DNA of 51,536 nt from Paludibacteraceae bacterium (GTDB lineage: Bacteria; Bacteroidota; Bacteroidia; Bacteroidales; Paludibacteraceae): NCBI GenBank assembly GCA_017525455.1, contig JAFXSS010000011.1, positions 1 through 51,536 on the forward strand. Direction: 5' to 3'. The position numbers were made by a program, and so were the translations under genes. Below are positions 1 to 51,536 of the stretch, piece by piece. Each line of letters begins with the position of its first letter. Position 1 is the first letter of the stretch. Below the pieces are notes generated by a model, which worked only from the letters and a program-made list of their open reading frames with translations, did no database searches and was not told the DNA's origin.

Positions 1-536
1 AAAGTCAGAGTAACTATACTGTCACAACCGTTGGCCGCAGCACCGATAAGTTTGTCATAGTACGTACCGGGCTCATACAATTGCTGACAGCCGAACAGAA
101 GCGTATCACCCTCATTGATACTCTGCTCGTAAGCGAACCTGGCAGTATCGCATACTACAGGTTCGGGCTCAAGCGTATGCAACGTAAGTTTTACGATGCG
201 CTCGTAACCCATTTCTGGGATAGTGTCATAATGCACGGTTGTGCCCGCTACACTTGGCGTAATAGGACGGCAGCCGAACAATATTGTTTGGCCAAGATCG
301 ATTGTTGCTTCCTGATCTTCACTACTTCTGTACTGGTAGATGGCTAGATTGAGAGTACGTGTGCCATCACCATACGGCACACCTATATATGTGCCGGCAT
401 GAGTGTATACTGTGCAGTCATACAAGAATTTCACCGATGACGCGTCATCAGTGACAATAGTAAAGTCATCGGCATGGATGGAAACCATGCAGAGTAACCC
501 CGCCAAAACTGCGATAAACTTTCGAGTATGTAGCAT
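1..536 (-). CDS. Secreted modular surface protein, 5' part only
   Basis: The reading frame starts at ATG 536 and stays open to the left edge, giving at least 178 residues. It opens with a signal peptide (MLHTRKFIAVLAGLLCMVSIHA). Two related modules follow, built around INEGDTLLFGCQQLYEPGTY and ending NGCDSIVTLTL. The cysteine-containing NGCDSIVTLTL element is common in large repeat-rich Bacteroidota surface proteins, many exported by T9SS, but the C-terminal sorting signal would lie outside the window. A near-perfect Bacteroidota promoter sits upstream at 587-618, so it is probably the first gene of its transcript. Ligand and function cannot be told from this fragment. Confidence 0.75.
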   Translation of the reverse strand, partial: MLHTRKFIAVLAGLLCMVSIHADDFTIVTDDASSVKFLYDCTVYTHAGTYIGVPYGDGTRTLNLAIYQYRSSEDQEATIDLGQTILFGCRPITPSVAGTTVHYDTIPEMGYERIVKLTLHTLEPEPVVCDTARFAYEQSINEGDTLLFGCQQLYEPGTYYDKLIGAAANGCDSIVTLT

Positions 537-586
537 GTTTTTCGGATTTGTAAGAACTCAAAATATACAATACAAAATACGGGACG

Positions 587-618
587 CAAAGATACTGAAA
601 AAATATGAAAAATGCAAA
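587..618 (-). promoter_or_regulatory. Bacteroidota promoter (TTTG-N20-TATCTTTG)
   Basis: On the minus strand TTTG (615-618) is followed after exactly 20 nt by TATCTTTG (587-594), matching the -33/-7 consensus of the Bacteroidota primary sigma factor. It lies about 50 nt upstream of ATG 536. Confidence 0.75.
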
Positions 619-679
619 TTCCGAAAGCAAAATTTAAGAAAAAAGTGTATTTTTTTCAAAAATTTCGCAAAATGCGCCA

Positions 680-1132
680 TTACAGCATAAGCAGAATGAC
701 GGGAATTGGCAGTAATCCGTCGAACGAAAAGAGTATATCGCTACTGTAAGTTGAGCGTCCGCGATAAACATGACCGCTGCTAACGGTAAACAAAATATCG
801 CTACTGTATGTCGAACGGCCGCGATAAATGTACGTGCCGTCGAACGTGAACAGGATATCGCTCGAGTAGTTCGAACGTCCCTCGTACACATGCTGACCAT
901 CCCAGGTATACAGGATGTCGCTGGAGTAATTTGAGCGGCCTTTGTAGATATACTGCCCGTCCCACGAATAGAGAATGTCGCTACTATACGTCGAGCGCCC
1001 TTTGTAGAGAGCCTTGCCATCGAATGTATAGAGGATGTCGCTACTGTATGACGAGTTTCCTTTGTAGAAGTAAGTTTGTGCCATACCGTTGATACTGAAT
1101 AAGGTTAATATAATAACAAGCAAACGCTTCAT
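680..1132 (-). CDS. Secreted 21-residue tandem-repeat protein
   Basis: This 150-residue protein has a signal peptide (about residues 1-18, ending GMA-Q) and is otherwise almost wholly six tandem 21-residue repeats. The repeat consensus is Y-K/R-G-R-S-T/N-YSSDIL-Y/F-T-W/F-DGxYI. It ends in a short hydrophobic run (PIPVILLML). The repeats are nearly identical in protein and recur every 63 bp in DNA. Regular aromatic, Ser and DG positions suggest a short-strand beta-solenoid or propeller-like surface fold, which is inference. Similar repeat proteins of unknown function occur in Bacteroidota; I cannot assign an activity. It follows ung by 25 bp and may be the last gene of that transcript. Confidence 0.8.
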   Translation of the reverse strand: MKRLLVIILTLFSINGMAQTYFYKGNSSYSSDILYTFDGKALYKGRSTYSSDILYSWDGQYIYKGRSNYSSDILYTWDGQHVYEGRSNYSSDILFTFDGTYIYRGRSTYSSDILFTVSSGHVYRGRSTYSSDILFSFDGLLPIPVILLML

Positions 1133-1157
1133 AAGTTTAGATTTTTAGGGGATTACA

Positions 1158-1820
1158 TTACCATTGTATAGGCTGAAGGCCATGCTGCTGCAGGTAGTTG
1201 TTGGCAGCGGAGAAATGTCCGCAACCGATGAATCCGCGGTAGGCAGATAGCGGCGAAGGATGCGGTGCTTCCAGCACAAGATGCCGACGCCGGTTGATAT
1301 ACTGTCCTTTGCGCTGGGCATAACTGCCCCAAAGCATGAACACAAGATGTTCGCGTTGCTGATTGAGCGCCATGATAGCGGCATCAGTCAGTTCTTCCCA
1401 ACCCTTTCCCTGATGACTGCCGGCACGATGCGCCTCAACGGTAAGTGTAGCGTTCAGCAGCAACACGCCCTGCTCCACCCAGCGTTCTAAATGTCCGGAA
1501 ACAGGAGATGGTTTTCCCAAGTCGCGCTGCAATTCCTTGTAGATATTCTCCAGACTCGGCGGGATACGCACGCCGTCAGGCACTGAGAACGCCCAGCCCT
1601 CCGCCTGACCCGGCTCGTGATATGGATCTTGACCCAATATAACGACGCGCACCTTATCAAACGGGCACGCGTCGAAAGCATGGAAAATAAGTCTTGCGGG
1701 AGGATAACAGGTAGTAGTTGCATATGCATGACGAACGTACGATGTGAGAATCTCGAAGTAAGGCTTGTCGAACTCCGGCTGGAGAACAGCGCGCCATGAT
1801 TCATCGATACGTACATTCAT
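1158..1820 (-). CDS. ung: Uracil-DNA glycosylase, family 1
   Basis: The 220-residue protein removes uracil from DNA and starts base excision repair in the cytoplasm. The water-activating motif GQDPYH is at residues 63-68 with catalytic Asp65. A second motif (LLLNATLTV) lies mid-protein, and the DNA-intercalation motif HPSPLSAYRGF begins at His187. Length matches the Ung family. ATG 1820 is the natural start. It lies 56 bp downstream of queA and is probably co-transcribed with it. Confidence 0.97.
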   Translation of the reverse strand: MNVRIDESWRAVLQPEFDKPYFEILTSYVRHAYATTTCYPPARLIFHAFDACPFDKVRVVILGQDPYHEPGQAEGWAFSVPDGVRIPPSLENIYKELQRDLGKPSPVSGHLERWVEQGVLLLNATLTVEAHRAGSHQGKGWEELTDAAIMALNQQREHLVFMLWGSYAQRKGQYINRRRHLVLEAPHPSPLSAYRGFIGCGHFSAANNYLQQHGLQPIQW

Positions 1821-1876
1821 ATAGACTGCTCCGCTTAATGGAAAAAGACTGTTTCACTCAATGCAACAAACTACTG

Positions 1877-3001
1877 TCAGTCAACGATAAGCATGGCATC
1901 GCCATAATCGCCGAAACGGTAATCCTTCTTCAGTGCCTCCTTGTAAGCACCCATAACCTTTTCGTAGCCGCCGAAAGCTGCCACCATCATCAGTTGAAGC
2001 GACAACGGGAAATACAAGTTGACGAGTAACATGTTCGGAACAAGTGTATCGTATGGCGGGAATATGAACCGATTGGTCCAACCGTCATACTCCTTGATTA
2101 ACCCATTGGTTCCGGCAACAGACTCCAATGCACGCATAACTTCCGTGCCAACGGCACAGATACGGCGCTTGGCAAGTTTGGCAGTATTGACTACATCAAC
2201 ACACTCCTGCTCGATGATAATCTGCTCGGAATCCACCTTGTGCTTGCTCAGATCCTCAACATCCACAATCTTGAAGTTTCCCAGACCGACATGTGAAGTA
2301 AGCGTCGTATAGTTGATACCGCGTATCTCGATACGCTTGAGCAAATTCTTGCTAATGTGCATCGAAGAGGCAGGAGCAGCTACCGCACCGATCTTAGTGG
2401 CAAAAATCGACTGATAGCGTTCTTCGTCCATCTCCTTGATCAGAGCCTCGACATCGGCATCATCTTCTATCATGAACTCTTTTTTGAACTGTCGCAGTAC
2501 TTCCGCCTTCATCGGACGACGGATATATTCCGGCAGCGGCGTATGCCCCATCGCATAAAGTTGCGCCTCCAGTTCATCAGGTGTATAGTCGGATTCAAAA
2601 CGGATGGTTCGCCCACGCGAAGTGGTATTGTCAACAATCTCACCGGTTATTGTATTGTCATCGTCCAGATACAGTTTGTTGCCTATACGAATCTTCCTTG
2701 CCGGTTCCACCAGCGCGTCCCAGCAATAATCTTCGTGATTCAGCTCGCGGAGCAGAAACACCTCGATCTCGGCGTTGGTCTTCTCCTTGATGCCATACAA
2801 GCGGGCAGGAAAGACCTTGGTATTATTGAACACCAATACATCATTCTCATCGAAGTAATCAACAAGATCAGTCATCTTCTTATGCTCCACGGCTCCCGTC
2901 TGGCGATGCAACACCAGCATCTTTGCATCCTCACGATGCAAATGCGGGAACTGGGCTATTTGACTCTCAGGTAACTTGAACTTAAACTCACTAAGTTTCA
3001 T
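1877..3001 (-). CDS. queA: S-adenosylmethionine:tRNA ribosyltransferase-isomerase
   Basis: QueA moves the ribosyl part of SAM to preQ1 at position 34 of GUN tRNAs, making epoxyqueuosine. The 374-residue protein starts with the family N-terminus (LSEFKFKLPESQIAQFP) and contains the conserved HREDAKMLVL, VFPARLYG and YGDAMLIVD segments; the last is the usual C-terminus. It is slightly longer than the E. coli enzyme. It sits 29 bp downstream of truB, so two tRNA-modification genes are adjacent, an order common in Bacteroidota. Confidence 0.96.
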   Translation of the reverse strand: MKLSEFKFKLPESQIAQFPHLHREDAKMLVLHRQTGAVEHKKMTDLVDYFDENDVLVFNNTKVFPARLYGIKEKTNAEIEVFLLRELNHEDYCWDALVEPARKIRIGNKLYLDDDNTITGEIVDNTTSRGRTIRFESDYTPDELEAQLYAMGHTPLPEYIRRPMKAEVLRQFKKEFMIEDDADVEALIKEMDEERYQSIFATKIGAVAAPASSMHISKNLLKRIEIRGINYTTLTSHVGLGNFKIVDVEDLSKHKVDSEQIIIEQECVDVVNTAKLAKRRICAVGTEVMRALESVAGTNGLIKEYDGWTNRFIFPPYDTLVPNMLLVNLYFPLSLQLMMVAAFGGYEKVMGAYKEALKKDYRFGDYGDAMLIVD

Positions 3002-3030
3002 ATATGTTATTTGCTTACAGTTTTCAGTAA

Positions 3031-3726
3031 TTAGTTGTCAGCTATCATTTGTTGAAGCTGTTCAATCGTTATGCAGCGGTCAATTGTATAATATCCCACA
3101 CGCGTGCGTCTGAGCGCTATCAGATGAGCACCGGAATGTAACCGTTCCCCAATATCTCTTGCCAGTGCACGGATGTACGTTCCTTTCGAACACACGACAC
3201 GCAAAGTCAGTTGCATCTTCTCTGCATCAAAGTTCAACAGCTCTATCTCATCAATCACGAGCAACTTAGGCTTGATCTCCACATCATCTTGCTGCCCCTT
3301 GCGCGCATACTCATACGCTCGCTTGCCATTGATTTTTACCGCTGAGTAGATTGGCGGCACTTGCCATTGTTCGCCAAGAAACGTGGGCAAAACCTGCTGT
3401 ATCAGTTCCCGGGTAATATGTTCTGTCGGGTATGTGGCATCGATGGGATGCTCCAGGTCAAAACTCGGTGTTGTTGCACCCAACTGCAAGACAGCTTCAT
3501 ACTCTTTGGTATGGTTCATCAACTCGTCGATACGCTTGGTCTGCTTGCCGGTGCATACAATCACAACACCTGTAGCCAGCGGATCCAACGTCCCGGCATG
3601 CCCTACCTTCAATTTCTTTACCCCAAGAGCTCTGCAAAGCATGCCTCGCACACGGTTGACAACATCGAAACTTGTCCAATGCAGAGGTTTGTCAAATGCC
3701 AATATCTCGCCCTCGATAAAATCCAC
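3031..3726 (-). CDS. truB: tRNA pseudouridine(55) synthase
   Basis: TruB makes pseudouridine 55 in the T-loop of nearly all tRNAs. The motif HAGTLDPLATGVVIVCTG holds the catalytic Asp (about residue 48). KEYEA and YSAVKINGKRAYEYAR are also typical. I chose GTG 3726, giving VDFIEGEILAFDKP, which resembles the usual TruB N-terminus; a TTG start at 3735 would add three residues. The protein is about 231 residues, the short form lacking an extended C-terminal domain. It lies 30 bp downstream of uppP. Confidence 0.96.
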   Translation of the reverse strand: MDFIEGEILAFDKPLHWTSFDVVNRVRGMLCRALGVKKLKVGHAGTLDPLATGVVIVCTGKQTKRIDELMNHTKEYEAVLQLGATTPSFDLEHPIDATYPTEHITRELIQQVLPTFLGEQWQVPPIYSAVKINGKRAYEYARKGQQDDVEIKPKLLVIDEIELLNFDAEKMQLTLRVVCSKGTYIRALARDIGERLHSGAHLIALRRTRVGYYTIDRCITIEQLQQMIADN

Positions 3727-3756
3727 AACGGTCAACTATCAATAGTCAGCGATACT

Positions 3757-4575
3757 TTATGCCCAAATGTGCCATCCGATGGCAAACAAACCTGCACATA
3801 CACAGTAGATGGCAAAATATACCAATTTCTGCCTGCGCACAATCTCCAGCATAAACCGGCACGCAAAACACCCCGTGACAAATGCTGCCACAAAACCTAC
3901 CAGCAGAGGCACCAGCCCCAAACTACTGGTCATCTCGCCCTGCAGCATTTTAAGCAGGTCAAGAAATGCTTCGCCTAGAATAGGTATCAGTACCATCAGA
4001 AACGAGAACTGTGCCACACTCTCTTTTTTCACACCGCACAGCAGACCGGTTGCGATAGTTGTGCCGCTACGGCTCAATCCCGGCAATACGGCACATGCCT
4101 GCGCCAGACCGATAACAAACGCATCGCGATATGTCACATCATGACCTTCCTTACCCTTTTGGGCAATGCGCTTGCTCAGCCATTCACTGAAGTATAATAG
4201 ACACGCTGTGACGAGCAGACATATACCTACCAGCAACAATCCGTTGCCAAAAAATGCCTCTACTTCATCCTTAAAAAACATGCCTACAATAAACACCGGA
4301 ATCATCGAAACAAGGATCTTGGCTACATAATCCTTCTCCTCGTTCCATTGCAGTGTGCAGAAAGTACCACGTAACAATTGTACAATTTCCTTCCACAGGA
4401 TCACAATCGTTGCCAGTACTGTTGCAGTATGCACGACAACAGCGAACGTCAGATTCTCTTCGCTCGCTGTGCCAAACAGGGCTTGTCCTATCTCAAGATG
4501 ACCGGAACTGGATACCGGTAAGAATTCCGTCAGGCCTTGAATGATGCCCAACACCAATGCTTCCCACCAACTCAT
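3757..4575 (-). CDS. uppP: Undecaprenyl-diphosphate phosphatase
   Basis: This polytopic inner-membrane enzyme dephosphorylates undecaprenyl diphosphate to recycle the lipid carrier for peptidoglycan and O-antigen; it is also known as BacA. The 272-residue protein has the two family motifs: [14 protein letters not shown] near residue 14 (catalytic Glu17) and [10 protein letters not shown] around residue 165 with its conserved Arg. Several hydrophobic segments span the length. The order ftsX, DUF3098, uppP, truB, queA is a recurrent Bacteroidota arrangement. Confidence 0.96.
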
Positions 4576-4623
4576 TGATTACTTTGTAATTATAATCGCT
4601 ACGCGATATTGATAACTATGTGA

Positions 4624-4860
4624 TTACTCTTGCGTTTTGTCGTCCTTTTCCCCACGCTTGGGAAAGAGAATTGCCACAATCATCAGCACGAATCCTGCCA
4701 ATGCAATCATCGGTCCGAGAGTGATGCGGCGGAAGGAGAAAATATCCGGATTATACTCCGTAGCACCGGAAGGCTCACCTGCCATCAGCGCAAAGCCAAT
4801 GACAATAATCAGCACACATAAAGCAATCAATATGGAGTTGAATTTCGGTAGTTGTTTCAT
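4624..4860 (-). CDS. Small membrane protein, DUF3098 type
   Basis: A 78-residue protein with two hydrophobic segments (about residues 9-27 and 50-68) separated by a polar stretch with the typical FSFRRITLGPMIAL sequence, and a charged C-terminus. It matches the DUF3098 family found next to ftsX and uppP in Bacteroidota; function is unknown. I chose ATG 4860 over a TTG at 4878 because it gives a normal N-terminus (MKQLPKFNS). Position suggests a link to cell division or envelope synthesis, by inference only. Confidence 0.88.
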   Translation of the reverse strand: MKQLPKFNSILIALCVLIIVIGFALMAGEPSGATEYNPDIFSFRRITLGPMIALAGFVLMIVAILFPKRGEKDDKTQE

Positions 4861-4927
4861 TGCTCTTATCGAAAACAATTTGTTCGTTATTCTTCTCTAC
4901 CCGACAGATTTTACTTAATCGGGCAGC

Positions 4928-5791
4928 CTAAATGGCATACATGCGTTCTGTATCCATACGGATATACCTGTTTACGGCAATCAGCGAACCGATCAGGGTC
5001 AACACTTCACCGGTAACAAGCACGATACCTGCTATGATAGCCACGTTCTGCCAAGTGATAGGCATAAGTACTATATGCATCGAATATTGCACGTAGTAGA
5101 ACAATCCGGCCAACAATGCCATAGCCATCAGTGCAGACCACAAGCCCATACGCAGGCTACGGGCCACGAACGGGCGTTTGATTACCCACGGCGTAGCACC
5201 TACCAGACGCATCGTATTGATCAAGAACCGATGGCTATACACATGCAGACGTATTGTATTGATGATCAGCACATACGCAATCAGTAGCAACATCGCTGCA
5301 AGACCTATGAGAACTAAAGTTACCTGGCTGACATTGTGTTCCAACAATTCAACCAGATCCCTCTGATACATCACTTGCTTGACATACGGGAAACGTGACA
5401 CCTGCCTTTCCACCACAGCTATACTGTCGGGGTTGGCATAAGCAGACTTCAGGTTGATCTCGTACGATGCGAGCAAAGGATTATACCCAAGGAACTGCGA
5501 GGGATCGTCTCCCAACGAGCGAATGTGCTCCGCCAATGCATCCTGCTTGGATATGTAGCGGCATTCATGGCAATATGGCGCAGAGCGCAATACGACACCA
5601 CAACGCTCCACCTGCGCTGAATCAGCGTCCTCAGACAGGACAACCGTCAGAGTCACGTTATGCCTGACTTGCTCTATCATACGATGAGCAGACAGCGTAA
5701 CCATAGCCACCAACCCCACCAAAAACAGCACCAAGGTAATGCTGACCGAGGTGGTGACGTACATATTCCAAAATCTTCTCTTCTTTTGCAT
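4928..5791 (-). CDS. ftsX: Cell division protein FtsX (permease)
   Basis: FtsX with FtsE forms an ABC-type complex that couples division to activation of peptidoglycan hydrolases in the periplasm. The 287-residue protein has one N-terminal transmembrane helix (about 14-34), a roughly 130-residue periplasmic domain, and three C-terminal helices from about 165 onward. The stretch INTIRLHVYSHRFLINTMRLVGATPWVIKRPF is the typical FtsX signature, split here only by its own length across residues 175-207. No ftsE lies beside it, which is common in Bacteroidota. The stop codon is TAG, showing that TAG is a normal stop in this genome. Confidence 0.93.
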   Translation of the reverse strand: MQKKRRFWNMYVTTSVSITLVLFLVGLVAMVTLSAHRMIEQVRHNVTLTVVLSEDADSAQVERCGVVLRSAPYCHECRYISKQDALAEHIRSLGDDPSQFLGYNPLLASYEINLKSAYANPDSIAVVERQVSRFPYVKQVMYQRDLVELLEHNVSQVTLVLIGLAAMLLLIAYVLIINTIRLHVYSHRFLINTMRLVGATPWVIKRPFVARSLRMGLWSALMAMALLAGLFYYVQYSMHIVLMPITWQNVAIIAGIVLVTGEVLTLIGSLIAVNRYIRMDTERMYAI

Positions 5792-5870
5792 AATCTACAA
5801 GCACCTGTACAAAAGATGCCCAATCATCAAACCTGCAGAAAGCTTCTGCCGGCTGTATTACCTACAAAAC

Positions 5871-5904
5871 GCAAATGAGCAGGCTTGTCACCTGCTCTGT
5901 TTGC
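5871..5904 (-). terminator. Terminator of the T9SS operon
   Basis: Inverted repeat GCAAAtGAGCAGG / CCTGCTCtGTTTGC with a 7-nt loop, starting 7 nt after the gldN stop. On the minus strand it is followed by GTTTTG, a weak U-rich tract. It separates the gld operon from ftsX. Confidence 0.6.
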
Positions 5905-5911
5905 CAATGGA

Positions 5912-6871
5912 TTAGTATTCCCACAGATCCAATTCTGTATTCAGCAGTTCGTTCGAGATACGCTCTTGGTCACGATGAACAAAATCCTCTGTCAGTACTT
6001 CCTGACCTTGAACAATCATTCGGTCATACATATTGTCGTCACCTATGATATAAGATGTGTACAGATGCTCGGCAAAGAAGTTGTCGAACGTTACACGCTT
6101 ACTACTGTTGTTCAATGGAATCATGTACTTACGTGCCAGGAACGGGCGCAACTGGTCGAACAATATCCAGAATCGTACCTGCTCGACAAGGTTCTCATAC
6201 GGGTCACGCTGCGACGACATAGCCGACTGCAACGGAGCAATGGCCATAATCTTCTGATAGAAACGCGATGTATGCTTGTCGAAGAACACAATCTCCATCG
6301 TCAGATACTTGATCTGGTTACGCACGTAGTTGGAGTAACCGTAGGTATTGATGTCCAAGCGATGGTTGATAGAGTCATCGTACGTTACGATATACTCATC
6401 ACGGTCATCGGTATCGATAATCTCACTCATCGGACGTACTGCAAAGGTCGTTTGCATTTCCTTGTTACGAGGTATGATCATCGAGTCGAGGAACAACGGT
6501 TTGATACCACGCGGGTTGGCACTGTACAATGTCAGGTACTCCTGCTGGCCATCCAATGTTGTTCGTCCGTTGACCACTGCATCCATAATCAGTCGGAACA
6601 TACTCCAATACTTCGGATCATCAGGGTTAGTAGGGAAATAGAGCTGGAAGTTCTGTTTGTAACGCATATCGATGATATGATAGATCACACGCGACCAAAC
6701 TATATCGTCTGTCCGGTGGAAGATCGTAGCAATCGTATCTGCATTCTCATCCAACTCCTGCGTTTCGATTCGTACTGTACCCAACTCGTTGAAGAACGAA
6801 TTGACGCGGTGTTGCGCCTGCATACCAAGCGCAGCACACACCAATACGATGATTAAAAGTGTTCTCTTCAT
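5912..6871 (-). CDS. gldN: Type IX secretion protein GldN/PorN
   Basis: GldN is a periplasmic T9SS subunit that joins GldK in the ring under the outer membrane and contacts the GldLM motor. The 319-residue protein has a signal peptide ending at MQA-Q (about residue 20), then the family pattern: HRTDDIVWSRVIYHIIDMRYKQNFQLYFP, present at about residues 52-80, and REKEMQ/FVDSMII-like segments. It is 9 bp from gldM and last in the operon. Length is typical of GldN. Confidence 0.93.
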   Translation of the reverse strand: MKRTLLIIVLVCAALGMQAQHRVNSFFNELGTVRIETQELDENADTIATIFHRTDDIVWSRVIYHIIDMRYKQNFQLYFPTNPDDPKYWSMFRLIMDAVVNGRTTLDGQQEYLTLYSANPRGIKPLFLDSMIIPRNKEMQTTFAVRPMSEIIDTDDRDEYIVTYDDSINHRLDINTYGYSNYVRNQIKYLTMEIVFFDKHTSRFYQKIMAIAPLQSAMSSQRDPYENLVEQVRFWILFDQLRPFLARKYMIPLNNSSKRVTFDNFFAEHLYTSYIIGDDNMYDRMIVQGQEVLTEDFVHRDQERISNELLNTELDLWEY

Positions 6872-6880
6872 AAGATGTTT

Positions 6881-8455
6881 TTACTTTAATATGAGCGCCA
6901 AGTTACCTTGATACAGCGTCTCCGAACCGCCTTTTGTGCGGTACTTGATGTTCTGAACGAGCACCATATCACCACTCTTCAGCTGGCCGATAAGTTTGAG
7001 TTGTGCTGCTGAGAACTTGTTGCCACTCGATTTGCCTGTCTTACGCAGGATATACGTATCAAAGCTTGTAATTTCGAACGGTACTTCGAGCAGACCGTCT
7101 TCGCCGTAACCGATTTCCAGAACAGTGTTCTTGTTCAAGCTCTTACGCGGAGTAGCACTGGAGTTAACCTGCTTGCCGTTGTCAACGAAGTACGGTGACG
7201 GCTGAGGCAGTTTCTGTACTTTGAAGTTCCTTTCGCCCATGGTGGTCATACGTCCGCCCATGTCTGCTTGTACAACTATACGTACGGTTTTTGCTCCTGC
7301 ATTCGGACGCAAGATATAGAACTTGCCCTGACGACGTACGCTGGCACCTGAAACATTAACTTTCAACTGGTTATCGGTCACACCGGGAGCCGATACGACG
7401 TAGCGGTTGTCATAATCCTGATAGATGATGTTCAGGTCTTCGTTCATGACAGATGCAGAGGGTTCACCAACAGTAAACTCTGCCGAGAACGGCATGCTGA
7501 TGGTATCACGACCTTGCTTGTAACGAACAATACCGTTATAGGATTGTAAACCGGAACCGCTGGCTGTGCAACGATATATACCATCCTCGCCCAGTTCAAC
7601 ACCATTGACGAAATAGTCAGGACGTGCAGTCGAGTCGGTCGCAGCCAAAATGATCTGTGCTTCGTACTGGTCGCCACGGATTACATACGAACTCTTAGGA
7701 ATAACGTACGCGCGTATATCGTTTGCGGTAAAGTCGTTAGCGGTAATACGTTGATACAGACGTGACAATGTACGGTTCTCATACGAACGGATATCGTTCT
7801 GGTACTTGGTAAGGATAGCCAAGCAGGCACCTGCCGGCATACCGTCGAAGATAGAAGCCTCCCAAGGAATAGAGTCGCCATCGTTGTTCACACCCTTCTC
7901 TGTACTGAAGATACCGCGGATGATTTGACCGGGCTTACCGTTACGTGCACGCTCGGAGTAATGTTGTACATCCATCAGCAGTTCACGATATTCCTCAATC
8001 TTGTGACGCAGCACCTCGCCGTTAGGCAGACCCGTCTCGGGGTCTGTCAAAACGAGAGCATAAGTACCCGGGTGATCGAAGTCAGAGGTATTGATGATCT
8101 TGCGAGCCAGCGAGTCGTACTGCTCTTCGCCATCCACAAGTTTGGTTACCTCAACTTTGAAGTTCTGAATATAGTTATACAGATCGTCGGAAGCTTTACG
8201 CAACGAGTCGGCCTGCATATACAAGGCTCCTACCTTTGCAGGGTTCTCCTTGTAGGCGCGCTCGAAACGACGGTACTGCATAGCGTTCTGCTCTGCGGTG
8301 TTATCCAGTGTGACGTGCAAACTGGCATCCACCTTGGCAAAGGCATCAAGCACGTTCGTACTTACGTTCAACGCCAACATGGCGGTAAGCACGAGGTACA
8401 TCATACCAATCATTTTTTGTCTCGGGGTTTCCGGACAGTTTTTTGCTCCACCCAT
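6881..8455 (-). CDS. gldM: Type IX secretion motor protein GldM/PorM
   Basis: GldM, with GldL, forms the inner-membrane proton-driven rotary motor that powers T9SS. The 524-residue protein has the diagnostic cytoplasmic start GGAKNCPETPRQKMIGMMYL followed by one transmembrane helix (residues 16-35). The long periplasmic part would hold the D1-D4 domains that cross the periplasm to reach GldK/GldN; the region near 230-330 (SYVIRGDQYEAQIILAA) is the conserved D2/D3 part. Length equals the family norm. Confidence 0.96.
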   Translation of the reverse strand: MGGAKNCPETPRQKMIGMMYLVLTAMLALNVSTNVLDAFAKVDASLHVTLDNTAEQNAMQYRRFERAYKENPAKVGALYMQADSLRKASDDLYNYIQNFKVEVTKLVDGEEQYDSLARKIINTSDFDHPGTYALVLTDPETGLPNGEVLRHKIEEYRELLMDVQHYSERARNGKPGQIIRGIFSTEKGVNNDGDSIPWEASIFDGMPAGACLAILTKYQNDIRSYENRTLSRLYQRITANDFTANDIRAYVIPKSSYVIRGDQYEAQIILAATDSTARPDYFVNGVELGEDGIYRCTASGSGLQSYNGIVRYKQGRDTISMPFSAEFTVGEPSASVMNEDLNIIYQDYDNRYVVSAPGVTDNQLKVNVSGASVRRQGKFYILRPNAGAKTVRIVVQADMGGRMTTMGERNFKVQKLPQPSPYFVDNGKQVNSSATPRKSLNKNTVLEIGYGEDGLLEVPFEITSFDTYILRKTGKSSGNKFSAAQLKLIGQLKSGDMVLVQNIKYRTKGGSETLYQGNLALILK

Positions 8456-8573
8456 TTCTGAATTTCTGGATTTATATCTTTGCGTTTAATCCCTACATAC
8501 TCTCGAGTATTGTCTTGGATTCTCCCGCTAAAGATTAGTTCATAATTCTATTGTTACCTCGGAAATGGATTGC

Positions 8574-9443
8574 TTACGCAAGTGCATTGAGCATATTTCC
8601 ATAAACCTTGTTGAGATCAGCTACCTGAGCTGCGAGTTGTTTCGAAGCGGCCTCAAATGCCTCGCTGTTCTTAACAGCAGCAGATGTAGCGGCAGCAGCC
8701 TTCTTCATATCCTCAGCCATCAGTTCTACCTGAGCAGTAGCGGCGTTGGTCTTGTCAGCCTGGAGCTTGAGAGCCTCAGCTTGAGCCTGTACGTTCTTGA
8801 GTTGGAGCTCATATACAGCGTTCAGGTTGTTGAGGTTAGCATTAACAGCGTTGAGTCCCTTCTCGTAAGCCTCAGTCTGTCCGGACATATTCGTAGCCGA
8901 AGCAGCGAATTTCTCCATAGCAGCGCCTGCGACATCCATCTTCTCGCCGAGTTTGGCTGTTCCTTCAGCAACCTTGCCAAGGTCATTGAGTTGAGCAGCT
9001 GTCTTGGCTAACTTCTGAATTCCTTCACTCAGACTTGCCTGATCCTTATCAGAAAGTGTACCGGCGGGTATACCTGCGCCTGCACCAGCAACTGCAGCTG
9101 CAGCGGGACCATTAGCACCCAGCAGGGTCGGTTTTTCTTTCTTGGAAATCTCCTCATACAAAGTAGGTTCGCAACCGCTCTCCAGCGATACGAGCTGTGG
9201 GAACACTTGCTCCCAGTGGAATTCGGGGTGAGGAGCATCCAGCACACCGATTGTGAAAAGGAATGCCTCGGTGAACATACCTACCATAAGCACGACTGAT
9301 GCACCAGGCCAGTGCAGAATCTTGAACAATGCACCCACAATTACGACGGCAGCACCTACTGAGTAGACGATACCAGTAACACGTTTACCTTGGTACGATT
9401 CATACCATGCCAAGAATCCACCTTTTTTTTCTTTGTTAGCCAT
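8574..9443 (-). CDS. gldL: Type IX secretion motor protein GldL/PorL
   Basis: GldL forms the ring around the GldM helices and carries protons. The 289-residue protein has two N-terminal transmembrane helices (about 21-40 and 47-66). The second contains a membrane-embedded Glu (residue 59, in GMFTEAFLF), matching the family's proton-pathway glutamate. Pro/His-rich HPEFHWEQVFPQL follows. The C-terminal 180 residues are Ala-rich and predicted coiled coil. The 118-bp gap to gldM shows no other gene. Confidence 0.95.
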   Translation of the reverse strand: MANKEKKGGFLAWYESYQGKRVTGIVYSVGAAVVIVGALFKILHWPGASVVLMVGMFTEAFLFTIGVLDAPHPEFHWEQVFPQLVSLESGCEPTLYEEISKKEKPTLLGANGPAAAAVAGAGAGIPAGTLSDKDQASLSEGIQKLAKTAAQLNDLGKVAEGTAKLGEKMDVAGAAMEKFAASATNMSGQTEAYEKGLNAVNANLNNLNAVYELQLKNVQAQAEALKLQADKTNAATAQVELMAEDMKKAAAATSAAVKNSEAFEAASKQLAAQVADLNKVYGNMLNALA

Positions 9444-9496
9444 TTTTTTTGATTTTTAAATGATATAACTTTGAGTTAACTATATTTACGATTGAA

Positions 9497-10897
9497 TTAT
9501 TCGCCGATGTACGAACGTACGCAGCGGAAGCCGATGTACGGACGGCTCTCGTACTGATACTCATAGTCGCGCGCACCGCACTGGAGATAGTCCTTCACAT
9601 CTTTCCAACTACCACCCTTGATTACCTTACGTTTCAGCTGGTCGGGGTCATCCTTGCGAGCCATATACGCGTGGTTAGGGTTGTAGTCGTGAATGATGCT
9701 GTTCAGCGTCGGCGAGAATGACTCGAGCGTCCACTCGGAAACGTTACCTGCCATGTCGAACAGGCCGAAGTCGTTCGGACGGTACGAAGCTACAGCCATA
9801 GGAGCGTTGCCCGTATCATCATTGTAAGCACCATGGTAAGGCTTGAAGTTAGCCAGGAAGCAACCTTTGTAGTCGCGAACGTAGTTACCGCCCCAAGGAT
9901 AAGTAGCCATCTTGCGGCCGCCACGGGCGGCATACTCCCACTCAGCTTCTGTCGGCAAACGATAAACCTGAGCGTCAAGACCTGCATTGTCCTGCATAAT
10001 CTTCGAACGCCAGTTGCAGAAAGCATGTGCCTGCTCCCATGTTACGCCTACTACAGGATAGTTGGCGTAGCCCTCGTGCGAGAAGTACTTGAGCATCTTC
10101 GGGTCGTTGTAAGCCTGCTGGAAGTCACGAATCCAAACCATCGTATCGGGATAGATATTGATGATGCACTCGGTGTAAAGGTCTTTCGGCTCAACGAGTT
10201 TGCGCACGAGCGTAGTGTCGTGAATACCACCGGTCTCATCAACCCAGAACGAGTCAACACGAGCGGTTGCATTGTCAGGGTACTTGCCTTTGGCCACATC
10301 GAACTTATTCTGTTGCAACTTAGCCTGATCGTAGTTCTTCCACGAATAGTGGTAGTGCATACGGTTGGTATTGAACGTGTTGTCAGAATAGAACAACGGA
10401 TGGAGCGCATTGCGTACCTCCTCATCGGTCATGTACTTGTTCCAAGGGATCTTGTTCGTAGCAGTCCAGTTCAGAACGGTGTCAGGCAGCAGTTCCCATC
10501 CTTCGCCGCCTTCGGCAGGCTTGAGAACCTCCACAACCTTCATGAATGCATCACGGTCAACATAATCCTCCCAACGCACGAGCAATGTCATGGCTATCGA
10601 GTCACGTACCCACAGTACGAACTGTTTGTACTCATTGTTGGTGATCTCCGTTTCATCCATCCAGAATGCATCTACTGTTGACATAACCTTGTTGTCGGGC
10701 AAGGTAAACAGGTTAGACTGGGTATTCTCGCCCTTCATGAAGCTACCCTTACGGATAAGAAGCATACCGAACGGATCTGCCTCCGAGAATTTCTTTGCTT
10801 TACCGGAACCTACCAATTCACCGGCAGGCTTGTTGCAGCCTACCAACGCTATCGTCAGCGCCAGAACCGGCAGAAGTGTTTTAAGTTTCCTATCCAT
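9497..10897 (-). CDS. gldK: Type IX secretion lipoprotein GldK/PorK
   Basis: GldK is an outer-membrane lipoprotein that forms the large periplasmic ring with GldN. Signal peptide II ends in LVGC, giving the lipidated Cys. The rest has the formylglycine-generating-enzyme (sulfatase-modifying factor) fold used in this family: FWMDETEITNNEYKQF near residue 83, RLPTEAEWEYAARGG at about 318 and GFRCVRS at the C-terminus. GldK members are not known to act as enzymes. I chose ATG 10897; a TTG one codon earlier would add only one residue. Confidence 0.95.
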   Translation of the reverse strand: MDRKLKTLLPVLALTIALVGCNKPAGELVGSGKAKKFSEADPFGMLLIRKGSFMKGENTQSNLFTLPDNKVMSTVDAFWMDETEITNNEYKQFVLWVRDSIAMTLLVRWEDYVDRDAFMKVVEVLKPAEGGEGWELLPDTVLNWTATNKIPWNKYMTDEEVRNALHPLFYSDNTFNTNRMHYHYSWKNYDQAKLQQNKFDVAKGKYPDNATARVDSFWVDETGGIHDTTLVRKLVEPKDLYTECIINIYPDTMVWIRDFQQAYNDPKMLKYFSHEGYANYPVVGVTWEQAHAFCNWRSKIMQDNAGLDAQVYRLPTEAEWEYAARGGRKMATYPWGGNYVRDYKGCFLANFKPYHGAYNDDTGNAPMAVASYRPNDFGLFDMAGNVSEWTLESFSPTLNSIIHDYNPNHAYMARKDDPDQLKRKVIKGGSWKDVKDYLQCGARDYEYQYESRPYIGFRCVRSYIGE

Positions 10898-10960
10898 CAA
10901 TTAATGTTATGTAGTTTCGTATTTTGTTTCAGCAAATTTGGCTGAATCTGTTAACAGCTT

Positions 10961-11932
10961 TTACAAGTACCTTACGCTCTTGTATCGGTTGGTGCGTTTG
11001 GGCTTGAGAATGTCAAATCCGTACGCCAAGTATATCTCATGCGAGCCGTAGCTCTCGTATATCAGTTTGGATGTCGGCAACTCGTAGGTGTAACCTAACT
11101 GCAGTCCTGAGATGATATCTATACCCAATATCAATCCTACATTGCCGAGTATGCGGTAACTCAGTCCGAAGCGGTACTTCTCTTTGAGTTCGGCCATCAT
11201 GGCTATGTTCACATCCCAACTGCTGAAGTCCGTCATCACCAGTGCAGATGGCTTGAGCACCCAATCTTTGTTTCTCAACCGCCAGTTATATCCGCCGACG
11301 ATATACATTGTCCCTTTCAGGTGATAGTCGGACTCATCGCTCCAGTGCAGCGTCGGAAACGTGAGGTGACTCATGCTCAATCCTACCCACCATGTCGGTG
11401 CCGAGTACCAAATACCTGCTCCCAAGTCAAAGGTCATGCCATTGCCTCCCTGCCCTGTCGGCAGCGCCGGATCCGACTGCGTGAAGTAGTCGGCATTGAG
11501 TTGGCTGAGGTTAACACTGTCGTTGGCGAAACTGATATTCACGAATCCCAGATCCGCACCTATGGCAAGTGTGCCTTTGCCTATGCGCTGCCTGTACGCG
11601 TATTGCGCGTGCAGCGACTGGTTGGAGAACAGACCGAACCTGTCGTTCAGGAACCGTACTCCTGCAGCATGTTTTGTTTTGCCTATCACGAACGGCGAAC
11701 TGAAGGAGAAGTATGTAGTCATCGGTGCATTCTTTATCCCGGTGAACTGCATGCGGTGCAATCCCGCCACCTTCATCAAGTCGTCCTCTCCTGCCGCCGC
11801 AGGGTTGTAGGCTGTCGGCAGATACATGTATTGTCCTATTTGCGGGTCAAACTGCGCGCGGACAACCAACGAGCCACACACAACAACCCCCAACAGCAGA
11901 ACAATTCGCTTCACGCTCACGCCAACACACAT
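10961..11932 (-). CDS. porP: Type IX secretion outer-membrane protein PorP/SprF
   Basis: PorP/SprF proteins are outer-membrane beta-barrels of about 300 residues associated with T9SS. After a signal peptide ending RAQF, the family start DPQIGQYMYLPTAYNPAAAG is clear, then alternating amphipathic strands such as AAGVRFLNDRFGLFSNQ and YRFGLSYRILGNVGLILGI. I prefer ATG 11932, since the longer frame begins with TTG 11953. It is first of the core T9SS genes (porP, gldK, gldL, gldM, gldN), the order seen in Porphyromonas. Confidence 0.93.
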   Translation of the reverse strand: MCVGVSVKRIVLLLGVVVCGSLVVRAQFDPQIGQYMYLPTAYNPAAAGEDDLMKVAGLHRMQFTGIKNAPMTTYFSFSSPFVIGKTKHAAGVRFLNDRFGLFSNQSLHAQYAYRQRIGKGTLAIGADLGFVNISFANDSVNLSQLNADYFTQSDPALPTGQGGNGMTFDLGAGIWYSAPTWWVGLSMSHLTFPTLHWSDESDYHLKGTMYIVGGYNWRLRNKDWVLKPSALVMTDFSSWDVNIAMMAELKEKYRFGLSYRILGNVGLILGIDIISGLQLGYTYELPTSKLIYESYGSHEIYLAYGFDILKPKRTNRYKSVRYL

Positions 11933-11956
11933 TTTGCGGTATAGTATCCGCAAGGA

Positions 11957-12178
11957 TTAATACTCCTCTTCGTCAAAAAAGAAGTCATCCTTGGTCGGGA
12001 AATCCGGCCACAGGTCTTCAATCGACTCGAACTCTTCTTCGTCGTCCTCAATCTCGTTGAGGTTCTCAATCACTTCCATAGGCGCGCCTGTGCGCTGGGC
12101 ATAATCCAGCAACTCATCCCTTGTAGCGGGCCATGGAGCATCTTCCAACTTCGATGCCAATTCCAGATTCCAATACAT
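11957..12178 (-). CDS. Small acidic DUF2795-like protein
   Basis: A 73-residue cytoplasmic protein starting MYWNLELASKLEDAPWPA, with the conserved TRDELLDYAQRTGAP segment and a strongly acidic tail rich in Asp, Glu and Phe (DDFFFDEEEY). It fits the DUF2795-type small proteins conserved across Bacteroidota. The function is unknown. ATG 12178 is preferred to a GTG at 12199 because homologues begin MYW. It is the first gene after the T9SS promoter, in the same transcript as porP. Confidence 0.88.
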   Translation of the reverse strand: MYWNLELASKLEDAPWPATRDELLDYAQRTGAPMEVIENLNEIEDDEEEFESIEDLWPDFPTKDDFFFDEEEY

Positions 12179-12202
12179 AGTCGCAGTGTTATTTACCACA
12201 TA

Positions 12203-12241
12203 GTATCATACGCAAAGAAGTGCGCTTGCGGCGCATGATAC
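12203..12241 (-). promoter_or_regulatory. 5'-leader hairpin of the T9SS operon
   Basis: Arms GTATCATGCGC and GCGTATGATAC on the minus strand form an 11-bp stem with one G-U pair and a 17-nt loop. The hairpin lies between the promoter (12254-12285) and ATG 12178, so it should sit almost at the 5' end of the mRNA. A role in mRNA stability or translation control is inference. Confidence 0.5.
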
Positions 12242-12253
12242 CAAAATTTCGCG

Positions 12254-12285
12254 CAAAGATACAAAAAATTATCGAATTGTGCAAG
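12254..12285 (-). promoter_or_regulatory. Promoter of the T9SS operon
   Basis: Minus-strand CTTG (12282-12285), 20-nt spacer and TATCTTTG (12254-12261) match the Bacteroidota promoter form, with one mismatch in the -33 box. Confidence 0.7.
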
Positions 12286-12302
12286 TTTTTTTCGATTTTT
12301 TT

Positions 12303-12875
12303 TCATTTTTTCCACTCAACAGGTGATTTTTTTTGCAAAATGGCACATTTACGGGCTAAAACGAAACAATAATCCGATAACCTGTTTACCCAGCGGATAG
12401 CAATCTTCAGATCCTCATTCCGGTCGTTTTCGTCTGCCAAGCGTACCATGAGCCGTTCAAGCCTTCGCGTTACAGTCCGACAGATGTGTGTGGCGGCTAT
12501 AGCCTCACTACCCGCAGGCAGGATAAAAGCGTGTTGCGGCGGCAGTTCGACCTGTATGGCATCAATCCAGTGCTCGATATCCGTGACATCAGCAGCGGTG
12601 AGCCATTCGCCCGGTGCGCACGACAGGTAGGCTCCCAGGTTGAACAACTTGTTCTGCACGATGCCGATCTGCTGTATATGTACCGATACATCGCTCAACG
12701 GCTCTTCGGGTGGCAGTTGTTCGCCTATCTGCGCGAGCAAGGCGTTCAGCCAGCCGAAGTACGAGTTCAGTTCGTCGGCCGTACCATAGGCCTCAATCCG
12801 TTGGTCGGACTTGGGCACACGGTCGCCATTAGCCAGCGAGGTAGTGCCGTTGTCTCCGGTCTTAGTATATATCAT
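12303..12875 (-). CDS. Cob(I)alamin adenosyltransferase, PduO type
   Basis: The 190-residue enzyme transfers adenosyl from ATP to cob(I)alamin to make coenzyme B12. The N-terminal ATP site MIYTKTGDNGTTSLANGDRV and the RIEAYGTADELNSYFGWLNA segment are diagnostic, as is the C-terminal RRLERL...NRLSDYCFVLARKCA pattern. It belongs to the PduO/MMAB family, not CobA or EutT. Neighbours do not include other B12 genes, so it may serve salvage. ATG 12875 is clear; the gene ends just before the T9SS promoter. Confidence 0.93.
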   Translation of the reverse strand: MIYTKTGDNGTTSLANGDRVPKSDQRIEAYGTADELNSYFGWLNALLAQIGEQLPPEEPLSDVSVHIQQIGIVQNKLFNLGAYLSCAPGEWLTAADVTDIEHWIDAIQVELPPQHAFILPAGSEAIAATHICRTVTRRLERLMVRLADENDRNEDLKIAIRWVNRLSDYCFVLARKCAILQKKSPVEWKK

Positions 12876-12926
12876 GGTTACTGATAGTTGAATGTTAAAA
12901 TCTTAACCTAACCTCGATTGAGCAAT

Positions 12927-13751
12927 CTATATCCGGATGCGGAAGTGCTTGCGGATATAATGCGGATTGAAGAACACCAACCCTGCATGATAACAATCTA
13001 CAGTGCTTGTCACTTGCGGCTCTGCCTGTATAGCCCGCCATGCGCGCTCCATTTCCTGCGAGTGATGAATATCGTCCACCACGACTATACTCTTTTCTCC
13101 TACAGCGGGCAGCAATTGATTGAAGTACCGCAATGTAGCCTCATACGTATGATTGGCATCGACATATGCCAGATCTACATGCTTGGGGCAATGCGCAGGC
13201 AATGTATCGTTGATATTCCCGATTACCGGTTCAATATTCGTCAGCCCTAATTCGCGCCATACATGCTTAGCCACGTCCAGCACTTCTTGCGCGCCCTCGT
13301 ATGTTTGCACGATGTTGGCTTGTGCGGGCGAAGCCAGGTAAGCTGTAGTTATTCCGAGCGATGTGCCCAGTTCAACGATGGTCAACGGTTTCTGCAACGT
13401 AGAGCCAAGATAGTTAACGAGTCTGAAGAGCAGCTGCGCTATCTTCGGCGACTCAAGGTGCGTACGCGCTATATCTGCCACTCGACGCAGCGTAGCGATA
13501 GGTGTGCCCGACCGCTGGCTTTCCGCTCCTGTGCCGTAATCCACCTGCTGTACCATATCCGTGCTTCGCAACAGCGCTGTCCGCTGTTGCTCGATGCGCG
13601 GAAAGGCATAATACGCGTTATCGTCATACACAACCATCCTCACCACGTAGAACAACGTGGGAGAGTGTATGCCTTCGCCTCCGGTATGCCATGCCGTCAG
13701 CTGATGACGGGCAAAACTCCGGGCACGATATAACGCGTTGCTGACAGACAC
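12927..13751 (-). CDS. Class I SAM-dependent methyltransferase
   Basis: A 274-residue methyltransferase with an O-methyltransferase-like core: IVELGTSLGITTAYLA (SAM site, about residue 120), then DLAYVDANHTYEATLRYFNQLLP and SIVVVDDIHHSQEME. The N-terminal GGEGIHSPTLFYVVRMVVYD resembles the GIHSPFVF start of a Bacteroidota family, which supports GTG 13751 as the start. That start touches the TAA of the upstream lipoprotein gene with no gap, suggesting translational coupling. The substrate is not known. Confidence 0.85.
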   Translation of the reverse strand: MSVSNALYRARSFARHQLTAWHTGGEGIHSPTLFYVVRMVVYDDNAYYAFPRIEQQRTALLRSTDMVQQVDYGTGAESQRSGTPIATLRRVADIARTHLESPKIAQLLFRLVNYLGSTLQKPLTIVELGTSLGITTAYLASPAQANIVQTYEGAQEVLDVAKHVWRELGLTNIEPVIGNINDTLPAHCPKHVDLAYVDANHTYEATLRYFNQLLPAVGEKSIVVVDDIHHSQEMERAWRAIQAEPQVTSTVDCYHAGLVFFNPHYIRKHFRIRI

Positions 13752-15257
13752 TTATCGACGTGTTGAAGTCGAAGAGCTACCGGATGTACGTGTGCTTGTT
13801 CCGGTCGAGCCCGAACGGCTCGAGCTGCTTGAACTGCTGCTGCGCGTGCTTGTGCCGGTACTGGTGCCCGTTGAGCGGGTACTGGTATTGTTTGTGCGCG
13901 CGGCAGATGAAGCCTGCGTACGTTTGGTACTGGTTGTACCGGAATTGCGTACACGTGTAGTGGTCGTACTGCTTGCGCGTGTAGAGGTTGCAGGCTGTGA
14001 CTTCTGCGTAGTAGTGGATGTAGCAGCAGATGTTCTCGACGACTGCGTAGCAGTTGACTTTGTGGTCTGCGTAGCCGAGGATGTACGTGTGCTGCTTGCA
14101 GCCGGTTCAGCCTTCTGCGTGGTGGCAGTAGTACGTGAAGTGGTAGCGGTCTGCTTCTGAGTCGCAGTAGGCTGTACGCGTTGGGTTGATGTGCCGGAAG
14201 TAGAAGTAGTACGTGTTGACTCCGTTGTACGCGAGCCTGAGCCAGCCTGCGGTTGGGTCTGGCGGGTAGAAGTAGCGCTCTGCGTTGATGTCGAACGCGT
14301 GCTGGTGGTAGTACGCGAAGCACCCGACTGTTCAACAGCTTTCTGGAGCTGGTGGGCATTGGTTACGCGGGTAGCGGTAGTACTGCCTTGTGGCACATAC
14401 GTAGCCGTTGTACGACGTGAGAACGACTGCTCGGGATACTGCTGCTCATAATCGTTGCGCGATACGGGACGGCATACATCCTGATAATGCGAGTAGTGAT
14501 AGTGATCGACATAATGTACCTGATGGCAGTAGTGGTGGTTCTGCAGATAGGTACTTACGTAAGCCTGATAGTGACCGAGGTGGTACGGGGGATGATGACC
14601 GTAGTGATGGGGGAAATGATCCCAATAGTACGGTGAGCGCCAGTAAGCATATGTAGGACGGCCAAAGCGGTCGAACAACGGCGGACGTCTGTAGAACACC
14701 GGCTCGATGATATAGTTAGCACCATAGATATACGGTGCACCGATGATCTGTACGTACGGTGTTGCATATCCCATCTCGACAACAAGTGTGGCTACGTCCT
14801 GATAGACATTGGCTGCCAGCACGGCTTGGAGAAGCAGCACATGGTTACGCCCTTCAAGAGTCTCAAGCACACGCAGATAGTCGATAAATCCGTCGTGGTT
14901 GAGGTCGAGGTTGGAAATGATATAAGCATTGGAGTTCAATATTGTCTCAAACTCCTCAACGGTAGCTGCCTGGGCAAAAGCAGCAGCCACAGCCTGCAGG
15001 TCGAGATACAGACTTATATCCTGCGTCATGGGCGTAACCTCTATAGTAGTTGTACGCGTAGTGTGCGTGCGCGGGTACGTGACGGTTGTGCTGACAGGTG
15101 TTTGGTAGGTAACAGGTTGGGCTTGCGCCACTACAACGGATGTTGCGGGAGCCGGAGCGACAACTACTGGTTCGGGTGCAACGGTAACAATACGTGTCAC
15201 ACCGCAGCCTGCCAACAGCAGCGGCAAGGCTAAGAGGATTGACGAGTGGTTTTTCAT
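13752..15257 (-). CDS. Lipoprotein with His/Tyr-rich middle and Ser/Thr/Arg-rich tail
   Basis: The 501-residue protein begins with a lipoprotein signal (LLLAGC). Residues about 80-180 hold a domain with an EF-hand-like loop (DLNHDGFIDYLRV) and LLLQAVLAANVYQDVATL, a pattern seen in a Bacteroidota family of unknown function. Residues about 205-270 are very rich in His and Tyr (14 His in under 60 residues). The last 220 residues are low-complexity Thr, Ser and Arg with TST and TRT motifs. The tail is positively charged. A surface or periplasmic role binding metal or an anionic polymer is possible but inferred. Function is not recognised. Confidence 0.8.
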   Translation of the reverse strand: MKNHSSILLALPLLLAGCGVTRIVTVAPEPVVVAPAPATSVVVAQAQPVTYQTPVSTTVTYPRTHTTRTTTIEVTPMTQDISLYLDLQAVAAAFAQAATVEEFETILNSNAYIISNLDLNHDGFIDYLRVLETLEGRNHVLLLQAVLAANVYQDVATLVVEMGYATPYVQIIGAPYIYGANYIIEPVFYRRPPLFDRFGRPTYAYWRSPYYWDHFPHHYGHHPPYHLGHYQAYVSTYLQNHHYCHQVHYVDHYHYSHYQDVCRPVSRNDYEQQYPEQSFSRRTTATYVPQGSTTATRVTNAHQLQKAVEQSGASRTTTSTRSTSTQSATSTRQTQPQAGSGSRTTESTRTTSTSGTSTQRVQPTATQKQTATTSRTTATTQKAEPAASSTRTSSATQTTKSTATQSSRTSAATSTTTQKSQPATSTRASSTTTTRVRNSGTTSTKRTQASSAARTNNTSTRSTGTSTGTSTRSSSSSSSSRSGSTGTSTRTSGSSSTSTRR

Positions 15258-15308
15258 ATCTTCGAATGTATCAGTTCACGAGTTACATGAATAAAATAGA
15301 CAATAAGC

Positions 15309-15724
15309 TAGACCGGACTTGTGTTGTGGAGCATAGGGGACTCGAAAATTGCCGCTGCAATAATCGTTCGGAGGCACAGCCGGAGATAGGAACCGGGGTG
15401 CGAGGCCACTCATATGCTCCCACAAGTCTGGCGATAGACCGGACTTGTGTTGTGGAGCATAGGGGACTCGAAAATTGCCGCTGCAATAATCGTTCGGAGG
15501 CGCAGCCGGAGATAAGAACCGGGGTGCGAGGCCACTCACATGCTCCCACTAGTCTGGCGATAGACCGGACTGGTGTTGTGGAGCATAGGGGACTCGAAAA
15601 TTGCCGCTGCAATAATCGTTCGGAGGCACTGCCGGAGATAAGAACCGGGGGGCGAGGCCACTCGTATGCTCCCACAAGTCTGGCGATAGACCAGACTGGT
15701 GTTGTGGAGCATAGGGGACTCGAA
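15309..15724 (-). repeat. 126-bp tandem repeats carrying the tRNA-Ala 3' end
   Basis: Three full units plus a partial one recur with an exact 126-bp period; the marker gtgttgtgga begins at 15321, 15447, 15573 and 15699. Each unit holds the last 20 nt of the tRNA (T-loop to discriminator base), at 15327-15346, 15453-15472 and 15579-15598; the fourth copy is the tRNA itself (15705-15724). Between units the sequence differs by only a few bases. Each also holds an inverted repeat, TATGCTCC ... GGAGCATA, with inner arms of about 8-11 bp. The array is downstream of the tRNA on the minus strand. It resembles in layout the E. coli tyrT repeats (178 bp, each with 19 nt of tRNA-Tyr). Confidence 0.95.
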
Positions 15725-15777
15725 CCCCTTACCTTAACATTGCGAACGTTACGCTCTACCAGATGAGCTAATGCCCC
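15705..15777 (-). tRNA. tRNA-Ala (anticodon CGC)
   Basis: A 73-nt cloverleaf folds on the minus strand: acceptor GGGGCAT/ATGCTCC with the G3-U70 pair that identifies alanine tRNAs, D-arm GCTC...GAGC, anticodon stem TAACG/TGTTA with loop TTCGCAA (anticodon CGC at loop positions 3-5), and T-arm AGGGG-TTCGAGT-CCCCT. CCA is not encoded; after A73 comes CAAC. CGC reads GCG codons only, so another tRNA-Ala (likely TGC) must exist elsewhere. The downstream repeats copy its final 20 nt. Confidence 0.95.
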
Positions 15778-15832
15778 GCGCGTCAGCGCAACCATAAACG
15801 GCGGCTAACGCTTTGAATTATTGCGTTCCGCA

Positions 15833-15854
15833 GGGCGCGGGAAAACCCGCGCCC
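15833..15854 (-). terminator. GC-rich hairpin after the 986-residue surface protein gene
   Basis: Perfect 9-bp stem GGGCGCGGG/CCCGCGCCC with a 4-nt loop, 17 nt after the stop codon of the upstream gene and before tRNA-Ala. No U tract follows, so it may be a transcript-stabilising hairpin or a factor-dependent terminator. Confidence 0.55.
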
Positions 15855-15870
15855 TCGGGACACAACTGAT

Positions 15871-18831
15871 TTACTTAACAATCTGACCCATCATGTTGTA
15901 GGTCTTACCGTTGCGGATGATCAGAACTTCACCGTTGCGGATGAGCTTCTGTGCGCCTTCGGTTTCGATAGCGTCAAGACCTGTACCCTGACTATTCTCC
16001 GGGCCTTCGTATGCACCGGCACAAGTCTGCTCAGCACGATCCTTGCCATCAATATCCTTCAGTACGCTCTCAAGACGCGGGATAAGCAAGCCCTCATTGT
16101 ACTCTGCAATAGCGAAGTCGCCGTTAGCAGCGTCAACGAACTTAGGCTCAGTCCACTTCGAACCGGCTGTACCTTCGAGAGCGGCGAACTCTTCCCAAGT
16201 CTTGGCAACTACAGCACCGGCGAGAACGGCAGCATTACCGCCCTTGTGGAAGAATACGTTGTTCTTAACATTCTCGTTCAAAGCACCGCGGATGAGCGAG
16301 TTGTTAACCTCAGTCTCTTCAGAAACGAGGAGGTTGTTCTCGGCAATATACAACTTTGTACCGGCGAGCCACAAGCAGGTAACGGCTTGTGCTGCTACAA
16401 GTTCGGTAGCGGGCTTGTAGGTCTGAACGGGCAGATAGAACGTGTTGTTGCGAACTACGCAGGAGTCACCGCAGCGAACATAACGAAGCGTTACAATCTT
16501 GCCGGCCACGTCTGCCTTGGCGTCAAGACCTGCGAACACGTTGTTCTCGATTACCCAAACGTCAGCATTACCGGAAGCGGTGATACCGCAAATACCATAC
16601 TCACCAGCCGAAACATTCATAGTGCCGAGTTCAAGGAACTTGTTACCGCGAACGATGATAGTACCCTTCTGTACATTACCCATGATACCGTGAGCAAGGA
16701 ATCCGGCAGATGCCTTAGCCAGACGGAAGGTATTACCCTCAATAACAGCGTTCTCAGCGCCGTTGAAGAAGATACCGCGCAGATTAGCTACGATCTCATT
16801 GTTACGTAATACAACATCTTTCGGTTTGCCATCAGCTGTAGCAGACTGCGAGCCGTTGAATTGGATAGCCTGCGTATTAGCCGAACCATTGTCCTCGATG
16901 TAGTTGTTCTCAATAATTATTCCAACAGGACGTTTGTCAGTACTCTTCTCTGTACGGATTTCTACAGCATAGTTAGTACCGGTTGCACGCGGATTGATGA
17001 TACGGCAGTTCTTGATACCAGAGTTGGTAACATCACCGTAGAATACAATAGTACGTCCGCCAACAGCACCTGCGCGGATCTCAAGATACTGGCCTTCGCC
17101 ATCTACAGAGCCGTCGAACCAAACATTCTTGGTAGCAAGAGTGGTGTTGAAGTCTTTTGCCATCAATGCACCTACCAGGATGTGTCCTGAAGGACCGTCA
17201 TTATCAGCTTGGTCACCATAGGTGATGGTACGTTTCTCTGCTTTGTCCGGACGGATAGTCAGAGTATATTCAGAATTGTTGGTAACACCTATGTTCACAT
17301 TCTCAGCAAGGTCAGCGCAGATAAGGAGATCTACATCGCCGGACATGCCGTTAGCCTCGATTGCAGCGATAGCATCAGAGAGTTTAGCAAAGTCAGGAGT
17401 CTCACCACCAACTTTGTAAGCACCCTTCAAACGCGGATCAGCTTTCTCCTCAGCAGAGATGAAGTAGAGTTGTACAGCATCGTTGTATACTGCTACTACA
17501 GCAGTCACGTCATAAAGTTTGTCAGCTGCGAAGGTCTGCGCAAGTTTGAAGTTGTTGCGCAGAACAACGGTCGCATCACCGATGGTCAGGTCAAGATTGG
17601 TAGCTGACGATGTTGTGAACTCGCCGGCAGCTACGCTGACATTCTTCACGATGATATACTTGTTCATATCAGCAGCCACAGGAGCAACTGCAAGTTCAAC
17701 AGGAGCAGGAGCCTCACCGGCAGTAGCAGTTACTGCAGTAACTTGCTCAGCAGTCATCTTAACCTCATACAAGTTTTTGTAGATATCCAGTGTACCTTCA
17801 ATGCCCGACAGTTTGTCACCGGCTTTCCAAGTTGTGCTTGCGGTCAGATAGAGCAACATCGAACCGGTTTCATCCTTTACATATACGTTCTTACCGTTTG
17901 CATAGGTAACAGTAACGTCGTTCAGAGCAACCTTATCGTCTTTAGCCTTGCTATAAACCTCAGCGCAAGTGATAGGAGTAACAGGGATAGTAGCATATTG
18001 GCAGTCAGCAACAGCTACGCGGAGGTTCTGAACCATCCAGCGACCCGGCCAGTTAACGGTTGACCAAAGGATCTCCAGAGTCATCGAGTCATTGGTAAGA
18101 GCAGGAGTATCAAACTCAACAGCCATAGCGGCTACGCCACCTTCAGCAACATCCTCGCCAGTTTGTGTCAAACCGGTAACCTGCAGATAGTCGAACATCT
18201 GGGTGTTCTTGGCTGCATCCTGGTCGATGCGAACGATGGTCTTTCCACCCTTCGAGCCGATAGAGAGGAGCACAAACGAGTTCGGGTCAGCATTCTCAGC
18301 TGCGAAGTGACCAATCTCTGTCTGGCAGTAGTTAGCAGCAACCGACTCGCCACCAGTGTTACCTGTAATTGTGATTGCGCCAATACCTGCTCCATGAGTA
18401 GAACCAGGACTAGTAGCGTTTGTACATGTAAACACGAATGAACTTGCAGCAAGTCCGTCAGGTACATTGTAATCGATGCTACCAGAAACGTCACCTACAG
18501 AACTTGATGTAACGTCTATAGTTCCGAGTTCTGCACCACCATAAGCCACGCTAATAGTAGCCTTACTTCCGCTCAAAGAACCATATCGACGAGCCTTAAA
18601 AGTAATCGAGATTGACTTATAGGCAGATAAGTCAATAGACGGAGAAGTGATGTTTTCATCTTTTCCGATAATTACACAGTCTGTACGACCAACTCCGGTA
18701 CCGGTAGTCGTCCAGCCAGTCGTGTAAGTCGCATTTTTCCCGTTAAAGGTTGCGTTTGCAATTTCAACCTCAGCGGCCATCATACTGCCGGCAAACAGCA
18801 CAGCAGCGAGAAGAGAAAATAGTTTCTTCAT
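15871..18831 (-). CDS. Secreted beta-helix surface protein with short C-terminal sorting motif
   Basis: The 986-residue protein has a signal peptide (ends SMMA-A). Residues about 20-160 look like a jelly-roll or adhesin-type domain. About 290-370 resembles an OB-fold domain (NDVTVTYANGKNVYVKDETGSMLLYL). About 470-950 is a right-handed parallel beta-helix with repeated IENNYIEDN, LRNNEIV, IEGNTFR and VRGNKFL rungs, a fold shared by polysaccharide lyases and non-catalytic surface proteins. The last 25 residues, KLIRNGEVLIIRNGKTYNMMGQ plus three more, match the C-termini of two nearby proteins and are a candidate T9SS sorting signal. It has its own promoter (18904-18935). Catalytic residues could not be assigned. 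Confidence 0.85.
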   Translation of the reverse strand: MKKLFSLLAAVLFAGSMMAAEVEIANATFNGKNATYTTGWTTTGTGVGRTDCVIIGKDENITSPSIDLSAYKSISITFKARRYGSLSGSKATISVAYGGAELGTIDVTSSSVGDVSGSIDYNVPDGLAASSFVFTCTNATSPGSTHGAGIGAITITGNTGGESVAANYCQTEIGHFAAENADPNSFVLLSIGSKGGKTIVRIDQDAAKNTQMFDYLQVTGLTQTGEDVAEGGVAAMAVEFDTPALTNDSMTLEILWSTVNWPGRWMVQNLRVAVADCQYATIPVTPITCAEVYSKAKDDKVALNDVTVTYANGKNVYVKDETGSMLLYLTASTTWKAGDKLSGIEGTLDIYKNLYEVKMTAEQVTAVTATAGEAPAPVELAVAPVAADMNKYIIVKNVSVAAGEFTTSSATNLDLTIGDATVVLRNNFKLAQTFAADKLYDVTAVVAVYNDAVQLYFISAEEKADPRLKGAYKVGGETPDFAKLSDAIAAIEANGMSGDVDLLICADLAENVNIGVTNNSEYTLTIRPDKAEKRTITYGDQADNDGPSGHILVGALMAKDFNTTLATKNVWFDGSVDGEGQYLEIRAGAVGGRTIVFYGDVTNSGIKNCRIINPRATGTNYAVEIRTEKSTDKRPVGIIIENNYIEDNGSANTQAIQFNGSQSATADGKPKDVVLRNNEIVANLRGIFFNGAENAVIEGNTFRLAKASAGFLAHGIMGNVQKGTIIVRGNKFLELGTMNVSAGEYGICGITASGNADVWVIENNVFAGLDAKADVAGKIVTLRYVRCGDSCVVRNNTFYLPVQTYKPATELVAAQAVTCLWLAGTKLYIAENNLLVSEETEVNNSLIRGALNENVKNNVFFHKGGNAAVLAGAVVAKTWEEFAALEGTAGSKWTEPKFVDAANGDFAIAEYNEGLLIPRLESVLKDIDGKDRAEQTCAGAYEGPENSQGTGLDAIETEGAQKLIRNGEVLIIRNGKTYNMMGQIVK

Positions 18832-18903
18832 GATTTAATGGTTTTTAGTTAATAAAGAATTGGTTAATATACTAAATTTAGTAATTTCGCATATTTCACG
18901 CCG

Positions 18904-18935
18904 CAAAGATACAAAAATATTTTGACATTTGCAAA
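18904..18935 (-). promoter_or_regulatory. Promoter of the 986-residue surface protein gene
   Basis: TTTG (18932-18935), a 20-nt spacer and TATCTTTG (18904-18911) on the minus strand. A 12-bp palindrome ACTAAATTTAGT (18871-18882) lies in the leader just after the likely transcription start and might be an operator. Confidence 0.75.
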
Positions 18936-19014
18936 TAAATTGCAAAGAAAATGTCATTATTCTGTTTTTTGAACAAAAATGCATAATATTTGCCCTTATT
19001 TACAAAAAAAAATG

Positions 19015-19310
19015 TCCCATCCCCCATAACCCATAACCCGTAACCCACAACCCGTACCCCATAACCCATAACCCATAACCCATAACCCGTAACCCATAAC
19101 CCATAACCCATAACCCGTCCCCCATAACCCATAACCCGTAACCCACAACCCGTAACCCATAACCCGTAACCCATAACCCGTAACCCATAACCCATAACCC
19201 ATAACCCACAACCCGTAACCCATAACCCGTCCCCCATAACCCGTAACCCATAACCCGTAACCCATAACCCATAACCCATCCCCCATAACCCATAACCCAT
19301 AACCCACCCC
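19015..19310 (-). repeat. Heptamer minisatellite (TTATGGG/TTACGGG), about 42 units
   Basis: The plus strand is an unbroken run of 7-bp units CCCATAA and CCCGTAA with variants CCCACAA, CCCATCC, CCCGTCC and CCCGTAC. Every variant keeps CCC in phase. The G-rich strand is the minus strand: GGG every 7 nt with 4-nt loops, able to form G-quadruplexes. Because 7 is not divisible by 3 and no unit makes a stop, all three minus frames are open (MGYGLWV-type peptides), which is not evidence of coding. The stretch 18832-19520 holds no gene, only this array, the promoter, an 11-bp array and a terminator. Confidence 0.95.
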
Positions 19311-19330
19311 TACTTTTCCCGAGATTATAA

Positions 19331-19382
19331 TAGGTGATTAGTAGGTAATTAGTAGATGATTAGTAGGTGATTAGTAGGTGAA
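19331..19382. repeat. 11-bp tandem repeat (aggtgattagt)
   Basis: Four to five copies of an 11-bp unit, AGGTGATTAGT with variants AGGTAATTAGT and AGATGATTAGT, lie directly next to the heptamer array. No gene is present. Confidence 0.8.
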
Positions 19383-19455
19383 TGTACTGACTACACAAAT
19401 ATCATTACGTACAATCACAGTACTCACGGGCTTCTTTATGTACCCCACAAAAATA

Positions 19456-19483
19456 ACAATCAGGGCCATAAAGCCCTGATTGT
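19456..19483 (-). terminator. Rho-independent terminator after the SusCD locus
   Basis: Perfect 11-bp stem ACAATCAGGGC/GCCCTGATTGT with a 6-nt loop. On the minus strand it is followed by TATTTTTG, and it lies about 37 nt after the stop of the 1202-residue protein gene. It marks the end of the SusCD transcript. Confidence 0.85.
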
Positions 19484-19520
19484 CTCAGTATTAGGTCTTA
19501 TCGACCGCTTGTCTTGTCGC

Positions 19521-22500
19521 TTATTTCATCTCTGCGCCGAGAACATTGTACTCAACGCCGTTGCGGATGATCAGCACTTGACCGTTGCGGATAACCTTGG
19601 ATGGAGCAATATCGCTATTGACATTCTCCACAGCAATCTCCTGCTTTTCAACAACAACATTGTACTTCGACGGAGCGAATACACGGCACTGGTTAGCACC
19701 TTCCTCCTTAGCCAGCGGATACATATGGAACTGCTCAACCGAAGCAGAAGCTACATACATATTGTCGGCAGCGTCGAATGCTATACCGTCGATGTTCGAA
19801 CCGATAACTGGCGTCTCGCACATCTTGGTGAGCGAAGGAACACCATTCTCGTCCCAATCAACAGCAAATACAATGGCTTGCTTGTTGGAGCTGATAGCAA
19901 TGATGTTACCGGTCATGTTAACGCCCATCGTACCACGATATGTGAGGTTACCGTTGCTGCTGGAGAGCAGTTCGGCATTGTTGTCCTTGTCAATCCAGAA
20001 GTCACGAACACCCTTGCTGGTCAAGTGAGTAAGTGCAGGATAAGCGTCGATAGCATAGCGGTGCTGAACAACCCAGAATCCGCCACGTTTGTCGGAGCGG
20101 AGCGACTCGTCAGCATTAGCCAGACTAAGTTCGCCTGCAATCCAAGTCTTGCTGGGTGAGCCAACAGGTATAGCACTCAGATCATAGGTGTTGATCTGTC
20201 CGCCCGATTCGCCACCAATATCCTCGATGGTATACAGTTTGCTACCAACGATCTCGATAGCATCAACCGGAGCAGCTGCAGCCAGAACAGTCTCAAACGG
20301 CTTGGTCATGTCAGCCGGATCGGCACGGTAGATACCCTTGGTAGCAGCGTCGCGCGAAGCAACATATACGAAGCCTTGCTCATCAACAGCCATACGCTTC
20401 ATTCCGTTACGTGAGTGGATCTCACCACCCAGTCCGCCGTCAAAGCCTACAAGAGCAGAATCTTTGCCGTTAACGGTTTGCATCGTCGGGTCGAAGCAAT
20501 ACAGACCGCGTTTCTGAGCCTGTGTTGTAGCCGTACCGCCATCTGACTCACCTTCCCACGGCATGCTGACATAGATATGGCCGAAGTACTCCGACTCATA
20601 TGAGTTGTCAACAACAACATCCTGCGGCAAATAGAACGAGTAACGCGGATCACCTACAGGCAGCAGGTTCTTGAACTCAGTAGCCTCGCCATACGCATGC
20701 ATAGCCCATGAGAATGTACCTTCCTCGAGGTCATCAACAGGGATCTCGATGGTTGTCTGGTGCTCACCAAGTGTCAGCAGAGCAGGATCATCAATCTTAA
20801 CCAGAGCTACAATCTCCTGATCAGCATCGAAGAACTCAACCTCCAGAGCCGTAGCATCGGCGTTGAGCAGATAGCTGATGGCCATTGTTGCACCATCCTC
20901 GCTGGCAACGCCCTTCAGGCCGGAAGCAAATACGTTAGGTTGCGGCTTGATAGGCTTGGCGGTAGCGGAGAAATAAACATTGTCAACAAAGAATCCGTTG
21001 AGTTTATAGTAATCAATCCAGCCAATCTGATAAACCTTGGACAGATCCAAACCGGTGTAATCCAGAACCAGTTCGTTCCACTCACCGCCTTTGACATTCA
21101 CAACCTTGTTGTAGTCGCCAGCACCTTCCTTAACAACCGGATAGATCTTGATCGAGCCGTCAGCAATCGGATAGATGCTTACGTGCAGATAGGGGAATCC
21201 GGTCATATCAGCATCAGCAAACTCCCAACCGAACATACCGGTAGCCTTCGGAGCATAGAACAGCGCCTTGTTGCCCTCAGCCAGATAACCTTCCGACATC
21301 TCGGACGGCTCCCACCAACCGGCATTCAGTGTGCCGATAGCGGTAGCGGTAGTATATACGTCGCTGTAGATCGATTTAACCTTTTCAGGTTCAAATTCCG
21401 GAGTCTCGGCAGCTGCCGGAGCTTCCAGAGTCTTGGTGGAAACAGCGATAGGATCAGCACTGTTGCCCGTTTCATCCTTAGCAATAACCGAGAAGTTGTA
21501 CTCGGTGTTAGGAGTCAGGTTCTTAACCTGGATAACAGTCTCAACCTCCGAACCGGCCTTGGCTGTAGCAACGATAAGCTCACCGTTGATAACATCAAAC
21601 ATAACAGCCTCCGATGCATCTTTAGCTTTGGCCTTGATGGCTGCGCTGAAGTACGAAGCATCACCGGCAACTGCGGTAAACTCCGACGGAGCCTCGGTGT
21701 CAACCTCAGGAACCTGAGTGGTATAGAAATATACGTTGTTAACCCAGAATGTTAACTCCGGAGCATGGTCAATCTTGATCTGGTAAACATTGCTCCAGTT
21801 GGTAACGCCTTCAAATTCGGACATAGCAATCTCAATGCTGTTCCACTGCTGGCCAACCAGTTCTTTGGTAACGCCAACCTCAGCACCGCCATGAATAGGC
21901 ACAACGCGGATGGAAGCATCGGCAGCAACCCAAACGTCGAGGTGGAGTTTCTCCATCTTCGCGCAGTTCAGGCTATTGTCGCCCTCAAACAACAGACCGA
22001 AGTATCCCAGAGCTGTAGTGGTGTACTTCTTTCCATAGGTATCCTGTGCATAAACAGTACCGCTACCCCACTCGCCAAAACCGCAGTCGGCATTGTACGT
22101 TGCGGAGTACACAGCCTTTACTTGGTTAGCAGGCCATTCCGGAGCAACCGGAGCAGCGTCCGGAGCCGTCATTTTCGGTTTCTCCCACCAGCGCTGGTCA
22201 CCCAGAGTCTTGCTGTCGGTGCCGGCATTGCGAGCAGGCGAATCTTCTGCCAGATAGAAACTGCCATTTGCAGCGTCCTCGAACTTCGGGTCAGCTGCAA
22301 TCTCGCCGGTAACGGTCGGACCCTCATGATGAGCATTCACATTGTAAACGAGGCAGTTCTTGATCTCGCCACCGTAGCAAACTGAGGCAGCATAGGTAGC
22401 CTCAGGTGCAGCAAAAATACTGTTGGCAATAACCACATCAGTTGATTGCTCGGAGCGAACAGGACCGCAGTTGTAGAACGTGCAGTGGTCAATACGCAGT

Positions 22501-23129
22501 TTGGCGTCAGCAACAGCCGTGCCACCATTCTTGAGGTCGATAGGCTTGTAAGTCGGTGTGCCGTAGAACGTAGTGTTCTCGACATTCAGTTCAGCCAGCG
22601 GGCAAGGATCGCTACTGCCGGTCTCAACATAGATGGCACCTCTCTGGTTGTCATGGAAATAGCAGCCTTGCAGTGTCATCGTCTGCATGCAACGGTTAGC
22701 ACGCTGCGGATAGAGAATGTAGCTCTTCCAATTGCAGAACTCGCAGTTGATGAGCGTCAAGGTCTTGTTGGCACTGTCGTCGTATGGACGGATGCAGTGG
22801 TCGTTGGCACCTTGACCATCCTTGTACAAGCCACCATCGAACTTAATGCCGATGAACGTTACTTGTGCACCGCTCAAGAGCTTCATGTAGTACTGTTGAG
22901 CAACAACAGGCTTAGCGCCGTCAGCAGCCTTGATGGTGAGGTTCTTGTTCAGTTCCACCACTTCCGGTTCCTCGTAAACGCCGTCAGCAAGGATGAGAAC
23001 ATCCCCTGCAGAAGCAGCAGCAACAGCGTCATACAACACCTTGCTACCTGGACCGAGATTAACCTCGGCCGCGCTCATCATTGCACATGCACAAAGCACC
23101 GCAATGCAAAAAGATAGAATCTTTTTCAT
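19521..23129 (-). CDS. Secreted multidomain beta-helix and propeller protein of the SusCD locus
   Basis: The 1202-residue protein has a signal peptide (ends MMSA-A). Residues about 25-310 form a right-handed beta-helix (TLINCEFCNW, LQGCYFHDN, VENTTFYG, IDHCTFYNC rungs). Two similar jelly-roll modules (about 340-465 and 590-720, both ending in WVNNVYFYTT or FVDNVYFSAT) flank a fibronectin-III-like domain (about 475-560). From about 740 a beta-propeller-like tail follows, homologous to the tail of the amidase at 30167-33991. It ends KVIRNGQVLIIRNGVEYN plus seven residues, the shared C-terminal motif. It is last in the locus, 102 bp after the lipoprotein gene. A glycan-binding or degrading surface role is inferred. 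Confidence 0.85.
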   Translation of the reverse strand: MKKILSFCIAVLCACAMMSAAEVNLGPGSKVLYDAVAAASAGDVLILADGVYEEPEVVELNKNLTIKAADGAKPVVAQQYYMKLLSGAQVTFIGIKFDGGLYKDGQGANDHCIRPYDDSANKTLTLINCEFCNWKSYILYPQRANRCMQTMTLQGCYFHDNQRGAIYVETGSSDPCPLAELNVENTTFYGTPTYKPIDLKNGGTAVADAKLRIDHCTFYNCGPVRSEQSTDVVIANSIFAAPEATYAASVCYGGEIKNCLVYNVNAHHEGPTVTGEIAADPKFEDAANGSFYLAEDSPARNAGTDSKTLGDQRWWEKPKMTAPDAAPVAPEWPANQVKAVYSATYNADCGFGEWGSGTVYAQDTYGKKYTTTALGYFGLLFEGDNSLNCAKMEKLHLDVWVAADASIRVVPIHGGAEVGVTKELVGQQWNSIEIAMSEFEGVTNWSNVYQIKIDHAPELTFWVNNVYFYTTQVPEVDTEAPSEFTAVAGDASYFSAAIKAKAKDASEAVMFDVINGELIVATAKAGSEVETVIQVKNLTPNTEYNFSVIAKDETGNSADPIAVSTKTLEAPAAAETPEFEPEKVKSIYSDVYTTATAIGTLNAGWWEPSEMSEGYLAEGNKALFYAPKATGMFGWEFADADMTGFPYLHVSIYPIADGSIKIYPVVKEGAGDYNKVVNVKGGEWNELVLDYTGLDLSKVYQIGWIDYYKLNGFFVDNVYFSATAKPIKPQPNVFASGLKGVASEDGATMAISYLLNADATALEVEFFDADQEIVALVKIDDPALLTLGEHQTTIEIPVDDLEEGTFSWAMHAYGEATEFKNLLPVGDPRYSFYLPQDVVVDNSYESEYFGHIYVSMPWEGESDGGTATTQAQKRGLYCFDPTMQTVNGKDSALVGFDGGLGGEIHSRNGMKRMAVDEQGFVYVASRDAATKGIYRADPADMTKPFETVLAAAAPVDAIEIVGSKLYTIEDIGGESGGQINTYDLSAIPVGSPSKTWIAGELSLANADESLRSDKRGGFWVVQHRYAIDAYPALTHLTSKGVRDFWIDKDNNAELLSSSNGNLTYRGTMGVNMTGNIIAISSNKQAIVFAVDWDENGVPSLTKMCETPVIGSNIDGIAFDAADNMYVASASVEQFHMYPLAKEEGANQCRVFAPSKYNVVVEKQEIAVENVNSDIAPSKVIRNGQVLIIRNGVEYNVLGAEMK

Positions 23130-23181
23130 ACTGATTAGAATTTGGTTAATATTTAAGGTTAACTTGTTGGTATTCAGTTAT

Positions 23182-23223
23182 CCCCGGCGGCAACAAGTTG
23201 TTCAGGCTTATTGCCGCACGGGG
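23182..23223 (-). terminator. Hairpin between lipoprotein and beta-helix genes
   Basis: Arms CCCCGGCGGCAA and TTGCCGCACGGGG pair (one mismatch or bulge) around an 18-nt loop, 8 nt after the lipoprotein stop. No U tract follows. It could attenuate or stabilise the mRNA inside the operon. Confidence 0.5.
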
Positions 23224-23231
23224 AGTAGCAC

Positions 23232-25028
23232 TTATTGTGCAGCAGGCACTTCGATAATAGCAAATCCGGCGTGCGGTGCGGCACAGAAGATTACGAGTTT
23301 GCCGTTAACTACAGCGCAGTTGCACAGGCTGACGCAAGCCGATGAGATAACCTCCGAATCCATGTCATACGAATAGATCGGGTCAATCGGGCCGGCCTCG
23401 GTAGGATTGTCCACCTCGTCATACTCGAGATGTTCCTCCAGTTTAACGAGTGCGCTGACGATATCATTACCCTCGGAGATGTCGTAAACATTCACGCCCT
23501 CCACAGGCCACCACAAGAATCGGCGTGCATTCATCAGCATGATGTAACGTGCACGGTTGAACTCAATCACACGCGGATCGCATGCGTGAGCCGAGCTGTG
23601 CTCGTTCGGAGTCTTTGTCCACTCAACCTCCAGCAGCTTGTTGGCATCCTTGTCCATCAGCCATGTCTGTGCAATGTACGACGAAGTGAACAGATAGCGG
23701 TCTGCACCTACTGGGTTCATCATGCCGTAGTAATTGGCAATAGCCGGCAGGCTCAACTCGGTTACTTCGCTGAACTCGGTGAAGTTACGTACCGTGAAGC
23801 GGAAGAACTTGTTGTCAGCCTCCTGCTTGAAGAAGAACGCATAACCGTTGCCGCTCTCATCCAGCGAGATAGACATGTTGTCACCGATACGTCCGTTGTA
23901 CATATACGGATCAGGATAGAGGTCAGGATCAGGGTTCTCCAGTCCCGAACCATCCCATGCCAGCACAACTTCGGGTTTCGATGTCGGAGTAGCGTAATGA
24001 TAAACCTTCAGCGGTCCGGCTCCACCCTCAACGTCATTGGCAACGGTTGCCAGGTTGCACAGGTAGATATGACCTTGTGTCAGACGTCCGGCACTTACCA
24101 CGTGCGTACCGCCTGCTACATCCGTCAGGTCAAGAGCGATAGGATTGCTGGTATTGTCGTTGAGCAAGTCTTCGATCTTGAAGAGCTTCGGTGCTGTACG
24201 GTTAGCCAGCAGAACGTACTGACCGTCGAAGTCACCGCCACGGGTAAATTCCTCGTCAAAGTCAACATAACGCTTGCCTGTAACAACCGAGAAGTCGTGC
24301 ACCACAGCCTTGCTCCAATCAGCACCGGCCTTAGGTGAAGCGGAGAACACAACGGTATATTCGGTGGTCAAGCCCATGAACTCCATTACGAACATTCCTG
24401 GGTTAGATGCGGAGATGACACCTTCGTTAGCCGTGGTGAACTTCCATGTAGCACGCGCCGGTGACAGTGTAACCGACACAACTTCAGCGGTAGCCGACTC
24501 AGGAACACCCAGACAGAGTATGCCGTCGATAATATTGGCCGGAGTCAGTGTAACCTCTGTACCGTTGGCATCCTTGATAACCATCTTCTCCAGCACAGGA
24601 GCAGCCTCAGCGGCTTTGAGTTTGACGGTAACCTTGTAGATCTGCTCTACCTTCTGCTCTTTGCCTTTAGAGTCGGTAACGGTGTTCACTACTTTCAGTT
24701 CGCCGCTAAGCTCCGAAGCATCGGCAGCGGCACCTGCAGTAAAATCAATCACATCCTTCTCCAGTTTGGCACCGATGGAGCACTTGGCGCTGAACTTGAC
24801 AGCGGCAATGTTCGTTTCGGCAGGCACGTTGTCGAAGGTTATGGTGTAAGCAGCATTGTCCACAACACCGTTCACCACATCACCGCCCGACAAACCGGCA
24901 TTGACGATAGTGATGGAGTTGATCTTAGCCTCCAAACCTCCCTGAGGCTCTTCTTCCCTCTTGCACCCTGACAGCACCATTGCTACAGTAGCAATGAGCA
25001 GGGTGAATAACATTAATGACTTTTTCAT
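23232..25028 (-). CDS. Lipoprotein with Ig-like and propeller domains, SusCD-associated
   Basis: The 598-residue protein has a lipoprotein signal ending in VLSGC at about residue 21. Residues about 30-230 form two Ig-like domains of the kind seen in DUF5018/DUF4623-type proteins (INSITIVNAGLSGGDVVNG and the related VLEKMVIKDANGTEVTL). From about 240 the sequence looks like a beta-propeller (YVLLANRTAPKLFKIEDLL, GHIYLCNLA, DRYLFTSSYIAQTW). It follows susD by 27 bp, the usual place for a surface glycan-binding lipoprotein. The exact family name is tentative and the ligand is unknown. Confidence 0.8.
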   Translation of the reverse strand: MKKSLMLFTLLIATVAMVLSGCKREEEPQGGLEAKINSITIVNAGLSGGDVVNGVVDNAAYTITFDNVPAETNIAAVKFSAKCSIGAKLEKDVIDFTAGAAADASELSGELKVVNTVTDSKGKEQKVEQIYKVTVKLKAAEAAPVLEKMVIKDANGTEVTLTPANIIDGILCLGVPESATAEVVSVTLSPARATWKFTTANEGVISASNPGMFVMEFMGLTTEYTVVFSASPKAGADWSKAVVHDFSVVTGKRYVDFDEEFTRGGDFDGQYVLLANRTAPKLFKIEDLLNDNTSNPIALDLTDVAGGTHVVSAGRLTQGHIYLCNLATVANDVEGGAGPLKVYHYATPTSKPEVVLAWDGSGLENPDPDLYPDPYMYNGRIGDNMSISLDESGNGYAFFFKQEADNKFFRFTVRNFTEFSEVTELSLPAIANYYGMMNPVGADRYLFTSSYIAQTWLMDKDANKLLEVEWTKTPNEHSSAHACDPRVIEFNRARYIMLMNARRFLWWPVEGVNVYDISEGNDIVSALVKLEEHLEYDEVDNPTEAGPIDPIYSYDMDSEVISSACVSLCNCAVVNGKLVIFCAAPHAGFAIIEVPAAQ

Positions 25029-25055
25029 GATTGGTATATTTAGTTGTTTGTTAGA

Positions 25056-26804
25056 TTACTCCCATTCCTTGTTTTGGGTGAGCGTAAATCCTTTGCTCTT
25101 GTACAGACTGATCTGTCCGGAGGGGATAGGCGAAATGTAGTTACGAGCAATCGGTCGGTTGCGCTGTCCCATTGTGTTACGCAGGATGAATCCTTCCGTA
25201 TCGCCTTCAATCACCACCTCATCGGTCTTACCCGGATAGTCGCTAAGCACGATGTATGCGCCGTAGCGGATATCGGGATTGCAGTCGTTCCACAGGTAGT
25301 CAAGTTTCTTCCAGCGCTTGAGGTCGTTGAGGCGGAAGCCTTCGAGGCAGAGCTCTACGCGGCGTTCGCGACGTATCTCCCAAAGGATAGACGGGGTTAT
25401 ACCGCCATCGGCGTTCTGCTCGATCTGCATGCGCATAGGATCGTCGAAGGTCACGCCGCCCAGAGCCGGCTGGTCACCCACCACTTGCAATGCCGGCAGA
25501 TTGACATCGGCACGGGCGCGAATGACATTGATCGACTTGTCGAGGTCAGCCTGACTGAAGTTGTACTTACCAAGCAGTTTGAGTTCGTAAGCAGCCTCTG
25601 CATAGTTGAGCAGCACTTCGGCATAGCGCAGACAGGGAGCATCGATCACGTTCTTGTTGCTTGCCCAGGTGGGTTCAGGATTGGCAGCGCGTCTGTCGTC
25701 CATGAACTTGCACCAGCTGTAGCCGGACAACGCGTAGTTGAACGGTGAGCAGTCAGTACCCTTGATGTAATACTTCGGCCGTATAACTTGCGTCAGACGC
25801 GGGTCACGGTTAGCGAAGAACTCCTCTGACGTGCGCGGCGTCCAGAACTCGTCGGCCACATATATGGGCTTGCCGTCGGCTCTGACAAACGCATCAGCCA
25901 GCGACTTGCTCAATCCTGCCTGTGTCTCGGTGAACGAGTAACTGAGCGTGGAGTGCGAGATTACACCGTCAACGTAGTGGCGGTACATGAGCATCTCCGG
26001 ATTACCGGCAAGGTTGTCGGAAACGAACAGAGCCTTGTACGACGGAGCAATGCTGTACTTGCCGGAACCGATAACCATATTTGCGGCATCGAAGGCGAAT
26101 TGCAGACATTTGGCTGCATAATCCTGGTCGATATTGTGATACTTGAGGAACGTACCCTCACGCAACATCATACGCGAAGCCATACCTGCAACCACGTAGC
26201 GGTTGACCTGCAACTGGCCATCGTTCTCACGCACATTGTCCATAGCGAACTGGAAATCCTCCATGATCAGCGAATCAACTCGCGTACGCGGGTCGCGATC
26301 CTTATAGAGATAAGCCAGGTCCTCCTGTCTGTCGCTAACAACAGGCACCTTGTCGAACCAAGGCACATCGCCAAAGGTGAAGACGAGATTGCTGTAGTAG
26401 CATGCACGGAAGAACCGTGCCACGCCCATCCAATGGTTGATATCCTTGTCGCTGAGCGGCAGACGGCCTACATTGGCAATCACGTAGTTAGCCTTGCGGA
26501 TATTCGAGAACGACCATGCACCGTCAGATACAGGAATGTTCACGGGCTGCAAGTCCTGCTGGTCAACATCCGAAGCGAAATCATCATTGGTGGTTTGCCC
26601 CATCAGGAACGGTCCGTGCGACCATCCCGAGCCGTAGCCCGAGAATACCGATGTGTAGAATCCGTACATATACGAACGCGCCTGTTGCTCCGACTGCCAG
26701 AACTCCTCGTCGGTAAAGTCGTCGTAAGGCGGTTGGTCAAGCAGGTTGCAACTCGTCCAAAGCATTGGCACAAAGGCCAACAATATATATAAATACTTTT
26801 TCAT
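25056..26804 (-). CDS. SusD/RagB family nutrient-binding lipoprotein
   Basis: The 582-residue protein caps the SusC channel and binds substrate outside the cell. Its signal peptide II ends WTSC (Cys19), then NLLDQPPYDDFTDEEFWQS, a typical SusD start. Family landmarks are ARFFRACYYSNLVFTFGDVPWF at residues about 127-148, the TPR helices with APCLRYAEVLLNYAEAAYEL, and the C-terminal RRVELCLEGFRLNDLKRWKKL. It is 12 bp downstream of susC, so the two are certainly co-transcribed. Confidence 0.96.
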   Translation of the reverse strand: MKKYLYILLAFVPMLWTSCNLLDQPPYDDFTDEEFWQSEQQARSYMYGFYTSVFSGYGSGWSHGPFLMGQTTNDDFASDVDQQDLQPVNIPVSDGAWSFSNIRKANYVIANVGRLPLSDKDINHWMGVARFFRACYYSNLVFTFGDVPWFDKVPVVSDRQEDLAYLYKDRDPRTRVDSLIMEDFQFAMDNVRENDGQLQVNRYVVAGMASRMMLREGTFLKYHNIDQDYAAKCLQFAFDAANMVIGSGKYSIAPSYKALFVSDNLAGNPEMLMYRHYVDGVISHSTLSYSFTETQAGLSKSLADAFVRADGKPIYVADEFWTPRTSEEFFANRDPRLTQVIRPKYYIKGTDCSPFNYALSGYSWCKFMDDRRAANPEPTWASNKNVIDAPCLRYAEVLLNYAEAAYELKLLGKYNFSQADLDKSINVIRARADVNLPALQVVGDQPALGGVTFDDPMRMQIEQNADGGITPSILWEIRRERRVELCLEGFRLNDLKRWKKLDYLWNDCNPDIRYGAYIVLSDYPGKTDEVVIEGDTEGFILRNTMGQRNRPIARNYISPIPSGQISLYKSKGFTLTQNKEWE

Positions 26805-26816
26805 AACGATAGCAGA

Positions 26817-29800
26817 TTAAAGGGTTACTTGCAAACCAAAACTGTACTGACGAGTATAGGGATATATACGTCCCCAGCCCATACCTCCGCCCGAGCCGGC
26901 TGCCGACCCCGTTTCCGGGTCGATAGGCAGGTTGCCCAGGTGGTCAATCTCGCACACGTTCTCCAAGCTGCAATAGATACGTGCTTTCTGGATGTGTGCT
27001 TTCTGCAGGATATTCTTCGGCAGGCTGTAGCCTACAGTGATGTTCTTGAGTCGCAGATACGACAAGTCGAGCATGTAACGCGTCTGAGTCAGGAAGTTGA
27101 ATCCGGCTGCCGAATATTGTCCGGGTTGGTTGGTCTCAGTCAGACGCGGATACCAGGCGTTGGTGTTGGTAGGTGTCCAATAGTCAGTCTGGTGAGCATA
27201 GTACGTACCCTCCGAAAAGTTCCAACCGGGTATCATCATCGTACCCGTAGCCCAGTAGTCGCGCTTGCCTACACCCTGGAAGAAGATGTTCAGATCCACG
27301 CCGTACCAATCGGCACCGATGCGGAAGTTATACTCAAACCGCGGTGTGGTGTTACCTATACGGCTCCAGTCACCGGGATTATCGGGAGTCTTGTCGCCCC
27401 ATGTAATCTCGCCATCGCCATTCAGGTCAACGTACTTGACGTCGCCCGGGCCGTACTTGTACTTGTAGCCCTGGTTCTCAAAGTACGTCTGGGTAGGTAT
27501 ACCCGGCAGCAGGTTACCCTCGCTGTCGAAATCCGATGTCTGGAACAGACGGTCGGTGGTGAAGCCCCAGATCTCACCGATGATCTTACCCTCGTAGTTC
27601 GAACCGTCGATTACTGACAGTGTTGAACGCGGGTGCTTGGTGATAGTAGCCAGAGCATCGGACACGTTGGCCATAAGGTTGATACGCAATCCGTTGCTGA
27701 ACTTATGGTGATAATCAATCTGCAGTTCCCAACCGTTGGTAGTCATCTGTGCAGCGTTCTCGTACGGTGCGCTGGCTCCGTAGGTGGAAGGCGTTTCTGC
27801 ACCACCGGCAATCATACCGTCGTTCACACGGCGGTACCAGTCGAAGGTCACACCCAGATTGTCGTTGAAGAACCGGAAGTCGGCACCTACGTCATAGGTC
27901 TTGATTGTCTCCCACGTAAATCCGTTGGCCAGGGCTGTAGGCAGCGAGAAGGTGATCTCGTCCACATCGTTCACTATCCAGCCGGATGTACCGGAGGACA
28001 TGATGGCGCGGAACATGTTGGCACCTACATCCTGGTTGCCGATCGAGCCGTACGAAGCACGGATCTTGGCGAATGACCACCAAGGTTTCAGCGCCTCCCA
28101 GAAGTTCTCCTCCGATGCTACCCATCCGATCGAGCCGGAGGGGAAGAAACCCCAGAGCCGGTCTTTCGGGAAACGGCTGGAGCCGTCCACACGACCGTTG
28201 AGCTCAATCAGGTAACGATCCTTATATGAATAGTTAACGCGCGCGAAGAAACCCATCAGCGCCCAACTGGTATGAGCACCGTAGATGAACTGGTCGCCAG
28301 TGGCCAGACTGATCTCGGGCTTCGACTGGTCGAGCAGGTCACGTTTCTCGGCATTGACGTACTTGTAATCGTCATACTCGATGTTGTAACCTCCAAAGAT
28401 GCTGAACTTATGCGCATCGTTCCATGTGTGCTGATAACGCAACACAGCGTTACCCGTATGGTGCTGAGTGCGGTAGTTGTAAGAGTCGATCTTGTTGCGT
28501 GCGCTGGAAGCCCAGTTGTCGGACAGTGTCATACCGCCGCTCCAGAAGTCCCATCCGCCTACCGTACCACCGCGCTGCACGTAGTCACGGTTGGTGAGGT
28601 TGAAGGCATAATCCACATCCAGGGTGAAGCCCGGCAGGAAAGTGATGGTTGTACCTACCGAAGCACGTGTGTAGTCACGCTCGTCGCTGTTCATGTTTGC
28701 AGCAGCGGTTTCTGTCACCGCATTACGGAACGGATGTCCCTGATAGGTACCGTACGGCATGATTGCCGGCCAGCGGTAGAGGTAATACAGGGCATCGTAG
28801 CTTGCCGAATTGAAGTTGAACGGTTCGGCAAGGTTAGTGCGGGTGTATAGCATCTTGGCACGCACCTTCAACCACTTGAACACCTCGGTTTCGATACTGG
28901 TGTTGATGGAGTAGCGCTTGTAGCTGTCGGGGTTGACCTTCACCACGCCGTTCTGTCCGGCATATCCCAGACCGATGTAGTAGTTCGTTTTACCTGCCTG
29001 TCCGCTCACGTTCAGGTTGTGCTGTTGCGAGAAGCTGTAGTCACGCACATACATCTTGGCAGGATCCCACGACCGGTAGAAGTAGGCGTCACCGGCTATG
29101 ATATCGAAGTCACGTCCGAGCACCATCTCTTCCGACAGGTCCATATTGCCGTATGTCTGTTCCCACTGGCGCATCATATCGATGGCGGCAGCGTCCCATA
29201 CCAGTCCGCATCCGCCCTTGAACATCGTTGTGCCGGGCACGCGGCGGTTTCTGGCCTCCAGTGCCATCTCTGCGCCGATGTACGACTTGGCCACCTCGGG
29301 CAGCACGGTAGGTGTAGCCCATGAGAAGTTGTTATTGTACGTTACATTGAACTTACCGATCTCGTTGGCACCTGTCTTGGTGGTGATCAGTATGACACCG
29401 AACGCGGCTCGCGTACCGTAGATGGATGCCGAGGCGGCATCCTTCAGCACGCTGATGCTGGCTATATCCTCTGCATTGATGGCGGAGATGTCACTCATCT
29501 CCACCCCGTCAACGAGGATCAGCGGGGCGGCTGAACCGGTCAGTGAGCCTTCGAATCCACGGATATGGAAGTCAGGCACTGCTCCCAGACGTCCGCTGGT
29601 GTTCGTGATGGTCAGACCGGGCGTGGCACCTTGCAGGCTGTTGCCGACGTTCGTTATCGGACGTCCGTCAAGTTGGTCTTGCACACTCACTGTACCGACA
29701 GCACCCGTCAGGTTAGCCTTGCGCTGCGTGCCGTAGCCTACTACTACGACCTCCTCCAGCGCCTTGGTGTCCTCAACGAGTTGGACATTCAAGGTGGAGC

Positions 29801-30053
29801 GGTTCTCCACATTGATCTTCTGTGTGCGGTAGCCCAGATAACTGAATACGAGCACGGAGTTGCCGTTAGCGCTGATGGTGTAACGGCCGTCGAAATCGGT
29901 GATCGTACCGGTGGTCGTACCGTCCACCATCACCGATACGCCGATCATCGGCTCGCCTTGCGCGTCAGTTACCAGACCGCTCACTTCTGCCGCTTGCAGC
30001 ACCGTTGCCGTCAGCAACGCCGCTATAAGCAGAAATAGATAGGAATGTTTCAT
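26817..30053 (-). CDS. SusC/RagA TonB-dependent transporter
   Basis: The 1078-residue outer-membrane channel imports substrate held by SusD, driven by TonB. After the signal peptide comes a carboxypeptidase-regulatory-like domain (VSGLVTDAQGEPMIGVSV, residues 24-98), then the TonB box EEVVVVGYGTQRK (about 100), plug domain (VDGVEMSDISAINAEDIASI) and a 22-strand barrel ending in an aromatic-rich strand (QYSFGLQVTL). Length is normal. Its leader holds TTTGGTTAATAT-type sequence also found before two other genes of the region. Confidence 0.97.
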   Translation of the reverse strand: MKHSYLFLLIAALLTATVLQAAEVSGLVTDAQGEPMIGVSVMVDGTTTGTITDFDGRYTISANGNSVLVFSYLGYRTQKINVENRSTLNVQLVEDTKALEEVVVVGYGTQRKANLTGAVGTVSVQDQLDGRPITNVGNSLQGATPGLTITNTSGRLGAVPDFHIRGFEGSLTGSAAPLILVDGVEMSDISAINAEDIASISVLKDAASASIYGTRAAFGVILITTKTGANEIGKFNVTYNNNFSWATPTVLPEVAKSYIGAEMALEARNRRVPGTTMFKGGCGLVWDAAAIDMMRQWEQTYGNMDLSEEMVLGRDFDIIAGDAYFYRSWDPAKMYVRDYSFSQQHNLNVSGQAGKTNYYIGLGYAGQNGVVKVNPDSYKRYSINTSIETEVFKWLKVRAKMLYTRTNLAEPFNFNSASYDALYYLYRWPAIMPYGTYQGHPFRNAVTETAAANMNSDERDYTRASVGTTITFLPGFTLDVDYAFNLTNRDYVQRGGTVGGWDFWSGGMTLSDNWASSARNKIDSYNYRTQHHTGNAVLRYQHTWNDAHKFSIFGGYNIEYDDYKYVNAEKRDLLDQSKPEISLATGDQFIYGAHTSWALMGFFARVNYSYKDRYLIELNGRVDGSSRFPKDRLWGFFPSGSIGWVASEENFWEALKPWWSFAKIRASYGSIGNQDVGANMFRAIMSSGTSGWIVNDVDEITFSLPTALANGFTWETIKTYDVGADFRFFNDNLGVTFDWYRRVNDGMIAGGAETPSTYGASAPYENAAQMTTNGWELQIDYHHKFSNGLRINLMANVSDALATITKHPRSTLSVIDGSNYEGKIIGEIWGFTTDRLFQTSDFDSEGNLLPGIPTQTYFENQGYKYKYGPGDVKYVDLNGDGEITWGDKTPDNPGDWSRIGNTTPRFEYNFRIGADWYGVDLNIFFQGVGKRDYWATGTMMIPGWNFSEGTYYAHQTDYWTPTNTNAWYPRLTETNQPGQYSAAGFNFLTQTRYMLDLSYLRLKNITVGYSLPKNILQKAHIQKARIYCSLENVCEIDHLGNLPIDPETGSAAGSGGGMGWGRIYPYTRQYSFGLQVTL

Positions 30054-30166
30054 GATGATTTATTTGGTTAATATAATAGTGCTGTTTTTCTATTGTTTTA
30101 TAAACTTCGCCTGCCTCATCTGTCCGTCAGTGGTTATCAGCAGAAGGGATTTCCGGGAAGTGGCGA

Positions 30167-30592
30167 CTACAGGCGTACACCCTGGGCGTTGTATTGGTCA
30201 TTGCCGCGCCGGATAATCAGTTGTCCGTCACGGATAAGTTTGCGGGGTTGTGCTTCATCATTACTGACATTGTTAACGCCCACCTCGGGGTCGGGTTTCT
30301 CATAGGGGTCATCCTCCAGGATTGCCGAGCGGCGTGTGGTGAACGTGTTGTTCAGGTTCGGCATGGTAAACACATACAGTTTGCCGTCGGTAGGCGTTAC
30401 CACATACAGGTTGCCTGCTGCATCGAAATCGCAGCCCATGGTCACACACTCCTCGAAGTTCGTGCCGTAGGAGATGACATTGCGCTCTTTGAGAGTCGGT
30501 TTGCCCTTGGCGTTGTATGTAGCCTCGTACACGGCTATCGTACCCAGTTCGCGGCCTATAGCTACAAGGCTGCCGTCAGTGGTGACAGCCAT
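30167..30592 (-). pseudogene. C-terminal part of the amidase, separated by an in-frame TAG
   Basis: This 141-residue frame begins MAVTTDGSLVAIG only four codons after the TAG that ends the amidase frame, in the same reading frame. It continues the propeller (AVYEATYNAKG, CDFDAAGNLYVVTPTDGKLYVF) and ends RKLIRDGQLIIRRGNDQY plus six, the motif shared with two other proteins here. It has no signal peptide or leader, so alone it would not be exported. It is best read as the 3' part of one 1274-codon gene, 30167-33991, interrupted by mutation, sequencing error or readthrough. Confidence 0.8.
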
Positions 30593-30601
30593 GCCGCCCT
30601 G

Positions 30602-30604
30602 CTA
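30602..30604 (-). other. In-frame TAG within the amidase gene
   Basis: Minus-strand codons read GGC ACG ATA GCC ACA GCG TAG CAG GGC GGC ATG. Both sides stay in one frame and align with the uninterrupted tail of the 1202-residue protein. TAG also ends ftsX and the genes at 36141, 36592 and 43960, so it is an ordinary stop here. Confidence 0.85.
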
Positions 30605-33600
30605 CGCTGTGGCTATCGTGCCACCTACGTTCAGATCCATCTTGCCGTCGGTGACGTGGATGAGCGGTGGCACAGCCTCGGTCGAGGTGTAACGGTACTG
30701 ACTCAGCCACCAGCCTCCGCGACCGTCACGGGCTATCTGTCCAGAACCGTTCTGCATCTTACCGTACTGCTGGTCGTTGTACGTGATGTCGGACGGAGCT
30801 TTGCCCCATGGCAACTCCTCTGCACCGATGTTATAACGCCAAATGCTGGACGAAAGGGTTGTAGAGGCTATATCGTGATCCATCGTGTACAGACGCCGTT
30901 TGTCGCCATAGCCGGTTATCACGCAGTGCATGACGGGATTGGCTACTACGACACCGTCCTTCTTAATCTTTCCGGACACACTGTTGCGCTTGCCGTCGAA
31001 CACCGGTGTGAATGCAGCCGAGGGGTTGGCAGGATCCATAATATATACGCCGCTGGACGATGCTGTAGCCGAAGGAACAAACACATCGCCATTGGGTGCC
31101 ACTGCCGGACGGGCAATAGCCAGCTGGTAGTTCTTGCCGGGGTTATGTTCGCCCCACTTGACGTCACCCTTGTAGGCAGTATTTCCCTGCTCTGTCACAT
31201 CGGCAAAGTCCGACGAGAGGACATATATGCCCTGTGTGGTGGTACGCTGGCCGGCACTGCCGCCTTGTGCATCGGTCACGTATATACGTCCGAAGAACGG
31301 TGAGTTAGGCGTACGATCCACTGCTACGCCGATAGGGGTGGCAAAGTTGAAAATCTTGTCGTTGTCACTGATCAGAGCCGGATAACTGACGGGTTCGGCA
31401 CTGACGGTGAGCTCGTAAGCATCAAAATCCGTCGTATTGGCGGGGTTGGGTATCTCATGAGCGCCCATAGCCATTGCACCTAACTCAAACGAGCCAAGCG
31501 ACTGACCGTCTTTCTCCAGACGGAGCGTGGCACGCGTGGCATCGGTGTTCAGGCGGAAAGTGAACATCCCGTCCTTGTAGTTGAGTTCCGAAGCATAGAT
31601 GTTCGGCACCTCGGCAATGTTCGACACAAAGTGCTGCACGCTCACACCGTCGGTAACAATGTAGATATGCATCTCATACTTGTCAACATAAGCGTACGCA
31701 TGTGCCCGCTCACCGTTGGCTGTTGTAGCGATGAACGGTGATATGGCGGTCTCTGACTCTGTTACATCCCACAGGCGGAATCCCAATACGCCGTTCTGAA
31801 CCTCAGGTTTGGCCATCAGGTTACGCTGTGCATAGCGGAAGAAGCACGGTAGCATGGCCTTGTCGCTCACATATACCTTGCCGTCAGGCTGCAGGGTCAG
31901 ACGTGAGTTGTTGTCCAAGCCTGTGCGGGCAGTAGTCGTCAGTTGGCTGGACTCGGGATGATCCTCGTTGTAAGCCAAGGTAAGAATATCGGTGGCGGTG
32001 GTGGTGGACAGTGTGGCTTTCCAGTACGGCGCGGAAGCCGTCAGTGTGCCGGACACATGTCCCGTAACGGTCTGGTCGATCATCAGCGTGGCCTCAGTCA
32101 AGTCAGGATCGTACAGATAGATCTGCCAGTGGTTGTCAGCTTCTACACCTGCCAGCAGGAAATTGTCGGCTGAGAACGTGATATCGGCGAAGGTTACTCC
32201 AGCAGGTGCTGCTACCGAGCGCTCGGCATTGAGCATCAGGTCGCACACGGCTATACTGCCGCCATCGGCTGACAGGGCATACACCTTGCCGTTGCGGTAA
32301 AGTACGCGGCGATAACCGGCGGCCGTAGCCACAGGCTGACCGTCGGGCACAAACGAATACTCCGGCAGCAGTAGCGTACCGGCGTCCTGTACAGGCTCCT
32401 CAAAGTCCGGCAGGTCAACGCGGGTGTAAGGCAGGAAGAACTTGACACCGGCTATATCCTCTGCAGCCACAGTCACTGTCTCCTCCTTGGCGATGTATCC
32501 GCCTTTTTCGGCACGTACGATATATGTTCCCGGCTCCAGGTCGTAGAAGGCGAATATGCCGTTGTACCAGTCGTCGGTTGTCTTTGTCTGCAGTTCGTGA
32601 CCTTCCGCATCACACAGAGTGACCTTGGCTCCGTTGAGCGGCAGCCACTGGTCGTCGGTGTTGGGGAAATAATAGAACTCCTTGTATCCAAGTTCGTCCA
32701 GCAGTTGGTTGGAACTCTTAACAAATCCGCTGATGCATGCCGTTTGCGGCAATTCGCGCTGGAACCACTTGTGGAAATACTGGAACATACGCAGTGCTTC
32801 CAGATGGCAATAGTCATCGTTCATCAGTCGGTGCGTCTCGGGTGGATAGTCGTGGAACGAGCCTTCGGACAGATGTCCCGGCACGGTCAGCGGACGCAAC
32901 ACGCCCAGACCGTTCCAACTCGGGTCGTAGAATGTTATATCTCCGCGTACGAGCGGTGTAGCCGAGCTCCATACAGTGAGCGGATTCTTGATCTGAATAC
33001 TACCTGCCAGAGTAGCCATCTCGAACGACGGCGGTGTGGTAGCCTCATAGGCGATGCCCGGGCCGCCTTTGCCACGGAAGAGCATCAGCAGGTAGTTGGT
33101 ACGGGAGTTCAGAGCGTTGGAGTGGATACTCAGGAAGTGATCGACCTCATTGGCATTTGCCTCTTCCGCAATGGCAGAGAGCTGACGGTCGTCACCGTTA
33201 ATAATCGCCTCATACTCCGGCGTGCCGGGAGCATAGTCGTAATACTGACTCTCGATGATATCGCGCCATCCCGAGCGGTTCTGCGTACGGGAGATGATCA
33301 CCGTAGCACCGGCTTTCTCCAGCATGTCGCGCAAGAACAGACCTTTCACCAGGTTGGATTTCGACTCCCAATAGCCATCGGGGTTCGTCCACAGTTCGGG
33401 TACATGAACCGTCCAGCAACTGCGGTCGTTGGGATCGTAGCCGCCGTGCCCCGGGTTAAGATAAATCTTGATACCCGCCAAACCGACGGTGTTGTTCTTG
33501 GTAGCCATAACAGCACGCTTGGCAGCTATACGTGCGAAGTTGCGTGTACGCAGGTTCTCCAGACGCGTCTTCTCGTGGTCAACCAGCCACTCGGCCTCAT

Positions 33601-33991
33601 GATCCGTGAGGTTACGGCTCATCTTGCCGTCACGGCTGACACACAGGTAACGCATGGCTTTCTCCTCGGTCTGCGGGTCGGTATATTCGTACATACCGGC
33701 CACCATCTCATCGTCCATCCAAGTGGGTGCTCCCATCACGCCGAGGTACTTCACGTTCTTGCCGTGGAGGTCGCAAACAAACGTGCCGTGATGCGCGGTG
33801 CTGTAGGCTATATGTTTGCGGTCGGGCGAGAGGCTTACCCAGAAGTAACTCTCATCCGGTCCGTTAGGTGCGAGCACGGTCTCCTGACCGACCATCTCGA
33901 CTACGATCTTCTGATCACGCACAAACACGTTTTGTGCACTCAGGCTCAGGCTCAGTGCCAAAGTCAGAATAAGAAGAATAGATTTTTTCAT
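30602..33991 (-). CDS. Secreted N-acetylmuramoyl-L-alanine amidase with propeller tail
   Basis: Amidases of the Amidase_3 family cut the bond between MurNAc and the stem peptide of peptidoglycan. After a signal peptide (ends LSA-Q), residues about 25-135 look like TolB/PD40-type blades. The zinc amidase domain (about 173-410) has ligands His182 (NPGHGGYDP), Glu209 and His290 (FLSIHSNA), and the likely catalytic Glu376 (GHLSEGSFHDYP). A carboxypeptidase-regulatory-like Ig domain follows (about 435-530, LNGAKVTLCDAEGHEL). The rest is a propeller-like tail related to the 1202-residue protein. The frame ends at a TAG before the C-terminal sorting motif, so the 1129-residue product may not be exported properly. 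It lies 26 bp after the GHL10 gene. Confidence 0.88.
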   Translation of the reverse strand: MKKSILLILTLALSLSLSAQNVFVRDQKIVVEMVGQETVLAPNGPDESYFWVSLSPDRKHIAYSTAHHGTFVCDLHGKNVKYLGVMGAPTWMDDEMVAGMYEYTDPQTEEKAMRYLCVSRDGKMSRNLTDHEAEWLVDHEKTRLENLRTRNFARIAAKRAVMATKNNTVGLAGIKIYLNPGHGGYDPNDRSCWTVHVPELWTNPDGYWESKSNLVKGLFLRDMLEKAGATVIISRTQNRSGWRDIIESQYYDYAPGTPEYEAIINGDDRQLSAIAEEANANEVDHFLSIHSNALNSRTNYLLMLFRGKGGPGIAYEATTPPSFEMATLAGSIQIKNPLTVWSSATPLVRGDITFYDPSWNGLGVLRPLTVPGHLSEGSFHDYPPETHRLMNDDYCHLEALRMFQYFHKWFQRELPQTACISGFVKSSNQLLDELGYKEFYYFPNTDDQWLPLNGAKVTLCDAEGHELQTKTTDDWYNGIFAFYDLEPGTYIVRAEKGGYIAKEETVTVAAEDIAGVKFFLPYTRVDLPDFEEPVQDAGTLLLPEYSFVPDGQPVATAAGYRRVLYRNGKVYALSADGGSIAVCDLMLNAERSVAAPAGVTFADITFSADNFLLAGVEADNHWQIYLYDPDLTEATLMIDQTVTGHVSGTLTASAPYWKATLSTTTATDILTLAYNEDHPESSQLTTTARTGLDNNSRLTLQPDGKVYVSDKAMLPCFFRYAQRNLMAKPEVQNGVLGFRLWDVTESETAISPFIATTANGERAHAYAYVDKYEMHIYIVTDGVSVQHFVSNIAEVPNIYASELNYKDGMFTFRLNTDATRATLRLEKDGQSLGSFELGAMAMGAHEIPNPANTTDFDAYELTVSAEPVSYPALISDNDKIFNFATPIGVAVDRTPNSPFFGRIYVTDAQGGSAGQRTTTQGIYVLSSDFADVTEQGNTAYKGDVKWGEHNPGKNYQLAIARPAVAPNGDVFVPSATASSSGVYIMDPANPSAAFTPVFDGKRNSVSGKIKKDGVVVANPVMHCVITGYGDKRRLYTMDHDIASTTLSSSIWRYNIGAEELPWGKAPSDITYNDQQYGKMQNGSGQIARDGRGGWWLSQYRYTSTEAVPPLIHVTDGKMDLNVGGTIATA

Positions 33992-34017
33992 GATATGTAT
34001 AGAATTTGAAGATTTGA

Positions 34018-35964
34018 TTATCGAACTACTTTATGGCCGTTGATTACATACACGCCGTGGCCGAGGTTGGCGGGCTGTTCGCCCAGATACATGCCGAGCA
34101 TCGAATATACGCCTTGCTGTTTCGGCTGTACGGTTACTGTCTGCACATCATCGGTCACGGACAACTCTACCCTGCGCGGTTCGCTCCATATATCGTTGGC
34201 ATTGGCCTTACGCGTCTTGACGCGCCAGTAGTACGTACCCATCGGCAGGTAAGCAAAACGCTTGCGCACATCGGTGCTAAGCGACAAGTCGGTAGTCTCA
34301 TGAGCAAGCACTATGTCCTCAAACGCCTCGTCGCGGGCGAGTTGGAACACATATGCATCGGCCTGCGGCACTATCTGCCAACTGAACTCGAACGGCAGTG
34401 CCTTGTGCGCACCGTCGGACGGCGACAGCAGTACTGTTGCCTCAGGCGTGGCTTCCGCCTCACCCAGCACACGCGGAGCATACTCGTTGTTATAGCCGTC
34501 CAGCACGCTCACGGCAATCTTGTGCGAACTGGTGGATATACCTTCGGGCAGGGTGAACGACTTGGTGTATGTGACGCCCAGCAGCACTTCCCCCTTCGAG
34601 AAGATATTGATACGGTTACGGAAAGCATTCGGCACGGCATAGACGGCAAAGTGCACATCGTTGTCGGGATGCGACCAGGTAACGGTCTGCCCGGACGATT
34701 GCATATCCGTGACCATTGTACGCTCCTTGGCAGGTTTCCAGTTGATGGCCGGTGGCAGAGCGTAGGTAGCAAACTCATTGTTGCGGAACGCGCGGCGGAA
34801 CTTGGTGTCGTACACCCATCCGCGGGTGTTGTAGAGCACTGCTCCCGGCGCATTGTCGGTGACCGCTACGCGGTTGAGTTGCGTCTGCTCCTGCAGTTCG
34901 TTGACGGTAAACGCGCCCTCGTCGTGATAGCGGTACACCGCCATGCTCGAGTAGAACTGCTTGCCGAAACGGTCGGCAAGCCTACCCCACCACTTGCTGA
35001 GCACACGGTAATCCTGACCGCCGCCGATCTTCCAGTACAGCTGTGGAGAGATATAGTCAATCGTACCCTCCTTGAGCCATGCTACGGGGTCACAGTATAT
35101 CTCCTGATACATATTGCCGCCGGTGATGTTAGCGGGCAAGGTTATGCCTTCTTTGCTGGCCACGCTGTAATTGGTCGTCCAGATGCCGAACGGCGAAATG
35201 CCGAAGGTCACCCACGGTTTGACCGCCTGTATGGTGTCGTACACCGCGCGCACCATCTCGTTGACGTTCTGACGACGCCAGTCATGCACATCCATTCCTT
35301 CGGGTTTGTATTTGGCTACGGTAGCATCATCCTGGTTGGACGTACCGCCGTACGGGTAGAAATAATCATCAAAGATGATTCCGTCCACATCATACTTGCT
35401 CAGCAGGTCGCCCACCACCTCCTTTACGCGCTGCTTGACCTCCGGCAAGCCCGGGTCGAGGATGATGCTGCTCTTGTAATGCAGCAGCCACTCGGGATGA
35501 GTGTTGCTATAGTTGAGCGGTGTATCGTTGTTGCCTGTCCAGTCGTTGCCGTTACGGTCGGAGTAACGGTACGGGTTCATCCATGCGTGACAAGCCATGC
35601 CTCGCTTGTGACACTCGTCGATGCAGAACTGCAAAGGATCGTAACCCGGATCAGTGCCGCGAGCCACTTTCAGGTACGACGACCACGGCTCGTAAGCGCT
35701 CTTGTAGAACGCATCGGCACACGGACGGGCATGGAAGAGCACCACGTTCATCTTCAGCGCCTGAATAGAGTCGAGCATCTGCAGCATCTCTTTTTTCTGC
35801 GCCGTAGCACCGGAAGTGGTCGGCCAATCGATATTAGCCACCGTGGTGAACCACGTGGCACGCATCTCACGCTTCGGACCAGAGGCCGTACAAGGAATTA
35901 TTACTGAGAAACATAGCAACACAACGGTTGCAATGCAAGAAAAGGCATGCAATGAGTTTTTCAT
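34018..35964 (-). CDS. Family 10-like glycosyl hydrolase (GHL10, DigH/YngK-like)
   Basis: The 648-residue protein has a signal peptide (MKNSLHAFSCIATVVLL..., ends PCTA) and a GHL10 (DUF187) TIM-barrel domain: MRATWFTTVANIDWP, VVLFHARPCADAFY, HAWMNPYR, VDGIIFDDYFYPYGG (acidic pair) and ISPQLYWKIGG. Fibronectin-III/Ig-like domains follow, and the C-terminus (GVYSMLGMYLG...GVYVINGHKVVR) resembles a T9SS type A sorting region. E. coli DigH of this family cuts denuded peptidoglycan strands. ATG 35964 was chosen over the upstream 36009 start because that one lies within the promoter and leads into a non-signal sequence. It is the first gene of the SusCD locus. Confidence 0.88.
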   Translation of the reverse strand: MKNSLHAFSCIATVVLLCFSVIIPCTASGPKREMRATWFTTVANIDWPTTSGATAQKKEMLQMLDSIQALKMNVVLFHARPCADAFYKSAYEPWSSYLKVARGTDPGYDPLQFCIDECHKRGMACHAWMNPYRYSDRNGNDWTGNNDTPLNYSNTHPEWLLHYKSSIILDPGLPEVKQRVKEVVGDLLSKYDVDGIIFDDYFYPYGGTSNQDDATVAKYKPEGMDVHDWRRQNVNEMVRAVYDTIQAVKPWVTFGISPFGIWTTNYSVASKEGITLPANITGGNMYQEIYCDPVAWLKEGTIDYISPQLYWKIGGGQDYRVLSKWWGRLADRFGKQFYSSMAVYRYHDEGAFTVNELQEQTQLNRVAVTDNAPGAVLYNTRGWVYDTKFRRAFRNNEFATYALPPAINWKPAKERTMVTDMQSSGQTVTWSHPDNDVHFAVYAVPNAFRNRINIFSKGEVLLGVTYTKSFTLPEGISTSSHKIAVSVLDGYNNEYAPRVLGEAEATPEATVLLSPSDGAHKALPFEFSWQIVPQADAYVFQLARDEAFEDIVLAHETTDLSLSTDVRKRFAYLPMGTYYWRVKTRKANANDIWSEPRRVELSVTDDVQTVTVQPKQQGVYSMLGMYLGEQPANLGHGVYVINGHKVVR

Positions 35965-35986
35965 ACAATAAGGCCATTTTACGTGA

Positions 35987-36018
35987 CAAAGATACAAAAA
36001 AAATCTCACATTTGCAAA
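35987..36018 (-). promoter_or_regulatory. Promoter of the SusCD locus
   Basis: Minus-strand TTTG (36015-36018), a 20-nt spacer and TATCTTTG (35987-35994), 23 nt before ATG 35964. The -33 region is extended, TTTGCAAATGTG, as at 18932 and 50621. Confidence 0.75.
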
Positions 36019-36068
36019 TTTTCAAGCCAAAATATTTCCAAAAAATATCTCTTTGTATGAAAATCATA

Positions 36069-36109
36069 AAAAAATGTGTGCGCAAGTCAGGTCTGCACAC
36101 ACATTTTTT
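36069..36109 (-). terminator. Bidirectional-type terminator
   Basis: Arms AAAAAATGTGTG (36069-36080) and CACACATTTTTT (36098-36109) form a 12-bp stem with A/T runs on both sides, 31 nt after the stop of the DUF4234-like gene. It ends the transcript of the genes at 36141-37524. Confidence 0.8.
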
Positions 36110-36140
36110 ATACGACAACGTTACGTTGTTCTGCTCATGA

Positions 36141-36557
36141 CTACCCTTTCTCGTTGTAGTCGGCGTTGATAAGGTTCATGGCTTTCATACGTTTGTGGAT
36201 ATATACAAACGGACCAATCAGAATCAAGCTTCCGAGTATGCACCAGAGCCAGAAATCTGCTGCGCCGAAATCGTAGTCAATCTGACGGCGTTTGAGTTCG
36301 ATACCCATACGGTCAGAGGTACGGTGGTACCATACGATAGGAGCTATACCGAAGGTCAGCCATGAGAAGATGAAAAAGATGAGGCAATAGTGCATCGTAC
36401 TTCTTCCGTCATGAGGCGATACAACGAGGTTCAGTTCCTCGGAGATGTGCGATTCTACCACCAGCGGATAGATACCCAAGGTGATGATTCCCAGCAGCCA
36501 GTACTTGAGCAGTCCGCGCTCGGTACGCAACTGAAAAGCAGGTTTAACGTTTTCCAT
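36141..36557 (-). CDS. DUF4234-like membrane protein
   Basis: A 138-residue protein with three hydrophobic segments (about 19-36, 58-78, 105-125). The pattern LLKYWLLGIITLGIYPLVVESHI, followed by HYCLIFFIFSWLTFGIAPIVWYH, fits the DUF4234 family of small integral membrane proteins of unknown function. It is 34 bp downstream of another membrane-protein gene and ends in TAG. Confidence 0.8.
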   Translation of the reverse strand: MENVKPAFQLRTERGLLKYWLLGIITLGIYPLVVESHISEELNLVVSPHDGRSTMHYCLIFFIFSWLTFGIAPIVWYHRTSDRMGIELKRRQIDYDFGAADFWLWCILGSLILIGPFVYIHKRMKAMNLINADYNEKG

Positions 36558-36591
36558 AAAATAGTAAGGATTTAATGATTAATGATCATGC

Positions 36592-37524
36592 CTACTCACT
36601 TGACGGCTTTTCGGCTTCCTCCGTATGATTGGTTTGTACCACTTCAGCTTCCGTATCCTCGATGGCACCTTCCTGCTCCGCCATCAGGTCTTCGTAGAAC
36701 AGGGCATGGGCGAGATGCTGCATCGGCACAAACACGAACTGCAGCACCAGTATCACTATCAGCGAGAGCAGGGCAAGGGTGACGTACAGTCCCCAGCGCT
36801 CCGCAAACGCGCCGCCTATCAGCTTCAACGCCTCGGTCGAATCTGCCTCCAGCGCCGTAGCATGGCCGCCTAATGCCAAAGGCATTACCAGCGAAAAGAT
36901 GCCAATCATCATCAGCACCCAGAGCACTACCACCGGACCGATAAGTATCTCCAGGTCTATCATGAACAGCTGCCACTTGTGCCCCTCGGTCAGCTGCGAG
37001 CAACGGCGCGTCAGTTGCCATACCGACTCATCGGGATGATCACTCGCCAAGAGCGGAAGCATCGTTGCCACCGCATATACCCAGACGATGGCAAACACAC
37101 TTATACCTATCGCCATCAGCGCAATGCAGAACTTCCACCCGAGGCCGATCTCAAGGTTCGAGGCTTGGTTGAGAATCTGCGATACAATCGATGGCCATAC
37201 CATCATCACACTCACCGCCAATGCACGCGCATAACCGACCTGAAGGTCAGCTTTCGTCACCGACTGACCGCGCCTCATCGCCAAGAAGCACACAGGGACA
37301 TAATAGTACAACAGCCCGATAGTAAACAGAACAGCCAATGCCGCCAAAACGGTGTACCATAGTCCGAACTTCGGATGGGAGGACATAAGCGCCAAACCCG
37401 GCGCGATAAGGATCATCGCCACAATCATTGCCGCGAACTGAAGGGCCATCACAACCGATGACTCCCTGACATGCGACTTCCACAAGTTCCAACCTCCGGA
37501 AAAATACTGAGATGTGAGTTTCAT
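36592..37524 (-). CDS. Polytopic membrane protein, DUF975/YciC-like
   Basis: The 310-residue protein has about six hydrophobic segments (for example ALQFAAMIVAMILIAPGLAL, YTVLAALAVLFTIGLLYYYV, and paired helices near 115-160 and 190-270) and an acidic cytoplasmic tail. The layout resembles DUF975/YciC-type proteins but I cannot name it with certainty. ATG 37524 (MKLTSQYFSGGWNLW) was preferred over a longer frame from 37596. Its stop is TAG. Confidence 0.72.
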   Translation of the reverse strand: MKLTSQYFSGGWNLWKSHVRESSVVMALQFAAMIVAMILIAPGLALMSSHPKFGLWYTVLAALAVLFTIGLLYYYVPVCFLAMRRGQSVTKADLQVGYARALAVSVMMVWPSIVSQILNQASNLEIGLGWKFCIALMAIGISVFAIVWVYAVATMLPLLASDHPDESVWQLTRRCSQLTEGHKWQLFMIDLEILIGPVVVLWVLMMIGIFSLVMPLALGGHATALEADSTEALKLIGGAFAERWGLYVTLALLSLIVILVLQFVFVPMQHLAHALFYEDLMAEQEGAIEDTEAEVVQTNHTEEAEKPSSE

Positions 37525-37730
37525 AAGTTGATTACGATGTTTGGGGTATTTGGTTTGTTTTTTATTGCACTTCCGTGAGACTACGTTCTTGAGCACCTAT
37601 TTCGTTGACAAATATTGAGAACAAGATAATTAATATACTTTTACACGAGTTTAGTCCAGTTTGAATATTGTGGTATCAATAGTACAATATGAATTATTAT
37701 TCTTTTCACAATCAACAGAATAAACAGATA

Positions 37731-38318
37731 TTAATCTTCTATAGTTGTTTCTTCCCTAAATTTTCTTTCTAATTCTTCCATATATGCTTGCCTGACGCTA
37801 TCCAGAGTCGGTTTTATAAAATTATAATACCTTTCCGAATGCCTATATAGTTTAACCGCCATATAGTTGCCTTCTATCCAATTATAATCTCCTCCACCTA
37901 TTTTGTAACCAGGTCTTCCTCCATAATGATGCTTATAAACAGGTCCCGTAACCATTAAAGTATCTCCCTCATATATCCATTCATCAGCAATTATATATAT
38001 AGGATTACAGATTAAAGAAACCTCATAAAAGAAATCTGACGAATCCACAGGGGCAAAATGCATACCTCCCTCCTTAAACATATTTCTTTTTATGATGTAT
38101 TCTACCCCGTCTTCTGCTTTAACCGTTGGCGCCCAATGATAAAACCAATCAGCAAATTCATATTTAAGATGCGGACTGTAATCATCGGCATAGTATGGCA
38201 CACTATCCAATGTGCCTATAATAGTACGTTCTTTTATCGGTTCCTTTACCGGCTCATTACATCCCATAAAAGCTATGGCACATACTAAACACGAGAATAT
38301 AACGAAGAGTTTCTTCAT
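37731..38318 (-). CDS. Hypothetical lipoprotein
   Basis: The 195-residue protein has a lipoprotein signal ending FMGC (Cys20), then a charged linker EPVKEPIKER and a Tyr/Trp-rich domain (GTLDSVPYYADDYSP, WIYEGDTLMVTGPVY), perhaps an OB-like or lipocalin-like small fold. Its DNA is visibly more AT-rich than that of its neighbours, hinting at recent acquisition. Family not recognised. Confidence 0.7.
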   Translation of the reverse strand: MKKLFVIFSCLVCAIAFMGCNEPVKEPIKERTIIGTLDSVPYYADDYSPHLKYEFADWFYHWAPTVKAEDGVEYIIKRNMFKEGGMHFAPVDSSDFFYEVSLICNPIYIIADEWIYEGDTLMVTGPVYKHHYGGRPGYKIGGGDYNWIEGNYMAVKLYRHSERYYNFIKPTLDSVRQAYMEELERKFREETTIED

Positions 38319-38325
38319 TTCGTCA

Positions 38326-38524
38326 CTATATTGATAGATTTTCCAACGTTTCTTGTAAAGCTTTTATCTGTTTGTCCTGCTCAATAATATACAAAGTCAA
38401 CATCAGTCACCTTGCTAACCAGCGAATTGGCATATTCCTGCTTAGTGCCGGATGATTGGGCATAACACACCATCGTCGTCAACGCCCATGCTACAAGTAA
38501 TGAAAATAGACCGGATTGTTTCAT
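38326..38524 (-). pseudogene. Small secreted ORF with shifted coiled-coil tail, possible gene remnant
   Basis: From ATG 38524 a frame codes 47 residues with a signal peptide (MKQSGLFSLLVAWALTTMVC-YAQ) and stops at 38381 just after VDFVYY. In the +1 frame the sequence continues to TAG 38326 as IEQDKQIKALQETLENLSI, a heptad-type tail typical of the ends of larger Bacteroidota proteins. The two parts together look like a gene shortened by deletion and frameshift. It keeps a perfect promoter (38554-38585). The alternative is a genuine 47-residue secreted peptide (38381-38524). Confidence 0.5.
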
Positions 38525-38553
38525 GGTAATTAGTTTAGTTTGGTATTCTTCCG

Positions 38554-38585
38554 CAAAGATACAACAATAATTTCACTTTTGCAAA
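38554..38585 (-). promoter_or_regulatory. Minus-strand promoter of a divergent pair
   Basis: TTTG (38582-38585), a 20-nt spacer and TATCTTTG (38554-38561) on the minus strand, driving the small ORF at 38524. It lies back to back with the plus-strand promoter 38632-38663. Confidence 0.7.
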
Positions 38586-38631
38586 TCCGCATGCACTTTT
38601 TTTATACTACATACGACATTTTTTCAAAAAA

Positions 38632-38663
38632 TTTGCAGAAACGGAAAAAAAGTCGTATCTTTG
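38632..38663 (+). promoter_or_regulatory. Plus-strand promoter of the TPR/PD40 gene
   Basis: TTTG (38632-38635), a 20-nt spacer and TATCTTTG (38656-38663). ATG 38688 is 25 nt downstream, so the leader is very short. Confidence 0.75.
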
Positions 38664-38687
38664 CACCCGAAATTTGTGCAATTCGAC

Positions 38688-40097
38688 ATGCGACGCTTTC
38701 TATATATATCCGTTCTTATGCTTCTGACCAGCCTCACGGCGTTCGGTCAGAGCGCGAAGCAGGCCGATGACCTGTTCAATGCGCGTGAGTACGCCAAGGC
38801 GCGTACCATTTACGATGCATTGCTTCGCAAGCACCCCACGCATCCGCTGTATCTGTATCGCGCCGCACGGTGTGCACAGGAGACGGATGATCTGACTACG
38901 GCAGAGGAGCTGTTTCTCAAGGCAGGAACGAAGTACCCGCTCAGGAACTTCTTTCTCGGCGAGCTGTACTTCAGCCAGTGGCGCATGGACGAGGCGCTGG
39001 CAGCCTACGAAGCCGTGCTGCCGTCCATCGACGAGCAGAACGAGCGTTATCCGGTTATCACGCAGCACATGGCGCAGGCACAGGTCATTGCCCGCTACCT
39101 GAAACATGTGTCGCGCATCGAGGTGCTGGGAGTGCAACGCATAGCTACGGCCGACATAGCTGCCGCTTATGTCATAGGCGCTGAGAACGGTACGCTGCGT
39201 ATCGACTCACTGGGCAGCAGTTTCACCACGCAACGCGGTGACAGGCGGTACTTCAGTGTACGCGACGGCGAGCGGACAGTGCTCGTCGGACAACAGCGAC
39301 TGCTGGAGCAGTGGGAGGCACCCGACACACTCAGGGCAAGCATCAACAGCGGAAAGACGAACAACTACCCGTATGTGCTGACCGACGGTGCTACCCTATA
39401 CTTCGCCTCCGACCGTGAGGGAGGACTGGGCGGACTGGATATATATATGACCCGCTACAACGCCGCACTGGGCGAGTGGCTGCCTGCAGAGAACATAGGT
39501 ATGCCGTACAACTCGCCGGCAGATGATTATCTGTATGTGGCTGACGAACATGCCGGCACGGCGTTCTTCGCCACCAACCGGCACTGCACCGGAACGGACT
39601 CTGTGGAGGTCTATCAGATTACCCTGACCGACCGCACGTTCCTGCGTGGCCTGCCTGACAACGAACTGGTGGCACTCGCACGGTTGGACAGCCTGATTGC
39701 CCCTACGGAGGTCAGCAGTCTGCAGTCAGCAATCAGCGTTCAGCAGTCTGCAGTCAGCGGACAGCAGTCGGTGGGCAGCAGTCAGCAGCCTGCGGTCGGC
39801 AACGAGCGGGGCGACAGCATATACTTCGTGCTCAACGATACACATATCTATACCAGTGTCGACGATTTCCGAAGCGACTCCGCCCGCGTGCTCTACGAGC
39901 AATATGTCCGTCTGCAGCAAGCACAGGTACAAGCCGAAGAGATGCTCGACAGTCTGCGCCATCAGTATTACCAAGCCAACGACGCCACACGCGCATCGCT
40001 CAAAGCGCGCATACCTATCCTGTCCGGAGAGATAGACAGCCGCAAACAAACAATGCGCGAGACTCTGTCACAAGTTCGCTCACTGGAGATGCAGTAA
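38688..40097 (+). CDS. TPR and PD40-repeat periplasmic protein
   Basis: The 469-residue protein starts at ATG 38688 (MRRFLYISVLMLLTSLTAFGQ, a signal peptide); a longer TTG frame begins inside the promoter. Residues about 22-140 form TPR helices (AKQADDLFNAREYAKARTIYDALL). About 210-300 holds PD40/WD40-like motifs (LYFASDREGGLGGLDIYM, AFFATNRHC). The C-terminal 100 residues are coiled coil. The layout resembles the front of PorE-type T9SS proteins but lacks their OmpA domain. Between about 345 and 370 a Gln/Ser/Val run (QQSAVSGQQSV) comes from a CAGTCAG-like DNA repeat. It is one of two plus-strand genes here. Confidence 0.82.
   Translation: MRRFLYISVLMLLTSLTAFGQSAKQADDLFNAREYAKARTIYDALLRKHPTHPLYLYRAARCAQETDDLTTAEELFLKAGTKYPLRNFFLGELYFSQWRMDEALAAYEAVLPSIDEQNERYPVITQHMAQAQVIARYLKHVSRIEVLGVQRIATADIAAAYVIGAENGTLRIDSLGSSFTTQRGDRRYFSVRDGERTVLVGQQRLLEQWEAPDTLRASINSGKTNNYPYVLTDGATLYFASDREGGLGGLDIYMTRYNAALGEWLPAENIGMPYNSPADDYLYVADEHAGTAFFATNRHCTGTDSVEVYQITLTDRTFLRGLPDNELVALARLDSLIAPTEVSSLQSAISVQQSAVSGQQSVGSSQQPAVGNERGDSIYFVLNDTHIYTSVDDFRSDSARVLYEQYVRLQQAQVQAEEMLDSLRHQYYQANDATRASLKARIPILSGEIDSRKQTMRETLSQVRSLEMQ
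39714..39800 (+). repeat. CAGTCAG-type imperfect repeat inside a gene
   Basis: About 85 bp of imperfect units such as CAGTCTGCAGTCAGC and CAGCAGTCAGCAG, keeping the reading frame of the TPR/PD40 gene and coding Gln/Ser/Val/Ala. It sits in a linker between the propeller-like part and the coiled coil. Confidence 0.75.
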
Positions 40098-40115
40098 CCC
40101 TGCGCCAGACATATA

Positions 40116-40156
40116 CCAAGCCCTCCCTGCAGCATTATGCTTACGGGAGGGCTTGG
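40116..40156. terminator. Strong hairpin after the TPR/PD40 gene
   Basis: 12-bp perfect stem CCAAGCCCTCCC/GGGAGGGCTTGG with a 17-nt loop, 18 nt after the stop codon. No clear T tract follows. Confidence 0.7.
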
Positions 40157-40389
40157 CTATTGAACAGATCGACTGCCTAAATGTTCGGGGGATAATAGTA
40201 CAATCCGGCTCTGGGGCGAGAATGGTTCGTGAATGTCTAAGAATAACTAAGAACAACCAAGAACAACTAACGTCGCGGTTTAGAACACTGCGTTCGAAAA
40301 AACAGGGTTTCAAAAATTTGCGCTGAAAAGAAAAAGACGGCGGAATACCGTCGGGAACAGAACACCGCTGCGCTAAAGATAGTTTTTGC

Positions 40390-40447
40390 ATGACCAAGTT
40401 GACCAAGTTGACCAAGTTCGCGTCAAGTTGGTCAAGATGGTCAAGTT
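40390..40447. repeat. 9-bp tandem repeat (gaccaagtt)
   Basis: Three exact GACCAAGTT units on the plus strand, followed after CGC by four diverged, oppositely spelled units (TCAAGTTGG, TCAAGATGG). The region 40098-40634 holds no gene: besides this array it has hairpins at 40116-40156, 40515-40534 (CGGGCGTA/TACGCCCG) and 40588-40623. Confidence 0.8.
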
Positions 40448-40587
40448 AGTCATATGAAATTTTTGAGACGCTTGTAAAGTCAAGCTGGGGCAATATGCGA
40501 AACAAAGTGATGTGCGGGCGTAAATATACGCCCGAAAGGGAAAATGTAAGGGATAAAAGCCGGAATACCGCCGATGTGTTTGGGAAC

Positions 40588-40623
40588 GCCATGTATGGCA
40601 CGGAAATTCGTGCCATACATGGC
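40588..40623 (-). terminator. Terminator-like hairpin after transketolase
   Basis: 15-bp perfect stem GCCATGTATGGCACG/CGTGCCATACATGGC with a 6-nt loop, 11 nt after the tkt stop. It has no U tract. Confidence 0.65.
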
Positions 40624-40634
40624 AATATACTCGA

Positions 40635-42647
40635 TTAGAGCAGTTTCTTGACTTGGTCGTAGACGTTCTGGGCGGTGAAGCCGAGTTTCTCGTCGAGGAC
40701 CTTGTACGGGGCAGAGAAGCCGAACGAACTAAGTCCCCAAACAGTACCGTTCTCGCCAACGAGTGACTCGAGCGTGCAAGGCAGGCCGGCAGTCATACCG
40801 AAGCGCTTGATGCCCTTGGGCAGCACTTGCTCCTGATACTCCTTCGGTTGCTCGCGGAACAAACCCTCAGACGGAACGCTAACAATCTGCAGGCGGACAC
40901 CCTCCTTGCGCAGGAGTTCGGCACCGGCAAGGAGCGTTGACACCTCACTACCTGAAGCAAGCAGCACAACCTGCGGATTCTCGTCCTTGCTGACGATATA
41001 TGCGCCACGCTCGAAGCCTGCCTTGTTGACATTAGGTACAGGAGCTATATCCTGACGGCTGAGGATGAGTGCGGTAGGCGTAGCGGTATTCTCGATAGCC
41101 ATGCGCCATGCGAGGGTTGTCTCCTCTGCATCGGCAGGACGCAGAACGAGCATGGACGGTTTGCCGGAGTGGTTGCGGAGTTTCTCCATCAGTCGGATCT
41201 GTGCCTCCTGCTCAACAGGCTCGTGGGTCGGTCCGTCCTCGCCTACGCGGAACGCATCGTGGCTCCAGATGAAGATAACGGGCACCTCCATCAACGCCGC
41301 CAGACGAACGGCAGGTTTCATATAATCGCTGAACACGAAGAACGTGCCGCAAGCGGGAATAACGCCACCATGCAGACGCATGCCGATACATACGCAAGCC
41401 ATGGTGAGTTCGCTCACGCCTGCCTGCAGGAACTGACCGGAGAAGTCACCCTTGGTGAACGCCTTGGTTTTCTTGAGGAAACCGTCGGTCTTGTCGGAGT
41501 TGCTCAGGTCAGCCGAGCTGACAATCATGTTGCCCACGTTCTCTGCCAGGAACGACAGAGCGGTAGCCGAAGCCGCACGTGTAGCCGCACCGGCTTTTTG
41601 CTGTACGAGACTCCAGTCGATGCAGGGCACCTCACAGGACATATATGTCTCATACTCGTTAGCCGACTGCGGGTGAGCCTGTTTCCACTCATAATAAGCA
41701 GCATAGCGCTTGTTAGCCAGTTCGCGAAGTTCGGCAGCACGGTTCTCGTAGAGTTTGGCTACCTCGGGGAAGATTTGGAACGGATCAGCCGGGTCACCAC
41801 CCAAGTTGGCAATCGTGCGCTCAAACGAAGCACCGGATTTGCTGAGCGGATTGCCGTGGGTAGAGCACTTGCTCTCGAACGACTCGCCTTCGGCCGTTAC
41901 GCAGCCTTTGCCCATGATCGTATGACCGATGATGAGCGACGGACGCTCCTTCTCAGCCTTGGCGGCCTTCAGCGCCTCGCGTATAGCAGCAGGATCGTTG
42001 CCGTTGATCTCCTGAACGAACCATCCCCAGGCCTTGTACTTGGCAGCCACATCCTCGGTGGTCACCTCGCGGCACATGGTGGAGAGCTGAACCTCGTTGG
42101 AGTCATAGAACATGATGAGGTTATCCAAGCCCAACGTACCCGCCATACGGCCTGCGCCTTGCGAGATCTCCTCCTGCACGCCGCCATCGGAGATGAACGC
42201 GTAGATAGTAGGATTATGCACCTCACCGTAGCGGGCGTTGAAGAACTTAGCCGCGATAGCAGCACCTACGGCAAACGTATGTCCCTGACCGAGCGGTCCG
42301 GAGGTGTTCTCGATACCACGTTCGATGTCGCGCTCGGGGTGACCCGGAGTGACACTACCCCACTGGCGAAGGTTCTTCAGGTCTTCCAGAGTGAACTTGC
42401 CTGCCAAGCAGAGTTGTGCATACAGCATAGGTGCCATGTGTCCGGGGTCGAGGAAGAAGCGATCGCGTGCTTCCCATGCAGGATTCTCGGGATCGTACTC
42501 AAGGAACTCGGAAAAGAGCACGTTGATAAAATCAGCGCCACCCATAGCGCCACCCGGGTGACCGCTCTTGGCTTTCTCAACAGCTGCCGCCGCAAGGATG
42601 CGGATATTGTTAGCAGCAAGATTCAATAGTTCAGTTGTGTTGTTCAT
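40635..42647 (-). CDS. tkt: Transketolase
   Basis: Transketolase moves two-carbon units between sugar phosphates in the non-oxidative pentose phosphate pathway, using thiamine diphosphate. The 670-residue protein has the whole set: SGHPGGAMGGADF (His at about 29), the cofactor-binding ISDGGVQEEISQGAGRMAG at about 153, YDSNEVQLS, the pyrimidine domain with FSDYMKPAVRLAALM, and IWSHDAFRVGEDGPTHEPVEQ near 460. Length and order are those of bacterial TktA. ATG 42647 is clear. Confidence 0.97.
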   Translation of the reverse strand: MNNTTELLNLAANNIRILAAAAVEKAKSGHPGGAMGGADFINVLFSEFLEYDPENPAWEARDRFFLDPGHMAPMLYAQLCLAGKFTLEDLKNLRQWGSVTPGHPERDIERGIENTSGPLGQGHTFAVGAAIAAKFFNARYGEVHNPTIYAFISDGGVQEEISQGAGRMAGTLGLDNLIMFYDSNEVQLSTMCREVTTEDVAAKYKAWGWFVQEINGNDPAAIREALKAAKAEKERPSLIIGHTIMGKGCVTAEGESFESKCSTHGNPLSKSGASFERTIANLGGDPADPFQIFPEVAKLYENRAAELRELANKRYAAYYEWKQAHPQSANEYETYMSCEVPCIDWSLVQQKAGAATRAASATALSFLAENVGNMIVSSADLSNSDKTDGFLKKTKAFTKGDFSGQFLQAGVSELTMACVCIGMRLHGGVIPACGTFFVFSDYMKPAVRLAALMEVPVIFIWSHDAFRVGEDGPTHEPVEQEAQIRLMEKLRNHSGKPSMLVLRPADAEETTLAWRMAIENTATPTALILSRQDIAPVPNVNKAGFERGAYIVSKDENPQVVLLASGSEVSTLLAGAELLRKEGVRLQIVSVPSEGLFREQPKEYQEQVLPKGIKRFGMTAGLPCTLESLVGENGTVWGLSSFGFSAPYKVLDEKLGFTAQNVYDQVKKLL

Positions 42648-42715
42648 AAGGATATTATTTTTTTGATGTTAGTATTCTGTGTTGCCAAATGACTAGGCGA
42701 CTAGGGGAAGCGGGG

Positions 42716-43384
42716 TTAAAAGGTATATCCCAGATAGTAGTTGAAGCCCCAACTCATAGTGTCGCGGTAGCCGAAACCCGGGATGTAATAAGGCGTAGTG
42801 AGTTCGTCGTGACTATTGGTTGTGAACAGGAATTTCATCCGGACTGCCCAACCCATGTTAAACCCTTTGTAAATATCCACTTGCACTCCTGCGACGATCT
42901 CTCCCCACGCATCGGTTATCCATTTGCCCTGGGGCACTTCGGCGAGCAGAGCGGGCGTTTGCATCTTCTGCCACCCTGTGCCGACACGTACGCCAATGAG
43001 CATGGCCGAGCGCTGTTCGGGATGTTTCTTGAGCGGATTGATGTCCAAGCCCACTCGCACAAACTCTCCGCTACCGTTATACAGCGGTGTTGCGGCATCT
43101 TTCTGCTGCAGGAACGCACCGGCATAACCCAGTTCGATAGTCGGGAACAAGCGATAGATGAACCGCGCATTGACCGCTGCCTCCGCGCTATAAGTATGCC
43201 AACCGCTGCGCGCCAAGTCGAGTATGGGATTGAGCAGATCTACACGAACAGTTGTGCCCTGATACACCTCAGCCTGCTTAGGTTGCGGTGATTGCACCCG
43301 GGCAGAGTCGCGCGACGCGCCTTGTGCATGCATAAGCACACACATACCGGCCATAAGCACTATGATCGCTACCCGCTTAATCAT
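42716..43384 (-). CDS. Outer-membrane barrel-like protein, DUF6048-like
   Basis: A 222-residue protein with a signal peptide (ends HA-Q). Alternating strands such as FPTIELGYAGAF, SGEFVRVGLDINPL and MLIGVRVGTGWQ, and a C-terminal aromatic strand (WGFNYYLGYTF), indicate a small outer-membrane barrel. It resembles the DUF6048 proteins of Bacteroidota, whose function is unknown; that assignment is tentative. It is 7 bp from the next gene upstream. Confidence 0.75.
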   Translation of the reverse strand: MIKRVAIIVLMAGMCVLMHAQGASRDSARVQSPQPKQAEVYQGTTVRVDLLNPILDLARSGWHTYSAEAAVNARFIYRLFPTIELGYAGAFLQQKDAATPLYNGSGEFVRVGLDINPLKKHPEQRSAMLIGVRVGTGWQKMQTPALLAEVPQGKWITDAWGEIVAGVQVDIYKGFNMGWAVRMKFLFTTNSHDELTTPYYIPGFGYRDTMSWGFNYYLGYTF

Positions 43385-43391
43385 TCATTTA

Positions 43392-43904
43392 TCAAATCAG
43401 CGTTGCCGCCTCGGCTTTCAGGGCGTGCAGGGCAGTCTCGTTAGCCGTCTCGCCATTGGTGTTGTAGGCTGTGAGCAACATCTTGGCATAGTCGAGCGAT
43501 GTGCTCTCGGGTGGCAGTTGCATAGCTACTGCCGTGACGAACGCCAGCATCTGCGTGCGTGCTGTGGTGATCTGCTCCCACACTTGCTCCGACACATAGA
43601 TCTGCTGACTCACGTTGTGGTCGAACTCCAGACGGATAGTTTGCAACAGACGCTGCTGCAACTGCGGGACGGTGAACTGCGAGACGTCCAGATCCATGAG
43701 CATGTGTTCGGGTTGCGTACGCTCGAGCATGAGCGCCAAGCGCTCGTAGGCACGCAGGCGAATAGGCGAAATCTCTTTCTGAGCCGCTTTCTTAAGTTCC
43801 CACTCACGCTTCTGTTGCTCGTTCTGGAAAAGTTTGTACATCACTATCCATGTCGCCAGCAATACGATGAGCGAGGGAATTGCATATTTGATTACTTCAA
43901 TCAT
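43392..43904 (-). CDS. Membrane-anchored helical protein of Bacteroidota
   Basis: The 170-residue protein has one N-terminal transmembrane helix (about 8-24) followed by a Lys/Glu-rich helix (QNEQQKREWELKKAAQKE) and a conserved-looking helical domain (LRAYERLALMLERTQPEHML, LLQTIRLEFDHNVSQQIYVS). Proteins of this design are widely conserved in Bacteroidota and unassigned. It precedes the DUF6048-like gene with a 7-bp gap. Confidence 0.78.
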   Translation of the reverse strand: MIEVIKYAIPSLIVLLATWIVMYKLFQNEQQKREWELKKAAQKEISPIRLRAYERLALMLERTQPEHMLMDLDVSQFTVPQLQQRLLQTIRLEFDHNVSQQIYVSEQVWEQITTARTQMLAFVTAVAMQLPPESTSLDYAKMLLTAYNTNGETANETALHALKAEAATLI

Positions 43905-43959
43905 GATTGATAGGTATTTGTTCGGAATGGGTTGTATGTTACCAAGTTGCTAATTTGTA

Positions 43960-44769
43960 CTACGAGGCTGTAAGGAACCTGCGGCGAAGCTTATGTACAT
44001 CGTCATGCGACAGGCAGAGTATATCCCTCAAGTAGGCATTCATTCCGCCGAACTCTCGGTCAATAAGGTCGAGCGTGCGGATGAAGTTAGGCGTGCTCAC
44101 TCCCATGAATGCCTGCACCACTTCCATCTCAGCCTGCCCTCCGCCCCGCGCCAGGATATCCGCTTTCAGCCTGTCAACGAGCGGGCGATAAGCATCGTTG
44201 CTGCTGTCGAAATCGCTGATTATCGTCTCGCGGTCGACACCTAATGCAAACAGCAGGAACGCAGCGCCCCAGCCTGTACGGTCTTTGCCCTGAGCGCAAT
44301 GCCAGAGTATGCCACCATCCTCCGGAGCCTCGATGATCAGACGCAGAAACGCGGCGTACTGCAGTTGCGAAAACTCGCTACAGATGAGCGACGAATACAT
44401 ATTCGCAGCCATCTGCTGCACCTCGGGATAGAACGAATAGTTGACAATGTGCCGATCCAGTTCGAAGAATGCCTCTTCGGGTATAGGTTTGCCGGTCTGC
44501 TGCTCGGCACGCATATCGATGGTAGGCAGCAGGTGGTGTTCTACGCCCTCTATCTCGCGATCGGGCTGATGCTGAGCTTCACCCAGCGAGCGGAAGTCGA
44601 AGATGCGGCAGAGGTTGAACTCCTGCCTGAGACGCAGCAAATCGGCATCCGAGGCATCGTGGAGATGTGCGGTCCGCAACAAACGATGCGGACGGACACT
44701 GCGTCCGCCTGAAGCTATCGTGCCACCCAAGTCACGCGCATTGGCTATATTGTCGAATTCCAGAAGCAA
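43960..44769 (-). CDS. Tyrosine-protein phosphatase (Y_phosphatase3 type)
   Basis: The 269-residue protein has the Cys-phosphatase loop HCAQGKDRTGWG with nucleophile Cys158 and Arg164, and the N-terminal NARDLGG signature of the Y_phosphatase3 family. Such enzymes act on phosphotyrosine proteins or phosphoinositides. The start is uncertain: the frame has no ATG, and TTG 44769 gives the best family N-terminus. The stop is TAG. It is last in the signalling cluster, 51 bp after the cytidylate-kinase-like gene. Confidence 0.87.
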   Translation of the reverse strand: MLLEFDNIANARDLGGTIASGGRSVRPHRLLRTAHLHDASDADLLRLRQEFNLCRIFDFRSLGEAQHQPDREIEGVEHHLLPTIDMRAEQQTGKPIPEEAFFELDRHIVNYSFYPEVQQMAANMYSSLICSEFSQLQYAAFLRLIIEAPEDGGILWHCAQGKDRTGWGAAFLLFALGVDRETIISDFDSSNDAYRPLVDRLKADILARGGGQAEMEVVQAFMGVSTPNFIRTLDLIDREFGGMNAYLRDILCLSHDDVHKLRRRFLTAS

Positions 44770-44820
44770 GAGTTGATGAATTGTTTGAGCGCTTCGCTGT
44801 TTGAACTGCGTAGTTGGATA

Positions 44821-45453
44821 TCAGTGGATCTTTTGTTTTACACATTCGGCTATGAAATCCGCTACGGTCTCCGGCTCGAGACCGCTGACATTGAGTACCA
44901 GATCATAGTTGTGTGCCTCATAGCGGCTCTTGCCACTGAAAGAGAGCGTGAAGTTCTCGCGGTCTTCATCGATCTTGCTGATCAGCAGATCGGCACTACC
45001 TTCGTTGATATTCAAGCGGCGTGCTACCTTGTCGCGGCGGAAAGGTTTGTCGGCTATCAGAAAGACCTTGAACGCATTGGGGTTGTTGCGGAAGATATGG
45101 AAACCCGTACGCCCCAGTATGACGCACGATTCCTGTTCTGCCAGCGCTGTGAGGATGCGTTCCTCGTCCTGATAGAGCAATTCGGAAGTTACGTTAGGCA
45201 CATACACCGACTCGTAGTACGGACGGTTAGCCCAGGCTTGTGCCTGCTGGTAGAACTTGGCGAACTCATCCCACCAGGTGAGACGTTTGGCTTTGATGCG
45301 ATCCATCTCTTCCTGCGTGAGGTTATAGCGTTGCTTGAGTTCTTCAAGAAGTTTTTTGTCGTACACTTTTACTCCGAGCCGTTGACCGAGGATATTGGCT
45401 ATCTGCCGTCCTCCGGTACCGAACTCGCGACTGATGGTGATGATATATTTCAT
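44821..45453 (-). CDS. Cytidylate-kinase-like protein
   Basis: A 210-residue P-loop protein starting MKYIITISREFGTGGRQIAN, the variant nucleotide-binding loop of the Cytidylate_kin2 family (residues 8-19), with YDKKLLEEL and a helical lid with FLIADKPFRRDKVARRLN. It is distinct from the housekeeping Cmk. Substrates of this family are not established. It lies between the HD and phosphatase genes, at 47- and 51-bp gaps. Confidence 0.87.
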   Translation of the reverse strand: MKYIITISREFGTGGRQIANILGQRLGVKVYDKKLLEELKQRYNLTQEEMDRIKAKRLTWWDEFAKFYQQAQAWANRPYYESVYVPNVTSELLYQDEERILTALAEQESCVILGRTGFHIFRNNPNAFKVFLIADKPFRRDKVARRLNINEGSADLLISKIDEDRENFTLSFSGKSRYEAHNYDLVLNVSGLEPETVADFIAECVKQKIH

Positions 45454-45500
45454 AGAATTGAAATTTGAAAAGACTATTTGTAAATTGACGACTGAAAGGG

Positions 45501-46082
45501 TTAGTGCTGCCCAAACACCTCGTCAATCAGTCGTACAAACTCGCGATAGGCGAAGGTATCGCTCAGTTCGCTCAGCGAAGCAGCCAAGCCGCGGTAATGC
45601 CACTCGTGGGCAGCTTTGTCCGTTACGTGGAAGATCTGCCAGAGCTCATCGCCCCTGAGCTGATAGTCGCGCCAGATGGCACGCATGTTACTCAGTTTGT
45701 CGCCCATCGCCACGATCTTGGCATCGTGATTGGCAGCTGCGAGCCGGTCAATAGCCGCCTGCTTTCGGTCGTGCCAGCTGTCAGCCTCCGATACGCCCTC
45801 GGTGAACCGGTCGCTCTCAGCGTACACAAGCGATGCTACACGTTCGCCAAAGGCGTCACGCAGTTGCTCGTAGGTAACATCGGTATCCTCGATCGTGTCG
45901 TGCAATGCAGCCGCAGCCAACAACTCCTGGTCGGGCGTGATGGTAGCAACAATCTCCACCGCTTCCATCGGATGAACGATGTACGGAAAACCTTTGCCAC
46001 GACGCTCGGTGTTGTGATGCGCGCCCACAGCGAACACTATCGCGCGGTCGAGCAGGTCGGTATCTATATATTTGTTTGCCAT
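45501..46082 (-). CDS. HD-domain (p)ppGpp hydrolase-like protein (MESH1/SpoT type)
   Basis: The 193-residue protein is a stand-alone HD domain like the hydrolase half of SpoT or MESH1: FPYIVHPMEAVEI (His37), then ALHDTIEDTDVTYEQL with His61-Asp62 and the Glu65-Asp66 pair typical of Mn-dependent alarmone hydrolases, and KIVAMGDKLSNMRA. It likely removes the 3'-pyrophosphate of (p)ppGpp. It lies three genes after SpoIIE and two after a RelA/SpoT synthetase, which fits. A heptamer repeat array sits 15 bp before its start. Confidence 0.85.
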   Translation of the reverse strand: MANKYIDTDLLDRAIVFAVGAHHNTERRGKGFPYIVHPMEAVEIVATITPDQELLAAAALHDTIEDTDVTYEQLRDAFGERVASLVYAESDRFTEGVSEADSWHDRKQAAIDRLAAANHDAKIVAMGDKLSNMRAIWRDYQLRGDELWQIFHVTDKAAHEWHYRGLAASLSELSDTFAYREFVRLIDEVFGQH

Positions 46083-46096
46083 AATAATCTGTCAGC

Positions 46097-46150
46097 GGTT
46101 ACGGGTTACAGGTTACGGGTTATGGGTGATGGGTGATGGGTGATGGGTTA
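46097..46150 (+). repeat. Heptamer array (GGGTTAY), eight units
   Basis: Units on the plus strand run GGTTAC, GGGTTAC, AGGTTAC, GGGTTAT, GGGTGAT three times, then GGGTTA. The final TTA (46148-46150) is the TAA stop of the phosphotransferase gene. The array ends 15 bp before the HD-gene ATG. Confidence 0.9.
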
Positions 46151-47020
46151 TTTTAGTATGGTTTCTTTGAGGACAACGCGGAACTGTGGCATAGGGCAGT
46201 GGGTACAACTCTCGACGAGCAGAGTCTTCAGCCCCGCATAGATGCGCACGGTTTTGTCGATCTCGGCAAGGTCAGCCCCCGGGCCACAATTCTCGATAGG
46301 GCAATCAGGCGAGTGGAAATACTCATCGTCAAACGCACGCCAGAACCTGGCAGCCGTGGCGTTAGACATGTGATATTGTTCCATAGTCCACGACTCATCG
46401 TTGAGCATGCAGCACAGATAAACCATGCCTAAATCAAACATCGGGTAGCCGTAACAGAAGTCGCCCAGGTCGATGAAATAGGGCGTACGCACACCGTCTT
46501 TCTCCACAAATATGCCGTTGGAGAACTGCAGGTCGCCGTGAATGGCCGTATCTGCATCGGGTGCTGCTGCTATGAAGGCACGCAGTTTGTCTTTCTCGTC
46601 GTCGGTGAAGAACGGGTTGTCGCCAAGCCACTTGTACTGCCGCTGTTTGACATCCTCAAACTGCGTGGTATCGACGTGAATATTGTGCAGTTTCAGGCAC
46701 AGTTGTGCAAACTCGCGGGCATACACCTCAGTATGTTCGGGATCGTCACCGCAAGCGCGCGAATAGGATTTCTTGCCGTCCAGACGGCGGAAACGTATAC
46801 CCAGCCGTTCGCCGTCGGTAACCAGGTCACCGGGTTCGGGCGAAGGGATACCCAGTTGATAGACTTTCTTAGCCATCTCGAGTTCCATACGCGCCGAGTC
46901 GAAGTTGCGCAGGTACAACTTCATCATGATCGTAGGATCGGTCTTGTGGTTATAACTTGCTCCGTTGGCTCCTTCGCCGGTACGGATATAATCGTTGAGA
47001 TCGATGAGTGTAGGTTCCAT
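46148..47020 (-). CDS. APH-type phosphotransferase (TIGR02172-like)
   Basis: The 290-residue protein has the aminoglycoside/choline-kinase fold: catalytic loop AIHGDLQFSNGIFVE and metal-binding FIDLGDFCYGYPMFDLG. It fits the TIGR02172-like family of putative small-molecule kinases. The acceptor is unknown. It starts 10 bp after the RelA/SpoT synthetase stop, so the two are probably translated together. Its TAA stop is also the first unit of a heptamer repeat. Confidence 0.85.
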   Translation of the reverse strand: MEPTLIDLNDYIRTGEGANGASYNHKTDPTIMMKLYLRNFDSARMELEMAKKVYQLGIPSPEPGDLVTDGERLGIRFRRLDGKKSYSRACGDDPEHTEVYAREFAQLCLKLHNIHVDTTQFEDVKQRQYKWLGDNPFFTDDEKDKLRAFIAAAPDADTAIHGDLQFSNGIFVEKDGVRTPYFIDLGDFCYGYPMFDLGMVYLCCMLNDESWTMEQYHMSNATAARFWRAFDDEYFHSPDCPIENCGPGADLAEIDKTVRIYAGLKTLLVESCTHCPMPQFRVVLKETILK

Positions 47021-47029
47021 AGTGATGCG

Positions 47030-48091
47030 CTATTTTATGTTTTGCATAAACGGCAAATGCTTAGCCTGGTCGTATGTCAGTTCGGCGAGTGAAGCGTTCT
47101 GCGAGTTATGTCCGTTCAGAGCGTCAAACATCCTCTCCAAGCCTATTTTGCCGCCACCGGTCGAGAGGATACAAACGATGCATATATTCTGCAGTCCGAT
47201 GGCAGAAGAAATGATATCCAGATCGGTGTTCCCCAACTGATGCCTTGCGAGCAGGTAAGCATCCTCCTCGCAACGCTTGATGAGCCTGTCAACATCGCCC
47301 AGTGTGTTGCACTTAAGTGCAGACAGCACTTTCAAGTACGGGGCAAACGGCGTATCCTGTATCTCAGCCTGATTGATGGCTGCTATACGTTTGTTGAGCG
47401 CCTCGAGTGTACCCAGTTGGAGATAACTACGGAACGTATCGCCATCGAGCAGCACATCGTCGAGTTTGCCGTTCTGCACCAGCGTTTGCATACGCCGACG
47501 GTAATCCGTCAGTTCAGCACGTATGCGGCTAAACTCGTCGTCTGCCATCTCGAGTATACCTGCCAGACGGTTCATGCGACGCATGTACTCACGGGGAATC
47601 TCAATGCCGGACTTGTAACCTGTGTCATGGTTGATAGCCGCCCAAGCGTGCTGCAGCGTTGTGCGCAGTTGCAGTTCGAAGCGGTATTCGCAACCCGGCA
47701 ACCGACAGATGTAATGCAGCGAATTGTAGCCAAAACTGTCGAGTTGGTGCAGTTTGCGCTTGTCAACGCTGTTCTCCCAATCGATGTCAAACAGTTTCTC
47801 GGCAATGGCAGCTATACGGTCTACATCGTCGGTATAGAACGTCACAACACGTGCACCGACCAAGTCGGTTATGTCGCTAAGTGTGGCGTACTTGGCGCCT
47901 TTCAGTGCCAGTTTGCCGCTGAGCGAGCCTTCGGTCTTCACGCGCGCCTCAAGAGTAGTGACCACAAGTCCGCTGCGGAGCAGGGCTTTTTGCAGTTTGG
48001 CTATGACGCTGTCCTTCAGCTTCTCGAGCGTGGGTAGCGCATCGCGGTACTCCTCGAGTATGAGTTGGCAGTGCAAATCCAGATTATCCAT
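47030..48091 (-). CDS. RelA/SpoT-family (p)ppGpp synthetase
   Basis: The 353-residue protein has the synthetase domain without HD, TGS or ACT domains. Motifs include SDITDLVGARVV (Asp76), LDSFGYNSLHYICRLPG, FELQLRTTLQHAWAAINHD (Glu139) and YKSG. A 190-residue helical C-terminal extension makes it longer than typical small alarmone synthetases. It would transfer pyrophosphate from ATP to GDP or GTP. Its ATG overlaps the STAS stop by one base (TAATG), indicating coupling. Confidence 0.92.
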   Translation of the reverse strand: MDNLDLHCQLILEEYRDALPTLEKLKDSVIAKLQKALLRSGLVVTTLEARVKTEGSLSGKLALKGAKYATLSDITDLVGARVVTFYTDDVDRIAAIAEKLFDIDWENSVDKRKLHQLDSFGYNSLHYICRLPGCEYRFELQLRTTLQHAWAAINHDTGYKSGIEIPREYMRRMNRLAGILEMADDEFSRIRAELTDYRRRMQTLVQNGKLDDVLLDGDTFRSYLQLGTLEALNKRIAAINQAEIQDTPFAPYLKVLSALKCNTLGDVDRLIKRCEEDAYLLARHQLGNTDLDIISSAIGLQNICIVCILSTGGGKIGLERMFDALNGHNSQNASLAELTYDQAKHLPFMQNIK

Positions 48092-48393
48092 TACTGTATG
48101 TCAAATAAGCTGATGAAGCCGGTCATCATAAACACCTGACGGATGTCGGCGTTGATGTCCTTGACAATAACTTTCGAACCGTTAGCAGCAGCCTGCTTGC
48201 GTATGCTCAGGAAGATACGCAGTCCGGAGGAAGAGATGTACTCCAACTCCGAGCAGTCGAGAATGATCTGTTGTTCTGAGGCTTCCAGCAGAGGTTTGAT
48301 ATCCTCGGCTGTCGTCACGGATGCGGCTGTGTCCAGCCGACCGATGAACTTGGCAATGAGTTGATTGCCGGTGGTAGAGATTTCGGTGGTCAT
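48091..48393 (-). CDS. STAS-domain anti-sigma-factor antagonist-like protein
   Basis: A 100-residue SpoIIAA/RsbV-type STAS protein. The phosphorylation-site region IILDCSELEYISSSGLRIFLSI (Ser54-56) is intact. It should switch between phosphorylated and free forms under the kinase and phosphatase of the SpoIIE-fusion gene, 66 bp upstream. Its stop overlaps the start of the RelA/SpoT gene. Confidence 0.95.
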   Translation of the reverse strand: MTTEISTTGNQLIAKFIGRLDTAASVTTAEDIKPLLEASEQQIILDCSELEYISSSGLRIFLSIRKQAAANGSKVIVKDINADIRQVFMMTGFISLFDIQ

Positions 48394-48426
48394 ATTTTGG
48401 ATTTATGATTTTAAATTTGAAATATA

Positions 48427-48473
48427 GGGGTTGCGGGTTATGGGTTATGGGTTATGGGTTACCGGTTACGGGG
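48427..48473 (+). repeat. Heptamer array (GGGTTAY) overlapping the SpoIIE gene end
   Basis: Plus-strand units run TTGCGGG, TTATGGG three times, TTACCGG, TTACGGG. The TTA at 48459-48461 is the TAA stop of the SpoIIE-fusion gene, and its last residues (PRNR) are coded by repeat units. The array fills most of the 65-bp gap to the STAS gene. Confidence 0.9.
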
Positions 48474-50543
48474 AACATATTTGACGAGGGTAAGTATGTT
48501 CTTGTCACCCAGTCGCTCGTAGTGAATCTCATCCATAAGTTGTCGAACAAGATGTATACCCAGTCCGCCTATCGGTCGTTCGTCGGCAGAGAGCGAGGTA
48601 TCGACTTCGTCTTTCTGCGTCGGGTCGAACGGTATACCGGTGTCGGAAACGGTGAAGATCATCCTTCGGCAGTTGTCGTTCTCGTCCTCGGTGTACTCGA
48701 CGAACACCTTGCCGTCGTTGCGTCCCGGGTAAGCATAGAGCATGACGTTGCTGACGATCTCCTCCAGAGCCAGATTGACCGGCATATTAAGTTCGGCAGG
48801 CACGACGAGTTGCTCAACCCACTCGGCGAGTGTAGGAATCTGCTGTATATCGTTGCGCATGACGATAGCGGGATGCTGGTAACGTATGGCAAGCATCGTC
48901 AGGTCATCGCTTTGCGGTGCATCGCCCACGAACTGTCCGACGCTTGACTGCAAAGCCTCGACAATCTCCTGCGGACGCAGTCGTGCTGTTTGCGCCAAGG
49001 CGTCATGCATACGTTGCTCACCATACTGAGCGTGGTCTTTGTTCTCCGCCTCTGTCAGTCCGTCGGTATACAAGAACAATGTCTCACCACGCTGCAATTG
49101 CAACGACTGTGCTGTGTACTCAAATCCCGGCATAACGCCTATCGGCAGATTAGGCAGCACCTCTATATCCCGGATGCTGAACCTAGGACTACCAAGCAGC
49201 AGCGGTGCGTTGTGCCCTGCATTGCAGTACATCAGTTCACCTGTCTCAAGATCGAGCACGCCCAAGAACAATGTGATGAACATATTCTGGTCGTTCTGCT
49301 CTGCTATGGTGTTATTGATTTCCGCACAGATCAGATTAGGTTGCTCGGAGTGTGCCGTTGTACTGCGGAACAGCGAGCGAATGGTAGCCATCACCAGCGA
49401 TGCCGGCACACCTTTGCCGCTCACGTCGCCTACGCAGAAAAACAGTTTGTTGTGCCGCACGTAGAAGTCGTACAGGTCGCCACCAATCTCCTTGGCCGGC
49501 TGCACCATACCGAATATATTCAAGTCCGGACGGTCGGCAAACGGCGGAAAGACCTTGGGCAGCATGGCGTTCTGAATGGTTTGTGCAATCTCCAGTTCGC
49601 CCTCCATGCGCTCCTGCTGCGTGTGCAAAGCTACCAGGCTGCGGATGTTTTTCGCGCTGCGGTACATGATGAATATGAGTAGCGCGAGACTGACGAGCAT
49701 CATGATGGTAACGTACAGACCTATCTTGTTGAGGTCGGCAAACAGTATATCCTCGGGGATGATGACCGTCAGGTGCCAGCCAGTAGCATCGATAGTCTCG
49801 TCGAGCACCAGGTATTTGCGTCCGGGAATAGTGTCCGGTTTGCCAACTATATCCGTGCCTGAGGGCGATGCGATGGTGTAATAACTATCCTTGTATACCT
49901 GCAGGTATTGCGACACGCGGCTCAGTCTGTACAGTGAGAAATCGATGCACGCTACTGCCACAACCTTTCCCTGAGGATCGTAGACGGGGTACGAGCAACT
50001 GACAACCATCTTCTGCGCCCCCACCTCATCCATGTACGGTTCTGACCACCATGCGCTATCGCGCGTCAGTCCGCTATGGAACCACTCGGCTTGCAGATAG
50101 TCGTGCGATGCGCTACCGATCTGCCGGGTGTAGATCTTAGCCGGCACACTATCGGCAGCTGGAATGCGGCTACTGCAGATCTCATACCATCGTCCCTGCT
50201 GGGGATAATAGTCGGCAATGAATGCCACGCCTGCGCTTTCGACATTAGGCAACGTCTCGAGCAATGTCTGCGTACAGCCATAGATAGCGCGCGGTTCGCT
50301 CAGGTTATGTTCAGCCATCATTGCGAGCATCTTAGCAGCGGCTTCCATCTCGGCAGTGGCTACGTTGATCTCCAGTTCGGCAGCCCTCAGTTCGGCTTTG
50401 GCACGATACACGGCTTGGTTGCGGATAACCGCACGGCTATAGAAATACTGAATGCATGCTATTGTCTCCAGCGCCACGGCGGCTACCAGCAGCAGCCATA
50501 AGCCTGTATGCGGACGGCGTTGTTTGGATTGTTTGGTTTCCAT
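48459..50543 (-). CDS. Cache sensor, SpoIIE phosphatase and RsbW-like kinase fusion
   Basis: The 694-residue membrane protein has a helix (about 13-34), a periplasmic dCache-like sensor (about 40-285, VVSCSYPVYDPQGKVVAVACIDFSLYRLS) and a second helix (about 290-310). The SpoIIE PP2C domain follows (about 335-550: GGDLYDFYVRHNKLFFCVGDVSGKGVPA, NAGHNAPLLL, LFLYTDGLTEAEN, DDLTML). The C-terminal HATPase domain (about 565-690) has NLALEEIVSNVMLYAYP, DTGIPFDPT and GGLGIHLVRQLMD. It joins an RsbU/RsbP-type phosphatase to an RsbW-type kinase, opposing activities on one STAS protein. ATG 50543 (METKQSKQ) was preferred over a longer frame at 50579. It has a perfect promoter. Confidence 0.93.
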   Translation of the reverse strand: METKQSKQRRPHTGLWLLLVAAVALETIACIQYFYSRAVIRNQAVYRAKAELRAAELEINVATAEMEAAAKMLAMMAEHNLSEPRAIYGCTQTLLETLPNVESAGVAFIADYYPQQGRWYEICSSRIPAADSVPAKIYTRQIGSASHDYLQAEWFHSGLTRDSAWWSEPYMDEVGAQKMVVSCSYPVYDPQGKVVAVACIDFSLYRLSRVSQYLQVYKDSYYTIASPSGTDIVGKPDTIPGRKYLVLDETIDATGWHLTVIIPEDILFADLNKIGLYVTIMMLVSLALLIFIMYRSAKNIRSLVALHTQQERMEGELEIAQTIQNAMLPKVFPPFADRPDLNIFGMVQPAKEIGGDLYDFYVRHNKLFFCVGDVSGKGVPASLVMATIRSLFRSTTAHSEQPNLICAEINNTIAEQNDQNMFITLFLGVLDLETGELMYCNAGHNAPLLLGSPRFSIRDIEVLPNLPIGVMPGFEYTAQSLQLQRGETLFLYTDGLTEAENKDHAQYGEQRMHDALAQTARLRPQEIVEALQSSVGQFVGDAPQSDDLTMLAIRYQHPAIVMRNDIQQIPTLAEWVEQLVVPAELNMPVNLALEEIVSNVMLYAYPGRNDGKVFVEYTEDENDNCRRMIFTVSDTGIPFDPTQKDEVDTSLSADERPIGGLGIHLVRQLMDEIHYERLGDKNILTLVKYVPRNR

Positions 50544-50592
50544 AAATGTATTGCAGAAGTATGTTTTTTGTCGGCACACACGGATTCGCTCG

Positions 50593-50624
50593 CAAAGTTA
50601 CAAAAAAAAATGCACATTTGCAAA
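50593..50624 (-). promoter_or_regulatory. Promoter of the signalling cluster
   Basis: Minus-strand TTTG (50621-50624), a 20-nt spacer and TAACTTTG (50593-50600). The -33 side reads TTTGCAAATGTG, as in two other promoters here. Confidence 0.75.
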
Positions 50625-50715
50625 CTTTCCCGCAGAAAAATTGCACAAACTTGCATTTTTGCAGCAGAGAAACATAAACAGGACTAAATATACTATTCAA
50701 TAATCCGTGTTCACT

Positions 50716-50753
50716 CTCGATGTTCCTTCGATATTACCTCGATGTTCCTTCGA
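50716..50753. repeat. Two 16-bp direct repeats in a divergent intergenic region
   Basis: CTCGATGTTCCTTCGA occurs at 50716-50731 and 50738-50753 (22-bp period). Each has TCGA at both ends. They lie between the SpoIIE-fusion and AraC genes, so a regulator binding site is possible. A nested hairpin, TGCGCT...ATGTCG/CGACAT...AGCGCA, follows at 50783-50818. The stretch 50544-50897 holds no gene, only these and the two promoters. Confidence 0.6.
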
Positions 50754-50843
50754 CTCAACTCCGCGCTTCGCGTTCGGCAAACTGCGCTAACAGATGTCGT
50801 GCGGCGACATAAAGCGCATTCGAACGATTATTTTCGTGAATTA

Positions 50844-50875
50844 TTTGTATAATTCAAAAAAAATTCGTACCTTTG
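50844..50875 (+). promoter_or_regulatory. Promoter of the AraC-family gene
   Basis: Plus-strand TTTG (50844-50847), a 20-nt spacer and TACCTTTG (50868-50875). ATG 50898 is 23 nt downstream. Confidence 0.75.
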
Positions 50876-50897
50876 TATGCCATTAGAAAATTGAGAC

Positions 50898-51536
50898 ATG
50901 CGTCACCAAATCATTCGCCCTACTGAGGCTCTACAGGCATACATCAACCGTTACGTCTTCGTTCGTGCCGACGGCTCGACCGACACGATGACTCCGCCGA
51001 GTGACGATCCGCGATTTGTGAACGGCAAGCACGTACAGCCCTTGCTACCCAATTACGGCAGTCTGATTTTCATGCGCAATGCGGTTGTTGAACTTGACGG
51101 CACGCGTTGCGAAGGGTTGACGCTGCTCGGTGCCAACCGCCGGACGATAGGTCTGACTACGGTTAGCGGGTGGTTTGAGGGAATGCTACTGGATTTCGAG
51201 CCCGGCGGTATGCACGCGCTGTTGGGTGTAGATCTGCAGCAGTTAGCCGGCAAGGTGCTAACAGCCGAAGCGTATGATGATGCCGGTCTGTTGCAACTCG
51301 ACCGACTATTCAAAGATTACCCTAAGGCTGAGGATATATCGGTAGTAATAGACGCTTTTCTGCTCGGTCATCTGCCCAAGCAAAAAGACACCAACTATGA
51401 CCGCCTGCGGAAAGTGATTGCCGCCTGCGATGCAGCCAAGGGAAACATCACCGCCGCAGAGATGGCTGCAGTAGCATGCCTAAGCGAGCGACAGTTTCTG
51501 CGCGTGTTTCGGCAGTACGTGGGTATCCCGCCCAAG
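50898..51536 (+). CDS. AraC-family transcriptional regulator, 3' truncated by window
   Basis: The frame starts at ATG 50898 and runs off the right edge at 213 residues. The N-terminal part resembles the DUF6597/AraC-binding type ligand domain (LIFMRNAVVELDG, MLLDFEPGGMHALLG). The C-terminal part has the first HTH of an AraC DNA-binding domain (ITAAEMAAVACLSERQFLRVFRQYVG). It is divergent from the signalling cluster and may regulate it or itself; the effector is unknown. Confidence 0.85.
   Translation, partial: MRHQIIRPTEALQAYINRYVFVRADGSTDTMTPPSDDPRFVNGKHVQPLLPNYGSLIFMRNAVVELDGTRCEGLTLLGANRRTIGLTTVSGWFEGMLLDFEPGGMHALLGVDLQQLAGKVLTAEAYDDAGLLQLDRLFKDYPKAEDISVVIDAFLLGHLPKQKDTNYDRLRKVIAACDAAKGNITAAEMAAVACLSERQFLRVFRQYVGIPPK

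Follow-up and report, generated by a model that had tools for sequence, protein, structure and literature searches.

A rearranging Bacteroidales gene cluster that joins partner-switch proteins to putative alarmone enzymes

The module and its proteins

The window (the whole stretch of Paludibacteraceae DNA analysed, 51,536 nucleotides) carries seven open reading frames, all on the minus strand, between positions 43960 and 50543 (Table 1). The ORFs, their Pfam/NCBIfam domains and their order agree with the initial annotation, as do the short spacing it described and its TAATG overlap of the STAS and synthetase genes: gaps calculated from the coordinates range from 9 to 65 bp (SpoIIE-STAS, 65 bp; SYN-APH, 9; APH-HD, 65; HD-cytidylate kinase, 47; cytidylate kinase-phosphatase, 51), and STAS and SYN overlap by 1 bp (gTAATGg, read in the sequence). 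The promoter pattern upstream of gene 1, which we take to be the Bacteroidota consensus, occurs 7 times in the window against 0.19 expected in shuffles; its next minus-strand match lies at 38554-38585, so that there is no other exact match within or just after the module. A scan for sigma-70 promoters and terminators returned nothing above chance.

Table 1. Features of the module, in window coordinates
Feature	Coordinates	Strand	Families, motifs or position
Bacteroidota-type promoter pattern TTTG-N20-TAACTTTG	50593..50624	-	ends 49 bp before the gene 1 ATG
Gene 1, sensor phosphatase-kinase	48459..50543	-	MCP-like_PDC_1 (Cache) + SpoIIE + HATPase_c_2 (Pfam/NCBIfam)
Gene 2, STAS protein, 100 aa	48091..48393	-	STAS; TIGR00377
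Gene 3, SYN, small alarmone synthetase-like	47030..48091	-	RelA_SpoT
Gene 4, APH, APH-fold kinase-like, TIGR02172 type	46148..47020	-	APH model; HGDxxxxN and DxGD motifs
Gene 5, HD, small alarmone hydrolase-like	45501..46082	-	HD_4; HDTIEDT, GDKLSNM
Gene 6, cytidylate-kinase-like, accessory	44821..45453	-	Cytidylate_kin2
Gene 7, tyrosine/dual-specificity phosphatase, TTG start	43960..44769	-	Y_phosphatase3; loop HCAQGKDRTG

The initial annotation is borne out in the partner-switch domain set and in the split into synthetase and hydrolase, and the Cache domain lies between two hydrophobic segments. Gene 1 (694 aa from the ATG, or 706 aa from an alternative GTG at 50579) consists of a hydrophobic segment (residues 12-35), the Cache domain, a second hydrophobic segment (266-298), a PP2C phosphatase domain (SpoIIE; 176.9 bits, cut-off 25) and an RsbW-like HATPase_c_2 domain (72.7 bits, cut-off 27.4), although its score is under the cut-offs of the RsbW equivalog models. 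Motifs were followed through 80 loci, the best 80 of 325 relatives confirmed in a contig scan, to which all locus counts below refer, and catalytic motifs across the module proved almost invariant among them. In gene 1 the metal-binding Asp positions and the N-box residues E595 and N599 are intact in 75/75 of these loci; 18 of 19 motif positions are invariant in all 75, and the remaining one, a Gly, is kept in 74. The STAS protein scores 64.1 bits against TIGR00377 (cut-off 53.45). Its S54 and S55 are present in 77/77 of the best 80 loci with data and in all five other-family loci that have a STAS gene, and S55, within YISSSGLR, is a candidate phosphoserine, its position being one that we take to correspond to SpoIIAA S58. 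Neither a diguanylate cyclase nor DUF1987 is among the Pfam/NCBIfam families of the seven proteins, and the SiaA model reaches 57.5 bits (cut-off 700) against them.

SYN has a RelA_SpoT domain at residues 50-162 (60.0 bits, cut-off 27) with its catalytic motifs, no long-RSH regulatory domains, and a C-terminal extension of ~155 aa without a family match, part of which is also found in an orphan relative from another order. Nineteen positions, chosen from what we take to be the Rel/RelQ catalytic motifs, are all conserved in 80/80 of the best loci. Among solved structures, its nearest relatives are GTP pyrophosphokinases of the YjbM/YwaC kind (E 1e-16 to 1e-12), with 51.7 bits against the YjbM model (cut-off 320); the RelA/SpoT family chains 7ztb and 9erv, presumably CapRel, match at E 0.035 only, in a structure set from which FaRel2 is perhaps absent. 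Judging from motifs and relatives, the SYN product is probably (p)ppGpp. The HD protein consists of one HD domain that carries the RSH hydrolase motifs; among solved chains, 7qoe, 7qoc and 4yf1 are the closest. The APH protein scores 221.6 bits against TIGR02172, slightly below the curated NCBIfam cut-off of 228.2, and apart from the present context we found no known function for this family in the literature examined. A profile built from the APH proteins hit nothing in the PDB set except engineered RecA chains, which we read as spurious because no single stretch was significant alone.

The gene set persists through reordering and fusion

SYN is present in 39 of 61 genomes of the genus. HD accompanies it in 38 of these 39 and occurs in none of the 22 SYN-lacking genomes (Fisher p 1e-15, a value that ignores genome kinship), which indicates clustering beyond chance; a SpoIIE match is found in 39/39 and 6/22, respectively. 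Among the best 80 of 325 loci, STAS is found in 78, SpoIIE in 75, APH and HD in 74 each and the tyrosine phosphatase in 67, many of the absences being contig ends. Conversely, the cytidylate kinase appears in only 12 of the 80, in part as distant matches that lie outside the operon, and is ruled out as a core gene; the seven-gene list of the initial annotation is complete for the window, but this member is accessory. The downstream DUF7935 and DUF6048 genes are likewise not core, being found in 0/80 loci and 0/20 further stretches. As 15 of 20 tested stretches from the searched genomes are the same DNA as one of the 80 loci, the loci and those genomes are not independent sets.

The tightest junction is that between STAS and SYN, with a median distance of -1 bp in the 76 measured loci of the best 80 (exactly -1 in 39, and at most 20 bp in 68). 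The pair is kept without upstream SpoIIE in L057 and L134, and without APH in L078 and L082, where STAS, SYN and HD are present; L061 and L128 retain SpoIIE-STAS-SYN with neither APH nor HD alongside. Exceptions exist: STAS is not adjacent to SYN in L163 and L094, and L110 carries SYN-APH-HD with no STAS or SpoIIE within 9 kb upstream, SpoIIE genes being located elsewhere in a genome with the same contig (G029).

Three other Bacteroidales families have the five-function core as well, in different gene orders. Of 393 Bacteroidales genomes sampled, nine have a close SYN (E < 1e-100), each with an adjoining HD gene; one further genome has an HD match without a close SYN, and two have distant SYN matches only, without HD. 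No SYN was seen within 3.5 kb of the lone HD gene of G753. The order is SYN-HD-APH-SpoIIE/HATPase-STAS in L163, HATPase, Cache-HAMP-SpoIIE, STAS, SYN and an HD-APH fusion in L164-L166, and SpoIIE, HATPase, STAS, SYN and HD-APH in L167. Thus the hydrolase, a separate gene in the window as initially annotated, is fused to the APH kinase in a single ORF at all four loci (L164-L167) of families f133 and f135. TIGR02172 scores are 218.5 bits for the L163 APH and 230.3 for the L164 fusion. L168 and L169 hold SYN-HD with no STAS, SpoIIE or APH within 18 kb, SpoIIE genes again lying elsewhere in those genomes. Taken together, the genus co-occurrence, the counts in the best 80 loci and the recurrence in other families rule out a chance cluster and answer the call of the initial annotation for a conserved co-occurrence: the gene set is kept far beyond the source genome.

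A sister system was found in four genomes, where STAS and APH form single ORFs (L173 in G049, L189, L190 and L191) with a related phosphatase-kinase nearby; the distance to SpoIIE-HATPase is 45 bp in L173, 2 bp in L191, 147 bp in L190 and 228 bp in L189. L173 and L191 have a free STAS in addition, and no close SYN was found in any of the four genomes. The STAS-APH fusion had no match in plasmids. SYN matched 17 plasmid records at 28-41% identity, none covering at least 80% of the query, and the two of these records inspected carry no STAS or SpoIIE annotation. A distant SYN relative lies among phage genes on a Bacteroides plasmid, and there is one distant viral relative.

Candidate targets of the switch

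PP2C, RsbW-like HATPase and STAS together are the domain set of the SigB/SigF switches, and the STAS protein passes the TIGR00377 cut-off (the RsbW models staying below theirs), as would be expected of a classical switch whose sigma factor is encoded elsewhere and whose enzyme genes are merely co-transcribed. Against this, the link between the enzyme genes and STAS survives several changes of gene order and a fusion, and the source genome (85.6% complete) encodes one Sigma70_r3 protein. As the initial annotation held, none of the seven genes is a sigma factor; nor did the sigma/anti-sigma pair elsewhere, which it had named as a competing explanation, come to light, for a search for non-ECF sigma factors found no SigB/SigF-like factor in the cluster or in the 85.6%-complete genome. 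A SigB/SigF target is unlikely, and mere co-transcription of the enzymes strikes us as highly improbable.

The initial annotation suggested that STAS may act on the synthetase or the hydrolase. SYN is a candidate target through its tight and persistent junction with STAS, but may not be the only one. The APH kinase, which that annotation merely listed, is made a serious rival target by the STAS-APH fusions without SYN in the sister system; SYN-HD would then run in parallel or further downstream, coupled by way of APH. Apart from these fusions, each near SpoIIE-HATPase, this reading draws on the HD-APH single ORFs at 4/4 loci of f133 and f135, on the SpoIIE of L091-type SYN operons, which is 57-58% identical to those of L191 and L189 but 42% identical to the window's own SpoIIE, and on a DASS-like transporter neighbour (70% identity) common to L091 and L189. 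However, the APH domains in the fusions share only 26-28% identity with the APH protein of the window, and STAS-APH fusions score 107.5 and 120.9 bits against TIGR02172 (cut-off 228.2); L078 and L082 have no APH between SYN and HD, and L061 and L128 keep SpoIIE-STAS-SYN with no APH alongside. STAS distances do not follow those of APH either (rho -0.06 to 0.01; 0.09-0.20 without divergent operons). We rate APH as the less probable target, though one to be kept in mind.

Distance covariation, calculated from the 57 of 80 operons usable for six genes and the 63 usable for five (the others were missing a gene or fell short of 85% coverage), does not single out a partner of STAS, its outcome depending on 10-12 divergent operons. 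With these included, STAS covaries with the PP2C domain at rho 0.67-0.70, with the C-terminal part of SYN at 0.30-0.33 and with its catalytic part at 0.03-0.17; without them the values are 0.28-0.36, 0.35-0.37 and 0.24-0.37, respectively, and the highest value is that of the Cache domain (0.39-0.47).

A different doubt concerns chemistry: rather than making (p)ppGpp, SYN might be a toxSAS-like enzyme that pyrophosphorylates tRNA CCA or synthesises (p)ppApp; the switch would release it and HD would reverse its action. A QHAWA motif surrounds its H148, as we take to be the case in non-RelQ RSH proteins, SYN matches the PADLOC candidate model PDC-S33 (E 6.5e-13), and the plasmid relative mentioned above sits among phage genes. 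SAHs, moreover, are described as antidotes of toxSAS in a passage of PMC9765508. Nevertheless, the nearest solved relatives are the YjbM/YwaC GTP pyrophosphokinases, the CapRel chains reaching E 0.035 only, and no antitoxin-like family (Pfam/NCBIfam) apart from the HD hydrolase occurs among the seven genes; we consider a toxSAS-like SYN improbable.

Proposed mechanism and relation to known systems

We prefer to read the module as a partner switch that is driven by a receptor, has no sigma factor and acts through two alarmone enzymes of its own; we think this reading about equally likely to be right or wrong. Binding of an extracytoplasmic ligand to the gene 1 Cache domain would tilt the protein towards its PP2C phosphatase or its RsbW-like kinase activity, and this would set the phosphorylation of STAS Ser55. 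Unphosphorylated STAS, freed from the kinase domain, would then bind SYN, perhaps at the C-terminal extension, and switch it, while the HD hydrolase would reset the presumed (p)ppGpp signal. The APH-type kinase may be a second STAS-linked effector acting with the hydrolase. More tentatively, and with some inclination to doubt, we suggest that conversion of an external ligand into alarmone level by a membrane Cache-phosphatase-kinase, with STAS gating SYN directly and APH serving as a further effector that can be exchanged (one branch fuses it to STAS, another to the alarmone hydrolase), could constitute an undescribed signalling class. We know of no earlier case of alarmone synthesis under partner-switch control, and none appeared in the titles, abstract openings and passages of the literature searched.

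In SiaABCD of P. aeruginosa, as outlined in a passage of PMC8457831, a STAS-type protein is phosphorylated and dephosphorylated by a kinase and a phosphatase, and unphosphorylated SiaC binds and activates a second-messenger enzyme, the diguanylate cyclase SiaD. This system, like HsbA-HsbD and BgrV-BgrR in the portions of the literature consulted, resembles the module in tying a STAS-type protein to a nucleotide-messenger enzyme without a sigma factor. The module differs in that it has, where SiaABCD has the diguanylate cyclase, a RelA_SpoT-type enzyme with its own hydrolase, that phosphatase and kinase are one Cache receptor, that the switch protein is STAS and not DUF1987, and that it also includes an APH-type kinase and a tyrosine phosphatase. 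RsbU-RsbV-RsbW and SpoIIE-SpoIIAA-SpoIIAB consist of the same three domain types, whose motifs are intact here, but in the module phosphatase and kinase are fused and no SigB/SigF-like sigma factor was found. With RelP/RelQ (YwaC/YjbM), its best solved relatives, SYN shares the synthetase domain, yet it falls far short of the YjbM cut-off and has its extension and its linkage to STAS and a hydrolase. HD has the single domain and hydrolase motifs of SAH and Mesh1-like proteins but is tied to a dedicated synthetase and switch, and is APH-fused in two families. In toxSAS-SAH (FaRel) and CapRel, too, synthetase and hydrolase adjoin; unlike them, the module has a phosphorylation switch and no antitoxin-like gene, with only marginal CapRel similarity.

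Alarmone synthesis is usually seen as an answer to internal starvation cues. Our results suggest that in some rumen bacteria an often-reshuffled cluster lets an external cue set the starvation signal without the usual sigma factor. If so, outside cues could act directly on growth control in gut and rumen Bacteroidales, the partner-switch principle would cover alarmones in addition to sigma factors and cyclic-di-GMP, and the TIGR02172 APH-like family would acquire a testable place, as a kinase tied to STAS and an alarmone hydrolase.

Gene content and transcription of the module

All seven ORFs attributed to the module in the initial annotation exist, in the order claimed and on the minus strand, and the TAATG claimed between the genes for STAS and the RelA_SpoT small alarmone synthetase-like protein (SYN) was read in the sequence as a 1-base overlap. 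The domain set is that of a complete switch, in which a single protein would act as sensor, phosphatase and kinase, with STAS as its substrate. A promoter pattern, scanned with what we take to be the Bacteroidota-type consensus, ends 49 bp upstream of gene 1, and no further exact match occurs on the module strand from this site down to 38585; a single transcript is therefore plausible. Over the whole window the pattern is strongly over-represented (7 matches vs 0.19 expected). A DUF7935 gene lies 55 bp downstream of the module, and a terminator scan gave no signal above chance. Runs of short ACCCATAACCC/ACCCATCACCC-like repeats were read in two intergenic regions.

Module genes, fused relatives and neighbouring features
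Feature	Location	Strand	Description
Gene 1 (5'-most)		minus	694 aa: two hydrophobic segments flanking Cache, then PP2C (SpoIIE) and RsbW-like HATPase
Gene 2, STAS		minus	100 aa
Gene 3, SYN (RelA_SpoT)		minus	353 aa
Gene 4, APH-type kinase (APH)		minus	290 aa
Gene 5, HD hydrolase-like (HD)		minus	193 aa
Gene 6, cytidylate-kinase-like		minus	3' of HD
Gene 7, tyrosine phosphatase		minus	last of seven
Short repeats	48399-48460; 46083-46150		intergenic, SpoIIE-STAS; APH-HD
Other promoter-pattern matches	587-618; 18904-18935; 35987-36018; 38554-38585; 38632-38663; 50844-50875		six sites
STAS-APH fusions	L173:6744-7937; L189:7925-9121; L190:8745-9941; L191:8448-9641		single proteins, three Bacteroidales families, next to SpoIIE-HATPase genes
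Locus L163			SYN-HD-APH-SpoIIE/HATPase-STAS
Loci L164-L166			HATPase, Cache-HAMP-SpoIIE, STAS, SYN, single ORF with HD and APH
Locus L167			SpoIIE, HATPase (tblastn hit), STAS, SYN, HD-APH
HD-APH ORFs	L164:7534-8943; L167:7630-9066		469 aa; 478 aa
Na/Pi cotransporter	L164:12913-14619		PhoU domains, beside module
Cupin gene	L168:7829-8182		directly after SYN-HD
DASS-like genes	L091:13761-15557; L189:13327-15123		both tested, below cut-off
DASS-like gene	L094:13756-15552		by start resemblance

Conservation, rearrangement and fusion

Among 61 genomes of the genus (G000-G060), SYN is present in 39. HD accompanies it in 38 of these and in 0 of the 22 SYN-less genomes (Fisher p 1e-15, kinship of genomes ignored), the lone exception being G012, whose contig stops inside SYN; SpoIIE matches were found in 39/39 SYN-bearing vs 6/22 SYN-less genomes. 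In the named loci (the best 80 of 325 relatives), STAS was found in 78, SpoIIE in 75, APH and HD in 74 each and tyrosine phosphatase in 67, and 12 loci have a cytidylate kinase. The co-occurrence to which the initial annotation pointed is thus conserved. The window order minus cytidylate kinase is the commonest (51 of these best 80 of 325), and the window's flanking DUF genes occur in none of the 80. Spacing is tightest between STAS and SYN (median -1 bp; exactly -1 in 39/76, 20 bp or less in 68/76), the medians at the other junctions ranging from 11.5 to 26 bp. Two loci (L057, L134) read STAS-SYN-APH-HD with the upstream SpoIIE match absent, two (L078, L082) have HD 4 bp after SYN and no APH, and two (L061, L128) have SpoIIE-STAS-SYN followed by unrelated genes. 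In L091 and L100, cytidylate kinase and STAS precede SYN-APH-HD, with a SpoIIE of another kind (42% identical) downstream; in L094 STAS is last in the operon, and in L110 SYN-APH-HD remains, STAS and SpoIIE not being found in 9 kb upstream. STAS-SYN is therefore the most persistent pair, exceptions notwithstanding.

Residues were scored at positions picked from what we take to be the catalytic motifs. In the same best 80 of 325 loci, 19/19 SYN positions are invariant (80/80 loci), HD residues are kept in 74/74 except one proline (72/74), the STAS serines in 77/77, PP2C and HATPase residues in 75/75 except one glycine (74/75), and APH residues in every locus with data. Key residues are also retained in seven loci of other families, where changes affect D640 (to N, 4/5), STAS S56 (to Q, 4/5), SYN N154 (6/7), HD R28 (2/7), HD P38 (3/7) and APH G186 (to A, 2/5).

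Close SYN (E below 1e-100) is found in 9 of 393 sampled Bacteroidales genomes, and HD adjoins it in 9/9; in one further genome HD stands by itself, and two others show only distant SYN matches. Gene order differs in families f2, f133 and f135, which retain all five functions and include ORFs that unite HD with the TIGR02172-like APH (open frames of 476 codons in L165 and 474 in L166). Family f155 (L168, L169) has SYN-HD only, with a cupin gene next to the pair; STAS, SpoIIE and APH were not found within 18 kb, and SpoIIE genes lie elsewhere in both genomes. Of 395 genomes sampled from the phylum, only nine match SYN at E 1e-20 or better, that of the window among them; in the 8-18 kb fetched around each of the eight relatives, matches to further module genes were absent. 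A distant SYN relative (36% identity; L196, NZ_OY725946.1 12360-13433) comes from a plasmid record of Bacteroides finegoldii in which phage structural genes abound. SpoIIE-domain matches number 20, 16 and 11 in G820, G680 and G765 vs 1-3 in seven other genomes searched.

In G049, a SYN-less genome of the genus, STAS and APH form one 397-aa protein, followed by SpoIIE-HATPase, a free STAS and tyrosine phosphatase. This fusion has full-length relatives in 3/393 Bacteroidales genomes (f19, f30), each near a SpoIIE-HATPase gene and none among the SYN-positive genomes of the sample. The SpoIIE of the SYN operon L091 is 57-58% identical to those of the STAS-APH systems vs 42% to the window's. There are thus two blocks, [SpoIIE-HATPase + STAS + APH] and [SYN + HD], which occur both separately and combined; APH bridges them, being fused with STAS in one branch and with HD in another. 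L091 and L189 also share a DASS-like transporter neighbour (70% identity); anion transporter genes beside the modules perhaps hint at the sensed ligand.

Candidate targets of the switch

As the initial annotation held, the usual target of such switches, a SigB/SigF-like sigma factor, was not found: the 85.6%-complete genome, searched for sigma factors other than ECF, shows one Sigma70_r3 protein only. The closest precedents, according to PMC8457831, are STAS-type proteins that control diguanylate cyclases (SiaC-SiaD, HsbA-HsbD, BgrV-BgrR). On these precedents, SYN would be the enzyme that STAS gates and HD would be the off-arm, a reading to which we give an even chance. That STAS acts on APH, as the fusions favour, seems to us rather improbable, and both may be true. 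STAS distances covary with those of PP2C (rho 0.67-0.70); of the effector segments, it is the SYN C-terminal part (0.30-0.33) that they follow, not APH (about 0). Once 10-12 divergent operons are taken out, the contrasts fade (PP2C 0.28-0.36, SYN C-terminal 0.35-0.37, SYN catalytic 0.24-0.37, Cache 0.39-0.47, APH 0.09-0.20).

Among solved structures, SYN is closest (E 1e-16 to 1e-12) to GTP pyrophosphokinases like YjbM and YwaC; RelA/SpoT chains of CapRel, 7ztb and 9erv, match at E 0.035. A PADLOC candidate defence model also matches SYN, at E 6.5e-13. SYN may instead have (p)ppApp or tRNA chemistry. For HD, the nearest chains are 7qoe, 7qoc and 4yf1, with those of Rel and Mesh1 next.

Known systems and the host genome

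We have next to no doubt that the module is real. It does not belong to SiaABCD, because diguanylate cyclase and DUF1987 are missing, nor to the sigma-type partner switches, because no sigma factor was found. Among the matches listed in the literature searched, no title or abstract start described such a module, neither for partner switches with alarmone enzymes nor for STAS with aminoglycoside phosphotransferase; ppGpp and SpoT are absent from the main text of a STAS review (PMC8256260), and STAS from an RSH survey (PMC3153485).

The source genome is a 2.15-Mb MAG. The best 80 of 325 relatives are labelled Bacteroidales, Paludibacteraceae or Bacteroidaceae, and ruminant gut is the origin of most for which a source is given; 15 of 20 same-genus stretches tested are identical in DNA to a named record. 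On another contig of this genome (C151, L178), a second SpoIIE-HATPase gene, truncated where the contig stops, is followed by STAS directly upstream of a 1952-aa NRPS-like ORF (condensation, AMP-binding and carrier domains); this is a further switch, with a neighbour of another kind. In B. thetaiotaomicron, (p)ppGpp control is reported via two enzymes (PMC10746209). Since the source genome encodes two further RelA_SpoT proteins (open frames of 664 and 504 codons), SYN is extra to these. The module is conserved, reshuffled and partly fused, and by analogy it would work like a second-messenger partner switch.
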